A program made the position numbers and the translations under genes. Positions 1 through 53,486 of a DNA stretch of 53,486 nt are shown one piece after another. The stretch is from Myxococcota bacterium (GTDB taxonomy: Bacteria; Myxococcota_A; Polyangia; HGW-17): NCBI GenBank assembly GCA_018817795.1, contig JAHITJ010000251.1, positions 1-53,486 on the forward strand. Direction: 5' to 3'. How positions within the stretch are numbered: the first letter of the stretch is position 1; each line of letters opens with the position of its first letter. The notes beneath the pieces were generated by a model, which was not told where the DNA came from, did no database searches, and saw nothing but the letters and a program-made list of their open reading frames with translations.

Positions 1-54
1 ATTATATTGAGATTTTTTACAACAGATTGAGGAGGCATTCAACACTGGGGGGCA

Positions 55-558
55 TCAGTCCACTGGCATTTGAAAAATCGGGTTGCGTTCAGACCGCTGC
101 GGAGGCAGCATAACCAATGTGTCTAACTTTCCAGAGCCATGCCACACCCATACGTCCATCAGCCACCTGACGTGCGAAGTGATCGGACGTTCCACCCAGT
201 CAGCACCATTGAAATGCAGGACAACGCCTTCGTCGCCGACGATCCAGATATCCTCCGGCGACGAGCCGTGAATGGCCTGAAAATCCACACCGTGGTGGCC
301 CAGATCGACCCACTCAACACGTGCACCATCCCAACGCAACACGGTGCCAAAGCGCCCAACGGCCCATACGATACCATGGCCATCTTCCCACACATCAAGC
401 AGTTCCTCTTTCGTTGGTGTGTGGATTTTGAGCCACGACCCACCCGGGATTTGGGCCACAGGGCCGGTCCCTGAGGACGTCGTCTGCCCACAGGCCGTTC
501 CCAGGGCCATCCAGGCAACCATCGTGTTGATTAAAAATATGTAGATTCGTGCTGGCCG
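55..558 (-). CDS. short exported YCF48/propeller-like lipoprotein, probably truncated
   Basis: The N-terminus has a hydrophobic stretch ending in a lipobox-like GTAC, so the product is probably a lipoprotein. The body has two to three blade-like repeats of the form W-x-VG-x-x-G-x-V-x-R/H-(W/F)-(D/N)-G (for example WAVGRFGTVLRWDG and WIVGDEGVVLHFNG), as in YCF48-like or Kelch-like beta-propellers. Such propellers normally need six or more blades, but here the frame stops after about 165 residues, in a tail that no longer resembles a blade. It may therefore be a 3'-truncated or decayed gene. The start at 558 is chosen because the signal sequence begins there; the frame stays open to 597 from a TTG, and no clear ribosome site decides between them. 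No specific function can be assigned. Confidence 0.5.
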   Translation of the reverse strand, partial: RPARIYIFLINTMVAWMALGTACGQTTSSGTGPVAQIPGGSWLKIHTPTKEELLDVWEDGHGIVWAVGRFGTVLRWDGARVEWVDLGHHGVDFQAIHGSSPEDIWIVGDEGVVLHFNGADWVERPITSHVRWLMDVWVWHGSGKLDTLVMLPPQRSERNPIFQMPVD

Positions 559-658
559 CATCACGGAAACGATAGCAGCCAGGTGGTGTACCGTCAACGA
601 ATGGAACGGCGAATTTGACTTGATGGAGCATCCGCAGTCCCAAAATGGGATGGGGGTT

Positions 659-2527
659 CTACTGGCCGCGGTAGGGGGCGGCCTTGAGGCCGGCTTTCTT
701 TTCGCGCTCGTAGACGGTGAGGATGACGCGCTCGCACTTCATCTTGGCGCGGACGTCGTCGGTGGACTGGGCGAGCTTCTTGACGAACTCCTCGTCGGTG
801 AAGCCTTCCAGGGAGCCCTCGAGCTGCATCTTCATTTCTTTGAATTTGGTTAAAATATAATTGTAATATTCGGCCGGATCATCCGTAGGTCCCGGGGGAA
901 GGATGATGTTGCCGGAGCTCTTCTTGTCACCGGCATCGGCCGGCTTTTCCACGGCCAAAGAGGTGGAGGCCGGAGCGGATTCGGATCCGGACACCGTTGG
1001 AATGGCTGGATTGGAGGGGCGGCCCGGCAGCGGCGGGGGCGCCGACGAGGGCAGGGGGGGCGCTGACGACAGGATCGGCTTGTCCGGCAGCACCGCGGGC
1101 ACCTTCTGGCCCGGCAGGTCGACATTCTTGACCTTGGGGTAGGTCAGAGGCTTGCCGGTCACCGGCGGGGGCGGCGGACCGCCGTCCTTGAGCGAGAGCC
1201 CGGCACCGCCACCCGAGGGGGCCGGTCCGCCGAGGATGTCACCGATGGACTTGTCGTGCAGCGAGGGGCCGCCCTGTCGCTCGGCGGTCTTCTCCAGGGC
1301 CTCGTTGATCGCGCGGGCCAGGGAGGAAAACCGGCCGTGGAACGCCTGGTCGTTGATCAGCAGCATGTCGCCCGAGGCGACCTCCTTGGTGTGCTTGATC
1401 AGGCGGCGCAGGGGCATGTCGCCCTCGAAAATGACGATGAGCATGCCCAGGATGAAGATGCCCACGCCCGCGAGCACGAGCATCGTCCAGGGGAAGCCCT
1501 TCATCAGTTCGCTCTGCGGGATGTGCTTGTCCATGAACGCGAAGCTGCCCAGGGGCGGCGGCAACTTCCAGGCCAGCGCATAGTAGACGCCGGTGTCGTC
1601 GGTGACGCCCGAGCCCGCCTTCTTGGCGCCGTCCTTCTTGGCGCCGTCCTTCTTGGCGTCGTCCTTCTTGGCGTCGTCCTTCTTCTCCTTGTCCGCGGCC
1701 GCCGGCGCCGGATTCGGATCGCCCTCGACCAGCGGATTGGTGACCTCGCCGCGCAACTGGCCCAGGATCACCTGGTATTCCTGTTTCTTGTCCACCAGCG
1801 TGGTGGACGGGGCAAAACCCTTCTCCGGATTGCGGATGTCTGCGGCGAACTTTTCGTAGTACGCGGGCACCTGCCCCCACACGTCATGCTTGTGGGTGGT
1901 GTATACCAGTTTATTGTTCATAAATATTGCAACTTCAACATCAAAGTCCTTGGTCTTGCCGTGACCCAGGGCGTCCTGGATGCCAGCGAGGAACTCCGTG
2001 TCGAACTTGCGCAGGACCACCAGCGCGCCGGCCACCCGCTTGTAGTCCTTGGACAGGATGGGCACCGCGAACACCTGCAGCAGGTGGTTGTCCAGAACCA
2101 TGGTGTTGTCGCTGTGGTAACCCTGGACGGCTTCCTTGAACGGCGTGAAGTTGGCGACCGTGGCGCGACCCTTGGCGGAGTTGGCCAGCACGGCGCCGGC
2201 CGGGTCCGTGACGATCACCTCCATCACGTTGAGGCGCTTGGCGAAGTCCTGCAGGACCGGAGTGAGCTTCTCCGTGTCCTTCTGGGTCTCGGCCGCCTCG
2301 ACGATGCGCTTGTCCAGCCGGATGCTGCCCAGCCGGTCCAGCATCTGGCGCGACTCGCGCGACAGTTCGGCGTCAAACGACACCTGGGCCATGTCCAGCA
2401 GCATGCCGTCGGCGCGGAAATTCTGCTTCAGGAAATACTCCGCCGGGCGGGTGGCGACGAGCAGGGCGCCCAGGGCCAGAACACCTGCGAATGTGACCAG
2501 AACCAGCCAGATCTTGGAAAAAAACAT
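659..2527 (-). CDS. MXAN_5187-like membrane protein with periplasmic sensor-like domain
   Basis: A 622-residue protein with a signal anchor (about 7-26), a periplasmic region of roughly 320 residues that looks CACHE-like, a second membrane helix (about 347-367), a short HAMP-like stretch (368-412), a long Pro/Gly/Ser-rich cytoplasmic linker (420-540) and a conserved C-terminal module (about 550-622) ending in LKAAPYRGQ. That last module resembles the C-terminal domain named after MXAN_5187 in myxobacteria (recognised from memory). There is no kinase, cyclase or methyl-accepting domain, so the output is unknown. Residues 282-303 are a Lys/Asp/Ala repeat from a 15-bp minisatellite. A GAGG ribosome site sits 7 bases before the ATG. 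The upstream gene on the same strand ends 10 bases away, suggesting a two-gene operon. Confidence 0.72.
   Translation of the reverse strand: MFFSKIWLVLVTFAGVLALGALLVATRPAEYFLKQNFRADGMLLDMAQVSFDAELSRESRQMLDRLGSIRLDKRIVEAAETQKDTEKLTPVLQDFAKRLNVMEVIVTDPAGAVLANSAKGRATVANFTPFKEAVQGYHSDNTMVLDNHLLQVFAVPILSKDYKRVAGALVVLRKFDTEFLAGIQDALGHGKTKDFDVEVAIFMNNKLVYTTHKHDVWGQVPAYYEKFAADIRNPEKGFAPSTTLVDKKQEYQVILGQLRGEVTNPLVEGDPNPAPAAADKEKKDDAKKDDAKKDGAKKDGAKKAGSGVTDDTGVYYALAWKLPPPLGSFAFMDKHIPQSELMKGFPWTMLVLAGVGIFILGMLIVIFEGDMPLRRLIKHTKEVASGDMLLINDQAFHGRFSSLARAINEALEKTAERQGGPSLHDKSIGDILGGPAPSGGGAGLSLKDGGPPPPPVTGKPLTYPKVKNVDLPGQKVPAVLPDKPILSSAPPLPSSAPPPLPGRPSNPAIPTVSGSESAPASTSLAVEKPADAGDKKSSGNIILPPGPTDDPAEYYNYILTKFKEMKMQLEGSLEGFTDEEFVKKLAQSTDDVRAKMKCERVILTVYEREKKAGLKAAPYRGQ
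1616..1685 (-). repeat. 15-bp in-frame minisatellite (KKDDA/KKDGA)
   Basis: Four to five copies of a 15-bp unit (plus-strand GTCCTTCTTGGCGCC and the variant ending GTC) lie within the MXAN_5187-like gene. They encode a highly charged Lys/Asp/Ala stretch between the periplasmic domain and the second membrane helix. Confidence 0.9.
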
Positions 2528-2537
2528 GGATGTGCCT

Positions 2538-3356
2538 CTAGAATTCTTCCGTGGAGAAGGGAAGGGTGATCTTCACTTCCAGCGGTTTCAGTTCGCCCTT
2601 GCCCTTTTCAGGGATCACGACTTCCTGGGTGAGCAACTCACGGTTGCGGTCCATGAAGGAGATCTGATACTTCCCGGCGGGCAGGGGAGGGAGCGAGAAC
2701 GTGCCGTCGTCGTTGACCAGTGTGAAGTGGTGCGAGCGAACGAACAGGACGCGCCCGATGGCCGACGGGGAACCCACCAGGCGCAGCGGATAGGACCAGA
2801 ACTTCAAGTTATTGTCCTTCGTCTCCTCGCCGCGGGGGTTGATCGCGATGACGCGGTCGCTGTCCGGTGCGAGGGTCTCGGGACCGACGGCGGTGCCGTT
2901 GATGACACGGCCCGGGGAGAAGAGTTTCACGTCCTTGTTGCCCCGGTTGACCGCATGGAAGTCCGCCTCGAAGTTCAGGACCCACATCTGGGGAATGAAC
3001 GAGCCGCCGCGGATAACCAGGGGGTCGATGGCCGTGCTCGTGGCGATGGGGTTGGGCGGGGGAGGCGCGGTGTTCCACGCTACGACGGCCAGCCGGTTCG
3101 ACAGGAACAGTTTGGGCGGCAGGATCACCAGGGGATCACGAAAACGGTGATAGGACTTCTCCTTGAGCTGCCGCAGGAAGGCGACGCGCTTTTCGGCCTC
3201 GGTGGTCGGAGGTGCCTCGGTAGCTTCCACGGTCCCGGTGATCGAAAAGGTGGGGATCTTCTTTACCGGCGGACGACGGCGGGCCATGGCCAGCGATACG
3301 GGGATGCAGACGAGAACCAGCAGGAGGAGGTTTTGCCATCGAAACATGGCCAGCAT
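2538..3356 (-). CDS. exported protein with carboxypeptidase-regulatory-like C-terminal domain
   Basis: A 272-residue secreted protein with a clear signal peptide (hydrophobic about 8-24, ending AMA followed by RRRPP). The C-terminal half has the pattern of a carboxypeptidase-regulatory-like or Ig-like beta-sandwich: DDGTFSLPPLPAGKYQISFMD followed by a strand rich in K and E. The middle (about 110-200) contains NRGNKDVKLFSPG, like the cupredoxin-like proteins in which this sandwich is often found, but I see no full His/Cys/Met copper set. It is probably a periplasmic or surface structural protein. It ends 10 bases before the MXAN_5187-like gene and is probably co-transcribed with it. Starts at 3356 and 3347 are both possible; neither has a strong ribosome site. 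Confidence 0.6.
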   Translation of the reverse strand: MLAMFRWQNLLLLVLVCIPVSLAMARRRPPVKKIPTFSITGTVEATEAPPTTEAEKRVAFLRQLKEKSYHRFRDPLVILPPKLFLSNRLAVVAWNTAPPPPNPIATSTAIDPLVIRGGSFIPQMWVLNFEADFHAVNRGNKDVKLFSPGRVINGTAVGPETLAPDSDRVIAINPRGEETKDNNLKFWSYPLRLVGSPSAIGRVLFVRSHHFTLVNDDGTFSLPPLPAGKYQISFMDRNRELLTQEVVIPEKGKGELKPLEVKITLPFSTEEF

Positions 3357-5919
3357 TGTACCGAAACCCCATCTTCCGTCAACGATGGACTTGAGTTATC
3401 TATATGAAAACGAAATTTCCCGGGGATGATTTTTGGCGTTTCCTGTGTTAGAGCGGAGGTCATGTGCAAGCATATTCTACTCATTTCGCTGTTGTTACCG
3501 TCCCTTTTGGCCGGATGCAAGTCCGGTTCCTCCGACTCCAAAGCACCTGCCGCCCCGCCGGCCCCGCCGCCGCCGGCCCAGTTGGCCGCCACCGCCGGCT
3601 GGAAACTGGACATGGAGCAGTTCTCCCTGGTCTCGTCTGTCGGCGCGGACTGGGCCCACGTCGTCTCGTTTTCGGGCAATCATACCCAGTACCGGCCCGT
3701 GGACCAGTTGATGGTGGCCACCTCCGACGGCACGGTCCGCTGGAAAAAACGCCGCACCATGAAGGTGTATGGGGAAAACGTGCCGTGGAGCCTGCGCACG
3801 GCCGCCCTGGACACCAAGACCCTCTTCTACGAGACGCGCTACAAGTCCATTTATCACATGGCCGTGGCCGACGGCGCCTCGGACCGATCGCTGGGAAACG
3901 TGTTCCATTTCGCCCCCTGCGGCCAAAACCTCTTCGTGGGCGCGGCGGTGCCGTACCTGTGGAATCCGTCGGAGAAGAAGAACATCGACATCGCCGGTCT
4001 CAAGCCGCTGTTCGACGAGATCGACGTGCTCGTGTCTCCCAACTTCCCGGCCACCGCGCTGGGCCCTGACCGGGTGGCCTTCCGCACCCAGGACGGCGCG
4101 CTGCGGACCGTGTCGTGCTCCCAGCAGAAAGAACTGTGGCAATACGCCGATCCGCTGGACCGGAAGGACTGGTCCGTGGACCTGCCCCTGTCCGGAAACA
4201 CCGTGCTCGTGTCCACCCTGATGCCGCCCTTTCTTCCCCGCGCGGTCGTGCAGGGAATCCGCGAGGGCGAGCCCGTGGCGCTGCCGGGCAGCCTGCAGGC
4301 GCAGATGCCGGTGAGCCTGACGGGCAATATTGCCACATTCCTGAGCACAGAGGGGCTGAACATGGTGACCCTATCGGGTGTGGACACCACCACCGGCGAG
4401 ACCGCCTGGCACGTGGAGCTGCCCATCGTACCGTGCACCCGCTCGGAGTCGTTCCATGTGTGCCGCAACGGGAAGAACGTGTTCGCCATCGACCTGGCCA
4501 CCGGCAAGAAGACCCTCGACCAGGAGCTGGCCGTCACGCCGAGGTTCATCACCGCCCAGGGTGACTTCGTGGCTGCGGCCACCACCGACGACAAGTTCAC
4601 CGTCATGAACATGCGCGAGAACACGGTCGTCTGGACCGGCCCTATCACGATCAAGACCGCACCCGTCGAGCTGGTCCAGTTCGCCCTGGCCCGTCCCGAC
4701 CGGTTCGCGCTGGTCCTGCGCACCCTGTGGCCGGACCGCCCGCACCTGGAACGCCTGTACCTGCACTCGTTCGCCTTGGCCGAGCCCGAGAAGGCCCTGC
4801 AGGTGCAGTTGGGCAAACCCCAGGAGAGCCGCGTTCCGGCGCGCATCGGCACCGGTGAGCGCGAGTTGAACCTGCCCGTCTGGGTGCACGGCGGCGAACT
4901 GTACAGCGCCGTCGACGGCCTGTTCCAGACCCTCGACATCGCGCGGGGCACCTCCACCAACAGTTTCACGCTGCCGGGCAAGGGTCCGGTGTCGCTGCTG
5001 AAGGTCCGCCCGGACGGCTCGGCGCTCCTCGAGCGCGCCGACCTGCTCGTGCTCGTGAAGGCCCGGGGCGGCATCGCCTGGACCGCACCCCTCAAGGATC
5101 GGGAGATCCGCCAGGTGACCTCGGAGACCGTCGTCCTCGTGGAGCCGTACGCCCTGTCCGCCCTGTCGCTGACCGACGGAAAGCCCGTCGGATCGGGCGC
5201 CAGGGATCTGAAGTCCATGCCCTCGGTGCGGGCGGCCACCGCCTCCCGGATCTATTTCAACATGCCCGACGGCAACTATTTTCTCGAAAACAACGAGGTG
5301 AAAAAAGTCAAGGAATATCCGATGCTTTCGGTTCATCCTGCGGATCGTGACTGGCTGGTTTTCTCCAAAAACGAGAGCCCGCCGGGCAAGGGTTCCTGGG
5401 CGGCCGTGGACGCGGACTCGGGAAAGGTGCTCTGGCAGAAGCTCGTCACCCGGACGCCCGAGGTCGTGGGCGGCGCCAAGGACATCAGCGAGATCGAACC
5501 TCGGGAGGCCTCGTTCCATCCGGCCTCCTGGGTGCGCGCATCGGCCGAAGGCTTCTGGATCCCGGACCCCTCCCACCGCTGCCTGTACCTGATTAGACCC
5601 ACCGACGGACAGGTCACCTGGGTGCGCTGCGCCCAGCGCCTGGGCGGACCGCCCGTGTTCACCGCCGACGGCCAGTGGATGCTGCTGCCGGCGGCCGGTC
5701 CGTGGCACGAGGTGGGGCAGCCCATCCCCGATGGCACCGTCGTGGAGAAGAACCTCAGCCTCGTCGCCCTGCACCTGCGCGACCGCCACAGCCTCAGGCT
5801 CTACACGCCGCCGGAGAATTACTCCGTGGCCATGCCCGTGGCCTCACCGGAGGGTTCGCAGTTGATCGTCACCGTGTACGAAGAAAAATTCAAGAACCAG
5901 AAGTGCTTCCTGCAGTCGT

Positions 5920-8088
<2,169 letters not shown>

Positions 8089-8206
8089 ACACACCTCCAG
8101 AGCGGGCAGTATACGGTATTCCCGAAAACCCGGCCACAAATCTGAAACTACCGTTTGTCAAACCTGTTAATCGTGGTAAAAAAATGCCCAAAAGGGAGGT
8201 CGTTCC

Positions 8207-9448
8207 ATGAAACTGTCCTGCGTCATTTCCTTGCTGGTATTCGTATCCGGACTGGTCGCCTGCAACCCCGGCAGCAGCTCCAACCAGAACAACGGCTTCA
8301 ATTCCCAGACCAACAACACCAACAACACGACGCTGCCCGACGATCATGACGGCGACGGCGTCACCCCTGGCGGCGGTGACTGCGACGACAACAATCCCGA
8401 CGTCTATCCCGGCGCCCACGAGATCTGCGGCGACGGCATCGACAACAACTGTGACGGCTATCGCGACATCGAGGAGCCCGATCTGGACCAGGACGGCGTC
8501 ACCGTCTGCGAAGGCGACTGCAACGACTACGACAAGCGCATCTCCCCCACGAACATCGAGATGATGGGCGACGGCCTGGACAACAACTGCAACGGCGTGG
8601 TCGACGAGGCCGAGCACCTCTGTGACTGCGCCCGCGACGAGACCACGCTCCAGTTGACCAACGTCGGCCCCAACGCGTCCTTCGGCGACGCCCTGGGCCT
8701 GTGCAACACCGCCTGGCACGCCTCGCCGCTGCAGATCACCGGCGCCCAGTCGGCCGCCATCATCAGCTACGACCCCGACGGCACCACGCCCGGCGCCACC
8801 GGCTGGGGCGCGCTGCGGCCCATCGCCCCGCGCCAGGTCGATCCCGACGATCCGGTGCTGCCGGTGGGCTGCCAGATGATCGCGCTGTTCACGGGCGCCA
8901 TCCTTGACCCGGACCCGCAGGACGGATACAACTCCGACCTTGAACAGACCTGTGTGGATCCCGTGACCATGATCGCCAACGCCGAGAGCGACGACAACGA
9001 GGCCGAATGCCACGACATGACGCAGATCGTCCTGCGGCTGCGGGTGCCGGCCAACGCCGAGGGGCTCGCCTTCGACTTCCTCTTCCTGTCCACCGAGTAT
9101 CCGGAGTGGGTCGACTCGGAGTTCAACGACACGTTTTATGCGATGATGAAGGACGAGACCGCAGCCGGCCCGCGCAACAACATCTCGTTTGACACCAACA
9201 ACAAGGCCATCACGGTCAACAACGACTTCTTCTCCCCGGGGGCGCAGGACCTGACCGGCACCGGCTACCAGGGCTCTGATGCCTCCTCCACGCCCTGGCT
9301 GACCACCCGTGCCCCGGTGGAGCCCGGCTCCCTGATCGAAATCATTTTCTCGATCCACGACGAGGGCGACGGTGTTCTCGACTCCGCGGTCGTCATCGAC
9401 AACTTCCGCTGGGTCAAGAAGGTCGACGAGGTCATCACCATTCCGTAG
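8207..9448 (+). CDS. lipoprotein with MopE-type metal-binding repeats and choice-of-anchor-L-like region
   Basis: A 413-residue lipoprotein: signal peptide ending in lipobox LVAC, then an Asn/Ser/Thr-rich spacer. Two putative metal-binding motif repeats follow (about 45-130), with the typical DxDGDGxT...GDCDDNNPxxxPGAxExCGDGIDNNCDG pattern, whose Asp/Asn-rich loops are expected to bind calcium. The remaining about 280 residues (ITGAQSAAIISYDPDG, then LAFDFLFLSTEYPEWV and FNDTFYAMM) look like a choice-of-anchor-L-type beta-sandwich common in myxobacterial surface proteins. GGGAGG lies 8 bases before the ATG. It probably sits on the cell surface or in the periplasm as an adhesin-like or structural protein; no enzymatic motif is visible. 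The 3' end overlaps recO by 14 bases, tail to tail. Confidence 0.75.
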   Translation: MKLSCVISLLVFVSGLVACNPGSSSNQNNGFNSQTNNTNNTTLPDDHDGDGVTPGGGDCDDNNPDVYPGAHEICGDGIDNNCDGYRDIEEPDLDQDGVTVCEGDCNDYDKRISPTNIEMMGDGLDNNCNGVVDEAEHLCDCARDETTLQLTNVGPNASFGDALGLCNTAWHASPLQITGAQSAAIISYDPDGTTPGATGWGALRPIAPRQVDPDDPVLPVGCQMIALFTGAILDPDPQDGYNSDLEQTCVDPVTMIANAESDDNEAECHDMTQIVLRLRVPANAEGLAFDFLFLSTEYPEWVDSEFNDTFYAMMKDETAAGPRNNISFDTNNKAITVNNDFFSPGAQDLTGTGYQGSDASSTPWLTTRAPVEPGSLIEIIFSIHDEGDGVLDSAVVIDNFRWVKKVDEVITIP

Positions 9449-10292
9449 ATGACGAGAAGATGCTCCGGCACAGGCCGCGGGCGTACAGTTTCCGGTTCAA
9501 CACCTGAAAAATCCAGGGTTCCAGCAACGCCAGCAGCGCCGGCGTGTCCTCGGGCTCGGGCCCGGATCCCGTACCGTCCAGGATGTCGTTCCAGGCGGGA
9601 TTCCAGACCGGCATCGCGGGGCTTTGACCGCACGAGGGACACACGAGCCCGCCGGCGGCCTCCGAGAAGCCCCAGGAAGGCCCGGCAGCAGAACGCCCCC
9701 TGGACCCACCGGAAGGCTCTCCGTAAGCCCCGGACGGCTCTCTGGACCCGGGGAGATTGCCCGGTGAAGGTCGCCGGCCCGGCGAAGGTCGCCGGCAGAG
9801 GACACAGGCCCGCAACTCGGGAGCCACGCCGGCCGCGGTCAGCACGCTCCATTCGAAGGCGAACCAGTCCCGCCAGGACGGACTCCGGGGCTGGTCCAGG
9901 CGTACAAAGAAATCGTCAAGATGTTGAAACAATTCCGGTTCGGGCACCTCAGGCGGGCAGAACTCACGGACCAGCTCGGTGGCGTACTGTCCCACGACCA
10001 TACGCGATGGCCGGGAGGTCAGCACCGCCGCGGGCCGGGCGACGATCATCTCTTCGAGGGACCACAGGGACCCGGGGCGGGATGAACCCCGGCGCGACGG
10101 GGCGATCATGCCCTGGAAGAGAAGGCAGGGGGACAGCCCGGCCTGGAAGCGCCGCCGGCTCTTGCGTCCGGCCCGGGCGTACACATCGATCTTGCCCCGT
10201 TCGCGGGTCAGCAGCGACAGCACGAGGTCACTCTCGCCCGTGGTCACCCTGCGCACCACGAAGGCAGTCACCGCGAGATCGTTGGCGGCCAT
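9435..10292 (-). CDS. recO: DNA repair protein RecO with a low-complexity insert
   Basis: RecO anneals single strands and helps load RecA in the RecFOR recombination pathway. The N-terminal OB-fold is recognisable (AFVVRRVTTGESDLVLSLLTRERGKI, residues about 9-35), as are the helical middle and the zinc-binding CVLC...CPSC pairs. The family's usual short link between the two Cys pairs is expanded here by about 40 Pro/Gly/Ser/Arg-rich residues, partly encoded by a duplicated 18-bp unit. The start at 10292 lies 4 bases after the mgtE stop, so the two genes are probably co-transcribed. At 285 residues it is longer than the typical ~240-250, and the insert accounts for the difference. recF lies 13 kb away in the same window. 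Confidence 0.9.
   Translation of the reverse strand: MAANDLAVTAFVVRRVTTGESDLVLSLLTRERGKIDVYARAGRKSRRRFQAGLSPCLLFQGMIAPSRRGSSRPGSLWSLEEMIVARPAAVLTSRPSRMVVGQYATELVREFCPPEVPEPELFQHLDDFFVRLDQPRSPSWRDWFAFEWSVLTAAGVAPELRACVLCRRPSPGRRPSPGNLPGSREPSGAYGEPSGGSRGRSAAGPSWGFSEAAGGLVCPSCGQSPAMPVWNPAWNDILDGTGSGPEPEDTPALLALLEPWIFQVLNRKLYARGLCRSIFSSSTEW
9760..9795 (-). repeat. 18-bp tandem duplication inside recO
   Basis: Two near-identical 18-bp units (plus strand CCCGGTGAAGGTCGCCGG then CCCGGCGAAGGTCGCCGG) encode the RRPSPG-RRPSPG part of the RecO insert. They lie next to more degenerate GGAAGGCTCTC / GGACGGCTCTC copies at about 9710-9745. Confidence 0.85.
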
Positions 10293-10296
10293 GGGT

Positions 10297-11679
10297 TCAA
10301 GCCCAGGAGATCAGTAAAACGTACAGGAGAATGGTGAACACCTCGACCAGACCCGACAGGATCGAGCCGGCGGCGGAGGCGGGATCGAGGTTCATTCGCT
10401 TGAACACCAGGGGAAGGCAGGCGCCAACCACGCCGGCGAACAGCATGCTGAAGAACACAGTCAGCCCCACGAACATCGGAAACACCACCTGAATACCGGC
10501 CGAGCCGTTGCGCGTGAAGATGGGGATCATGGCGAAGCCGAACGCGAACAGGCCGAAGAGCAGGCCCAGCATCAGGCTCATCGCGGTCTCGCGGCGGAAC
10601 ACCTCGATGAAGTGGGCCCACTTCACGCGACCCAGCGCGATGCCCCGGACCATCAGGCTGCCCGACTGGTTCGCGATGGCCGAGGAAAGCACCAGCAGGA
10701 TCGGGATCATCAGCAGGAAAAAGATGTTGCGGCCGGACGCGTCGGTGAAGAACGGCCGGCGGAACGCCAGGATCAGGGACGAGGTCACGCCCGTCAGCAG
10801 CGGGAAGAAGATGCTCGTGAAGCGCGGCCGGAAACGCTCGGAGAACGAATCCTGGAAATACTCGATGTCCTGACCGGCACCGGACATCTTGAAGATGTCC
10901 TCGGTGGCTTCCTCGCGGATGACCTCAATGACATCGTCGACGGTGACGACACCCACCATCCGGTTGGTGTCATCAACCACGGGCACCGCCAGGAAACCGT
11001 AGCGCTGCACGATCTCGGCCACCTCCTCCTGATCCATGCTCACGGGCACCGAGATGACCTCCGGGGTCATCAGTTCGCGCAGCGTGGTGGAGGGCTTGCA
11101 GGTGACGAGCTGGCGCAGGGACACCACGCCGGAGAGCTTCTCGGCCGAATTGATCACATAGATGTAAAAGGTGATCGCGTAGTCCTCCGACGAGTTCTGC
11201 AGGAAATCGACGGCCTCCCCGGCGGTCGCCGTCTGCGGCAGCGCCAGAAACGACGGGTTCATGATACCGCCGGCGGTGGACGCGTCATAGGCCATCAACT
11301 CCTCGACGGCCTCCTGATCCTCGTCCTTGAACAGTTTGAGCAACTTCTCCTTGAGATCCTCATCGAGCTCCTCAAGCAGATCGGCGAGATCGTCGGAGTC
11401 CATGTTGTTAAGGATATGCACTGCGTCGGCGGGATCCTGGTTGGAGATCAACTCGACGGCCACCGGCAGGTCAATCTCCCCAAGCACCGCGGCCTTCACC
11501 TGGTCGTCTCCGCAGTTCTCGAAGAGCCGTTTGCGATCCACGGGTGTGAAATCCCTGAAAAAATAGGCGAGTTCGGCCGGGTGGCGCTTGGATAATATTT
11601 TTCTTAAGGGTCCATAGGCATCGCGATGTAGCAATTTATTGACGGTGTTGGCCAGCACCTGAAGTTTGGGATTCTGCAT
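10297..11679 (-). CDS. mgtE: magnesium transporter MgtE
   Basis: A 460-residue MgtE-family Mg2+ channel. The cytoplasmic N domain (helical superfamily, with DPADAVHILNNMDSDDLADLLEEL) is followed by two CBS domains (about 140-265, with GVVSLRQLV and GVVTVDDVIEVI). The C-terminal membrane domain has five predicted helices with family-typical segments including SSLILAF, NQSGSLMVRGIALG and GACLPLVFKRM. The frame is open to 11862, but the ATG at 11679 is preceded by GGAGG and starts directly with the N domain. Mg2+ binding between the N, CBS and pore domains gates the family; I see no M-box-like leader in the upstream 230 bases. recO follows after 4 bases. The first codons (about 11585-11645) form a striking run of AT-rich rare codons. 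Confidence 0.95.
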   Translation of the reverse strand: MQNPKLQVLANTVNKLLHRDAYGPLRKILSKRHPAELAYFFRDFTPVDRKRLFENCGDDQVKAAVLGEIDLPVAVELISNQDPADAVHILNNMDSDDLADLLEELDEDLKEKLLKLFKDEDQEAVEELMAYDASTAGGIMNPSFLALPQTATAGEAVDFLQNSSEDYAITFYIYVINSAEKLSGVVSLRQLVTCKPSTTLRELMTPEVISVPVSMDQEEVAEIVQRYGFLAVPVVDDTNRMVGVVTVDDVIEVIREEATEDIFKMSGAGQDIEYFQDSFSERFRPRFTSIFFPLLTGVTSSLILAFRRPFFTDASGRNIFFLLMIPILLVLSSAIANQSGSLMVRGIALGRVKWAHFIEVFRRETAMSLMLGLLFGLFAFGFAMIPIFTRNGSAGIQVVFPMFVGLTVFFSMLFAGVVGACLPLVFKRMNLDPASAAGSILSGLVEVFTILLYVLLISWA

Positions 11680-11840
11680 GGGCGCCTCCTCGCCCGGCCG
11701 GTTCAACCTCCTGCGTGGGCAAAAGTGAAACAGACGGGAAACCGGCGGCATTATATGCCTTTTTCCGGCCAGTTGAAATACGGGAATGCCTTTGGTGGTT
11801 TCCTTTTTGTGATATTTATGGAACGTCCTGCAAATGACGC

Positions 11841-11868
11841 TTGACGAGCCGCGTAAAAGCACTATTCT
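11841..11868 (+). promoter_or_regulatory. possible sigma-70-type promoter for the RodZ-like gene
   Basis: TTGACG, a 16-base spacer and TATTCT lie 42 bases upstream of the ATG at 11910, in the divergent mgtE / HTH-gene region. Spacing and hexamers are acceptable, but there is no further support. The rest of the 230-base gap shows no other recognisable element. Confidence 0.35.
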
Positions 11869-11909
11869 CTCGAAGTCCTTTCGCCTGTGCGAATGTGAGG
11901 TATTTCTGA

Positions 11910-12416
11910 ATGAGCAAAAAACGTAATCCGAAAAACCCGAGCGTGACCACCGAGCCCTCCCTGGGTTCTCTTGGTTCCCGCCTTCGGGAAGCGCGGTCGT
12001 GTGTACAGATGACCGCTGCGCAACTGCACGAAAAGACGCGCGTCCCCATGGAGGCGATCGCGGCCCTGGAAGATGACCGGTTCGAGGATCTTCCCGCCCT
12101 GGTCTACTCCCGCGGTTTCGTGAAGTTATTGTGCGGCGAACTCCAGCTCCCCTATGACGAGCTGGTCTCCATGCTGCCCGCTTCCAGTCCGGTGCCGTCG
12201 ATGGCCGCCCTGAGCCTGCTCGACGTTCCGAACACCGCCCGCGAAGCCAATGACAAGGACGAGGACAAGCAGAGCCGCGTGTCCACGGCCCTGGTCCTGT
12301 TCATCCTGGTGGTGCTGGCCAGCCTCGCCATCTCCTACTTCGCCAGCCAGAAAGAGCGCGAAAATCAACAGCCGCCTTCGGCTTCCGAAGTCCCCCACCT
12401 GGACGTGACCGGCTGA
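11910..12416 (+). CDS. RodZ-like HTH protein with one membrane helix
   Basis: A 168-residue protein with a Cro/HTH_25-type helix-turn-helix near the N-terminus (about 19-85; LGSRLREARSCVQMTAAQLHEKTRVPMEAIAALE is split here into LGSRLREARS... and ...VPMEAIAALE), as in RodZ cytoskeletal adaptors. A charged linker leads to a single membrane helix (about 130-148, STALVLFILVVLASLAISYF) and a short C-terminal tail. Full RodZ carries a larger periplasmic beta domain, which is absent here, so this is a short RodZ-like form. RodZ links MreB to the envelope; here a role in polarity or membrane anchoring is only inferred. GAGG lies upstream of the ATG. The neighbouring GspE_N/HEAT gene follows after 136 bases on the same strand. 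Confidence 0.7.
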   Translation: MSKKRNPKNPSVTTEPSLGSLGSRLREARSCVQMTAAQLHEKTRVPMEAIAALEDDRFEDLPALVYSRGFVKLLCGELQLPYDELVSMLPASSPVPSMAALSLLDVPNTAREANDKDEDKQSRVSTALVLFILVVLASLAISYFASQKERENQQPPSASEVPHLDVTG

Positions 12417-12552
12417 TTTTCAGGGGCCTTTTCCCGCACCCGCTTTTTTTCACTGGTTTCATATTGAAATTCTCTCCAAAGAAAGTGATACTTCCGGAAC
12501 CGCCCGCGGGCGTAACCGTATTAGACCCTGTGTTGGTGATTCCGGAAACTCT

Positions 12553-15284
12553 ATGGCCAGCAAACTTTCTTCCATTCTGGTGAAACTGGGACTGATTCCC
12601 ATCCGTAAACTGGATCAGGCCTTCCAGAACCAGGTCATCAACGGGGGAACACTGGATTCGGCGCTGCTCGAGCTCGGCCTGATCCGCGAGAAAGATCTGA
12701 TCCGCGTGCTCGTCGAGGCCTCCGATCTTCCCTCGATCCAGTTGGGCGATTTCACCCTTGAGGACTCACGGGCGCTGGTGGCGATCTTCCCCCAGAAACT
12801 GGCGCTGCGTTACCAGGTGATCCCGGTGACCCGGGTTGGTGAGCAGGTGGGAGTGCTCGTCAACGCGGAGTTCGACAAGAACAAAATCGAAGAAATCGGC
12901 TTCATGCTTGGTGTTTCCCTGATTGCCCGTGTGGTTCCCGAGCCACGCCTGCTCGCCTTCGCCTCGAAGATCTATGGTTTCGAACTCGAGGAACGCCAGA
13001 ACCGGATCCTTGGCCGCCTCGGCCCTCCGGTTGCCTATCCGGAGACCTTCGTCAAGCCGTGGATCTCGCAGGATCCGATCGCCCCGGCCGCCGCTTCGCC
13101 AGAGGCCACCGCACCTGAAGGACCCACTGCCGGTGAGACCCCGACGACCTCCGATCACGACGTCACTCCGGTGCCAGAGTTTAATTACGTGGAGCGTCAG
13201 ATCTCCCCCAACATCCTGGTGCCTACCATCTCCCGTGAGCGCATCACCGGAGAGCAGGAACGGGCCGTGCAGCCCGTACAAGAGAAAAAGTCACCGGCTG
13301 AGTACGACAGCATCGAGACGTCGGAGGAGGGCGAGGATGGTCTCCATGATGCCGTCACGCGCCCGGGCTTCACGTTCCCTGAGCACAAGACGCACCACTC
13401 CCCGTTTTCGGAGTCGGGCCCCATCGGTCCGCTGCCCGAGGGCCTTCCCCGCTATGAGAACGACGATCCCGAATTTAACGATTCCGGAACTGTCCGACAG
13501 GTCATCGGAGAGCCCGTAAGCAATGAAGACGAAGCTCAGGGGATTCCCCAAATCCCGCGCATCGAAGACGCGATGACCGAGCCGATGGGCTCTTCGGACG
13601 CCTCCATCCCGATGCGCGACGAACGCCTGCCTTCAGACACGACACAGACCGATGCCATCAGTTATGAAGCCCCGGCGCCCGTCCTGGAAGCCCCGGCGCC
13701 CAAGCCGGCCTTCATACCGGCGCCCAAGCCAACACCCAAGCCGGCCTCCGCGATGGGCCCGCGCGACAAACTGGTCTCCTTCGACGGTTCGCCCATAAGC
13801 CTGAATGAATTCACGGATTTGATCGTGGCCGCCACCAGCCGCGACGACGTCCTGATCGCCTTTCTCCGGTACTGTGCCAACTACGCGCAGTACCTGTTCC
13901 TGTTCACCGTGGATGGGGACGCCGCCACCGGTCATTTCGCGATCTACCGTGGCCAGGTCGACCAGCACAAGGTGCGCAATTATCTGATCAGCCTGGACTT
14001 CGACTCCGTGCTGCAGAAGGCCGCCCAGAACATCACGACCTTCGGCGTCTACACGCCTTCGGAAGGCAACCAGTTCCTGCTCGACCACCTCAGCCTGAGT
14101 CCGCCGGTACACATCATGGCCATTCCCCTGATGGTGGGATCCCGAACGGTCGGTCTGGTGCTCGGCACCCATCAACTAGCCCAATCCCCGACGGCCATGG
14201 GTGAGCTGGTCGCCGCGTCCGGTCTGCTCAGCCAGGGGTTGATGCGGCTGATCAAGCAGAGGAAAAAATCGCGCAAAGCGAGAGCTGAGCTCGAGTTGTC
14301 GCCGGTGCCAGAGGTGTCGCCCGAGCCCGAGTTGTCACCGGTGCCCGAGGTGTTTCCCACACGGGAAGTGACGCCCTATACGGCCATCACCGTACCCATC
14401 CCCACGCACCTGGAACAGCAGAACAGTTTTGTCGAGGAGATCATCGCGCTGATCGACCAACTCGAGCATCTCTCCATCCAGCAGGACAGTCTCGATTTGC
14501 GCTCTGCGCAGGCCCTGAAAAACCTGGGGGATCGAACGCTCGAGGTCCTGCACTTTTACTTCCCCGGGATCCTCACCTATCGTGAGACCTCCGACATGTC
14601 CCGGATGCCGCCGCCGAGTCAGCACGGGCCCCTGATGCACTTCATGGTTGACTGGGGCCTGCCGGTGGTACCGGTCCTGATTGACCTGATCGACTCTGAA
14701 AATCCGCAGATCCGCATGTACGCAACGTACCTGTTCCTCGAGATCCGGTTCCCGGACATCCTGTTCAGGATCGCCGAGAAACTCTTTGATCCCGAGCCGT
14801 CGGTTCGCGATGTCGCCGCCCGGGTCATCCTCAGTTATGAGGGCCACCGGGAGTACGCCGAGATCACCTCCAACCTGCGCGGCTTCCTGGGACATCCGGA
14901 TCCGTCCATGCAAAAGAACACGGTGGACGCGCTGGGCCGCATGCGCGACAAGCATTCCATTGAGGCAATTCTTCAACTTCTGCCCAGCGCCTCCACGGAA
15001 ATCGCCGGCAACATGATCCGCGCGCTGCGCCTGATCACGCTGAGGGACTTCGGCAGTCAACTCGAGCGCTGGCAGTCCTGGTGGGCGCTGAACTCCCAGC
15101 GTCACCGCGTGCTCTGGCTCATCGAAGGCCTGCGACAAAATGATGAGGAGCTGCGCCGGGATGCCATCGATGAATTGGTGCGCATTGTGGGCGAGACCAT
15201 GGACTACGATCCTGAGGCCTCCATGGAATTTCGCGAGTCCAGCGTCCGCCGCTGGGTTTCGTGGTGGGAGCAGAAGGGGCGCGT

Positions 15285-15297
<13 letters not shown>
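12553..15297 (+). CDS. GspE_N-domain protein with GAF-like and HEAT regions (no ATPase)
   Basis: A 914-residue soluble protein of unusual composition. Residues about 5-150 match the GspE/PilB N-terminal (MshEN/T2SSE_N) fold: KLSSILVKLGLI, LDSALLELGLIREKDLI, FPQKLALRYQVIPV. This fold binds c-di-GMP in some relatives. A long Pro/Glu/Thr-rich linker (about 170-405) follows, then a GAF-like segment (about 410-570; FTDLIVAATSRDDVLIAFL ... VGLVLGTHQLA). A 36-bp duplicated acidic Pro-rich spacer comes next, and finally HEAT-type helical repeats (about 690-910). There is no Walker A, so it is not a secretion ATPase. It could be a signalling adaptor for pili or secretion. The 3' end overlaps the convergent TPR lipoprotein gene by 13 bases. 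Confidence 0.7.
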
Positions 15298-17790
<2,493 letters not shown>

Positions 17791-17815
17791 ACCCGCACAG
17801 CATGGAGGTAGCATC

Positions 17816-18613
17816 GTGAAAATCCAGCGAAGACATCTCGGTGGCATCCATTATTACGTCCAGATCGACGCAGAAGAAAACATCGTCTCTCTCTCGCAGT
17901 CTCTGGACCTTCTTCTGCAGGGCAGGGGATTGCAGGCCAAGAGTTTGATTGAAAAGATTTCATCGAACGATGGAAGGATTCTTCCGCCTGTCCCTGTGGG
18001 CAAGATCGTGGCCATCGGTTTGAATTACCGTGCCCACGCCGAGGAGTCCAACAAGGCGCTTCCTGCAGAGCCTTTGATCTTCATGAAGCCCGCCTCCGCG
18101 GTCATCGCGCACCTGGAGCCCATCGTCCTTCCGACACAGAGCGAGGAGGTCCACTACGAGGGGGAGCTGGCCGTCATCATCGGCAAGACCGCCCACGAAG
18201 TCAGCGTCGAAGATGCGCCCCGCCACATCCTCGGCTACACCATCCTCAACGACGTCACCGCGCGCGACATCCAGCGCCGCGAGGGAAAATACACCCACGC
18301 CAAGGGCTTCGACACCTTCGCCCCCATCGGACCCTTCATGGTCACCGACCTGGATCCACTCACCTGCACCATCGAGACGCGCGTCAACCACACGCTGAAG
18401 CAGAGCAGCCCCTGCAACGACATGATATTCTCGATTCCTGAGTTGATCGCCTACGTGTCGTCGATCATGACCCTTCAGCCCTTTGACATCCTCACCACCG
18501 GCACACCCTCCGGCGTCGGCCCGATCACGCACGGTGACACCGTGAAGATCACCATCACCGGCATTGGCACCCTGGAGAACCCAGTGCGGCACCGGAAGTT
18601 CGGAAACACTTGA
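17816..18613 (+). CDS. fumarylacetoacetate hydrolase (FAH) family protein
   Basis: A 265-residue FAH-fold enzyme with the metal-binding acidic residues in HYEGELAVIIG, the family segment VGKIVAIGLNYRAHAEE, the central YTILNDVTARDIQRRE and the C-terminal LTTGTPSGVGP. This group includes acylpyruvases / oxaloacetate decarboxylases (FAHD1, YcgM) and homoprotocatechuate isomerases, all acting on 2-oxo acids through a Mg2+ enolate. The substrate cannot be fixed from sequence, and no catabolic cluster is nearby. The GTG start is chosen because GGAGGT lies 6 bases upstream, 25 bases after the serS stop. The first about 60 residues are a small N-terminal extension before the catalytic fold, as in many bacterial members. 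Confidence 0.88.
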   Translation: MKIQRRHLGGIHYYVQIDAEENIVSLSQSLDLLLQGRGLQAKSLIEKISSNDGRILPPVPVGKIVAIGLNYRAHAEESNKALPAEPLIFMKPASAVIAHLEPIVLPTQSEEVHYEGELAVIIGKTAHEVSVEDAPRHILGYTILNDVTARDIQRREGKYTHAKGFDTFAPIGPFMVTDLDPLTCTIETRVNHTLKQSSPCNDMIFSIPELIAYVSSIMTLQPFDILTTGTPSGVGPITHGDTVKITITGIGTLENPVRHRKFGNT

Positions 18614-18627
18614 TTTTACGCTGAAAA

Positions 18628-18657
18628 TTGACAGGCACTCCACTGTGCGCATAGGAT
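18628..18657 (+). promoter_or_regulatory. probable sigma-70-type promoter of glmS
   Basis: A perfect -35 TTGACA at 18628-18633, an 18-base spacer and a -10 TAGGAT at 18652-18657, placed 32 bases before the glmS ATG. With such a short leader there is no room for a glmS ribozyme. Confidence 0.5.
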
Positions 18658-18688
18658 CACCCAGGCCGGAAATGGCCGGGAGTGAACC

Positions 18689-20506
18689 ATGTGTGGAATC
18701 GTTGCGGCAACAGGAATCGACAATGTCATCCCCATGCTCATGGAGGGTCTGCAGAAGCTGGAATATCGGGGCTATGACAGTTCCGGAATCGCATTCTTCG
18801 AGAACCAGAAGATCTCCATCGTCAAGGAGGTCGGCAAACTCTCCCGCCTGGCCGAACTGCTGAAGACCACACCGGCGTCGAGCACCACCGGCATCGGTCA
18901 CACGCGTTGGGCCACCCATGGCAAACCATCCAAGACCAATTCCCATCCGCACTTCTACGAGGGCGTCGCCGTCATCCACAACGGCATCATCGAGAACTAT
19001 GCCGAACTGAAAAGTAAATTGACTGCACAAGGGAATATTTTCACAAGCCAGACTGATACTGAAGTGATCAGCCACCTGATCTCAGGCGCGCTCAAGTCCG
19101 GGCTCGCACCTCTGGAAGCCGTTTCCAAAGCACTTTCCCAATGCAAGGGCACCTGGGCCTTGGCGATCCTGATCCAGGGATATGAAAAAATGATCTGGCT
19201 CGCACGCAAGGGCAGCCCGTTATTCATCGGCGTGGGCCATCGCTTTCATCTGGTCGCCTCCGACGTCCCGGCTCTGCTGCCATTCACCCAGAAGATCCTG
19301 CCGCTCCAGGATCACGAACTGGCCGAGATCACGTGTGACGAACTCAAACTCTATTCCAGCGACCTGAAAGCCGTTACGCGTTCCTTCAAGACCTTCGCCT
19401 ACAATCCGATGATGGCCGAAAAGGAAGGCTACAAGCATTACATGCTCAAGGAGATCTTCGAGCAGCCGCGAGCCGTCTACAACACCATCACCGCGTACCT
19501 TCACCACGACGACTACACGGTCAATATCCCCGGGATCCCGTCTGACTTCCCGATCCCTGAGAAAATCTTCATCGTGGCTTGCGGCACCAGTTATTATGCC
19601 GGGCTGATCGGAAAATTTTATCTGGAGCAAGCCGCCCGGATTCCTGTTGAAGTGGATGTAGCCTCCGAGTTCCGTTACCGGGATCCTCTGGTCGATTCCA
19701 GGCATCTGGTCATCGCAATATCCCAGTCCGGCGAAACCGCCGACACGCTTGCTGCCATCTCCATCGCCAAACAGAAGGGCGCCCGGATCCTCGCGATTAC
19801 CAACTCCGTTCATTCCCAGATCCAGCAGGTCTCCGATGCCACCCTCGAGACCATCGCGGGTCCAGAGATCGGCGTCGCCTCGACCAAGGCCTTCACCACG
19901 CAACTGGTCGCGCTTTCCATTCTCTCCCTGTATTTCGCCCAAAGGAAAGGGCTCACCGAACTCGTCTCCGAATGGATTGATGCGCTCTTCGATTGCCCGA
20001 GCCAGATGCACCACATCCTCAATCAGGCGCCGCAGATCCAGGTGATGGCCCGTCGGTACGCCCACGCCACGCATTTTCTCTACCTTGGGCGGGGAAACCT
20101 ATACCCGATCGCCCTCGAAGGCGCCTTAAAACTCAAGGAAATCAGTTACATCCACGCAGAAGGCTATCCCGCCGGGGAGATGAAACACGGCCCCATCGCG
20201 CTCATCGACGAAGATCTCCCCACCGTGGTCCTTGCTGTACAGAATGCACAATACGAGAAGATCATGAGCAACCTCGAGGAGGTACTCTCCCGAAATGCCA
20301 AGGTTTTGGCCGTTGCCAGCTCCTCGGATCACCACATTGGCACCATGGTCAACGATCTCGCACTGATTCCTTCCCAGATACACGAGATGATTCAACCCAT
20401 TCTATGCATTCTACCTCTTCAACTGCTGGCCTATCATATCGCCGACTTCAAGGGCACCGACGTGGATCAGCCGCGCAATCTCGCCAAGTCCGTCACCGTT
20501 GAATGA
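18689..20506 (+). CDS. glmS: glucosamine-6-phosphate synthase GlmS
   Basis: Makes glucosamine-6-phosphate from fructose-6-phosphate and glutamine, the first step toward UDP-GlcNAc, peptidoglycan and LPS. The start MCGIVAATG places the catalytic cysteine next to the initiator Met. The glutaminase half shows [24 protein letters not shown] and HNGIIENY. Two SIS domains follow ([64 protein letters not shown] is the conserved isomerase stretch, given here only as [16 protein letters not shown]). The C-terminus [15 protein letters not shown] is canonical. At 605 residues it is standard size. Its stop overlaps the start of the ABC transporter gene (ATGA), so the two are translationally coupled. Confidence 0.97.
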
Positions 20507-22086
20507 TGGTAAAAGCCTCCATGCCGTTGACCCACTCCTTTTCCCTCATTTTGCAATCTCTTGGACCCTATCGATCTCAACTGCTTGTATCCCTGTTTTT
20601 AATCTCGCTGCATACAGGCCTTGGCTTCGGACTGATTTTTCTGACCTCCCGTTTCCGCCTCGATCAGGTCCCCGTGTTTCTGATCCTGCTGTTCTCGATT
20701 CATCACCTGTTCTCCGTCTTCGACGACTGGATTCTGACCGGCATCAGTCAGCGGTGGATGCAGTCCACCCGTAGAAAGTGCCTCCAGGACTTTCTCGTTT
20801 TCTCTGAAAAATCCCAGGCCAACAGCCAGATTGACTGGAACGAAGTGCACATGGAAGTTCACTGGCTTGGTGAATCCATCTTCTCGATGCTGCGCAGTAC
20901 CTTGAGAAAAATCCTTCAGATCGGTGCATTCTCCATCGCCTTGTTATGGATTTCCCCGATCCTGTTTCTTTTTTGTGGAATCCTTTTCCTCTCTGTGTTT
21001 TTGCTTGGATATCTCTTTGGCCGGCACATCAACCGCCTCCAGGAGCAGGCCATCCTGGAACAATCTTCCTGCTCGAATTTCGAACTTGAAGCCGCCCGAG
21101 CAATGCCTCTGATCCGTGCCTTTCACCGAGGATCGTTCTTTTCATCCATTCACGATCGACTTCTTGGACGCTATACCGCCAGCTCCATTCGTCTTTCGCG
21201 TCTTCGTATGATCTTTCATCCGGCGCAGATCCTGCTTTTCCTTATCACCCTGGTAGTCGTCTATACCGCCGGAAACACCATGGTGCAGGAGGGAACGTTA
21301 TCCCAGGGCAAATTTTTCTCCTTCCTTGCCGGGTTATCCCTTCTCCATGCACCCCTGAGTGGACTTTCCCAGGATATTTCTCTCTTTCTCAGCGTTCGGG
21401 ATATGAAGCACATTGAACTGATCCTTCTGGATCTTCCCGCTGCCGAACCTCGCAAGACACCTGCTGTCATTGATTCCATTGCCGTCAAGGATCTATCATT
21501 TTCCTACCAGGATAATGGAAAAATCCTTTTAGATCATATCAATCTTAGTTTTGCCTCCGGCTCGATCACAGGCGTACGTGGCTCCAATGGTTCCGGAAAA
21601 ACGACCCTCGCTCTTTTGCTCGCCGGTGTACTGAAGCCTGTATCCGGGCAGATCCTTTTTGACGGTATTTCCAGCATCACTGGGCCAGTAGCCTTGGTCG
21701 ATCAGAACGGCACCGTATTTACCCTCCCGCTGGAAGAAAATCTTTTCCTAGAAAATTCACCTTCTTTTGCTGCCACAAAGGACTCTTCTCCTTTCCTGAC
21801 CTTCCTCCATGGTACTCCTCAAACACCATGCCTTTCACCGGAAACACTCTCTTCTGGACAACGCAAGAGCATCAGCCTTGAGCGTGCCTTTCGTTCCGAA
21901 CATCAGGTTCTTCTCATTGATGAACCGGAGAATGCTCTCGACGTGGACATGCAGAAGATTCTTAAAGATAGAATTCTCTTACTCAAACAGTCCAATTCCA
22001 TTGTTGTTCTATTTTCACACAGCGATGTATTTCTTTCTATTTGTGATCAAGTGATTCATCTTTCCTCTTCAGAAAGTCAGGTATAA
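20503..22086 (+). CDS. ABC exporter half-transporter (TMD-NBD)
   Basis: A 527-residue fused membrane-ATPase subunit. The N-terminal 320 residues hold about five to six hydrophobic helices with exporter-type layout. The NBD has Walker A GSNGSGKTT, signature LSSGQRKSIS, Walker B VLLIDEP followed by the catalytic Glu and a D-loop (ENALD), and the H-switch FSHSD, so ATPase activity is expected. The TMD is somewhat short and divergent; the substrate is unknown. The coding sequence is clearly richer in A/T than glmS. It overlaps the glmS stop by 4 bases, which suggests a link to cell-wall precursor supply or simply shared transcription. A parS palindrome begins 8 bases after its stop codon. Confidence 0.85.
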   Translation: MMVKASMPLTHSFSLILQSLGPYRSQLLVSLFLISLHTGLGFGLIFLTSRFRLDQVPVFLILLFSIHHLFSVFDDWILTGISQRWMQSTRRKCLQDFLVFSEKSQANSQIDWNEVHMEVHWLGESIFSMLRSTLRKILQIGAFSIALLWISPILFLFCGILFLSVFLLGYLFGRHINRLQEQAILEQSSCSNFELEAARAMPLIRAFHRGSFFSSIHDRLLGRYTASSIRLSRLRMIFHPAQILLFLITLVVVYTAGNTMVQEGTLSQGKFFSFLAGLSLLHAPLSGLSQDISLFLSVRDMKHIELILLDLPAAEPRKTPAVIDSIAVKDLSFSYQDNGKILLDHINLSFASGSITGVRGSNGSGKTTLALLLAGVLKPVSGQILFDGISSITGPVALVDQNGTVFTLPLEENLFLENSPSFAATKDSSPFLTFLHGTPQTPCLSPETLSSGQRKSISLERAFRSEHQVLLIDEPENALDVDMQKILKDRILLLKQSNSIVVLFSHSDVFLSICDQVIHLSSSESQV

Positions 22087-22093
22087 TCCCTCC

Positions 22094-22111
22094 ATGTTTC
22101 ACGTGAAACAT
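22094..22111. promoter_or_regulatory. parS centromere site (ParB binding)
   Basis: ATGTTTCACGTGAAACAT is a perfect 18-bp palindrome containing the 16-bp bacterial parS consensus (TGTTNCACGTGAAACA). ParB-CTP clamps load at such sites to segregate the origin region. It is intergenic, just after the ABC gene stop, and within 3 kb of dnaN-recF, as expected for origin-proximal parS. It is the only match in the window. Confidence 0.93.
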
Positions 22112-22237
22112 ACAAGTTCCGAGTTCATGGCTTCTGGCGTTTTTGCTGCAAATTTGTCAACTGTTGTTCGCCGGGTTATCTTCTGCTTCAACTTTAGCAT
22201 TCATCAGGTGTCCAGACCTGAATGAGGTCATATCCAT

Positions 22238-22795
22238 ATGTTCATTCCAATTCTTCTCTTTTCTGGTGTTTTCCTCTTTGGTGCCAATCCAGTGGTGACT
22301 CAACCCAAGCCCCAGAATGTTCCCGTGTTGAAATATGCAGGGGTAGCTCCACCCAAACCTGAACTTCCCAAGGAAATCCCTCCTGCAGGCGGAAAATGCG
22401 TAATGCTTTGGCCCGGATTCCAACTCAAGCCATCACCTGGTGGATCGCGCTTCTTCTTTCTCTTCTCATCTCCCTTTCAATTGCAGAGCCAGGATCTCTC
22501 CGAAGGGAATACAAAGATCTTCCGTCTGCTTGCGCCTGCCTGTTCTGCTTGGCAAAAACATGCCTGGCGAGATCTGATCACTCGCTTTTTTCAAACACCA
22601 ATTGAAAAGGTATCTTTCTTCCGTGATGATAAAGGAACGAAACTGATCATTGATTTTCTCTACAAGAATGGAAATAACACGCCAAAACCTGTGATTACTC
22701 ACATGACTTTTCAAAATTACTATTTGCTGATACTGGATTTTCACCCTGATAAGACAGATACACCCGTCAAAGTCCTTCCCACTCCTTCCAAGTAA
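22238..22795 (+). CDS. small exported protein, AMIN-like
   Basis: A 185-residue protein with a hydrophobic N-terminus (MFIPILLFSGVFLFG) likely to be a signal peptide, a Pro/Lys-rich spacer, then about 120 residues of beta-rich sequence. The pattern (GGSRFFFLFSSPFQL ... KVSFFRDDKGTKLIIDFLY ... YYLLILDFHPD) resembles AMIN-type domains of PilQ and AmiC, which bind peptidoglycan or glycans, but this is pattern recognition only. It is AT-rich, like its neighbours. GAGGT lies about 10 bases before the ATG. It converges on recF with 37 bases between stops. No other family is recognised. Confidence 0.5.
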   Translation: MFIPILLFSGVFLFGANPVVTQPKPQNVPVLKYAGVAPPKPELPKEIPPAGGKCVMLWPGFQLKPSPGGSRFFFLFSSPFQLQSQDLSEGNTKIFRLLAPACSAWQKHAWRDLITRFFQTPIEKVSFFRDDKGTKLIIDFLYKNGNNTPKPVITHMTFQNYYLLILDFHPDKTDTPVKVLPTPSK

Positions 22796-22832
22796 TCCCG
22801 CCAATTATTGATTTTCCTGTTTGGATAAAGAT

Positions 22833-23870
22833 CTATGCTTGTTGAAATTTTCCTTCAAGCAGTTCAATATCGGTTTTTCCAGATCGGTCATTCGATTTGC
22901 TGGTAATAATGAACTGTGAAGAAGTCTTCTCAATCATTCCGTAGATATTCTTCAAGGTATTCTGATCCAGTTCAGATTCAATGTCGTCAAGGCAAACGAG
23001 ACAATCCTGCTTCGAATTTTCCTTGAGATATTCTAGAAATGCAAAATGGAAAGCCAGATTTATGGCTTTCTTTTCACCATTACTGAAAAATAGTCGGATC
23101 TCTTTTCCTTTTTCAAGAATATCCATTTCATCCCGATGACATCCATAGAGTACCCTTTGCGCGAGTATCTCCTTTTCAACGAAATCATCAGGAATTCTCT
23201 TTCTTCGATAAAGAAGGTTTGATTGACCCAACTTTGGATTGAAAATCTGAATAAAATGCTGGAAAAAGGGATTTATCGCATCCAAAAATGCGTTTCGACT
23301 GGATGAAATGATGTCACTCAGGTGTATAAAAAGGGGGGTTTCGAGGGCCAAAAGGCTCCCCTTTTTAGCCGTATTCGAGAAGAGAATCTGTACTTTTTTG
23401 CTTCGCAAATGGTTGAATTTGAGCAAATTCCCCAAATGATTGGCATCCAGAGCGGAAATATACCGATCGAGAAGAGTTCTTCGATATTCCTGACTTAAAA
23501 AAAATTGATGACTTTCTTCTGGAGAAAAATGGAGAATGCTTTTGTTTTGTATAAAATCGACTGCTTTTACCTTCTGCTGAGCCATGAAAATACTTTTTTC
23601 CATCTGGTCTCCGGAGAAGGTAATACCATGCCGGATTCCCTGGATTTCAGCTGCAATATGAAAGAACTTCTCGCCGTATTGGATACAGTCTTTCAATGTT
23701 TTCCTGTTACGGAAACTTCGAGTTGTATACAATATGAAGATTGCTTCCAACAGATTGGTTTTTCCCGCCCCATTTTGTCCCAAAATGCGAAGAACACGTT
23801 GGGCCGGAAAAACTATGGTCTCTTCGTGAAAATTTCGGAAGTTTTGAAGATGTATTTTTTCCAGGACCAT
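22833..23870 (-). CDS. recF: DNA replication and repair protein RecF
   Basis: RecF is an SMC-like ATPase that directs RecO/RecR to gaps at the junction of single- and double-stranded DNA. Walker A GQNGAGKTNLLEAI sits at about 31-44 and the start LEKIHLQNFRNF is canonical. The signature region reads FFSNGEKKAINLAF (more usual: LSxGQxR), and Walker B is CLVCLDDIESELD. At 345 residues it is slightly short. The start at 23870 lies 7 bases after the dnaN stop, forming a dnaN-recF operon. Base composition is much lower in GC than the flanking genes. The protein is divergent but keeps the key nucleotide-binding residues. Confidence 0.93.
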   Translation of the reverse strand: MVLEKIHLQNFRNFHEETIVFPAQRVLRILGQNGAGKTNLLEAIFILYTTRSFRNRKTLKDCIQYGEKFFHIAAEIQGIRHGITFSGDQMEKSIFMAQQKVKAVDFIQNKSILHFSPEESHQFFLSQEYRRTLLDRYISALDANHLGNLLKFNHLRSKKVQILFSNTAKKGSLLALETPLFIHLSDIISSSRNAFLDAINPFFQHFIQIFNPKLGQSNLLYRRKRIPDDFVEKEILAQRVLYGCHRDEMDILEKGKEIRLFFSNGEKKAINLAFHFAFLEYLKENSKQDCLVCLDDIESELDQNTLKNIYGMIEKTSSQFIITSKSNDRSGKTDIELLEGKFQQA

Positions 23871-23877
23871 TCTGGAA

Positions 23878-24990
23878 TCAGTCGAGACGGATGGGCATCA
23901 AAACGGCAATGAAATTGCTGGTTTCGATAGGTTTGATCAGCGCAGGGCTCTTTGGATTATGAAGGAAAATGCTGAATTCTTTGCCTTGGATCTTGTTGAC
24001 GATGGTGTCAAAGAACTTGATATTAAAGGCAATTTGCATTTTCTCGCCTGTATAATCGACTTCTATTTCTTCTGTTCCCTTGCCCTTCAAGGTATCTATA
24101 CCTGTTAAAACGATGCCATCTTTCTGTATTTTTAAAATAACACCAGCATCACTTCCTTCAAATAGAAGGTTGATTCTCTTTAATGCACCGAGAAACTCCT
24201 CCTTCGGAATGACCAATTTATTGTCCTGATACTGGGGAATGACCTGCTCATACGGAGGAAATTTTGAATCAATCAACTTGATGTTCATCTTGGTGCTATC
24301 CGTTTTAAGCCCAAGAATTTTCAACTCCTTGTCATAGAAAAGACCGACGTTGGCGGAATCATCAGACAGCATTTTCATGATGTCGTTGACTCCCTTCCTC
24401 GGAATGATGATACCATTGGGAATGTTGAATTTTCCTTCAAATGGATATTCAGCAAGTGCCAACTTGTGACCATCGGTTGCCACTGATTTTGCAATGTTCT
24501 TTTCCGTTACAAGGTAAATACCGCCAAGATGTGGCTTTGTCTCGTCTGTTGCAACCGCGAAAAGTGTATGATCCAGCAATTCCCGGAGTATCTGAGATTC
24601 AAAACTTACATAGGCTGAATCCTCGTAAAAATTGAAGTTGGGGAAATCCTCATCGCGTAGCCCATTGAGTTCAAAGCGACTCTTGTGACTGGTAAGAAAA
24701 ATGGCATTTTCTTTCTTCTCAAGAGTCACTTCCTTGCCGGCAAGGTTGGACACAAGTTGATACAGCAGTTTACCATTGACAGTAGCTGTGCCTTGCGCAA
24801 AGACTTCGGCCTGAAATTCGCTGGTGACGGATGTGCTCATATCTGTCGCCCTGCAGAATATTTTTCCATCAGGATTTGCAGTGATCTGAATGTTTGAAAG
24901 GATTGGCTGAATGCTGGCGTTTCCTTCCGAAATTTTCTGGGCAAGGAACAGTCCGTTCAGAAAAGTGGATTTGTTCAACGTGATTTTCAT
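23878..24990 (-). CDS. dnaN: DNA polymerase III beta sliding clamp
   Basis: The homodimeric sliding clamp that tethers replicative polymerase and many repair factors to DNA. The 370-residue product has the three-fold clamp repeat: domain 1 begins MKITLNKSTFLNGLFLAQKI, with ILSNIQITANPDGKIFCRATDMSTSV cut here to ILSNIQITA...CRATDMS. The middle domain has TDGHKLAL and the C-terminus ends VLMPIRLD, where the usual MPM(R/K)-type tail forms part of the binding pocket. The ATG at 24990 is preferred over a GTG two codons upstream because GAGGGG is correctly spaced to it. It is followed by recF. No dnaA is adjacent; instead a 289-base AT-rich gap with DnaA-box-like sites lies upstream. Confidence 0.97.
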   Translation of the reverse strand: MKITLNKSTFLNGLFLAQKISEGNASIQPILSNIQITANPDGKIFCRATDMSTSVTSEFQAEVFAQGTATVNGKLLYQLVSNLAGKEVTLEKKENAIFLTSHKSRFELNGLRDEDFPNFNFYEDSAYVSFESQILRELLDHTLFAVATDETKPHLGGIYLVTEKNIAKSVATDGHKLALAEYPFEGKFNIPNGIIIPRKGVNDIMKMLSDDSANVGLFYDKELKILGLKTDSTKMNIKLIDSKFPPYEQVIPQYQDNKLVIPKEEFLGALKRINLLFEGSDAGVILKIQKDGIVLTGIDTLKGKGTEEIEVDYTGEKMQIAFNIKFFDTIVNKIQGKEFSIFLHNPKSPALIKPIETSNFIAVLMPIRLD

Positions 24991-25279
24991 TTGCACCCCT
25001 CACGGTTGGAAAAAGTATCCCTTTTCCTTTCGGAAATCAATCGGACTTTTACCTAAACTTTGAAAGACAAAACATAAGATCATACGGTCTTTTGTGTCTA
25101 CAAGTGTCCACTACTGCCTATCTACCAGGTTGCTTTTGTCAACAGGTTGTTTGTGACGCATGATTTTATAGACAATTTTCACCTTCGCCTATGTTGAAAG
25201 TTGCTTCCACAGTTTTTTTGTCGACAGGGAGCGTCCGCAGGTTTACAATTTTACGATTTTTTCCGCCTGAGGAGTATCC
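24991..25279. other. AT-rich intergenic region with DnaA-box-like cluster; candidate oriC or dnaN control region
   Basis: This 289-base divergent gap between dnaN and the GYF-protein gene holds several sites related to the DnaA box TTATCCACA. They are GTGTCTACA (25094-25102), GTGTCCACT (25104-25112, in tandem at 10-bp spacing), TTGTCAACA (25136-25144), minus-strand TTGTCTATAA (25166-25175), GCTTCCACA (25203-25211) and TTGTCGACA (25218-25226). Each matches the E. coli consensus at only 6 or 7 of 9 positions, but they share a TGTCNA(C/T)A core. The region is AT-rich and 2.9 kb from parS. It may be the chromosomal origin, or a DnaA-controlled promoter region for dnaN. No perfect DnaA box is present. 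Confidence 0.45.
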
Positions 25280-28200
25280 ATGAAAAAACGATGTTCAAAA
25301 TGCCAGGCCACCCTTCTCGACAATGTCAAGCAATGTCCGCTTTGCTACCATACACCCGAGGAGAACGAGGCAAATTATACCCTCGATGAAGTGCAAACGA
25401 TTTTTGTGAAAAGAAAGAATGAAAAGGTCTTCGGTCCTTTTCCAAAAGCCAAGGTGTTATCCCTGGTATCTTCAGGAAAATTGGAGGCCAGTGAGTTCAT
25501 CTCGGACGATCGTGAGAACTGGATACCTGTCACGTCCGTTCAGGAATTCACGGCGCTTCTTTCAGCGGGTATCAATTTGCCGGGCTCTACATCATCGGTT
25601 GATCTTCCAGCACACAAATCCTTGGGAGAAAGTGATCTTCCTTCGCTGAAAATGGATCCTGTGGGTTTGAAATCAGACCTGCCTGACTTCAAGCAGCCTT
25701 CTCCGCAGCACGATCTTCCATCTTTGAAAATGCAGCATGGCGAACCTGTTGTTAATCTGCCTGCACTTCATGAAGGGATAGCCATCAAGGCTCCTGTTGC
25801 AGGGTCATCCAATGCTTCCCTCCCAGGGCTGAAGACCGATCTTTCGCCGGGAATCAGGGACCTACCGGATGTGAAAAGAGACCTTCCCGGACAACCGGCG
25901 AACCTCCCCGGCTCGAAGTCAGAACTACCCGGACAACCGGCGAACCTCCCCGGCTCGAAGTCAGAACTACCCGGACAACCGACGAACCTCCCCAGCTCGA
26001 AGTCTGAGCTTCCCGGACAACCGGCGAACCTCCCCAGCTCGAAGTCTGAGCTTCCCGGACAACCGGCGAACCTCCCCGGCTCCATCGGATCCATGCCTGG
26101 GGATCGCAAGGATCTGTCGTTGAGCCTATCGGATGCCTTGTCCCGATCCGCCGCCGAGGATGAAGACCAGGAAAAGAATCGTGAGTTTTCCCTTCCACCG
26201 CTGGGTGGAGGACTCATCCCGGAAATCAAAATGGACCTCAATCCTTCGGGTATGAAATCACTGGAAATCAATGGTGACTCCCAGGGAACCGTCGGTTCGA
26301 AAAAACTGGAGATGCCACCAAGTCTCTTTGAGAGTTCGGATCACCTGGATCTCTCGATACTGAATCAGAAGGGTCCTGCTGAGAAGAGCCGGAGCGGACT
26401 GGATCTTGATCATCATGCGGATCATGATGCGGGAGTTGTGGTGGCGTCGCAGTCGCTATCGGACGAAGAGACGATTCCATTGACCCTCGACGATGAGCCG
26501 ATGATGGACAGGCGCCATGACAGACCCTCGCAAAAACGGGCGGCTTCGGGAAACCGCAGATTCCTGATATTGATTCCGCTGGTCCTGCTGCTCGCGGTGG
26601 CCGCTGCGTATCAGTTCAAGATTGGTCCTTTCTCGGGAAAACCAGATTCCACGAAAAACAAAAACAACATGCCGACATCGCCCAAACCAACGGCGGCGGT
26701 CATCTCCGAACACGAGAAGAACATCCTGAACCTGGATTATCCAAAACTGCTGGATTCATCACGTGGGGATGCGATGATTCATTGTGAATCCGCCTTGATA
26801 CTGGCCTGGTTCTACCATGAGTTTGAGCCGCTGGAGTCCTGCAAGAAGTTTCTGCAGACCCCCATTAATTCCACCGGTGACAACGAGACGAGGCGCTTCC
26901 AGTTTTTTCGCGCACTGCTGCTGACCCAGAATCCAAGACAGGCCCAGATGGAACGATTCTTCACCGGAACAGTGACGGATCCGGTCAAGGTCATGGAAGA
27001 GATTCTCTCGGCTTCGCGCAGCCAGAACAACCGCTCCCCGTTGTGGAATTTCCTCGGTGGTGTGCTTCAGATGGAGAAAAAGGACCCCAAAAAAGCAAGG
27101 GAGGCTTTCCAGTTGGTGAACAACACGGAGACGACACCCTCGTTCGGAGTAACCTGGTTCCTCGCGCGGCTCGGGGACGAGTCGGCCATCTCCGCCTTGA
27201 GTATGAATTCCGGAAATACTATCTGGAAATCCCTTCTGCAGGGATTTCAGTATGATGAAAAGAACTTGGGTTCGTTCACTTTCCTGGCATTTCCCGGAGA
27301 GTTCCCGCGGATACCGGTTCCGGAACCCGCGGTACTTGAAAAGATGGGTAGGAGATTCCGGGCCATCAATTTGGCCTTTTCATCGATCGCTGCCTGGGAA
27401 GGTGGTCAACTCGACGCAGCCAATTCCCTGTGTGACAAAGCCATCACCGAGGACGGACAGGACCGCATTGTTTGGCGCCTGTGCAGCCGGATGCGCTTGT
27501 TCCATGGACAATTAGGGAAATTTTCAACGACGGTCAACCTTAATCAGGAAGCCCCGACGATTCTGGCATGGATCATCGAAGGCCGGAAAAATCCAGCATT
27601 GAGTGCCTGGGAGGATTTGAAGAAACAGGATCCGGCCGGGAGCCTGGTGCTGGCACCACTGATTCTGATGCTGTCAGGGGCCGAAACCGAGGATGTTCAG
27701 GCAGCCATTCAGGCCGGCTTGACGGCCGATCTTCCCAGGACGCTGGAGTATCTGTGGACCGGAGTCTGGCAACGCTCGGACCTGGCTGGACAGGTGGAGA
27801 CGGCTGTGTTGGCTTGGGTGGCGGATAAAAAAGATGAAACCCAGGTGGTGAAGGATTTTCTGGGGATACTCACCCTGGTCCAGGCCCTGCAGGCGCAGGA
27901 CTGGAAAAAATTGATCCAGGCCGGTGAAAGCCTGAAAATCAAGGGCTCAACAATGCTGGAGATAGACGGGCTCGTGATGATGGCACGCATGATGGATTCC
28001 AAAGATAATCAGGCCGTGATCTGGGCGGATTCCCAACTCCAGCGGGTTTCTCCGGGGGCGCGATCGGCCGCGGCGCTGATGGCTATCCTGGGGTTGGCCG
28101 GAAAAGTGCAGGAAGCTCACCAGATTCTCGACAAGTACCAGGAAATCTTCCGGGAACCGCTGTTCTTCAAGGTTGCGGCACAGTTATACCTGTCGGGGAC

Positions 28201-28999
28201 GAGAAAGGATCGTCTGATGCGCTCCCGGTTTTTTGCGGAGAAAGCCATCAAGGCCAATCCACAGGACACCGAAGCCCTGTTCCTGATCGGCTTCATTCAA
28301 CTGGAGAGTGGTCAGCCCGAATCAGGCGAGAAGACCATCGTTCAGGCAGTGCAGGCCATGAATCAGCCCGTGCATGCATGGTTCATGCGGTGGTCCGAGC
28401 TCGAGAGCCGGCTGAAGCGCCCGCACATGGCGCTGGCGGCGATGGATGCCGGGCTGCGGAAGAGTCCGGATTATGGTCCGTTTCTTTTCAAGAAAGCACA
28501 AATCCTGGCCACTCAGAACAACCCGAAGGAAGCCCTGAACCTGCTGGAAAAAACGAAAGACGCTGGTATCGAGGAAGTTCAGCGATATATCCTGGAAGGT
28601 CGCTGTCATATTTCGCTTCGCCAGAAACGGGAAGCCGAGACCTCTTTTGCCAAAGCAGTTAAAGCGAATAATAAAAATATCTTGGCGCGCTATCTGCTTG
28701 GAAAGACGCTGTTGGCCAACGGTGCTCTGCGGCCAGCAATACCGCATCTCCAGTTCGCGGCCGAGGAGCTTGAAAAAGTATTGCAGGATCAAAGAATTCC
28801 GGAAGAGGCTGCACACTGGCAGACGGAAACCGTCGAATCCATGTTGGCGGAGACCTGCCGGTTGCTCGGCGGCGCGTACAAGGAAACCGGCAACCGGCAG
28901 ATGGCCATCAAGTACGTGAAGAAGTATGCCACCCTGGTGCCTGACGGACCCATGAAGGACGAGGCTTTGCGCCTTCTGCTTTTGCTTGGTGGGGAATAG
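25280..28999 (+). CDS. zinc-ribbon / GYF / TPR single-pass membrane scaffold protein
   Basis: A 1239-residue protein. A four-Cys zinc ribbon (Cys5, Cys8, Cys19, Cys22) is followed by a GYF_2-like domain (about 39-92; TIFVKRKNEKVFGPFPKAKVL ends before SDDRENWIPV). A long disordered Leu/Pro/Asp/Ser-rich region (95-420) comes next and includes five 14-residue LPGQPANLPGSKSE repeats. One membrane helix (about 427-446, FLILIPLVLLLAVAAAY) separates this from about 790 periplasmic residues dominated by TPR-like helical hairpins. The zinc-ribbon + GYF + disordered + TM order recalls the motility protein AgmX/GltJ, where zinc and GYF modules contact a polarity GTPase. That link is inference. The start has GGAG upstream. 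Its stop overlaps the rsmA start region. Confidence 0.72.
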   Translation: MKKRCSKCQATLLDNVKQCPLCYHTPEENEANYTLDEVQTIFVKRKNEKVFGPFPKAKVLSLVSSGKLEASEFISDDRENWIPVTSVQEFTALLSAGINLPGSTSSVDLPAHKSLGESDLPSLKMDPVGLKSDLPDFKQPSPQHDLPSLKMQHGEPVVNLPALHEGIAIKAPVAGSSNASLPGLKTDLSPGIRDLPDVKRDLPGQPANLPGSKSELPGQPANLPGSKSELPGQPTNLPSSKSELPGQPANLPSSKSELPGQPANLPGSIGSMPGDRKDLSLSLSDALSRSAAEDEDQEKNREFSLPPLGGGLIPEIKMDLNPSGMKSLEINGDSQGTVGSKKLEMPPSLFESSDHLDLSILNQKGPAEKSRSGLDLDHHADHDAGVVVASQSLSDEETIPLTLDDEPMMDRRHDRPSQKRAASGNRRFLILIPLVLLLAVAAAYQFKIGPFSGKPDSTKNKNNMPTSPKPTAAVISEHEKNILNLDYPKLLDSSRGDAMIHCESALILAWFYHEFEPLESCKKFLQTPINSTGDNETRRFQFFRALLLTQNPRQAQMERFFTGTVTDPVKVMEEILSASRSQNNRSPLWNFLGGVLQMEKKDPKKAREAFQLVNNTETTPSFGVTWFLARLGDESAISALSMNSGNTIWKSLLQGFQYDEKNLGSFTFLAFPGEFPRIPVPEPAVLEKMGRRFRAINLAFSSIAAWEGGQLDAANSLCDKAITEDGQDRIVWRLCSRMRLFHGQLGKFSTTVNLNQEAPTILAWIIEGRKNPALSAWEDLKKQDPAGSLVLAPLILMLSGAETEDVQAAIQAGLTADLPRTLEYLWTGVWQRSDLAGQVETAVLAWVADKKDETQVVKDFLGILTLVQALQAQDWKKLIQAGESLKIKGSTMLEIDGLVMMARMMDSKDNQAVIWADSQLQRVSPGARSAAALMAILGLAGKVQEAHQILDKYQEIFREPLFFKVAAQLYLSGTRKDRLMRSRFFAEKAIKANPQDTEALFLIGFIQLESGQPESGEKTIVQAVQAMNQPVHAWFMRWSELESRLKRPHMALAAMDAGLRKSPDYGPFLFKKAQILATQNNPKEALNLLEKTKDAGIEEVQRYILEGRCHISLRQKREAETSFAKAVKANNKNILARYLLGKTLLANGALRPAIPHLQFAAEELEKVLQDQRIPEEAAHWQTETVESMLAETCRLLGGAYKETGNRQMAIKYVKKYATLVPDGPMKDEALRLLLLLGGE
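25883..26092 (+). repeat. 42-bp minisatellite, five units
   Basis: Five head-to-tail 42-bp units, beginning at 25883, 25925, 25967, 26009 and 26051, each encode LPGQPANLPGSKSE with small changes; the last one degenerates after about 30 bases. Units 1-2 and 3-4 are nearly identical pairs, implying recent expansion. There are no spacers, so this is not a CRISPR array. Confidence 0.95.
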
Positions 29000-29004
29000 T
29001 GTCC

Positions 29005-29892
29005 ATGTCTGGAGCGGGTGAAGCGTGGCTGGGACAGTGGATCCCGAGCAAGGCCTGGGGTCAAAATTATTTAATCAATGGCGGAGTCATCGAGAAAATC
29101 GTGGATCTTTTACCGGTGCAAGCCAGACCGGTGATTGAGATCGGGTCCGGAAGGGGTGCGCTCACGAACGAGTTGCTCGCGCGGAGATTTGAAGTGATCG
29201 CCATCGAGCCGCACCGGGAGTCGGCTGCGTATCTGACGCACCGGTTCGGTGAGGATCCTCACTTCTCCCTGCGCGAAGAGGATGCCACGACGCTTGATTT
29301 TTCTTCTCTGCTTCAAGCGGGGGAATCCGGCGTCTTAGCGCCCGGCGACATCATGTCCCCTGGCGTTCTCACGCCGCCCGGCGTTCTCACGCCGCCCGGC
29401 GTTCTCACGCCGGCAGTGATTGGAAACCTGCCATACTGCGTGGCCGCGAGGATTTTGTTCGCACTGATCAGGACTGGGCGTGCGTGCTCGCCCTGGGTGC
29501 TGATGTTCCAGCGCGAGGTGGCGCAGCGGATCGTGGCCGGCCCGCATTCCAGGGAGTATGGACTTCTCTCGGTAGTCGCGCAACTGGCGGCCGGGTGCAC
29601 GATCTGCTTTCATGTGAGTCCCGGGTCCTTCTCGCCGGCCCCCAAGATCACCTCCTCGGTCGTGCGCTTTGAGCCGTTGCCGACTCGGAACGTCGACTGG
29701 AACGCCCTCTCGGTATGGCTGACCCGGATCTTTTCTATGCGCCGAAAGCAGATGGGCAACATCCTGACTTCGATGCTTCCGGCTGATCGGATCAAAGCGT
29801 TGCGCGCGGCCCCGCCGTTCTCCCTCCAACTCCGACCCGAGCAACTTTCACCCGAGGTGCATCTGGACCTTTTCGAGCGCTGCAGGGTGTGA
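29005..29892 (+). CDS. rsmA: 16S rRNA dimethyladenosine transferase RsmA (KsgA) with repeat insert
   Basis: Dimethylates two adjacent adenines near the 3' end of 16S rRNA, a late step in 30S assembly. Motifs seen: WGQNYLINGGVIEKIV (family: GQNFL), SAM-binding EIGSGRGALTNELL, acidic IAIEPH, EEDAT, and the catalytic NLPY. The C-terminal domain follows (FSMRRKQMGN). Between EEDAT and NLPY, about 35 residues rich in Gly/Pro/Val/Leu/Thr are inserted, encoded by 18-bp repeats that contain hairpins. Starts at GTG 28999 (overlapping the upstream TAG) and ATG 29005 are both possible; the ATG has better spacing from GGTGGGG. It is probably coupled to the GYF gene upstream. Confidence 0.93.
   Translation: MSGAGEAWLGQWIPSKAWGQNYLINGGVIEKIVDLLPVQARPVIEIGSGRGALTNELLARRFEVIAIEPHRESAAYLTHRFGEDPHFSLREEDATTLDFSSLLQAGESGVLAPGDIMSPGVLTPPGVLTPPGVLTPAVIGNLPYCVAARILFALIRTGRACSPWVLMFQREVAQRIVAGPHSREYGLLSVVAQLAAGCTICFHVSPGSFSPAPKITSSVVRFEPLPTRNVDWNALSVWLTRIFSMRRKQMGNILTSMLPADRIKALRAAPPFSLQLRPEQLSPEVHLDLFERCRV
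29341..29412 (+). repeat. 18-bp hairpin-containing repeats inside rsmA
   Basis: Four 18-bp units: a divergent first one at 29341-29358 (core GACATCATGTC, itself a dyad), then three almost identical ones at 29359, 29377 and 29395 with core GGCGTTCTCACGCC (arms GGCGT and ACGCC around TCTC). They encode PGDIMS and PGVLTP in frame. Confidence 0.9.
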
Positions 29893-29940
29893 CAATTTGA
29901 CACTCTTTTCGGGGTGTCATCAAACCGGTTTGTCAAATTG
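29893..29940. promoter_or_regulatory. inverted repeat upstream of gspC; possible enhancer-binding site or rsmA terminator
   Basis: CAATTTGACA (29893-29902) and its exact complement TGTCAAATTG (29931-29940) flank a 28-base interval that holds a further GTGTCA, giving several TGTCA half-sites. It starts right after the rsmA stop codon and lies 67-114 bases upstream of the -24 element at 30007, a typical distance for a sigma-54 activator site. As a terminator it would lack a T-run, so the activator-site reading is preferred. Confidence 0.4.
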
Positions 29941-30005
29941 GCAAACATCTTCGATTTTCCTTGAATTGACAGGAAAAATCATGATGATGCGGAATGCTTT
30001 CGGGC

Positions 30006-30021
30006 AGGCCCGGTTCTTGCA
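30006..30021 (+). promoter_or_regulatory. sigma-54 (-24/-12) promoter of the type II secretion operon
   Basis: AGGCCCGGTTCTTGCA matches TGGCACG-N4-TTGCA at 10 of 12 fixed positions, with the essential GG (30007-30008) and GC (30019-30020) at the correct spacing. It is 66 bases before the gspC ATG. Transcription would start at about 30032. An inverted repeat that could bind an activator lies upstream. Confidence 0.6.
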
Positions 30022-30086
30022 CTAGCGGCCTGTCCGGCGCGACATGAACGGTTTTCCGCCGGGTTCATGCGGGAGTTGGCGAACAC

Positions 30087-30998
30087 ATGGAAGGTCTGGC
30101 ACGTTTTTATCCCCATCTGATTCAGGCGACTCTGGTCCTGCTCCAGGGACTGGGGGCCGGTGTGATTGCGGCCGATATTGTGGCCTGGAAACTGTATTCC
30201 GCACCACGGCTCGATACGTCCCGCCGGCCGGTGGCCATGTTGGATACGGCTCCCAAGAAGCCGGAATGGGTCGCTGACTTGCGGGGTGTGTTGCGCAGAA
30301 ACATCTTCTGCGCCACCTGCGAACCGATTTCCCTGGACGATCTGGCGGGAACCGCCACCGCAGGAGGGGAACCGCCGGCGGCCGCCTCGCTGGAGGGTGC
30401 CGAACTCGTTGTCACGATGATGGCGAAGAACCCGAAGGACTCCCTGGCCACGGTGGCACTCACCACCCATGCGGAGGCCAAGTTTGTGCTGCTGTCGGAG
30501 GGTGATGCCCTCGGGGACGCCACGGTGGTCGCCATCGAGTCCAAGCGCGTGGTGTTCACTCAGGGAGGGCAGGAGAAAGTGCTGAACCTGATGGGCGAGC
30601 CCAAGAACAGTCCGGTGGTGGCCACGACGACCCCGCCTCCTGGTGCAGCCAATGCCAAGGGTGATGATGGCAGGATTCAGCAGGTAGGACCTTACAAGTA
30701 TGAAGTGGACAAGGCGGTGATCACCGATTTCATGAAGAACATGGCCTCAGCCAGCAGCGGCGCCCGGGTGATGCCCGATGCCAACGGCGGCTTCAAGGTT
30801 TCCTTTGTTCGCTCGTTCTCCGTGTTCTACAAGTTGGGAATCCGTTCCGGGGACGTTATTTCCTCGGTCAACAACATTCAACTGGATTCCATTGATCAGA
30901 CGTTCGCCCTATACACCAAGCTCAAGGACGCCAACCATCTGACCCTTTCGCTCAACCGCGGCGGTCAGACGATCAACATGGATTATTCCATCCGGTAA
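30087..30998 (+). CDS. gspC: type II secretion inner-membrane clamp protein GspC
   Basis: Connects the inner-membrane platform to the secretin and helps choose substrates. The 303-residue protein has one N-terminal membrane helix (about 14-34), a Pro-rich linker, and a homology-region (HR) domain (about 65-170, LRGVLRRNIFCATCEP ... LLSEGDALGDATVVAIESKRVVF split as LLSEGDALGDATVV and IESKRVVF). A spacer and a C-terminal PDZ domain follow (about 215-303; FYKLGIRSGDVISSVNN, LTLSLNRGGQ). The CATC pair in the HR domain is unusual and could form a disulfide. It is the first gene of the operon, downstream of a sigma-54 promoter candidate. GGAG lies 11 bases before the start, a weak ribosome site. 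Confidence 0.9.
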   Translation: MEGLARFYPHLIQATLVLLQGLGAGVIAADIVAWKLYSAPRLDTSRRPVAMLDTAPKKPEWVADLRGVLRRNIFCATCEPISLDDLAGTATAGGEPPAAASLEGAELVVTMMAKNPKDSLATVALTTHAEAKFVLLSEGDALGDATVVAIESKRVVFTQGGQEKVLNLMGEPKNSPVVATTTPPPGAANAKGDDGRIQQVGPYKYEVDKAVITDFMKNMASASSGARVMPDANGGFKVSFVRSFSVFYKLGIRSGDVISSVNNIQLDSIDQTFALYTKLKDANHLTLSLNRGGQTINMDYSIR

Positions 30999-31013
30999 TT
31001 TTTGGAGATGATG

Positions 31014-33659
31014 ATGCGTAATCTCTTCTTTGTCACATTCCTTTGTGTCTCCCTTGTTTCGGGAACGGGTCTGGCCCAGCCATCCCCGATTTCGCGTCCG
31101 ATCCGGCCCACCGTCCAGCCCGGCAACACATCGGGGGCCAAGCCACCTGCGCCTGGCTCGACCGGGGATGCAGGGACGGCCAAGGATGATCCGAATTTCA
31201 ACGAATGCAAGAACATCCCCGGCTACCGGAAGATGAAGGTCACGCTCAAGCCGGAGTCCACACTGGCTGACCTGGTCTCCTGGATTTCCTCGATCACGTG
31301 CAAGCGCTTCATCGTCAGTGCAGGACTGCGGGCGCAGCGCGTGACCATCTACAGTCCCTCGGAAGTGACCGCGTACGAGGCATACAAGGCTTTTCTGTCT
31401 TCCCTGGAGGCGATGAACCTGACCATCCAGCAGTCGGGTCAGTATTACAAGGTCATCGAGATCGCCGGAGCCAATTCGGTCGTACAGCCGTTGACCGTGC
31501 CCGGAGAGGCGGTCGCCAACAACGAGAGCTTCACCACGGCGATGATTCACGTCAAGCATGCCAGCGTGTCGGAGGTGGCTGAGATTCTGGGCAAATTCAA
31601 GTCCAAATATGGTGACATCACCACGTATTCCCCGACGAACCTGCTGATCATCACCGACATGGGCACGAGCATCACCCGCCTGCTGAAGATCCTGAGCCAG
31701 CTCGATATCGAGGGTGTGCATGACGAGCGCGTGTGGGTGCTGAAAGTAAAGAACGCAGATGCCGAGGAGGTCGCCACCAAGTTGACAGAGGTGTTCGATG
31801 TCTCCGAAAGCGGTTCCAGCGGCACCAACACACCGGCTCCCAACATGGGAGGCCGTCGTCGCGGTCAGACGGCTCCGACCAAGGTCTACAACCCCCAGAC
31901 CCCGGGGGGCTCCGGTGGCGTGCAGAACGTAGGCACGAAGAATTCAATCTCGAAGATCATCGCCGAGCCTCGCACGAATAGTTTAATCATTGTTGCGAAT
32001 GACGCGGCCTATCTGGAGTTGCTCGCGTTGTTCCAGAAGCTCGACGTCCCCCTTCCGGGCGGCGAGGAAAAAATCAACATCGTCTACCTCGAGAACGCCG
32101 TCGCCGAGGATATGGCAGGCCTGTTGTCGGCCCTGACCGGCGGCACCAACAGCGGTACGAGCCGCACGACGTCAACCTCACGAACCTCGCGTACTTCCCG
32201 CACGAGCACCAACCGGAACCAGCGGGGCGGAAATCAATACGGAGGGTATAATCCGATGGGCGGATGGGGTGGTGGTGGCAACGCCGAGAGCCTGTTCCAG
32301 GGTCCGGTGCAGATCCAGCCGGATCCGGCTACCAATTCCCTGGTGATCGTTGCATCCAATAAAGATTTCCTGTCCATCAAGCGCGTCATCAAGGAGCTCG
32401 ATCGTCCTCGCCGTCAGGTCTTTGTGGAAGTGACCATCCTTGAGGTGTCCCTGGACAAGACCCGCAACATCGGTATGTCGTTCCATGGTGGTGATCCGAT
32501 GGGCTCCGGGGACAAGCAGTCCTTCCTGTTCGGCGGCTCGATCACGAACTCCTCAATGAACTCGATCATCATGAACCCGCTCTCCCTGATGGGCATGGCC
32601 GTTGGTCTGCGTGGTCCCGAGATCAAGGACGCCGAGTCCCTGCTGGGCATCCCGGGCATATCCTTCCCCTCCTTTGGTGTGATGTTCCAGGCGCTGCAGA
32701 GCAACAACGCGGTCAACGTCATCAGTTCACCGCACATCCTGACCACCGACAACGAGGAAGCCGAGATCACCGTCGGTGAGAACGTGCCGTTCCAGAGCGG
32801 CTATTCTTCCATTTCCTCACTGGCCTCCTCGTTCTCCAGTTCTTCTTCGGCCCTGTCTTCGATGCCGATGGTGTCGGTGCAGCGCCAGGACGTGGCGCTA
32901 AAGTTGAAACTCACACCGCACGTGAACCAGAGCGATTTCGTGCGCATGGAAGTGGATCAGGAGATCAACGAGGTCAAGTCCATCGACCAGGTCGTGGGAC
33001 CGACCACCTCCAAGCGCAAGGCAACGACGGTCGTCGTGGTCAAGGACCAGCAGACCGTGGTCATCGGTGGACTGATCACCGAAAAGATCAAGGAAAATGT
33101 GCAGAAGGTCCCCCTGTTGGGCGACATCCCCATCCTGGGCTACATGTTCAAGTCGACCACACGGATCACCGAGAAGACCAACCTGCTGATCTTCATCACG
33201 CCTTACATCATCCGCGACGAGAGCGATCTGCGCCGGATTTTCATGGAAAAAGTGAAGCTTCGCAAGGAGTTCATCGAGAAGTACTCCACCTTCCGGGATC
33301 AGGATTTCGAGGCTGATATCAATTATAAACACAAGCACGGATTCTTTGAGGACATCAACCGGACCGCCCACCGCATGGAAGAGGAAATCATCCAGCGCAA
33401 GAAGGCAATGGACGAGTACAAGGTCGTGGACTCCTCCGGACCGGTGAGCGTGAACAAGAGGGACATCAAGGAAGTACACCGGATGCTGCAGAAGATGCGC
33501 GAAGACGATGAATCGGATCCGGTCGAAGTAGAGCCCGACGGCGACGGCAAGACGCCTCCGGCTGACGGCAAGACGCCTCCGGCTGACGGCAAGACGCCTC
33601 CGGCTGACGGCAAGACGCCTCCGGCTGACGGTAAGACGCCGAAGCCGGCCGGGAGGTGA
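31014..33659 (+). CDS. gspD: type II secretion secretin GspD
   Basis: The outer-membrane channel of the system. The start at 31014 is chosen because GGAG lies 6 bases upstream; ATGs at 31008 and 31011 would overlap it. The signal peptide ends near LAQ. N0 (about 60-150) is followed by N1-N3 domains (VKHASVSEVAEIL; DAEEVATKLTEVF; LENAVAEDMAGLLSAL), with a Ser/Thr/Arg-rich and Gly-rich insert in N3. The secretin core follows (VEVTILEVSLDKTRNIG; NVISSPHILTTDNEEAEI; VPLLGDIPILGYMFKS). After the core, a charged helical tail leads to a C-terminal DGKTPPA repeat. The S-domain for a pilotin is not obvious. It is 15 bases after gspC and overlaps the gspE upstream frame. Confidence 0.96.
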   Translation: MRNLFFVTFLCVSLVSGTGLAQPSPISRPIRPTVQPGNTSGAKPPAPGSTGDAGTAKDDPNFNECKNIPGYRKMKVTLKPESTLADLVSWISSITCKRFIVSAGLRAQRVTIYSPSEVTAYEAYKAFLSSLEAMNLTIQQSGQYYKVIEIAGANSVVQPLTVPGEAVANNESFTTAMIHVKHASVSEVAEILGKFKSKYGDITTYSPTNLLIITDMGTSITRLLKILSQLDIEGVHDERVWVLKVKNADAEEVATKLTEVFDVSESGSSGTNTPAPNMGGRRRGQTAPTKVYNPQTPGGSGGVQNVGTKNSISKIIAEPRTNSLIIVANDAAYLELLALFQKLDVPLPGGEEKINIVYLENAVAEDMAGLLSALTGGTNSGTSRTTSTSRTSRTSRTSTNRNQRGGNQYGGYNPMGGWGGGGNAESLFQGPVQIQPDPATNSLVIVASNKDFLSIKRVIKELDRPRRQVFVEVTILEVSLDKTRNIGMSFHGGDPMGSGDKQSFLFGGSITNSSMNSIIMNPLSLMGMAVGLRGPEIKDAESLLGIPGISFPSFGVMFQALQSNNAVNVISSPHILTTDNEEAEITVGENVPFQSGYSSISSLASSFSSSSSALSSMPMVSVQRQDVALKLKLTPHVNQSDFVRMEVDQEINEVKSIDQVVGPTTSKRKATTVVVVKDQQTVVIGGLITEKIKENVQKVPLLGDIPILGYMFKSTTRITEKTNLLIFITPYIIRDESDLRRIFMEKVKLRKEFIEKYSTFRDQDFEADINYKHKHGFFEDINRTAHRMEEEIIQRKKAMDEYKVVDSSGPVSVNKRDIKEVHRMLQKMREDDESDPVEVEPDGDGKTPPADGKTPPADGKTPPADGKTPPADGKTPKPAGR
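33543..33647 (+). repeat. 21-bp minisatellite at the 3' end of gspD
   Basis: Four perfect 21-bp units (GACGGCAAGACGCCTCCGGCT is the unit, given as GACGGCAAGACGCCT + CCGGCT) at 33543, 33564, 33585 and 33606, plus a degenerate fifth. They encode DGKTPPA repeats at the very C-terminus of the secretin. Confidence 0.95.
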
Positions 33660-33664
33660 GTGGC

Positions 33665-35431
<1,767 letters not shown>

Positions 35432-35444
35432 GAAAGGACTGGGC

Positions 35445-36677
35445 ATGCCAGTATTTGTTTATAAATGTCTAAACGCTTCCGGCAAGGCCGTCCGTGGCAC
35501 CCGGGATGCGGACTCTGAGAAGTCCCTGCGTGCCCAACTGCGCAAGGAGGGACTTTTCCTGCAGGAAGTCAAGCTTTCCACGGAGAAGGGAAAGGGCCTG
35601 CAGCGCGAAGTCGACATATCCTTCATCAACCGGGTTTCAGCCTCGGCCATTGCCGTGTTCACGCGCCAGTTGGCGACCCTGCTCAAGGCAGGCGTGCCCC
35701 TGACCGAGAGTCTGGCCGCCATCGCGGACCAGCTCCAGAGTGATAAAGGACAAAAAAAACTGGCCACCCTCGTTTTTACCGTACGGCGGACCGTCAACGA
35801 AGGACGTTCGCTGGCGGATGCTTTAATGGCGCATCCCAAAGAATTCAATGTTTTTTATGTATCCATGGTTCGCTCCGGTGAGGCTTCGGGTAACCTCGAC
35901 ACCGTGCTTTTCTCGCTGGCGGAGTACCTTGAGCGTCAGCAAAAACTCAAGGACAAGGTCTCGTCGGCGATGACCTATCCAGTGATCATGGTGTTCATCA
36001 CCTCGGGCATGGTGGGCCTGCTCATGACCACGGTCGTCCCCAACGTGGTGACCGTGTTCGAGGACAGCGGCCAGACCCTGCCGATCTATACCCGGCTGCT
36101 GATCGGTTTCAGCAACTTCATCAGCAATTCATGGTACTTGCTGATCCTGGGGATCATCGCCGTCGTATTTGGATTCAAGCGTTGGAAGCGCTCCGAGTCG
36201 GGGCGTCACCTGTGGGACCGCTTCCTGCTGCACGTGCCCCTGGTCGGCCAGTTGGTGCGGATCATCTCCATCGCCCGGTTCTCCAGCACGCTGGGCACCA
36301 TGCTTCACTCGGGCGTGCCGATCCTGCAGTCGCTGGACATCTCCCGGAGCGTCATGGGAAACACCCGCCTGCAGGAGGTCGTCGACGACGTGGCCGTGGC
36401 CGTACGCGAGGGTGAGAGCATGGCGCGCGTCATGGAGCGCTCCGGGGAGTTCCCTCCACTGGTCAGTCATATGGTGGCGATCGGTGAAAAATCTGGTCAA
36501 TTAGAGCAAATGTTAAACAATGTTGCGGTCACGTACGACAACGAGGTGGAGACCACGCTCTCCAAGCTCACGTCGGTGCTCGAACCGCTGATGATCCTGG
36601 TGATGGGTGGGATGGTGGCCTTCATCGTCATGTCCATCCTGATGCCGATCATGCAAATGAACAACATAGGAGTATAG
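35445..36677 (+). CDS. gspF: type II secretion inner-membrane platform protein GspF
   Basis: The polytopic core of the inner-membrane platform, which contacts GspE and GspL. The 410-residue protein has the duplicated T2SF fold: cytoplasmic domain 1 (about 60-180, with FTRQLATLLKAGVPLTESL and YVSMVRSGEASGNLDTVL), two membrane helices, cytoplasmic domain 2 (FSSTLGTMLHSGVPILQSLDIS; HMVAIGEKSGQLEQML) and a final helix (LMILVMGGMVAFIVMSILMP). An N-terminal DUF-like segment (MPVFVYKCLNASGKAVRG) is usual. AAGGA lies upstream of the ATG. Two clusters of AT-rich rare codons occur, at about 35740-35870 and 36495-36535. Confidence 0.96.
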   Translation: MPVFVYKCLNASGKAVRGTRDADSEKSLRAQLRKEGLFLQEVKLSTEKGKGLQREVDISFINRVSASAIAVFTRQLATLLKAGVPLTESLAAIADQLQSDKGQKKLATLVFTVRRTVNEGRSLADALMAHPKEFNVFYVSMVRSGEASGNLDTVLFSLAEYLERQQKLKDKVSSAMTYPVIMVFITSGMVGLLMTTVVPNVVTVFEDSGQTLPIYTRLLIGFSNFISNSWYLLILGIIAVVFGFKRWKRSESGRHLWDRFLLHVPLVGQLVRIISIARFSSTLGTMLHSGVPILQSLDISRSVMGNTRLQEVVDDVAVAVREGESMARVMERSGEFPPLVSHMVAIGEKSGQLEQMLNNVAVTYDNEVETTLSKLTSVLEPLMILVMGGMVAFIVMSILMPIMQMNNIGV

Positions 36678-36685
36678 GAGTCGTC

Positions 36686-37129
36686 ATGTCTGAGAATCAA
36701 GTACAAGCCAGCGAACAAATGGATCCCCGCCCTGCCAAAAAAATCTTCCGTCGGCGTCAGTTGGGTATGACGCTCATCGAGATCATGGTCGTCATCGTCA
36801 TCATGGGCATGGTCATGGGCGCCGTCACCGTGGGCGTCATGTCGTATCTGAAGAAGGCGAAGAAGAAGACCACCCAGACCCAGGTGAACCGGATCGCCGC
36901 GACCATCAACGCCGAATCGGCCGAACCCGAGAACAAGGGCAAGGACGGCAAGGCCATGCTGGAGACCCTGATCTCCGATGGCTCCTTCAAGAAAAAGGAT
37001 CTGTCCGATGCCTGGGGCAACGAGATCCGGGTGGAGAAGGTTGATCGGTCATTCTGCGTGTACTCTGCAGGTCCGGATGAAAACTTTGGGACCGGAGACG
37101 ACATCAAAGATGAAGATTGCGGTCAGTAG
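36686..37129 (+). CDS. gspG: major pseudopilin GspG
   Basis: The main subunit of the pseudopilus that pushes substrates through the secretin. The prepilin signal is long (about 28 residues) and reads RRRQLG|MTLIEIMVVIVIMG, with the conserved Glu5 needed for assembly. The C-terminal half contains the calcium-binding-type DAWGNEIRVE ... YSAGPDENFGTGDDIKDED motif typical of GspG. At 147 residues it is the right size. AGGAG lies 5 bases before the start. The 3' end overlaps gspH by about 20 bases. The prepilin peptidase that would cut this signal is not in the window. Confidence 0.95.
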   Translation: MSENQVQASEQMDPRPAKKIFRRRQLGMTLIEIMVVIVIMGMVMGAVTVGVMSYLKKAKKKTTQTQVNRIAATINAESAEPENKGKDGKAMLETLISDGSFKKKDLSDAWGNEIRVEKVDRSFCVYSAGPDENFGTGDDIKDEDCGQ

Positions 37130-37895
37130 AACATGCCGGGCCCGGACCCGGAAGATCCACCCCGGATCCCGAAACCGGTGCCCACAAAGCGCCGGTTTCA
37201 CGCTGATCGAGGTGTTGATCGTCGTGGTCATCGTCGCGATGCTGTTCGGGGCGGTGGCGGTGAGCTACTCGCAACTGCCCAAGATGCAACTGCGTGAGGC
37301 CGGCCGGAAGTTCGCCGGCGGCGTGCGCTTCCTGTCGGGAAGGGCCCGCACCTCGCGCACGCTCTTGCGCCTGGTGATGGATCTGGACAAGGAAAGTCCC
37401 GTCCTGAAGGTCGAGCGTTTCCCGCCCGGCCTGGCACTGCCCCACCGGGATCCCCGCGTCGACGAGGAGGAAGAGGAGACGCTGGAGTGGCGGTACGAGA
37501 ACTGGACCAGGATGGATCTGAGCAATCCCGTGGGGCCACTGGGTGCCGCAGATCCGGGCAAGCCGTTTTTGCCGCCGTTGTCCCAGTGGGAATCCCTCGA
37601 GACGCAGATGAAGACCGAGATCGTGCTGGAGAACGTCCGTATCGCCTCGGTGACCTTCCCCTGCATGAACAAGGAGTTTACTAGCGGTCTGGTCAGTCTG
37701 GCCTTCTATCCCAACGGCACCAACTGGGGCGCGGTCATCCTGTTGCGCTCCACGGCCGAGCACGAACTTTCGGTGATTGTGGAACCCATGACCGGACATG
37801 TCCGCTACGAGTCGGGCTTCGTTGTTCCCGGAGATCTGTGCGAGGACGCCGAGGGCAACCTGCTACCGCCGGAGGACGACGATGAAGAGGATTAA
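37110..37895 (+). CDS. gspH: minor pseudopilin GspH
   Basis: A minor pseudopilin near the tip of the pseudopilus. The prepilin cleavage site is CPQSAG|FTLIEVLIVVVIVAML, preceded by a basic leader of about 30 residues. The soluble domain (about 170-200 residues) has the GspH-type beta core, ending PLT-like with VIVEPMTGHVRY. The product of about 261 residues is longer than typical GspH (~170), with an acidic C-terminal tail (EDAEGNLLPPEDDDEED). The start at 37110 overlaps the gspG end by 20 bases; the ribosome site is weak (GGAG about 12 bases away), so coupled translation is likely. Confidence 0.85.
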   Translation: MKIAVSRTCRARTRKIHPGSRNRCPQSAGFTLIEVLIVVVIVAMLFGAVAVSYSQLPKMQLREAGRKFAGGVRFLSGRARTSRTLLRLVMDLDKESPVLKVERFPPGLALPHRDPRVDEEEEETLEWRYENWTRMDLSNPVGPLGAADPGKPFLPPLSQWESLETQMKTEIVLENVRIASVTFPCMNKEFTSGLVSLAFYPNGTNWGAVILLRSTAEHELSVIVEPMTGHVRYESGFVVPGDLCEDAEGNLLPPEDDDEED

Positions 37896-38643
37896 CCTTC
37901 ATCAAGCGTCCTGGGGCTTCACCCTGCTCGAGGTGATGATAGCCCTGACCATCCTGGCCATGTCCCTGATCTGGATTCTCAAGGGACAGACGGACTCGAT
38001 CACGCGCAACATCGAGGCGCGCCTTCAGTTGCAGGGAATCCATTTAGCCAACTATAAAATATTGGAGACCGAACAACTGCTGCGCAAGGAAGGTTTCGGT
38101 ACGTTTGAAGGCGAGATGTGCGGAGATTTTGAATCGGATCAACTCGAAGGTACGGAACTGTTCACGTATTGCGTGTACATCGAAAAAATTGAGATGCCCG
38201 ACATGTCCATGCTGCAGCAGCAGCTCGCCGGCGGGCTCGGGCTCGATGACGGCTCCGGGGAGGGAGCACCGGCAGACAGCACGATTCCTCCCTTCATGCA
38301 GGATCTGCTGACCCAGATGATACCGGGCGGCGACAGTGATGTGATGTCGGGCCTGACCGGTATGATGGGTAGTTTTTTAACAACAGCACTCTCCACCATC
38401 CAGAACGTCATGGAACAAGCCGTGCGACGGGTTCGTGTCGTAGTGGCCTGGCGTGTCGGAAAAAAGGAGAGGAGCTATGAACTGATCGCGTTCTTCACCG
38501 ATCCTGCGGTGCTGGATCAGAACATCCTTGATCTTTCAGGGCTGACCGGCGGTGGTACCGGTGGCACAGGTGGTACGGGCGGTACAGGCGGTACGGGCGG
38601 CACAGGCCGTACAGGCGGCACGAGCGGGGGTAGAGTTCAATGA
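37882..38643 (+). CDS. gspI: minor pseudopilin GspI with Gly/Thr-rich tail
   Basis: A minor pseudopilin that with GspJ and GspK starts pseudopilus assembly. The signal WG|FTLLEVMIALTILAMSLI is intact. At 253 residues the protein is about twice the usual GspI size. The extra length is a mid-domain insertion (about 95-165, rich in Met, Gly, Asp) and a C-terminal tail of eight GGT-type tripeptides from a 9-bp repeat. The start at 37882 has GGAGG 6 bases upstream and overlaps gspH by 14 bases; the stop overlaps the gspJ start by 4 bases. Confidence 0.85.
   Translation: MKRINLHQASWGFTLLEVMIALTILAMSLIWILKGQTDSITRNIEARLQLQGIHLANYKILETEQLLRKEGFGTFEGEMCGDFESDQLEGTELFTYCVYIEKIEMPDMSMLQQQLAGGLGLDDGSGEGAPADSTIPPFMQDLLTQMIPGGDSDVMSGLTGMMGSFLTTALSTIQNVMEQAVRRVRVVVAWRVGKKERSYELIAFFTDPAVLDQNILDLSGLTGGGTGGTGGTGGTGGTGGTGRTGGTSGGRVQ
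38551..38622 (+). repeat. 9-bp Gly-Gly-Thr repeat, eight units, in gspI
   Basis: Eight in-frame 9-bp units (GGYGGYACN, one with CGT in the second codon) end just before the gspI stop. They encode a flexible Gly/Thr tail. Confidence 0.9.
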
Positions 38644-39461
38644 ATTCATCCCGCGGTTTCACCCTGATCGAAGTGATGGTGTCCATTACGCTCATCGCGT
38701 TCATGTCCTTCATTTTATACAGCACGATCCGGACGACCCGCGCTGCGCAGGAGCTTTCGGAGCTTCGCGCTGACCAGACGCAGGCCACGGCCGCGGCCCT
38801 GGACATGTTCGTGCAGGATATGAACATGGCCTACCTGTCGTTGGGCGAGGACACGGCCGCCGAGTTCAAGCGGACGTTCTTCCGGGCCCAGCCTGAGGTT
38901 GGCGGCATGGAGATCACCTTCTCCACGATGTCGCACAGGCCCACCCGCAAGAACGCGCACGAGTCGGATTCATGTCTGGTCCAGTATCGGCTCGAGCGGG
39001 ATCCCGAACACCGCGGATCGTTTCAGTTGATCCGGCGCGAGACCCGGCGCCTTGAGGCGGTCGATCCCCTGACCATGCCCGCAGAAACCCGCCGGATCGT
39101 GGACCGTGTAGCTATTTTTGAACTGTGGTTTTTCGACGCCACCAAGGACGAATGGATAGACGCATGGGACACCACGACCATTGACGGACAGAGCGGCAGG
39201 CTGCCCCAGCTCGTGCGCGTGCATTTGGCTGTGGATGTGGGCACCGGTCACATCGTGCACTTTCATTCGATGGCTCGCCCTCATATCATGGAGGCGCTGA
39301 ACCTGCTGCCGGCCACCGGCAAGGTCACCTCGTTCGGCACCACGGGTACGCAGGGTGGACAGCAAGGCGGACAACAGGGCGGCTCCAGTCGCGACCGTTC
39401 CACAGGTACAGATACTGGCGGACGCACCCCCCGTCCCATTGAAATCCCGAGGGTGCAGTGA
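38640..39461 (+). CDS. gspJ: minor pseudopilin GspJ
   Basis: A minor pseudopilin of the tip complex. It begins MNSSRG|FTLIEVMVSITLIAFMSF with Glu5 in place. The soluble region contains the GspJ-like pattern VQYRLERDPEHRGSFQLIRRE and FELWFFDATKDEWIDAWDT. At 273 residues it is a little long because of a C-terminal Gly/Gln/Ser-rich tail (GGQQGGQQGGSSRDRS) and a Pro/Arg end. The start overlaps the gspI stop by 4 bases (ATGA). The stop overlaps the gspK start by one base. Confidence 0.87.
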   Translation: MNSSRGFTLIEVMVSITLIAFMSFILYSTIRTTRAAQELSELRADQTQATAAALDMFVQDMNMAYLSLGEDTAAEFKRTFFRAQPEVGGMEITFSTMSHRPTRKNAHESDSCLVQYRLERDPEHRGSFQLIRRETRRLEAVDPLTMPAETRRIVDRVAIFELWFFDATKDEWIDAWDTTTIDGQSGRLPQLVRVHLAVDVGTGHIVHFHSMARPHIMEALNLLPATGKVTSFGTTGTQGGQQGGQQGGSSRDRSTGTDTGGRTPRPIEIPRVQ

Positions 39462-40708
39462 TGATGCACATCAGGCCTGTCTCCGGATCGAAGGGTCAGC
39501 GCGGTGTGGCGCTGCTGGTGGTGGTGTTCGGCCTCTCGCTGATCGCACTATTGATTAATATATTTATTTATCAATCAAAGATCAACCGCAAGAGCGCCGC
39601 GTCCGAGGGCGAACGGATGCGGGCCCGGTACTATGCGTTCTCGACGCTGGAGATCACACGCCTGTTCCTGCGGGTACAGGCGAAATTTATTGATAACAAT
39701 GCCATGATTCAGAACATGGGGATCGACATGTCCCAGATCGTCCCGATGATGATCCCCATGTTTTTCGACGAGACACTGGCCGAGAAGTTGCTCGGGGGCG
39801 AGGCCCGCGGCCTGGGAGAATTGCCTGAGAAAGGCACGGGCGTGCTCGAGATCTATCGCCCCGAAGAAGGGCGCATCAATCTCAACTGCGCGTTCAATTC
39901 CACGCAACTGGAGCGACTGAACAACCTGCTGCTGGGGTTGTTCCTGGATCGGCGGTACGACGAACTGTTCGGACGCATCCAGGACGATGGACAGATGCTG
40001 GACCGGCAGCAGCAGGTAGGTTCGCTGGTGGACTTCATCGACTTCGACCAGAGCATGACCAGTGGGGCGGATGATGAAGATTCATACTACAAAAATCTAG
40101 AGGAGCCCTACCTCTCCAAGAACAATCTCCTGGACTCGGTCAACGACATCCGCCTGATCCGGGGGGTGGATGACATCTTCTGGGCCAACTTCGGATCAAG
40201 CCTGAGTGTGTACGGCGGATGCCAGATCCACCTGTGCGCGATGGACCCGAACAACTGGCAGTTGCTGGCCGCGCTGATCATCCTGACGGCCTCCTCCCCC
40301 GAGGATCCGGTCATCACGGATCCGGTCAAACTCAAGCTGCTGGCGACCACGGTGGCCCCACAGGTGCCGGTGCTGTGCAAGGATCTCCAGTCGTTCATCG
40401 GGGCGGTGGCCCAACCGGGGACGGCCTCCTCGCTGGTGTCGGCTGTGGTGGGGACGGATATTGAAGATTCTGGTGATCTGGGGCAGGACGGCATCGCTGA
40501 CGCACAGGTGCAGGGCGTGGAGCTGGACTCGGCCAAACTCCAGACGCTGGTTGTCGGTGGAAGCAAAAGGTATTATCGCATCCGCGCGGTGGGACTCTCG
40601 GATCAGGCCATGTTCTCGATTGAGTCGGTCTGGGACCAGTTGAGTGTCTCGACGCAGCCCGGGAAAGAGGGTAGTCAGGGTGCATATATTTATTGGAAAG
40701 AGGATTAG
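39461..40708 (+). CDS. gspK: minor pseudopilin GspK
   Basis: GspK caps the pseudopilus tip. The leader KGQRG|VALLVVVFGLSLIALLINIF lacks the Glu5 found in the other pseudopilins, which is the normal state for GspK. The large soluble domain (415 residues total) includes the family features EEGRINLNCAF, LVDFIDFDQ (a metal-site-like Asp cluster), YLSKNNLLDSVNDIRLIRGV and LCAMDPNNWQ. GAGGG lies 7 bases upstream of the ATG. A strong AT-rich codon island (LLINIFIYQSKIN) occurs at about 39540-39590. Confidence 0.92.
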   Translation: MMHIRPVSGSKGQRGVALLVVVFGLSLIALLINIFIYQSKINRKSAASEGERMRARYYAFSTLEITRLFLRVQAKFIDNNAMIQNMGIDMSQIVPMMIPMFFDETLAEKLLGGEARGLGELPEKGTGVLEIYRPEEGRINLNCAFNSTQLERLNNLLLGLFLDRRYDELFGRIQDDGQMLDRQQQVGSLVDFIDFDQSMTSGADDEDSYYKNLEEPYLSKNNLLDSVNDIRLIRGVDDIFWANFGSSLSVYGGCQIHLCAMDPNNWQLLAALIILTASSPEDPVITDPVKLKLLATTVAPQVPVLCKDLQSFIGAVAQPGTASSLVSAVVGTDIEDSGDLGQDGIADAQVQGVELDSAKLQTLVVGGSKRYYRIRAVGLSDQAMFSIESVWDQLSVSTQPGKEGSQGAYIYWKED

Positions 40709-40717
40709 GGTGTTTTC

Positions 40718-42439
40718 ATGAGCATGGTAGGCGCCATCGATATCGGAAGTGCAACCGTTTCGGGATGCGTCCTGGAGATTCAGCGGGCCGGCATGAAAGT
40801 GCTGCAGTACGAAACGCTGCCGCTGCCTGTCGAGCCCGAGGGAAAGGAAGCAGCCATCCGGACTCTGGTTGGCCGTTTGAACCTGGCCCACGTCAAACAG
40901 GTGGTCGCCAACCTGGACCAACCGGTCTTCGTGCGCAACCTGGAGTTTCCCTTTTCGGACCTCAAAAAGATCGAGCCGTTGATCTCCTATGAGTTGGACG
41001 ACCAGATTCCAATGGACGTCGATGATCTGGTGATCACCCATGGCCACACGGTTCAGAAGGACAAGACCGAGGTCCTGGTCGTGGCCGCCTCCCGCGAGGG
41101 GGTCGCCGAGCAACTGCGGATGCTCTTGGCCTGCGGTGTGGAAGTGACCAAACTGGTACATCCGGGCAACCCGGCGATGTTCTTCTCCGGTCCGGGGGAT
41201 CCGTGCACGGTCGTCATCGATCTGGGTGCCCGCGTGACGCATATGTCGGCGCTGGTGCGGGGGACCCTGCTGACCCTGCGATCCTGGACAGATGGCATGG
41301 AATCCATGGTTTCGGCGCTGGCCAGGTACAGTTCCCAGGATGAACAGCAGGTGCGGGAATGGTTGAGCGTGCAAGGGCGGATCACGGCCCCGGGCCAGCA
41401 CGAAGAGGGTTTTGAGCAGGTGATCCGCACCGAGGTGGAGCGGTTCTTCGAGGAGTGGCGCCGGTTCATCCTGTCGTTCCAGACGCGTCACCAGGAGACC
41501 GTGGAGCGCGTGGTCCTGATTGGAAACGGGGCGCGGCTTCCCGGGCTCGCGACAGCGGCCGCTGCGTTCTTCAACGTCCCAGTGCAGGTAGGCCTGGTTC
41601 CCGGGGAGACCCTCGCGGATCCAAAAAAGGCGAGCGTCGTGGCTCTGGCGTATCTTGGCTCGTCGGGTGAGGCGCTCAATTTCCGTCGCGGAGAGTTTGC
41701 GCTGGGGGCCAAAGACAGCCTTGTTAAAAAGAAGGCGCTTGCAGTTGTTTTAGGGTTAAGTATATTCTTTACCATGATGGTAGGTGCCTCTCTGTTCACC
41801 CTGTGGCGACTGGAGAAAGAGGAACGGGATCTTCTGGGCCTGACTGGCCAACTCAGCTCCGAGGTGCTCGGAAAGCAATTGTACGATCCGGCCGCCATCA
41901 AGAAGCAGATCAAGCAGAAGACCCAGAAGACGCGCGCCAATGGATCGGATCAGTTTCTGCCACGCATGAGCGCATGGGTGCTGTTGAGCCAGATCTCCGA
42001 GAAGATGCCGCTCAATGCGGCGCTGGAAGGCGATGCGGCGCCCACCAATCCGACCGCTGCGATGGACAAGGGCACAACGGGTCCCGAGGCCAAGCCCGAA
42101 GAGAAGACCGAAGCCAAGCCTGAAGAGAAAACCGAGGCCAAGGATGGGGAGAAGCCCTCGGAAAAGGTCGCCGGAGAAGAGGGCAAGGACAAGCCGGTTG
42201 TGAAGAAGGAAGAGCCCATTGCTCCTGTTCGTGTGGATATTCAAAAAATTCACGTCCGCCCTGGCAAGGTCAGCATCGGCGGCGTGGTGAACAACGCGCA
42301 GGAAGTCGACGAGATCATCCGCGGCCTGCGCCGGATCCCATGTTTTCAGGAGATCGCCCCGGGGGCGATCAAGACCGTGGGCACCGGTGAGGAAGAGAAA
42401 CGCGAATTCTCCATCGAGATCACGATGGAATGCATGTGA
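40718..42439 (+). CDS. gspL: type II secretion protein GspL (PilM-like plus PilN-like)
   Basis: A 573-residue GspL. The N-terminal 330 residues form an actin-like fold similar to PilM (MVGAIDIGSATVSGCVLE; VVIDLGARVTHMSAL; VVLIGNGARLPGL), which binds GspE. A membrane helix (about 347-365) and a periplasmic part that looks PilN-like follow (VDIQKIHVRPGKVSIGGVV ... EFSIEITMECM). A Lys/Pro/Glu linker built of 24-bp repeats separates two halves of the periplasmic part. The gene also keeps the order L before M. It starts 9 bases after gspK, with AGGGTG upstream. Confidence 0.9.
   Translation: MSMVGAIDIGSATVSGCVLEIQRAGMKVLQYETLPLPVEPEGKEAAIRTLVGRLNLAHVKQVVANLDQPVFVRNLEFPFSDLKKIEPLISYELDDQIPMDVDDLVITHGHTVQKDKTEVLVVAASREGVAEQLRMLLACGVEVTKLVHPGNPAMFFSGPGDPCTVVIDLGARVTHMSALVRGTLLTLRSWTDGMESMVSALARYSSQDEQQVREWLSVQGRITAPGQHEEGFEQVIRTEVERFFEEWRRFILSFQTRHQETVERVVLIGNGARLPGLATAAAAFFNVPVQVGLVPGETLADPKKASVVALAYLGSSGEALNFRRGEFALGAKDSLVKKKALAVVLGLSIFFTMMVGASLFTLWRLEKEERDLLGLTGQLSSEVLGKQLYDPAAIKKQIKQKTQKTRANGSDQFLPRMSAWVLLSQISEKMPLNAALEGDAAPTNPTAAMDKGTTGPEAKPEEKTEAKPEEKTEAKDGEKPSEKVAGEEGKDKPVVKKEEPIAPVRVDIQKIHVRPGKVSIGGVVNNAQEVDEIIRGLRRIPCFQEIAPGAIKTVGTGEEEKREFSIEITMECM
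42086..42133 (+). repeat. 24-bp duplication in gspL
   Basis: Two 24-bp units (42086-42109 and 42110-42133) encode EAKPEEKT each, with a partial third copy after them. They form a charged linker in the periplasmic part of GspL. Confidence 0.85.
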
Positions 42440-42489
42440 CGGATGGGCCAAATCATTGGCCCGGATGTTGGCAATAGACGGAGGCGTCC

Positions 42490-43140
42490 ATGAAATGGAT
42501 GGAAAAAATTGAACAAATGTACGATCAGTTCACGGCGCGCGAGCAGAAGATCCTCGTTTCCATGGTGCTGGTGGTGCTGGGCTTTGTATTTTTCATGTTC
42601 GCGTTCTTCATCTCCGACGCGTTCGACGAGCGCCGGGAGCGCATCCGGACTCTGCGCGAGGCGGTGACGCTGCTGCAGAAGAACCGGAACCTGGTACAGG
42701 AGAGCCGGCAGGCCCAGGCGACGCTGGAGCTCAAGGCGGTGCAGAAACCCCCGATGCTGCAGGGGCACTTGGACCAGATCGCCAAGCAATTTGAATTGTC
42801 GCTGAACTTCACGCCGCAGAAGCCCAAGGATTTGGGCGAAAATCAAGAATATCAGGTTGAGAGCGTCGAACTGAAGCTGCATGACGCGCCGATCAAGAAC
42901 CTCATGCAGTTTCTGGATCAGATCGAGCGCGGCAACTACATTATGATGATCACGGACATCAAGTTGACCACGCGTCGCGGGCAGCCGGACCGCATGGATC
43001 CGGTGCTGATCGTGTCCAGTTATTACAAACGCAGCGCCGAAGAGCTCAAGGCCCTGCACGACAAGGCCGCCGAGTCGGACAAGAGTAAAGATAAAGCGGA
43101 TATGAAAGAATCCACCAAAACCACCAAAGACGATCTTTGA
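42490..43140 (+). CDS. gspM: type II secretion protein GspM
   Basis: An inner-membrane partner of GspL. The 216-residue protein has a cytoplasmic start with MKWMEKIEQMYDQFTAREQK, one membrane helix (about 20-40), a coiled-coil-like segment (about 45-75), and a ferredoxin-like periplasmic domain (EYQVESVELKLHDAPIKNL; LMQFLDQIERGNYIMMITDI). A Lys/Asp/Ser/Thr-rich tail closes it. GGAGG lies 6 bases upstream of the start. It overlaps the gspN upstream region. Confidence 0.85.
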   Translation: MKWMEKIEQMYDQFTAREQKILVSMVLVVLGFVFFMFAFFISDAFDERRERIRTLREAVTLLQKNRNLVQESRQAQATLELKAVQKPPMLQGHLDQIAKQFELSLNFTPQKPKDLGENQEYQVESVELKLHDAPIKNLMQFLDQIERGNYIMMITDIKLTTRRGQPDRMDPVLIVSSYYKRSAEELKALHDKAAESDKSKDKADMKESTKTTKDDL

Positions 43141-43160
43141 TGGAGGAGGAGGGTGAGGCA

Positions 43161-44291
43161 ATGATGTGGAAAAAATGGGGAATCAAGGCTGGCATTTTCA
43201 TGGGCTATTCGCTGCTGGGGAGCCTCGCGTTCTATACCGCGTTCTCGTTCTTCATGGACTGGGAGCTGGTGAAGTCCCGGGTGGCTTCGGAGCTTGGGAA
43301 GGCCACCGGTTATGACGTGAAGTTGGCCTCGGTGGAGTTGTCGGGGCTTTCGGGACTGACCATCTCCGGGATCACGCTCACGGAGAAGTCGCCCAAGAAT
43401 CCTGAGGAACCATCGGTGATTCGTATTGAGGCGCTCGATCTCAAGGCCAACGTGTTTTCGATGATGGGAAGCAATCCCTCCTTCTCCTTCGATGCAACGA
43501 TGCTCGGTGGCAAGATCGCCGGCAAGGTGGATGTGGGGAAGACCTCGCGCAAGCTCAAACTTGAGTTGGAGAACGTCAAGGTGGACAAGATTCCGGGTAT
43601 CGGCTCGGCCATCACCCTGCCCATGACAGGACGGCTGTCCGCTACGGGTTCCCTGGAGATGCCGCCCGAAGGGATGCGTCTGGCAGATGGCGATTTTCAA
43701 ATATCCTGCAAGAACTGCATCATGGGGGACGGGAAGGCGAAGGTGAAGGCCGCCTTCGTGGCGACGCCCAACAATCCGGCGTCGGCTGCCTGGGCCAAGG
43801 AAGGTTTCACCCTGCCGCCGCTGTCGCTGGGCAAGTTCTCCGGAGGTGTGGAGATAAAAAAGGGCAAAGCGTCGTTCAAGGACATCTCCGCCAAGAGCGT
43901 CGACGGCGAGGCTGAGTTGTCCGGATTCATCACCTTCCGCACCCCGATCAAGACTTCCACCACCAATCTGTACTTCAAGTTCCAGTTCTCCGAGGAGGTC
44001 AAGAAGAAGCACCCGAACCTGGAGGGCATTGAATTGTCTCTGCAGGCCAAGGGCAAGCGCTCCGACGGTTTTTATGGTCTCTCGATGACGGGTCAATTGG
44101 GCGCGATGCGCTTTCTGCCGGCCAAGACCGGTGTGAAGGACTTCGCCAAGACCGCTCCCGACAAGAAGGCCGAAAAGGACAAGTCCAACAACAAGGACAA
44201 ATTCAACAGCAAGGATATGGAGCCCCCGCGGATTCCCTCCGGCATGCGTCGTTCCCGCTCCGGCACGCCCAAGCCGGATGGCGAAAAATAA
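43161..44291 (+). CDS. gspN: type II secretion protein GspN
   Basis: The last gene of the operon, of the deltaproteobacterial GspN type: one N-terminal membrane helix (about 10-30), then an AsmA-like beta-rich periplasmic domain with repeats such as VKLASVELSGLSGLTISGITL, LGGKIAGKVDVG, and GMRLADGDFQISCKNC. A Lys/Asp/Arg-rich tail ends the protein. The role of GspN in secretion is poorly known; it may assist secretin or lipid interactions. Starts at 43161 and 43164 are both acceptable after GAGG; a TTG/ATG farther upstream lacks a ribosome site. The 33 bases after it show no clear terminator. Confidence 0.85.
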   Translation: MMWKKWGIKAGIFMGYSLLGSLAFYTAFSFFMDWELVKSRVASELGKATGYDVKLASVELSGLSGLTISGITLTEKSPKNPEEPSVIRIEALDLKANVFSMMGSNPSFSFDATMLGGKIAGKVDVGKTSRKLKLELENVKVDKIPGIGSAITLPMTGRLSATGSLEMPPEGMRLADGDFQISCKNCIMGDGKAKVKAAFVATPNNPASAAWAKEGFTLPPLSLGKFSGGVEIKKGKASFKDISAKSVDGEAELSGFITFRTPIKTSTTNLYFKFQFSEEVKKKHPNLEGIELSLQAKGKRSDGFYGLSMTGQLGAMRFLPAKTGVKDFAKTAPDKKAEKDKSNNKDKFNSKDMEPPRIPSGMRRSRSGTPKPDGEK

Positions 44292-44324
44292 AATTGATCG
44301 TTTGATAATGATCTAATTTACGAT

Positions 44325-44867
44325 TTATGATTTTTCAGGGGGCATGGTGCGTCGCGGCTTTCGCGGTCCCGGTGCATGACAGCGCCCCTGCTTTTGGTCC
44401 AGTTCGTCGATCCACCCGGCCCTGGCTTCCAAAAAGGCGTCTGCATAGGGCACATAGGGCTTGATGTCCAGCACCGGCGTGCCGTCGAGCAGGTCCACAC
44501 CGCGCAGGTGGAGGGTCCGTCCCTCCAACCAGACCAGTTCCACAGCCGAGAGGCCGATGGCGTTGGGGCGGTGCGGAGAACGGGTGGCCAGGACGCCCCG
44601 ACGGGGACCTCCGCGTGGCGGCTTGACCGTGACCTTCCATCCCTCGCTTTGATGAAAGGCGAAGATCAGCCAGAGCCGGTCGAAGCCGACCAGATCCTGC
44701 AGGACCTTTTCGTCCAGCCAGGGGGCCAGCTCCAGCGAAGCTTCGGCGAAATCTCCCGTCTCGGTTCCTTCCACCACCGTGCCCTGGTGAGGCGCGTCGA
44801 TACGTCGGGTATACGGGGATCGCACCACACCGATGGTGCGAAAAGTGAAATGAAGGTCATCGGTCAT
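44325..44867 (-). CDS. trmO: tRNA (N6-threonylcarbamoyladenosine37-N6)-methyltransferase TrmO
   Basis: Methylates t6A37 in some tRNAs using SAM. The 180-residue protein has the UPF0066/YaeB core: IGVVRSPY, LEGFDRLWLIFAFH-like (here LVGFDRLWLIFAF), RGVLATRSPHRPNAIGLS, and DLLDGTPVLDIKPYVPYADAF. The signature RSPHRPN is complete. The frame is open upstream to 45107 but homology starts at 44867. No strong ribosome site is seen. It is the last gene of a five-gene minus-strand operon starting with a histidine kinase; the link to signalling is unknown. The C-terminal about 30 residues are variable. Confidence 0.92.
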   Translation of the reverse strand: MTDDLHFTFRTIGVVRSPYTRRIDAPHQGTVVEGTETGDFAEASLELAPWLDEKVLQDLVGFDRLWLIFAFHQSEGWKVTVKPPRGGPRRGVLATRSPHRPNAIGLSAVELVWLEGRTLHLRGVDLLDGTPVLDIKPYVPYADAFLEARAGWIDELDQKQGRCHAPGPRKPRRTMPPEKS

Positions 44868-44893
44868 GTCGGACGCCTGGGCGATGGCGGTAA

Positions 44894-45376
44894 TTACTTG
44901 TTGATATGCGTATCCACGAGGGCGTCGAACTTGTGCCAGGTCTTGTCGATTTCCTTGATGACCATCTTTTCGACCTGGCCGCCCACGAGGGGAATCTTCA
45001 CCTCGACGTCGAGGGTGGACACCAGGAAGCAGTGCTCGCCCTGGGGTTTGATGTGCATGCTGCCCGAGACGATGACTTTCTTGCCCTGGGGACCTTCCCA
45101 GGTCCACTCGGCGTGGCGCTCCTTGAGGTTCCAGCGGGTCTTGATCAGGATGCTCTCGGTCTTGGATTTGTCCAGGCCGGTCATCCCCTTGGCGTACTCG
45201 GTGGAGTGAACCTCATAGCCGAGTTCGGCGTCGGTGCGCTTGGTCTCCTTGACGTTGGCGTCGAGGGCGCCGGAGACGTCCTTTTGCTTGGCGATCTCGA
45301 ACTCGGGGTTGGTGAGCACGGCCAGAAGTTGATCGGGTGAACAAAGGACGGTACGTTCTTTTTTCAAGCTCTGCAT
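44894..45376 (-). CDS. DUF2505-like SRPBCC-type protein
   Basis: A 160-residue cytoplasmic protein resembling DUF2505, a START/SRPBCC-like fold that could bind a hydrophobic ligand. Visible are KTRWNLKERHAEWTWEGPQGKK, split here as KTRWNLKER and EWTWEGPQGKKV, and a typical C-terminal amphipathic helix (VEKMVIKEIDKTWHKFDAL). No catalytic residues are evident. It is the fourth gene of the kinase operon, 14 bases after the YitT gene and 26 before trmO. The role is unknown. Confidence 0.65.
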   Translation of the reverse strand: MQSLKKERTVLCSPDQLLAVLTNPEFEIAKQKDVSGALDANVKETKRTDAELGYEVHSTEYAKGMTGLDKSKTESILIKTRWNLKERHAEWTWEGPQGKKVIVSGSMHIKPQGEHCFLVSTLDVEVKIPLVGGQVEKMVIKEIDKTWHKFDALVDTHINK

Positions 45377-45390
45377 GATGAAAATTCTCC

Positions 45391-46266
45391 TTATGGGTTG
45401 TTCTTGAAGCTGCGGAAACCTTCCCCGTACACCTGGGCGGCCGAGTCCACCGCGACGAAAACGTCCGGATCGAGGTCGTGCAGGTCGCGCATCAACTGGC
45501 CGACGAGACGTCGGGGAACGTAGGTGATGATGACTTTCCGTGGCTCGTCGGTGAAGCCACCGGTTCCTTCGAAGAGCGTGGCGCCGCGTCCGAGATCCTG
45601 GACGATGTGCTCGCGGATCTCAACGGCGCGCTCGGAGACGATCCACAGGCGTTTGGTCGCCGAGAAGCCGTTGAGGACGAGATCGATGACCTGGGTCTCG
45701 ATGAAGATCAGGATCAGGCTGTACATCAGCAGGCGAGCGCCGAAGAACAAGCCGGCCACGAAGGCCACCCCGAGGTCGAGGAACAGCAGCACCCGGCCCA
45801 CGCTGATGCCCGTGGAGCGCTTGATGAGCGTGGCAATCACGTCGGTGCCGCCGGTGGAGCCGCCGGCATGGAAGATCAGCGACAGCGCGAAGCCGGCTAG
45901 GGTTCCGCCGTAGAACACGGCCAGCGTGAGGTCGTCGGTCAGAGCCTCGATCTGCAGCACATGATTGAAAAAATCGATGGACAGGGTGAACAGCACCGTG
46001 GCGAAGATGGTGCGGAAGCCGAAAGTTGGCCCTAATTTATAATAACCCACAACCAGAGCCACAGACATCAGGGCCAGGGCCACAGAACCAATGGGAGTGT
46101 TGAAAAGATGATGCAACAGGATCGCGATGCCGGTGAATCCTCCGTCCAGGATGCGATTTGGGGCCATGTACCCGGTGACCGCGAACGCGAGCAGGATCGC
46201 GCCGAAGATCAACTCGAGATAGTCACGGATTCGCAGGATGGGGTGTGAAAAATTAGGCAAAGACAT
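45391..46266 (-). CDS. YitT family membrane protein (DUF161/DUF2179)
   Basis: A 291-residue integral membrane protein with about five hydrophobic helices (DUF161, about 15-190; GYMAPNRILDGGFTGIAILL and HAGGSTGGTDVIA are family-typical) and a cytoplasmic DUF2179 domain (about 200-285; GRGATLFEGTGGFT; KVIITYVPRRLVGQL). The family's transport substrate is not established. It starts 15 bases after the response regulator stop and is followed 14 bases later by a DUF2505-like gene. It contains an AT-rich codon island (GYYKLGPTF) at about 46025-46050. Confidence 0.87.
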   Translation of the reverse strand: MSLPNFSHPILRIRDYLELIFGAILLAFAVTGYMAPNRILDGGFTGIAILLHHLFNTPIGSVALALMSVALVVGYYKLGPTFGFRTIFATVLFTLSIDFFNHVLQIEALTDDLTLAVFYGGTLAGFALSLIFHAGGSTGGTDVIATLIKRSTGISVGRVLLFLDLGVAFVAGLFFGARLLMYSLILIFIETQVIDLVLNGFSATKRLWIVSERAVEIREHIVQDLGRGATLFEGTGGFTDEPRKVIITYVPRRLVGQLMRDLHDLDPDVFVAVDSAAQVYGEGFRSFKNNP

Positions 46267-46281
46267 AGTTAAAAACTATAT

Positions 46282-46959
46282 TTATTGTTGAAAACGGTAC
46301 CCGAAGCCGCGCACGGTGATGAAGTGGTGCGGCTTCCGGGGATTGTCTAATTTTTTACGTAACGTCATCACGAAATTGTCCACGGTGCGCTCGGTGGCGT
46401 CGGTGCCGGACTGCCAGATCTCCGAGAGCAGGAACTCGCGCGACGAGATCTGTCGCGGATTCTGGATGAACCAGTTGAGCAGGTCGAACTCGCGCGGGGT
46501 CAGGTGCACCACCTTGCCGGCACGCAAAATCTTGCGCTCCTCAGGGAAGACTTCCACATCGCCGAAGGTCACCACGCGGGTGTTGCCGAACCGCCGGCGC
46601 AGGATGGCCGTCACGCGGGCCAGCAGCTCCAGCAGTTCGAAGGGCTTGGTCATATAGTCGTCGGCGCCGGCCTGAAGTCCCTGCACCTTCACGTCCACAT
46701 CGCCACGGGCCGACAGGATCAGGATCGGCGTGGAGTCGCCGCGACCGCGCAGCGTTCGGATGATGTCGATGCCGTCGATGTCGGGCAGCATCAGATCCAG
46801 GATGATCAGATCGAACTTGCGGGTCTCGCACTGGGTGAGGGCCAGTTTGCCACGGGGTGCGGCTGTAATCAAATAACCTTCCGTCTGGAGGTTCAGCAGC
46901 ATGCCTGCCAAAAGCGCAGGATCGTCTTCCACGAGCAGGATTTCAGCCGGTGTGTTCAT
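46282..46959 (-). CDS. OmpR-type response regulator
   Basis: A 225-residue DNA-binding response regulator. The receiver has the acidic pair (VEDDP), phospho-acceptor Asp55 in LDLMLPD, the switch Ser in LSARGD and Lys in MTKPFEL. The C-terminal winged helix matches OmpR/PhoB (LTPREFDLLNWFIQNP; RTVDNFVMTLRKKLD; RGFGYRF). It overlaps the histidine kinase gene by 4 bases, an arrangement typical of cognate pairs. The frame is open 25 codons upstream, inside the kinase gene, but the ATG at 46959 is the homologous start. It controls unknown targets, possibly this operon. Confidence 0.95.
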   Translation of the reverse strand: MNTPAEILLVEDDPALLAGMLLNLQTEGYLITAAPRGKLALTQCETRKFDLIILDLMLPDIDGIDIIRTLRGRGDSTPILILSARGDVDVKVQGLQAGADDYMTKPFELLELLARVTAILRRRFGNTRVVTFGDVEVFPEERKILRAGKVVHLTPREFDLLNWFIQNPRQISSREFLLSEIWQSGTDATERTVDNFVMTLRKKLDNPRKPHHFITVRGFGYRFQQ

Positions 46960-47930
46960 GTGCTTTTCTTCGTCCCTTTTCCGTTTCCGTTGCTTTTTTT
47001 CGTATGCGTGAGCGGAATGCGGATGATGAAACAACTTCCCCGGTCCACTTCGCTCTCAACAAAAATGGACCCGCCATGGGAGACGACGATGGACCGGGCG
47101 ATGCCCAGCCCCAGTCCCACGCCGGAGACCCCGGTGAAGGTGCCTTCGGCGCGGTAGAAGACGTCGAAGATGTGCGCCAGATGCTCCGAAGGGATGCCCT
47201 GTCCGTTGTCGGAGACGCGGTATTCAAAGAATCGGTCGACCTTGGTGGCTTCGGTGACCAGCCGTGTGGTCAGGCCGATGGCACGGTCTTCGCCGGTGTA
47301 CTTGAAGGCGTTGTCGAGTAAATTATACAATGCCCTCTCCAGAGAATCCCGGTCCAGATCAAACTCGGGCGGCTCGTTCATTAAATCCAAAGTTAAATAT
47401 TCATCAGCATTGGGGTGGGTCGAGAGAAAATGATCCACCGTGTCCTGGGCCGGGAGGTTGGCGTTGCAGGGTCGCGGCTGAATGGATTCCGATTTATTAG
47501 TGATACGCTTCCATTCCAGGATCTGCTGGATCAGCCGGTCCAGCCGGTCCGTGGCCGACAGGATCTGTTGGACACACAGATCCGTGTTATCGGGCGTGCG
47601 TCCCCGCTCCAGGGTCTGTGCATACATCTTGATGGCCGTCAGGGGGGAGCGCAGTTCATGGGAGACGTTGGCCAAAAACAGCGTCTGCTTGAGGGCCAGC
47701 TCCTGGGATTTCTTCGTCAGCAGCACGACGATGATGAAGCCCAGGGTGATGCCGATCGCGAAGGTGATCGTCAGGACGCCGAAGATGATGTCCTTGACTT
47801 CGGAATACAGGGCCAGGGAGACGATGCCCACGGCGGTCGTGAAGACGGTGGGAAACAGGATCGCCAGTACCAGTACGGCCTGCGTTCTGCGGTAGAACTG
47901 GGACAGTCGGGCTAGCAACGGTTCTTGCAT
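46956..47930 (-). CDS. sensor histidine kinase
   Basis: A 324-residue membrane histidine kinase. Two closely spaced helices (about 18-42 and 49-72) leave almost no periplasmic loop, so sensing is probably within the membrane or cytoplasmic. The HisKA domain has LANVSHELRSPLTAI with His91. The HATPase domain has the N box LERALYNLLDNAFKYT, G1 VSDNGQGIP, and G2 GVGLGLGIA. It is the first gene of a five-gene minus-strand operon and overlaps the response regulator by 4 bases. AT-rich rare codons cluster near 47320-47410. The divergent EamA gene starts 79 bases upstream. Confidence 0.93.
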   Translation of the reverse strand: MQEPLLARLSQFYRRTQAVLVLAILFPTVFTTAVGIVSLALYSEVKDIIFGVLTITFAIGITLGFIIVVLLTKKSQELALKQTLFLANVSHELRSPLTAIKMYAQTLERGRTPDNTDLCVQQILSATDRLDRLIQQILEWKRITNKSESIQPRPCNANLPAQDTVDHFLSTHPNADEYLTLDLMNEPPEFDLDRDSLERALYNLLDNAFKYTGEDRAIGLTTRLVTEATKVDRFFEYRVSDNGQGIPSEHLAHIFDVFYRAEGTFTGVSGVGLGLGIARSIVVSHGGSIFVESEVDRGSCFIIRIPLTHTKKSNGNGKGTKKST

Positions 47931-48009
47931 GGGCTGTACATATCACATTCGCGCGCGTATAAGTACCATTTTGATTGCCATTTTTCCGGATTTTCTTTAA
48001 ACGCAACGC

Positions 48010-48900
48010 ATGTCCGCCGGTACCCTCCACATGATTATTGCCTCACTCGTGTTCTCGGTGGCGTACTCGTTCATCAAGATCCTCACCCGGGAGCTCGGCT
48101 TCTGGGAGACCGCGTTTTTGCGGGGCGCGCTCGGTTTCATCATCCTGAGCACCTGGCTGCTGCGGGTGCGGCAGCCGGTGCTGGGGCATCGCGCCAACGT
48201 CTGGCCCCTGGTCTCCCGCGGGCTCTTCGGCGGTGTGGCCATGATCCTGTACTTCTGGTCGCTGAAGATGACCACGCTGGCCAACGCCTCGAGCCTGCAC
48301 TATGCGCACCCCCTGTTCACGACGTTCCTGGCGGTGCCGTTTCTGGGCGAGCGGCTGAACCGTGGAAAGGTGATCCTGGTCCTGCTTGCCATGAGCGGCG
48401 TGCTGTTGATCGTGCAGCCGACGCCGGCCCTGCTGAAGGTGGGTTCGCTGCCTGCCCTGGCGTCGGCGCTGTTCGCGAGCCTGGCCTACGTATCGATCAG
48501 TTTCGTGTCCTCTCGGGAGCACCCGGCCGCGATCATCAACGCTTTGTCCTTTGCGACGATGGTGTTGGCCGCGCCGATGACCCTGCTCGCCTGGACTACT
48601 CCGTCTCCGAGGCTGTGGGGGTTCGTGCTGGTCGCGGGCGTACTCACCACGGTGGCGCAATTTTTTATGACCATGGCATACAAACTGGAGCAGGCCAGCA
48701 CCGTCTCGGCTTTCTCTTTCACCTCCATCCTGTGGTCCCTGATGATCGGTGCGCTGGTTTTCGGGGAAATACCGGACCGTCTGGAGGCGTTTGGCATATT
48801 CATCCTGTTCGGGAGCCTGATCGCGCTGGTGCTGGTGCGGTCGCGGGCGGCTTCCCGGACGGAGGTCCAGGAGGCAGTCATTGTCCCGAAAGACATCTAG
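48010..48900 (+). CDS. EamA/DMT-family permease
   Basis: A 296-residue drug/metabolite transporter with ten predicted helices in two EamA repeats (about 8-138 and 150-285). Examples are GFWETAFLRGALGFIILS, NASSLHYAHPLFTTFLAVPFLGE given here as NASSLHYAHPLFTTF, and ASTVSAFSFTSILWSLMIG with GEIPDRLEAFGIFILFGS. The substrate cannot be told from sequence; relatives export amino acids, nucleotides or other metabolites. Its 3' end overlaps lepB by 20 bases, implying coupled translation. No clear promoter is found in the 79 bases shared with the divergent kinase operon. Confidence 0.85.
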   Translation: MSAGTLHMIIASLVFSVAYSFIKILTRELGFWETAFLRGALGFIILSTWLLRVRQPVLGHRANVWPLVSRGLFGGVAMILYFWSLKMTTLANASSLHYAHPLFTTFLAVPFLGERLNRGKVILVLLAMSGVLLIVQPTPALLKVGSLPALASALFASLAYVSISFVSSREHPAAIINALSFATMVLAAPMTLLAWTTPSPRLWGFVLVAGVLTTVAQFFMTMAYKLEQASTVSAFSFTSILWSLMIGALVFGEIPDRLEAFGIFILFGSLIALVLVRSRAASRTEVQEAVIVPKDI

Positions 48901-49921
48901 GAAGAAAGCAGCGCCGGAGAAACCCCGGTCCCGGCTGAGCCTGTGGTGGGAGCGCTTCGGACGCTGGCGCACACACCGCAGCCGGCGCAAGGGCGGTGAA
49001 GAGAGTGCAAAGGAAATCCGGAGGATCCTGAAGAAAAATGCGGATCTGGAGGCACCGGCGCGGCGGGACGCCGAGAACGCCCTGCGCGTCTGGGACCAGT
49101 TGGTCCAGGAGAAGGCGGACCTGACGGCTGCGTCCACGGAGCTGGCGCGGCTGCTCGAGGGTCCTCTGGCCTCCCGCCGTCGGCACCCGGCGTGGGGGTA
49201 CGTGATCTCGTTCCTGATCGCGGCGGGCTTTGCCCTGTTCCTGCGGGCGTTCGTGTTCGAGCCGTTCAGGATTCCCTCGGGCTCCATGATTCCTACTCTA
49301 CAAGTAGGAGATTATATTTACGTCAATAAATTTGTATATGGTTTACGGATCCCCTTCACCTCCGATCCGCCCAAGCACTTCGTGATGTGGTCCGGGCCTG
49401 CGCGCGGCGACGTGGTCGTGTTCATCGAGCCGCTGCACAACAGCGAGGACTGGATCAAGCGCGTCATCGGCCTTCCCGGCGACACCATCCGCTTCCGCGA
49501 TCGCACGGTGTACTACCGTCCCAAGGGGGAGACCGAGTGGAAGGCGGTGCACAACCGGAAGCTCGACGAGGCCTGCGCCTACATGGATCGCAACGAGAAG
49601 CTCAACGAGGACTGGCATCCCGGGCGACCGTGCGAGCTCTACGAGGAGCGCATCGGCGGCCGCACCTGGCACGTCATCTATGACCTGGCGCCGAGAAACC
49701 TGCCGCCGGATTTTCCGTCCGAGTGGGAGGTGCCTTCGCACTGTGTGTTCGTCATGGGTGACAATCGCGACAACAGCGAGGACAGCCGCTTCCTCATGAA
49801 AGATGGCGATCCGGCCCCGTGCGTTCCGCTTGAGAACATCAAGGGCAGGGCGGAGTTCATCTGGCTGTCTCCGGGTCCGGACGGTCAGCGCTGGGGTCGC
49901 ATTTTCAGCGGTGTAAAATAA
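48881..49921 (+). CDS. lepB: signal peptidase I
   Basis: Removes signal peptides from exported proteins at the inner membrane. Catalytic Ser135 is in PSGSMIPTL and general-base Lys193 in WIKRVIGLPGD. The terminal MGDNRDNSEDSR box is complete. The TTG start is supported by AGGAGG 6 bases upstream and by overlap of 20 bases with the permease gene. A basic cytoplasmic extension of about 100 residues precedes the one membrane helix (about 105-123), longer than in E. coli-type enzymes. A mid-domain insertion around HNRKLDEACAYMDRN is common in this lineage's type. A striking rare-codon island covers residues 138-155. It is the last gene of this small cluster; a 110-base gap follows. Confidence 0.95.
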   Translation: MSRKTSRKKAAPEKPRSRLSLWWERFGRWRTHRSRRKGGEESAKEIRRILKKNADLEAPARRDAENALRVWDQLVQEKADLTAASTELARLLEGPLASRRRHPAWGYVISFLIAAGFALFLRAFVFEPFRIPSGSMIPTLQVGDYIYVNKFVYGLRIPFTSDPPKHFVMWSGPARGDVVVFIEPLHNSEDWIKRVIGLPGDTIRFRDRTVYYRPKGETEWKAVHNRKLDEACAYMDRNEKLNEDWHPGRPCELYEERIGGRTWHVIYDLAPRNLPPDFPSEWEVPSHCVFVMGDNRDNSEDSRFLMKDGDPAPCVPLENIKGRAEFIWLSPGPDGQRWGRIFSGVK

Positions 49922-50031
49922 GAACTTCTGCTTGACAAACCCTTGATTTTCAAATCAGATAAGACCCTCAGAAACGTGGACGCCACCGTGTGACAACTAC
50001 CCGGCGGTCCGTTCCCGCAGAAAGGACTATA

Positions 50032-50589
50032 ATGGCCTCGTTTGAAAATTGTCCTCCCGATGTGGAACTCGTATCCGTGGCGACCCTCGAATCCACCTTC
50101 GAGATGGAGCAGGTGGTGGTCCGGCTCGATGAGCAGAAGATTCCCTGGCGGGTGGTCGAGAACGATTCCACTCTGTTCAAGAGCCTGTCGGGCAGCCTCG
50201 GTCATGCGACGCTGTATGTGGAGACCGGTCGTGAGTCCGAGGCGGTGGAGCTTCTCGTGGCTCACCGCAAGCAGCAGCTCGAGGGTCGCGAGTGCCCGGG
50301 TTGCAAGCTCTGGCTCGGACCGTCCGTGGACGTGTGCCCGGCCTGCGGCACGGACTATCAGACGGCCCAGTTGGCGCGTGAGAACGGCGAGGAGATCGAC
50401 GGAGATGACGACGACGACTCCGATCTTGACGACGAGGACGAGGTTGATCAGTTGTTCACCGAACTGGAGAACCTCCTGGACATCATGGAGCAGATGCAGA
50501 CCACCATGGGCAAGCTCGTGTCCCGCGTCGAGACCCTCGAAGAGGAAGTGGCCCGGCTGCGCCCCGATGAAGTGAAAAAGGAAGAATAA
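50032..50589 (+). CDS. DUF2007-like protein with zinc ribbon, acidic stretch and coiled coil
   Basis: A 185-residue cytoplasmic protein. Residues about 10-75 look like the DUF2007 'putative signal transducing' fold (LVSVATLESTFEMEQVVVRL ... IPWRVVENDS; ATLYVETGRESEAVELL). A zinc ribbon (CPGCKLWLGPSVDVCPACG) comes next, then an Asp/Glu-only stretch (GDDDDDSDLDDEDEVD) and a C-terminal coiled coil (about 140-180). The ATG at 50032 follows AAAGGA, with 7 bases between. It lies 2 bases before the YbjN-like gene and is probably co-translated with it. No enzyme motif is seen. Confidence 0.65.
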   Translation: MASFENCPPDVELVSVATLESTFEMEQVVVRLDEQKIPWRVVENDSTLFKSLSGSLGHATLYVETGRESEAVELLVAHRKQQLEGRECPGCKLWLGPSVDVCPACGTDYQTAQLARENGEEIDGDDDDDSDLDDEDEVDQLFTELENLLDIMEQMQTTMGKLVSRVETLEEEVARLRPDEVKKEE

Positions 50590-50591
50590 AT

Positions 50592-51056
50592 ATGAGTGAT
50601 TCCGAAGGATTGTCGTTTCAGGAGGCCTCCCGTGTGGTGGAAGAGGCCCTCTCCACCCACTTCGGTCTGGACCCGCGCCAGAACCGTCTGGAGACCCAGG
50701 AGACCTCGATGATGGCCTGGGGTCTGACCAAGGGCTCGGCGAGCATCTTCATCTCCCTGACCTGGGGTCAGCGCAACCAGACCCTCCAGATCTTTTCCCC
50801 GATCCTGGTGCTCACACCTCAGGTGAACCTGAACCTGTATCCCACGCTGCTGGGGCTCAACGCCAGCAACGAACTCGTGGGCGCCGCCTTCGCGATCCGC
50901 GACAACAAGGTCATCCTGAAGGTCGAGCGCAACGCCCGGGAGCTGTCCGTCACCGCGGTCACGGACATGATCCGTCGCATCGGAACGCTCGCGGACCGCT
51001 ATGACGATCTGCTCGTCGAACAGTTCGGGGGCTCCCTGTACGGCACACGCAACTGA
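50592..51056 (+). CDS. YbjN-like protein
   Basis: A 154-residue protein with the compact alpha/beta pattern of YbjN or T3S-chaperone-like folds (SFQEASRVVEEALSTHFGL; LLGLNASNELVGAAFAIRDNKVIL split as LLGLNASNELVGAAFAI and DNKVILKVER; DMIRRIGTLADRYDDLLVEQF). YbjN proteins modulate stability or assembly of other proteins in some bacteria; here the role is unknown. It starts 2 bases after the zinc-ribbon gene and ends 20 bases before the acyl-CoA ligase. Confidence 0.6.
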   Translation: MSDSEGLSFQEASRVVEEALSTHFGLDPRQNRLETQETSMMAWGLTKGSASIFISLTWGQRNQTLQIFSPILVLTPQVNLNLYPTLLGLNASNELVGAAFAIRDNKVILKVERNARELSVTAVTDMIRRIGTLADRYDDLLVEQFGGSLYGTRN

Positions 51057-51076
51057 AACAAACCGAGGAGTCGGAC

Positions 51077-52834
51077 ATGCTCAATTCGTCGTATTTCGTT
51101 TCTCCGGAGAGACCCTGGTTCTCCTCCCACTGGCCCGAGGAAGTGCCGAGAAACCTGGAGTTTTCCGAGAAGACGGTGGACACGCTGATCCGGGACGCGG
51201 CCCACCGCTGGCCCAACCGCAGCGCCGTCTGGTTCCTGGGTTCGCGCTTTTCTTACCGCGAGTTGGACCGGGACATCGATTGCTTCGCCACCGCGCTCTA
51301 CGAGATGGGGCTGAAGAAAGGCGAGACCATCGCCCTGCTCCTGCCCAACAGTTACCAGTATATCGTGGCCTACCACGCCGCGCTGCGCATCGGCGCCATC
51401 GTCTCGGGTGTGAATCCCACCTACAAGGCGCTGGAGATCAAGCACCAACTGGAGAGTGTGCAGGCCAAAGCACTGATCTTCCTGGATATTTTGTATAAAG
51501 AGAAGGTTGCGCCAATTCGCAACGATGTCAAACTTCGCTTCCTGATCGGGACCAACCTGGGGGACTTCCTGCCCTGGCCCAAGAAGCGGCTGGGAATGCT
51601 GCTCAAGAAGTTGCCGATGGCTCCCTTGCCCCATGAGGCCCTCGCGTTCGCCGAGTTGGTGCGCACGAGGCCCAACCCACCCGTGGTTCCGATCAATCCG
51701 CTTGAGGATCCAGCGGTGTACATCATGACCGGCGGCACCACCGGCGTGCCCAAGGCCGCAGTGCTCACGCACTTCAATGTCCTTTCCAACGCGCTTCAGG
51801 TCCGTGCCTGGTTCTACAAGGCCCATCCGGGCATCTCCTCGCTGGCGGTCATCCCGTTTTTCCATGCGTTCGGCATGACGGCCATCATGAACGTGACCTC
51901 CACCTGGGGAGGCCAGGTCGTCATCTTTCCGAAGCCCCCCTCCCCGGAGGAGTTGTGCCAGACCATCCAGAAGGTCGGCATCGCAGACCACGAGATGCTG
52001 TACATCGGAGCCGAGGTGCTGTTCCAGCGGTTGCTGGATTTCCCGGACCTCGAGAAGTACGGTGTAGAGAAGAAGTTCCTGTTCTGCGTGTCCGGTGCGG
52101 GGCCGCTTCACACCCATGTTCAGATGGCCTTCGAAAAGCGCACGGGCGTGCCGCTGATCGAGGGCTACGGTCTGACCGAGGCCAGCCCGATTGTGTCGGC
52201 CAACCTCTTGTACGGAACCGACGAGATGCGGCGCTCCGGGACCATCGGCTTCCCGATGCCGGGCACCGACTGGCGCATCGTGGACCGCACGGATCCGCAG
52301 CGCGACCTGGGCATCGGCGAGGGCCCGGAGGACAAGGATCACATCGGTGAGTTGGCGGTGTGCGGACCCCAGGTGATGGTGGGCTATCTCGACAATCCCG
52401 CCGAGACCGAGGCCCACTTCTTCGAGGCGGACGGAAGGCGCTGGCTGCTGACCGGTGACATCGGCTTCATGAACGCGGCCGGCAATGTGACCATCCTCGA
52501 CCGCAAGAAGGAACTGATCAAGGTCAAGGGCTTCTCCGTGTTCCCCAAGGATGTGGAGAACCTGCTCGGCCGTCATCCTGCCATCTGCGAGGTGGCCGTG
52601 GCGGGTCTGCCTGATTCCAAGTCGACCGAGTTGATCAAGGCATGGATCGTGCTCAAGGCCGAGTTCGTCGGGAAGGTGACCGAAGACGAGCTTCTTGCCT
52701 GGAGCAAGGAAAACATGACCCATTACAAGGTTCCGCGGTTCATCGAGTTCCGGGAGAGCATTCCCAAGAACCTGGTGGGCAAGGTGCTGCGCCGTGAGCT
52801 GCGCGAACACGATCCGCTGTGGCCCCACGAATGA
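51077..52834 (+). CDS. acyl-CoA ligase (AMP-forming), long-chain type
   Basis: A 585-residue ANL-family ligase that activates a fatty acid with ATP and CoA. Motifs: [18 protein letters not shown] (about 214-231), [12 protein letters not shown] (about 363), [22 protein letters not shown] split as LTGDIGF and [14 protein letters not shown], and the C-terminal catalytic Lys in [13 protein letters not shown]. Length and the [11 protein letters not shown] signature fit long-chain acyl-CoA synthetases (FadD-like). GAGGAG lies 6 bases upstream of the ATG. The stop overlaps the pyrC start (ATGA), which links the two translationally. Confidence 0.92.
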
Positions 52835-53486
52835 GCCGCTTCCAGAGACCGCAACTGCCTCAGGATCATCTGATTGCCGGGGGGCATGTGTTCGATCCCG
52901 CCTCGGGTGTGGACGAGCCCGGCGCTGCCGTGTGGGTGCAGAATGGTCGCATCCGGGAGATCCTGTCGGCCGGCACGCCCTGGCCCGAAACCGTGCCGCG
53001 CTTTGACGCCACCGGGTGTTTCGTATTTCCTGGCTTGATCGATCTCCACGTGCACCTGCGCGACCCCGGCTTCACCTCGTCCGAGGATCTCGCCAGCGGG
53101 ACCCGTGCAGCCGTGGCCGGTGGATTCACCTCCGTGTGCGCGATGCCCAACACCGTGCCGCCGCCGGATGATCCTGAGCAGATTCGCGAGCAGGTCCGGC
53201 GCTTTTCCGAGCTGGCGTACTGCCGCGTGCACTGTGTGGCCGCCGCGACGATCGGACGGGCCGGCCGCGAAGTCGTCGATGTGGCCGCGTGCCGTGCCGC
53301 GGGGGCCGTCGCCTTCTCCGACGACGGCGACGCGGTGGCTGATCCGTTGATCCTGCGCGAGGCGCTGGAGCGATGCCGGGACTGCGGCAGCGTCTTGTCG
53401 GACCACTGCGAGCGCCCGGAACTCAGCGGAAAACATCCCATGGCCTGTGGTGCGGTGCAGGAGGAGCTCGGCTGTGCCGGACAGCC
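52831..53486 (+). CDS. pyrC: dihydroorotase (5' part, runs off the window)
   Basis: Third enzyme of pyrimidine synthesis; only the first 218 codons are in the window. The metal site [10 protein letters not shown] (His73, His75, with Arg77 for substrate) and the family-typical [15 protein letters not shown] are present, as are [10 protein letters not shown] (the ligand Asp/flexible loop region) and [11 protein letters not shown] with another His. This fits the class I dihydroorotases (Bacillus/Aquifex type). It starts in the stop codon of the acyl-CoA ligase gene. The initiation MSRFQRP is not preceded by a separate ribosome site, so it depends on the gene before it. Confidence 0.92.

Follow-up and report, generated by a model that had tools for sequence, protein, structure and literature searches.

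ZGT, a zinc ribbon, GYF and TPR protein encoded beside a probable chromosomal origin in Myxococcota: a candidate trans-envelope adaptor

The locus described here raises the question of what a protein might do that joins a zinc ribbon and a GYF domain, across a single membrane helix, to a long TPR solenoid, and whose gene lies next to a probable chromosomal origin. An earlier note on this DNA had suggested that such a protein could link cytoplasmic polarity or motility factors to the periplasm, possibly as a polarity or segregation anchor. The window, i.e. the whole stretch of 53,486 nucleotides that was analysed, stems from a bacterium of the phylum Myxococcota. We use ZGT as a label for the protein with the layout zinc ribbon - GYF - LPxxK linker - membrane helix - TPR solenoid.

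Parts of ZGT and their predicted arrangement

The architecture claimed in the earlier note, consisting of a zinc ribbon, a GYF domain, a proline-rich tether, one membrane helix and TPRs, is real, as all of these parts were recovered in the open reading frame:

25280..28999, + strand: full ZGT gene, 1239 aa, ATG start (open reading frame, Pfam, orthologues)
25292..25345, + strand: zinc ribbon (CSKC..CPLC), residues 5-22 (cysteine pattern, alignment, Pfam)
25400..25561, + strand: GYF domain, residues 41-94 (Pfam, rescoring, profile, fold prediction)
25568..26560, + strand: linker of low complexity and presumably disordered, residues 97-427, containing the repeats DLPxLK and LPGQPxNLPxSKSE
25879..26082, + strand: 42-bp tandem repeat within the linker, 4.9 copies, coding for the LPGQPxNLPxSKSE units
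26561..26617, + strand: single transmembrane helix, residues 428-446 (hydropathy scan), with basic residues just N-terminal of it
26618..28996, + strand: alpha-solenoid, predicted to be periplasmic, residues 447-1239, with clear TPRs at about 980-1215

The two CxxC pairs of the N-terminus, CSKC at residue 5 and CPLC at residue 19, are spaced by 14 residues, and the cysteines 5, 8, 19 and 22 are invariant in five aligned sequences. The match to the Pfam family Zn_Ribbon_1 reaches an E-value of 0.031 only, and the cysteine spacing is shorter than in zinc ribbons of the 23-residue MJ0042 type.

The GYF_2 family matches residues 46-90 under the Pfam cut-off (E 0.0017; 1.7e-4 upon whole-genome rescoring). 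Structure prediction of the front half recovered the proposed GYF fold: the AF2 model of residues 1-103, built from five sequences (pLDDT 83.8), matches GYF domains of the PDB, among them those of GltJ (PDB entry 7z3c), Smy2 and GIGYF, with Foldseek probabilities of 0.97-1.00 (0.99 for 7z3c), none of the E-values being below 0.001. The GltJ domain 7z3c is also the top PDB match of the ZGT sequence profile (E 0.01). The signature of the GYF domain in the ZGT family can be written as KRxxxKVFGPF...SxDxxxW or as KRxxGKVFGPF...VSxDxxxW. Strong matches to this type (E<=1e-12) lie mostly in frames of more than 1100 aa and GltJ-type GYF domains score much lower; judged by these sequence scores, the GYF domain of ZGT is a subfamily distinct from the GltJ type.

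The linker of about 330 residues contains 12% proline and 16 LPxxK/H or LPGQP units. It is followed by the membrane helix, which has a net charge of +5 on its N-terminal side. Hydropathy and charge are consistent with an N-in/C-out topology, and this predicted topology fits the suggested link between cytoplasm and periplasm. The "huge TPR array" of the earlier description holds for about the last third of the protein, where clear TPRs are present (TPR_19, E 6.5e-14), whereas the remainder of residues 485-1239 is only predicted to be helical, with lower confidence (pLDDT 66). Both the solved structures and the folds matched by the TPR part are generic solenoids of this type (query TM-scores of about 0.2-0.3) and are uninformative.

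Distribution of the family within the Myxococcota

ZGT shares 92% and 78% identity with its counterparts in two congeners, HGW-Deltaproteobacteria-22 and -17 (Deltaproteobacteria bacterium), and about 30% with proteins from other genera and families of its order, while proteins of the same layout outside the order are about 15% identical to it. Since the layout recurs at all of these levels of identity, it does not reflect chance. The order-level profile and the wider profile align over 635 columns with a probability of 99.9%, but as TPRs align to each other readily, family homology was judged by the entire layout rather than by the profile score in isolation.

The phylum was searched with a 16-row profile of the part C-terminal to the membrane helix (777 positions). 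Among the matches listed, 58 of 141 Myxococcota genomes contain one that covers at least 600 of the 777 positions. We read 40 loci sampled from the profile matches in full, and in 39 of them a membrane helix is followed by 750-850 aa of TPRs; the exception, G134, has its best-scoring hydrophobic stretch further upstream. Of the sampled members, 34 have an intact N-terminus, and each of these carries a zinc ribbon, a GYF domain or both. Many members retain the zinc ribbon only, and on a tree of the TPR part the presence of the GYF domain requires at least six changes. The candidate G303 turned out to be a TPR protein with a signal peptide and was ruled out as a family member. The search for the same architecture that the earlier note had proposed thus found the layout phylum-wide, with a membrane helix in the sampled orthologs.

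ZGT has the features that define the family, i.e. a zinc ribbon and/or GYF domain, one membrane helix and a TPR solenoid of 750-850 aa that aligns along the greater part of its length. Sequence comparison and structural models place it in a Myxococcota-wide family of predicted single-pass scaffold proteins of the inner membrane, which is apparently unnamed so far.

Gene neighbourhood and the probable origin

The following features surround the ZGT gene in the window:

16339..17790, + strand: serS, 7.5 kb upstream of ZGT (identity read from the sequence)
22833..23870, - strand: recF, upstream of ZGT beyond dnaN
23878..24996, - strand: dnaN, divergent neighbour of ZGT, conserved in the family of the window (f1)
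24997..25279, no strand: dnaN-ZGT intergenic region, probable oriC, with TTGTCAACA at 25136 and TTGTCGACA at 25218
28999..29892, + strand: rsmA (ksgA), overlapping ZGT by one base, the final one of its stop codon
30087..44291, + strand: gspC-D-E-F-G-H-I-J-K-L-M-N, type II secretion operon (gspI by position, without a family match)

Some further peculiarities were observed here. A protein of unknown family is encoded at 22238-22795, and its place beside recF is conserved in f1. The rsmA gene contains an in-frame repeat coding for (GVLTPP)n inside the methyltransferase (29339-29412), and a 21-bp tandem repeat of 4.9 copies is found where gspD ends, directly ahead of gspE (33539-33640).

The gap between dnaN and ZGT comprises 283 bp with a GC content of 41%, compared to 59% for the window, and the minimum of the cumulative GC-skew is located at 26097. 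The motif TTRTCRACA has 15 matches in 140 kb of six f1 genomes, and 12 of the 15 are inside dnaN-ZGT gaps, where 0.09 would be expected after shuffling; as the motif was picked by eye from the alignment and counted afterwards, the p-value is post hoc and overstates the case. TTRTCRACA was also detected in two more genomes outside the alignment that had suggested it. Canonical DnaA boxes (TTWTNCACA) are absent from the gap, and no TTRTCRACA is present in the 11 kb around dnaA, which is located on another contig (G000:C244). The dnaN-ZGT gap is probably the oriC of f1, with TTRTCRACA as a variant putative box, and it keeps its position in six f1 genomes. The skew minimum and the clustering of the motif support the notion of an origin-proximal locus.

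The position next to rsmA and the origin is a property of f1, as the order dnaN-ZGT-rsmA is kept only within this family. Elsewhere, other genes adjoin the ZGT-family members: serS within about 0.15 kb in f13 and f46 and at about 2 kb in f15, selB in five families, a DnaK-like gene in f22, f36 and f44, ftsZ together with a zinc-ribbon kinase in f3, or dnaX-mglBA (serS, selB and dnaX were named from their sequences, with no family scan). In G009, ftsZ and ZGT are separated by the gene of a kinase that has an N-terminal zinc ribbon of its own (L036, 1665-2981).

It is very improbable that ZGT is a chromosome-origin or segregation anchor, i.e. a membrane scaffold linked to the origin next to its gene. 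The gene does flank the probable oriC, with its AT-rich gap, nearby skew minimum and clustered motifs, and its linkage to dnaN is kept in f1. However, this linkage is limited to f1, a DNA-binding domain was not found in ZGT with Pfam, and the position of a gene near the origin implies no function there. The segregation anchor of the earlier note is therefore unsupported, since the dnaN-ZGT-rsmA linkage is absent outside the family of the window.

The genes downstream suggest a different role, in which ZGT would serve type II secretion as an accessory or assembly factor, its solenoid acting at the periplasmic face of the Gsp complex and its gene being the first of an rsmA-gsp operon. Indeed, ZGT, rsmA and gspC to gspN are co-directional and tightly spaced in three species of the genus. 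Their adjacency is restricted to this genus, however; in other genera of f1, the genes after ZGT-rsmA are one for a TPR protein and apparent tRNA-modification genes instead of gsp genes, and no adjoining gsp genes were found in other families, save a distant gspD-like match in f2. As the gsp linkage is confined to the genus, we rejected a type II secretion partner as the general role, and consider such a factor unlikely altogether.

A predicted role and comparison with known systems

On balance, we believe that ZGT is a trans-envelope adaptor whose cytosolic head takes a spatial cue and whose solenoid gathers envelope partners; its predicted role would probably be to relay positional information from the cytoplasm to the envelope. 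The head, be it a zinc ribbon, a GYF domain or both, may bind a cytosolic partner via short motifs, and this binding would take ZGT to a certain site of the cell. There, the solenoid could dock periplasmic or outer-membrane partners and ZGT would thereby tie cytoplasmic polarity to motility or to the assembly of the envelope.

Where the GYF domain is present, the MglA/MglB polarity switch is the leading candidate for this cytosolic partner, by analogy with GltJ, whose cytosolic part binds MglA and AglZ. This choice is based on the GltJ-like head, on the presence of an mgl operon in the genome and on the gene order in f46 and f21. An MglA-type partner, for which the earlier note had proposed to look, is indeed encoded: the genome of the window possesses a true MglA (match to 6hjh, E 8.9e-102) and MglB (match to 6hjm, E 1.2e-52) as an mglBA pair (L102) on a contig other than that of ZGT. 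In G279 and G223, two genomes from a different family, the genes ZGT-serS-dnaX-...-mglB-mglA follow one another within about 7 kb; in G053, ZGT is preceded by mglA-mglB-dnaX. What connects ZGT to mgl is a block of housekeeping genes (serS-dnaX), and the linkage may be neutral.

MglA is not a universal or obligatory partner, since a clade without it keeps the family: no MglA match at E<=1e-25 was obtained in the sampled genomes of f34, f38, f52 and f54, which retain ZGT-family members lacking the GYF domain. MglA is present in 13 of 13 cases with the GYF domain and in 19 of 27 without it, but this association, suggestive by count, is not significant and comes down to one independent contrast on the tree. 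The polarity anchor of the earlier note is plausible with regard to the GltJ-like head and the MglA in the genome, and the family persists in the MglA-less clade. As the partner of the ZGT head, MglA is possible but doubtful.

The same persistence would be expected of a general scaffold for periplasmic or outer-membrane biogenesis without any tie to polarity, whose head senses another signal or whose zinc ribbon and GYF domain only self-assemble. The zinc ribbon alone is retained in many members, and an outer-membrane-protein-like neighbour recurs in five families, which would both agree with such a scaffold. Yet this neighbour is convergent with the ZGT-family genes and often separated from them by selB, and the retention of a GltJ-type GYF domain across many deep lineages would be left unexplained. 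We regard such a scaffold as a possible but rather unlikely explanation. The neighbour itself (L045, 15815-16645) is a small exported protein with an outer-membrane-protein-like C-terminal phenylalanine and without a Pfam match, and its gene is adjacent to those of ZGT-family members or within about 5.5 kb of them.

Returning to the trans-envelope adaptor, we can extend it, quite tentatively and with little confidence, to a second class of MglA-linked transducers present across most of the phylum. In these, a GltJ-type head would place a giant periplasmic TPR platform and couple front-rear polarity to machines of the envelope that are distinct from the gliding apparatus; the MglA-less clade would have retained the platform together with a head that consists of the zinc ribbon only and serves another cue. 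A short list of MglA effectors is known through which myxobacterial polarity acts. GltJ is listed among them, as is SgmX, a TPR-domain protein that serves as an MglA effector for type IV pili (PMC12288465). With its GltJ-like head, its larger predicted periplasmic arm and its location beside mglBA in some lineages, ZGT is a testable candidate for a missing link from the polarity switch to the envelope. In the family of the window, it additionally marks the probable oriC with its variant box motif.

Among the known systems, several proteins of gliding and pili resemble ZGT in part. GltE, Tgl and PilW have TPRs on the periplasmic side, like the predicted arm of ZGT, but lack a cytosolic head, being lipoproteins or exported proteins; the matches of sampled ZGT-family members to their models are weak and far below the cut-offs, no more than generic TPR similarity would produce. 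SgmX is a TPR protein as well, but a cytosolic one. The polar scaffolds of the FimV and TspA type span the inner membrane once and have an arm on either side of it, one of them made of TPRs. In these, the LysM part is periplasmic and the TPR part cytoplasmic, the opposite of the arrangement predicted for ZGT.

The closest likeness is that to GltJ/AgmX (NF033761) of the M. xanthus gliding machinery, the source of the GYF structure 7z3c, as the earlier note had recognised in describing an AgmX/GltJ-like front with a TPR back; the match of the head fold to 7z3c and the TPR_19 repeats towards the C-terminus bear this out. Both proteins have a zinc ribbon, a GYF domain, a low-complexity linker, one membrane helix and a protein arm beyond the membrane, and both occur in the same phylum. 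They differ in this arm, which is a short AgmX/PglI C-terminal domain in GltJ and a solenoid of about 790 aa in ZGT. We rejected ZGT as GltJ itself: it matches neither NF033761 nor NF033768 at E<=0.001 and lacks the AgmX/PglI (myxo_SS_tail) tail, and two separate GltJ-like proteins in the same genome match both models, below the curated cut-offs. ZGT would rather act like a GltJ in which a built-in TPR platform replaces the AgmX/PglI tail. As far as the sequences tell, ZGT joins a GltJ-like head to a different, TPR back end.
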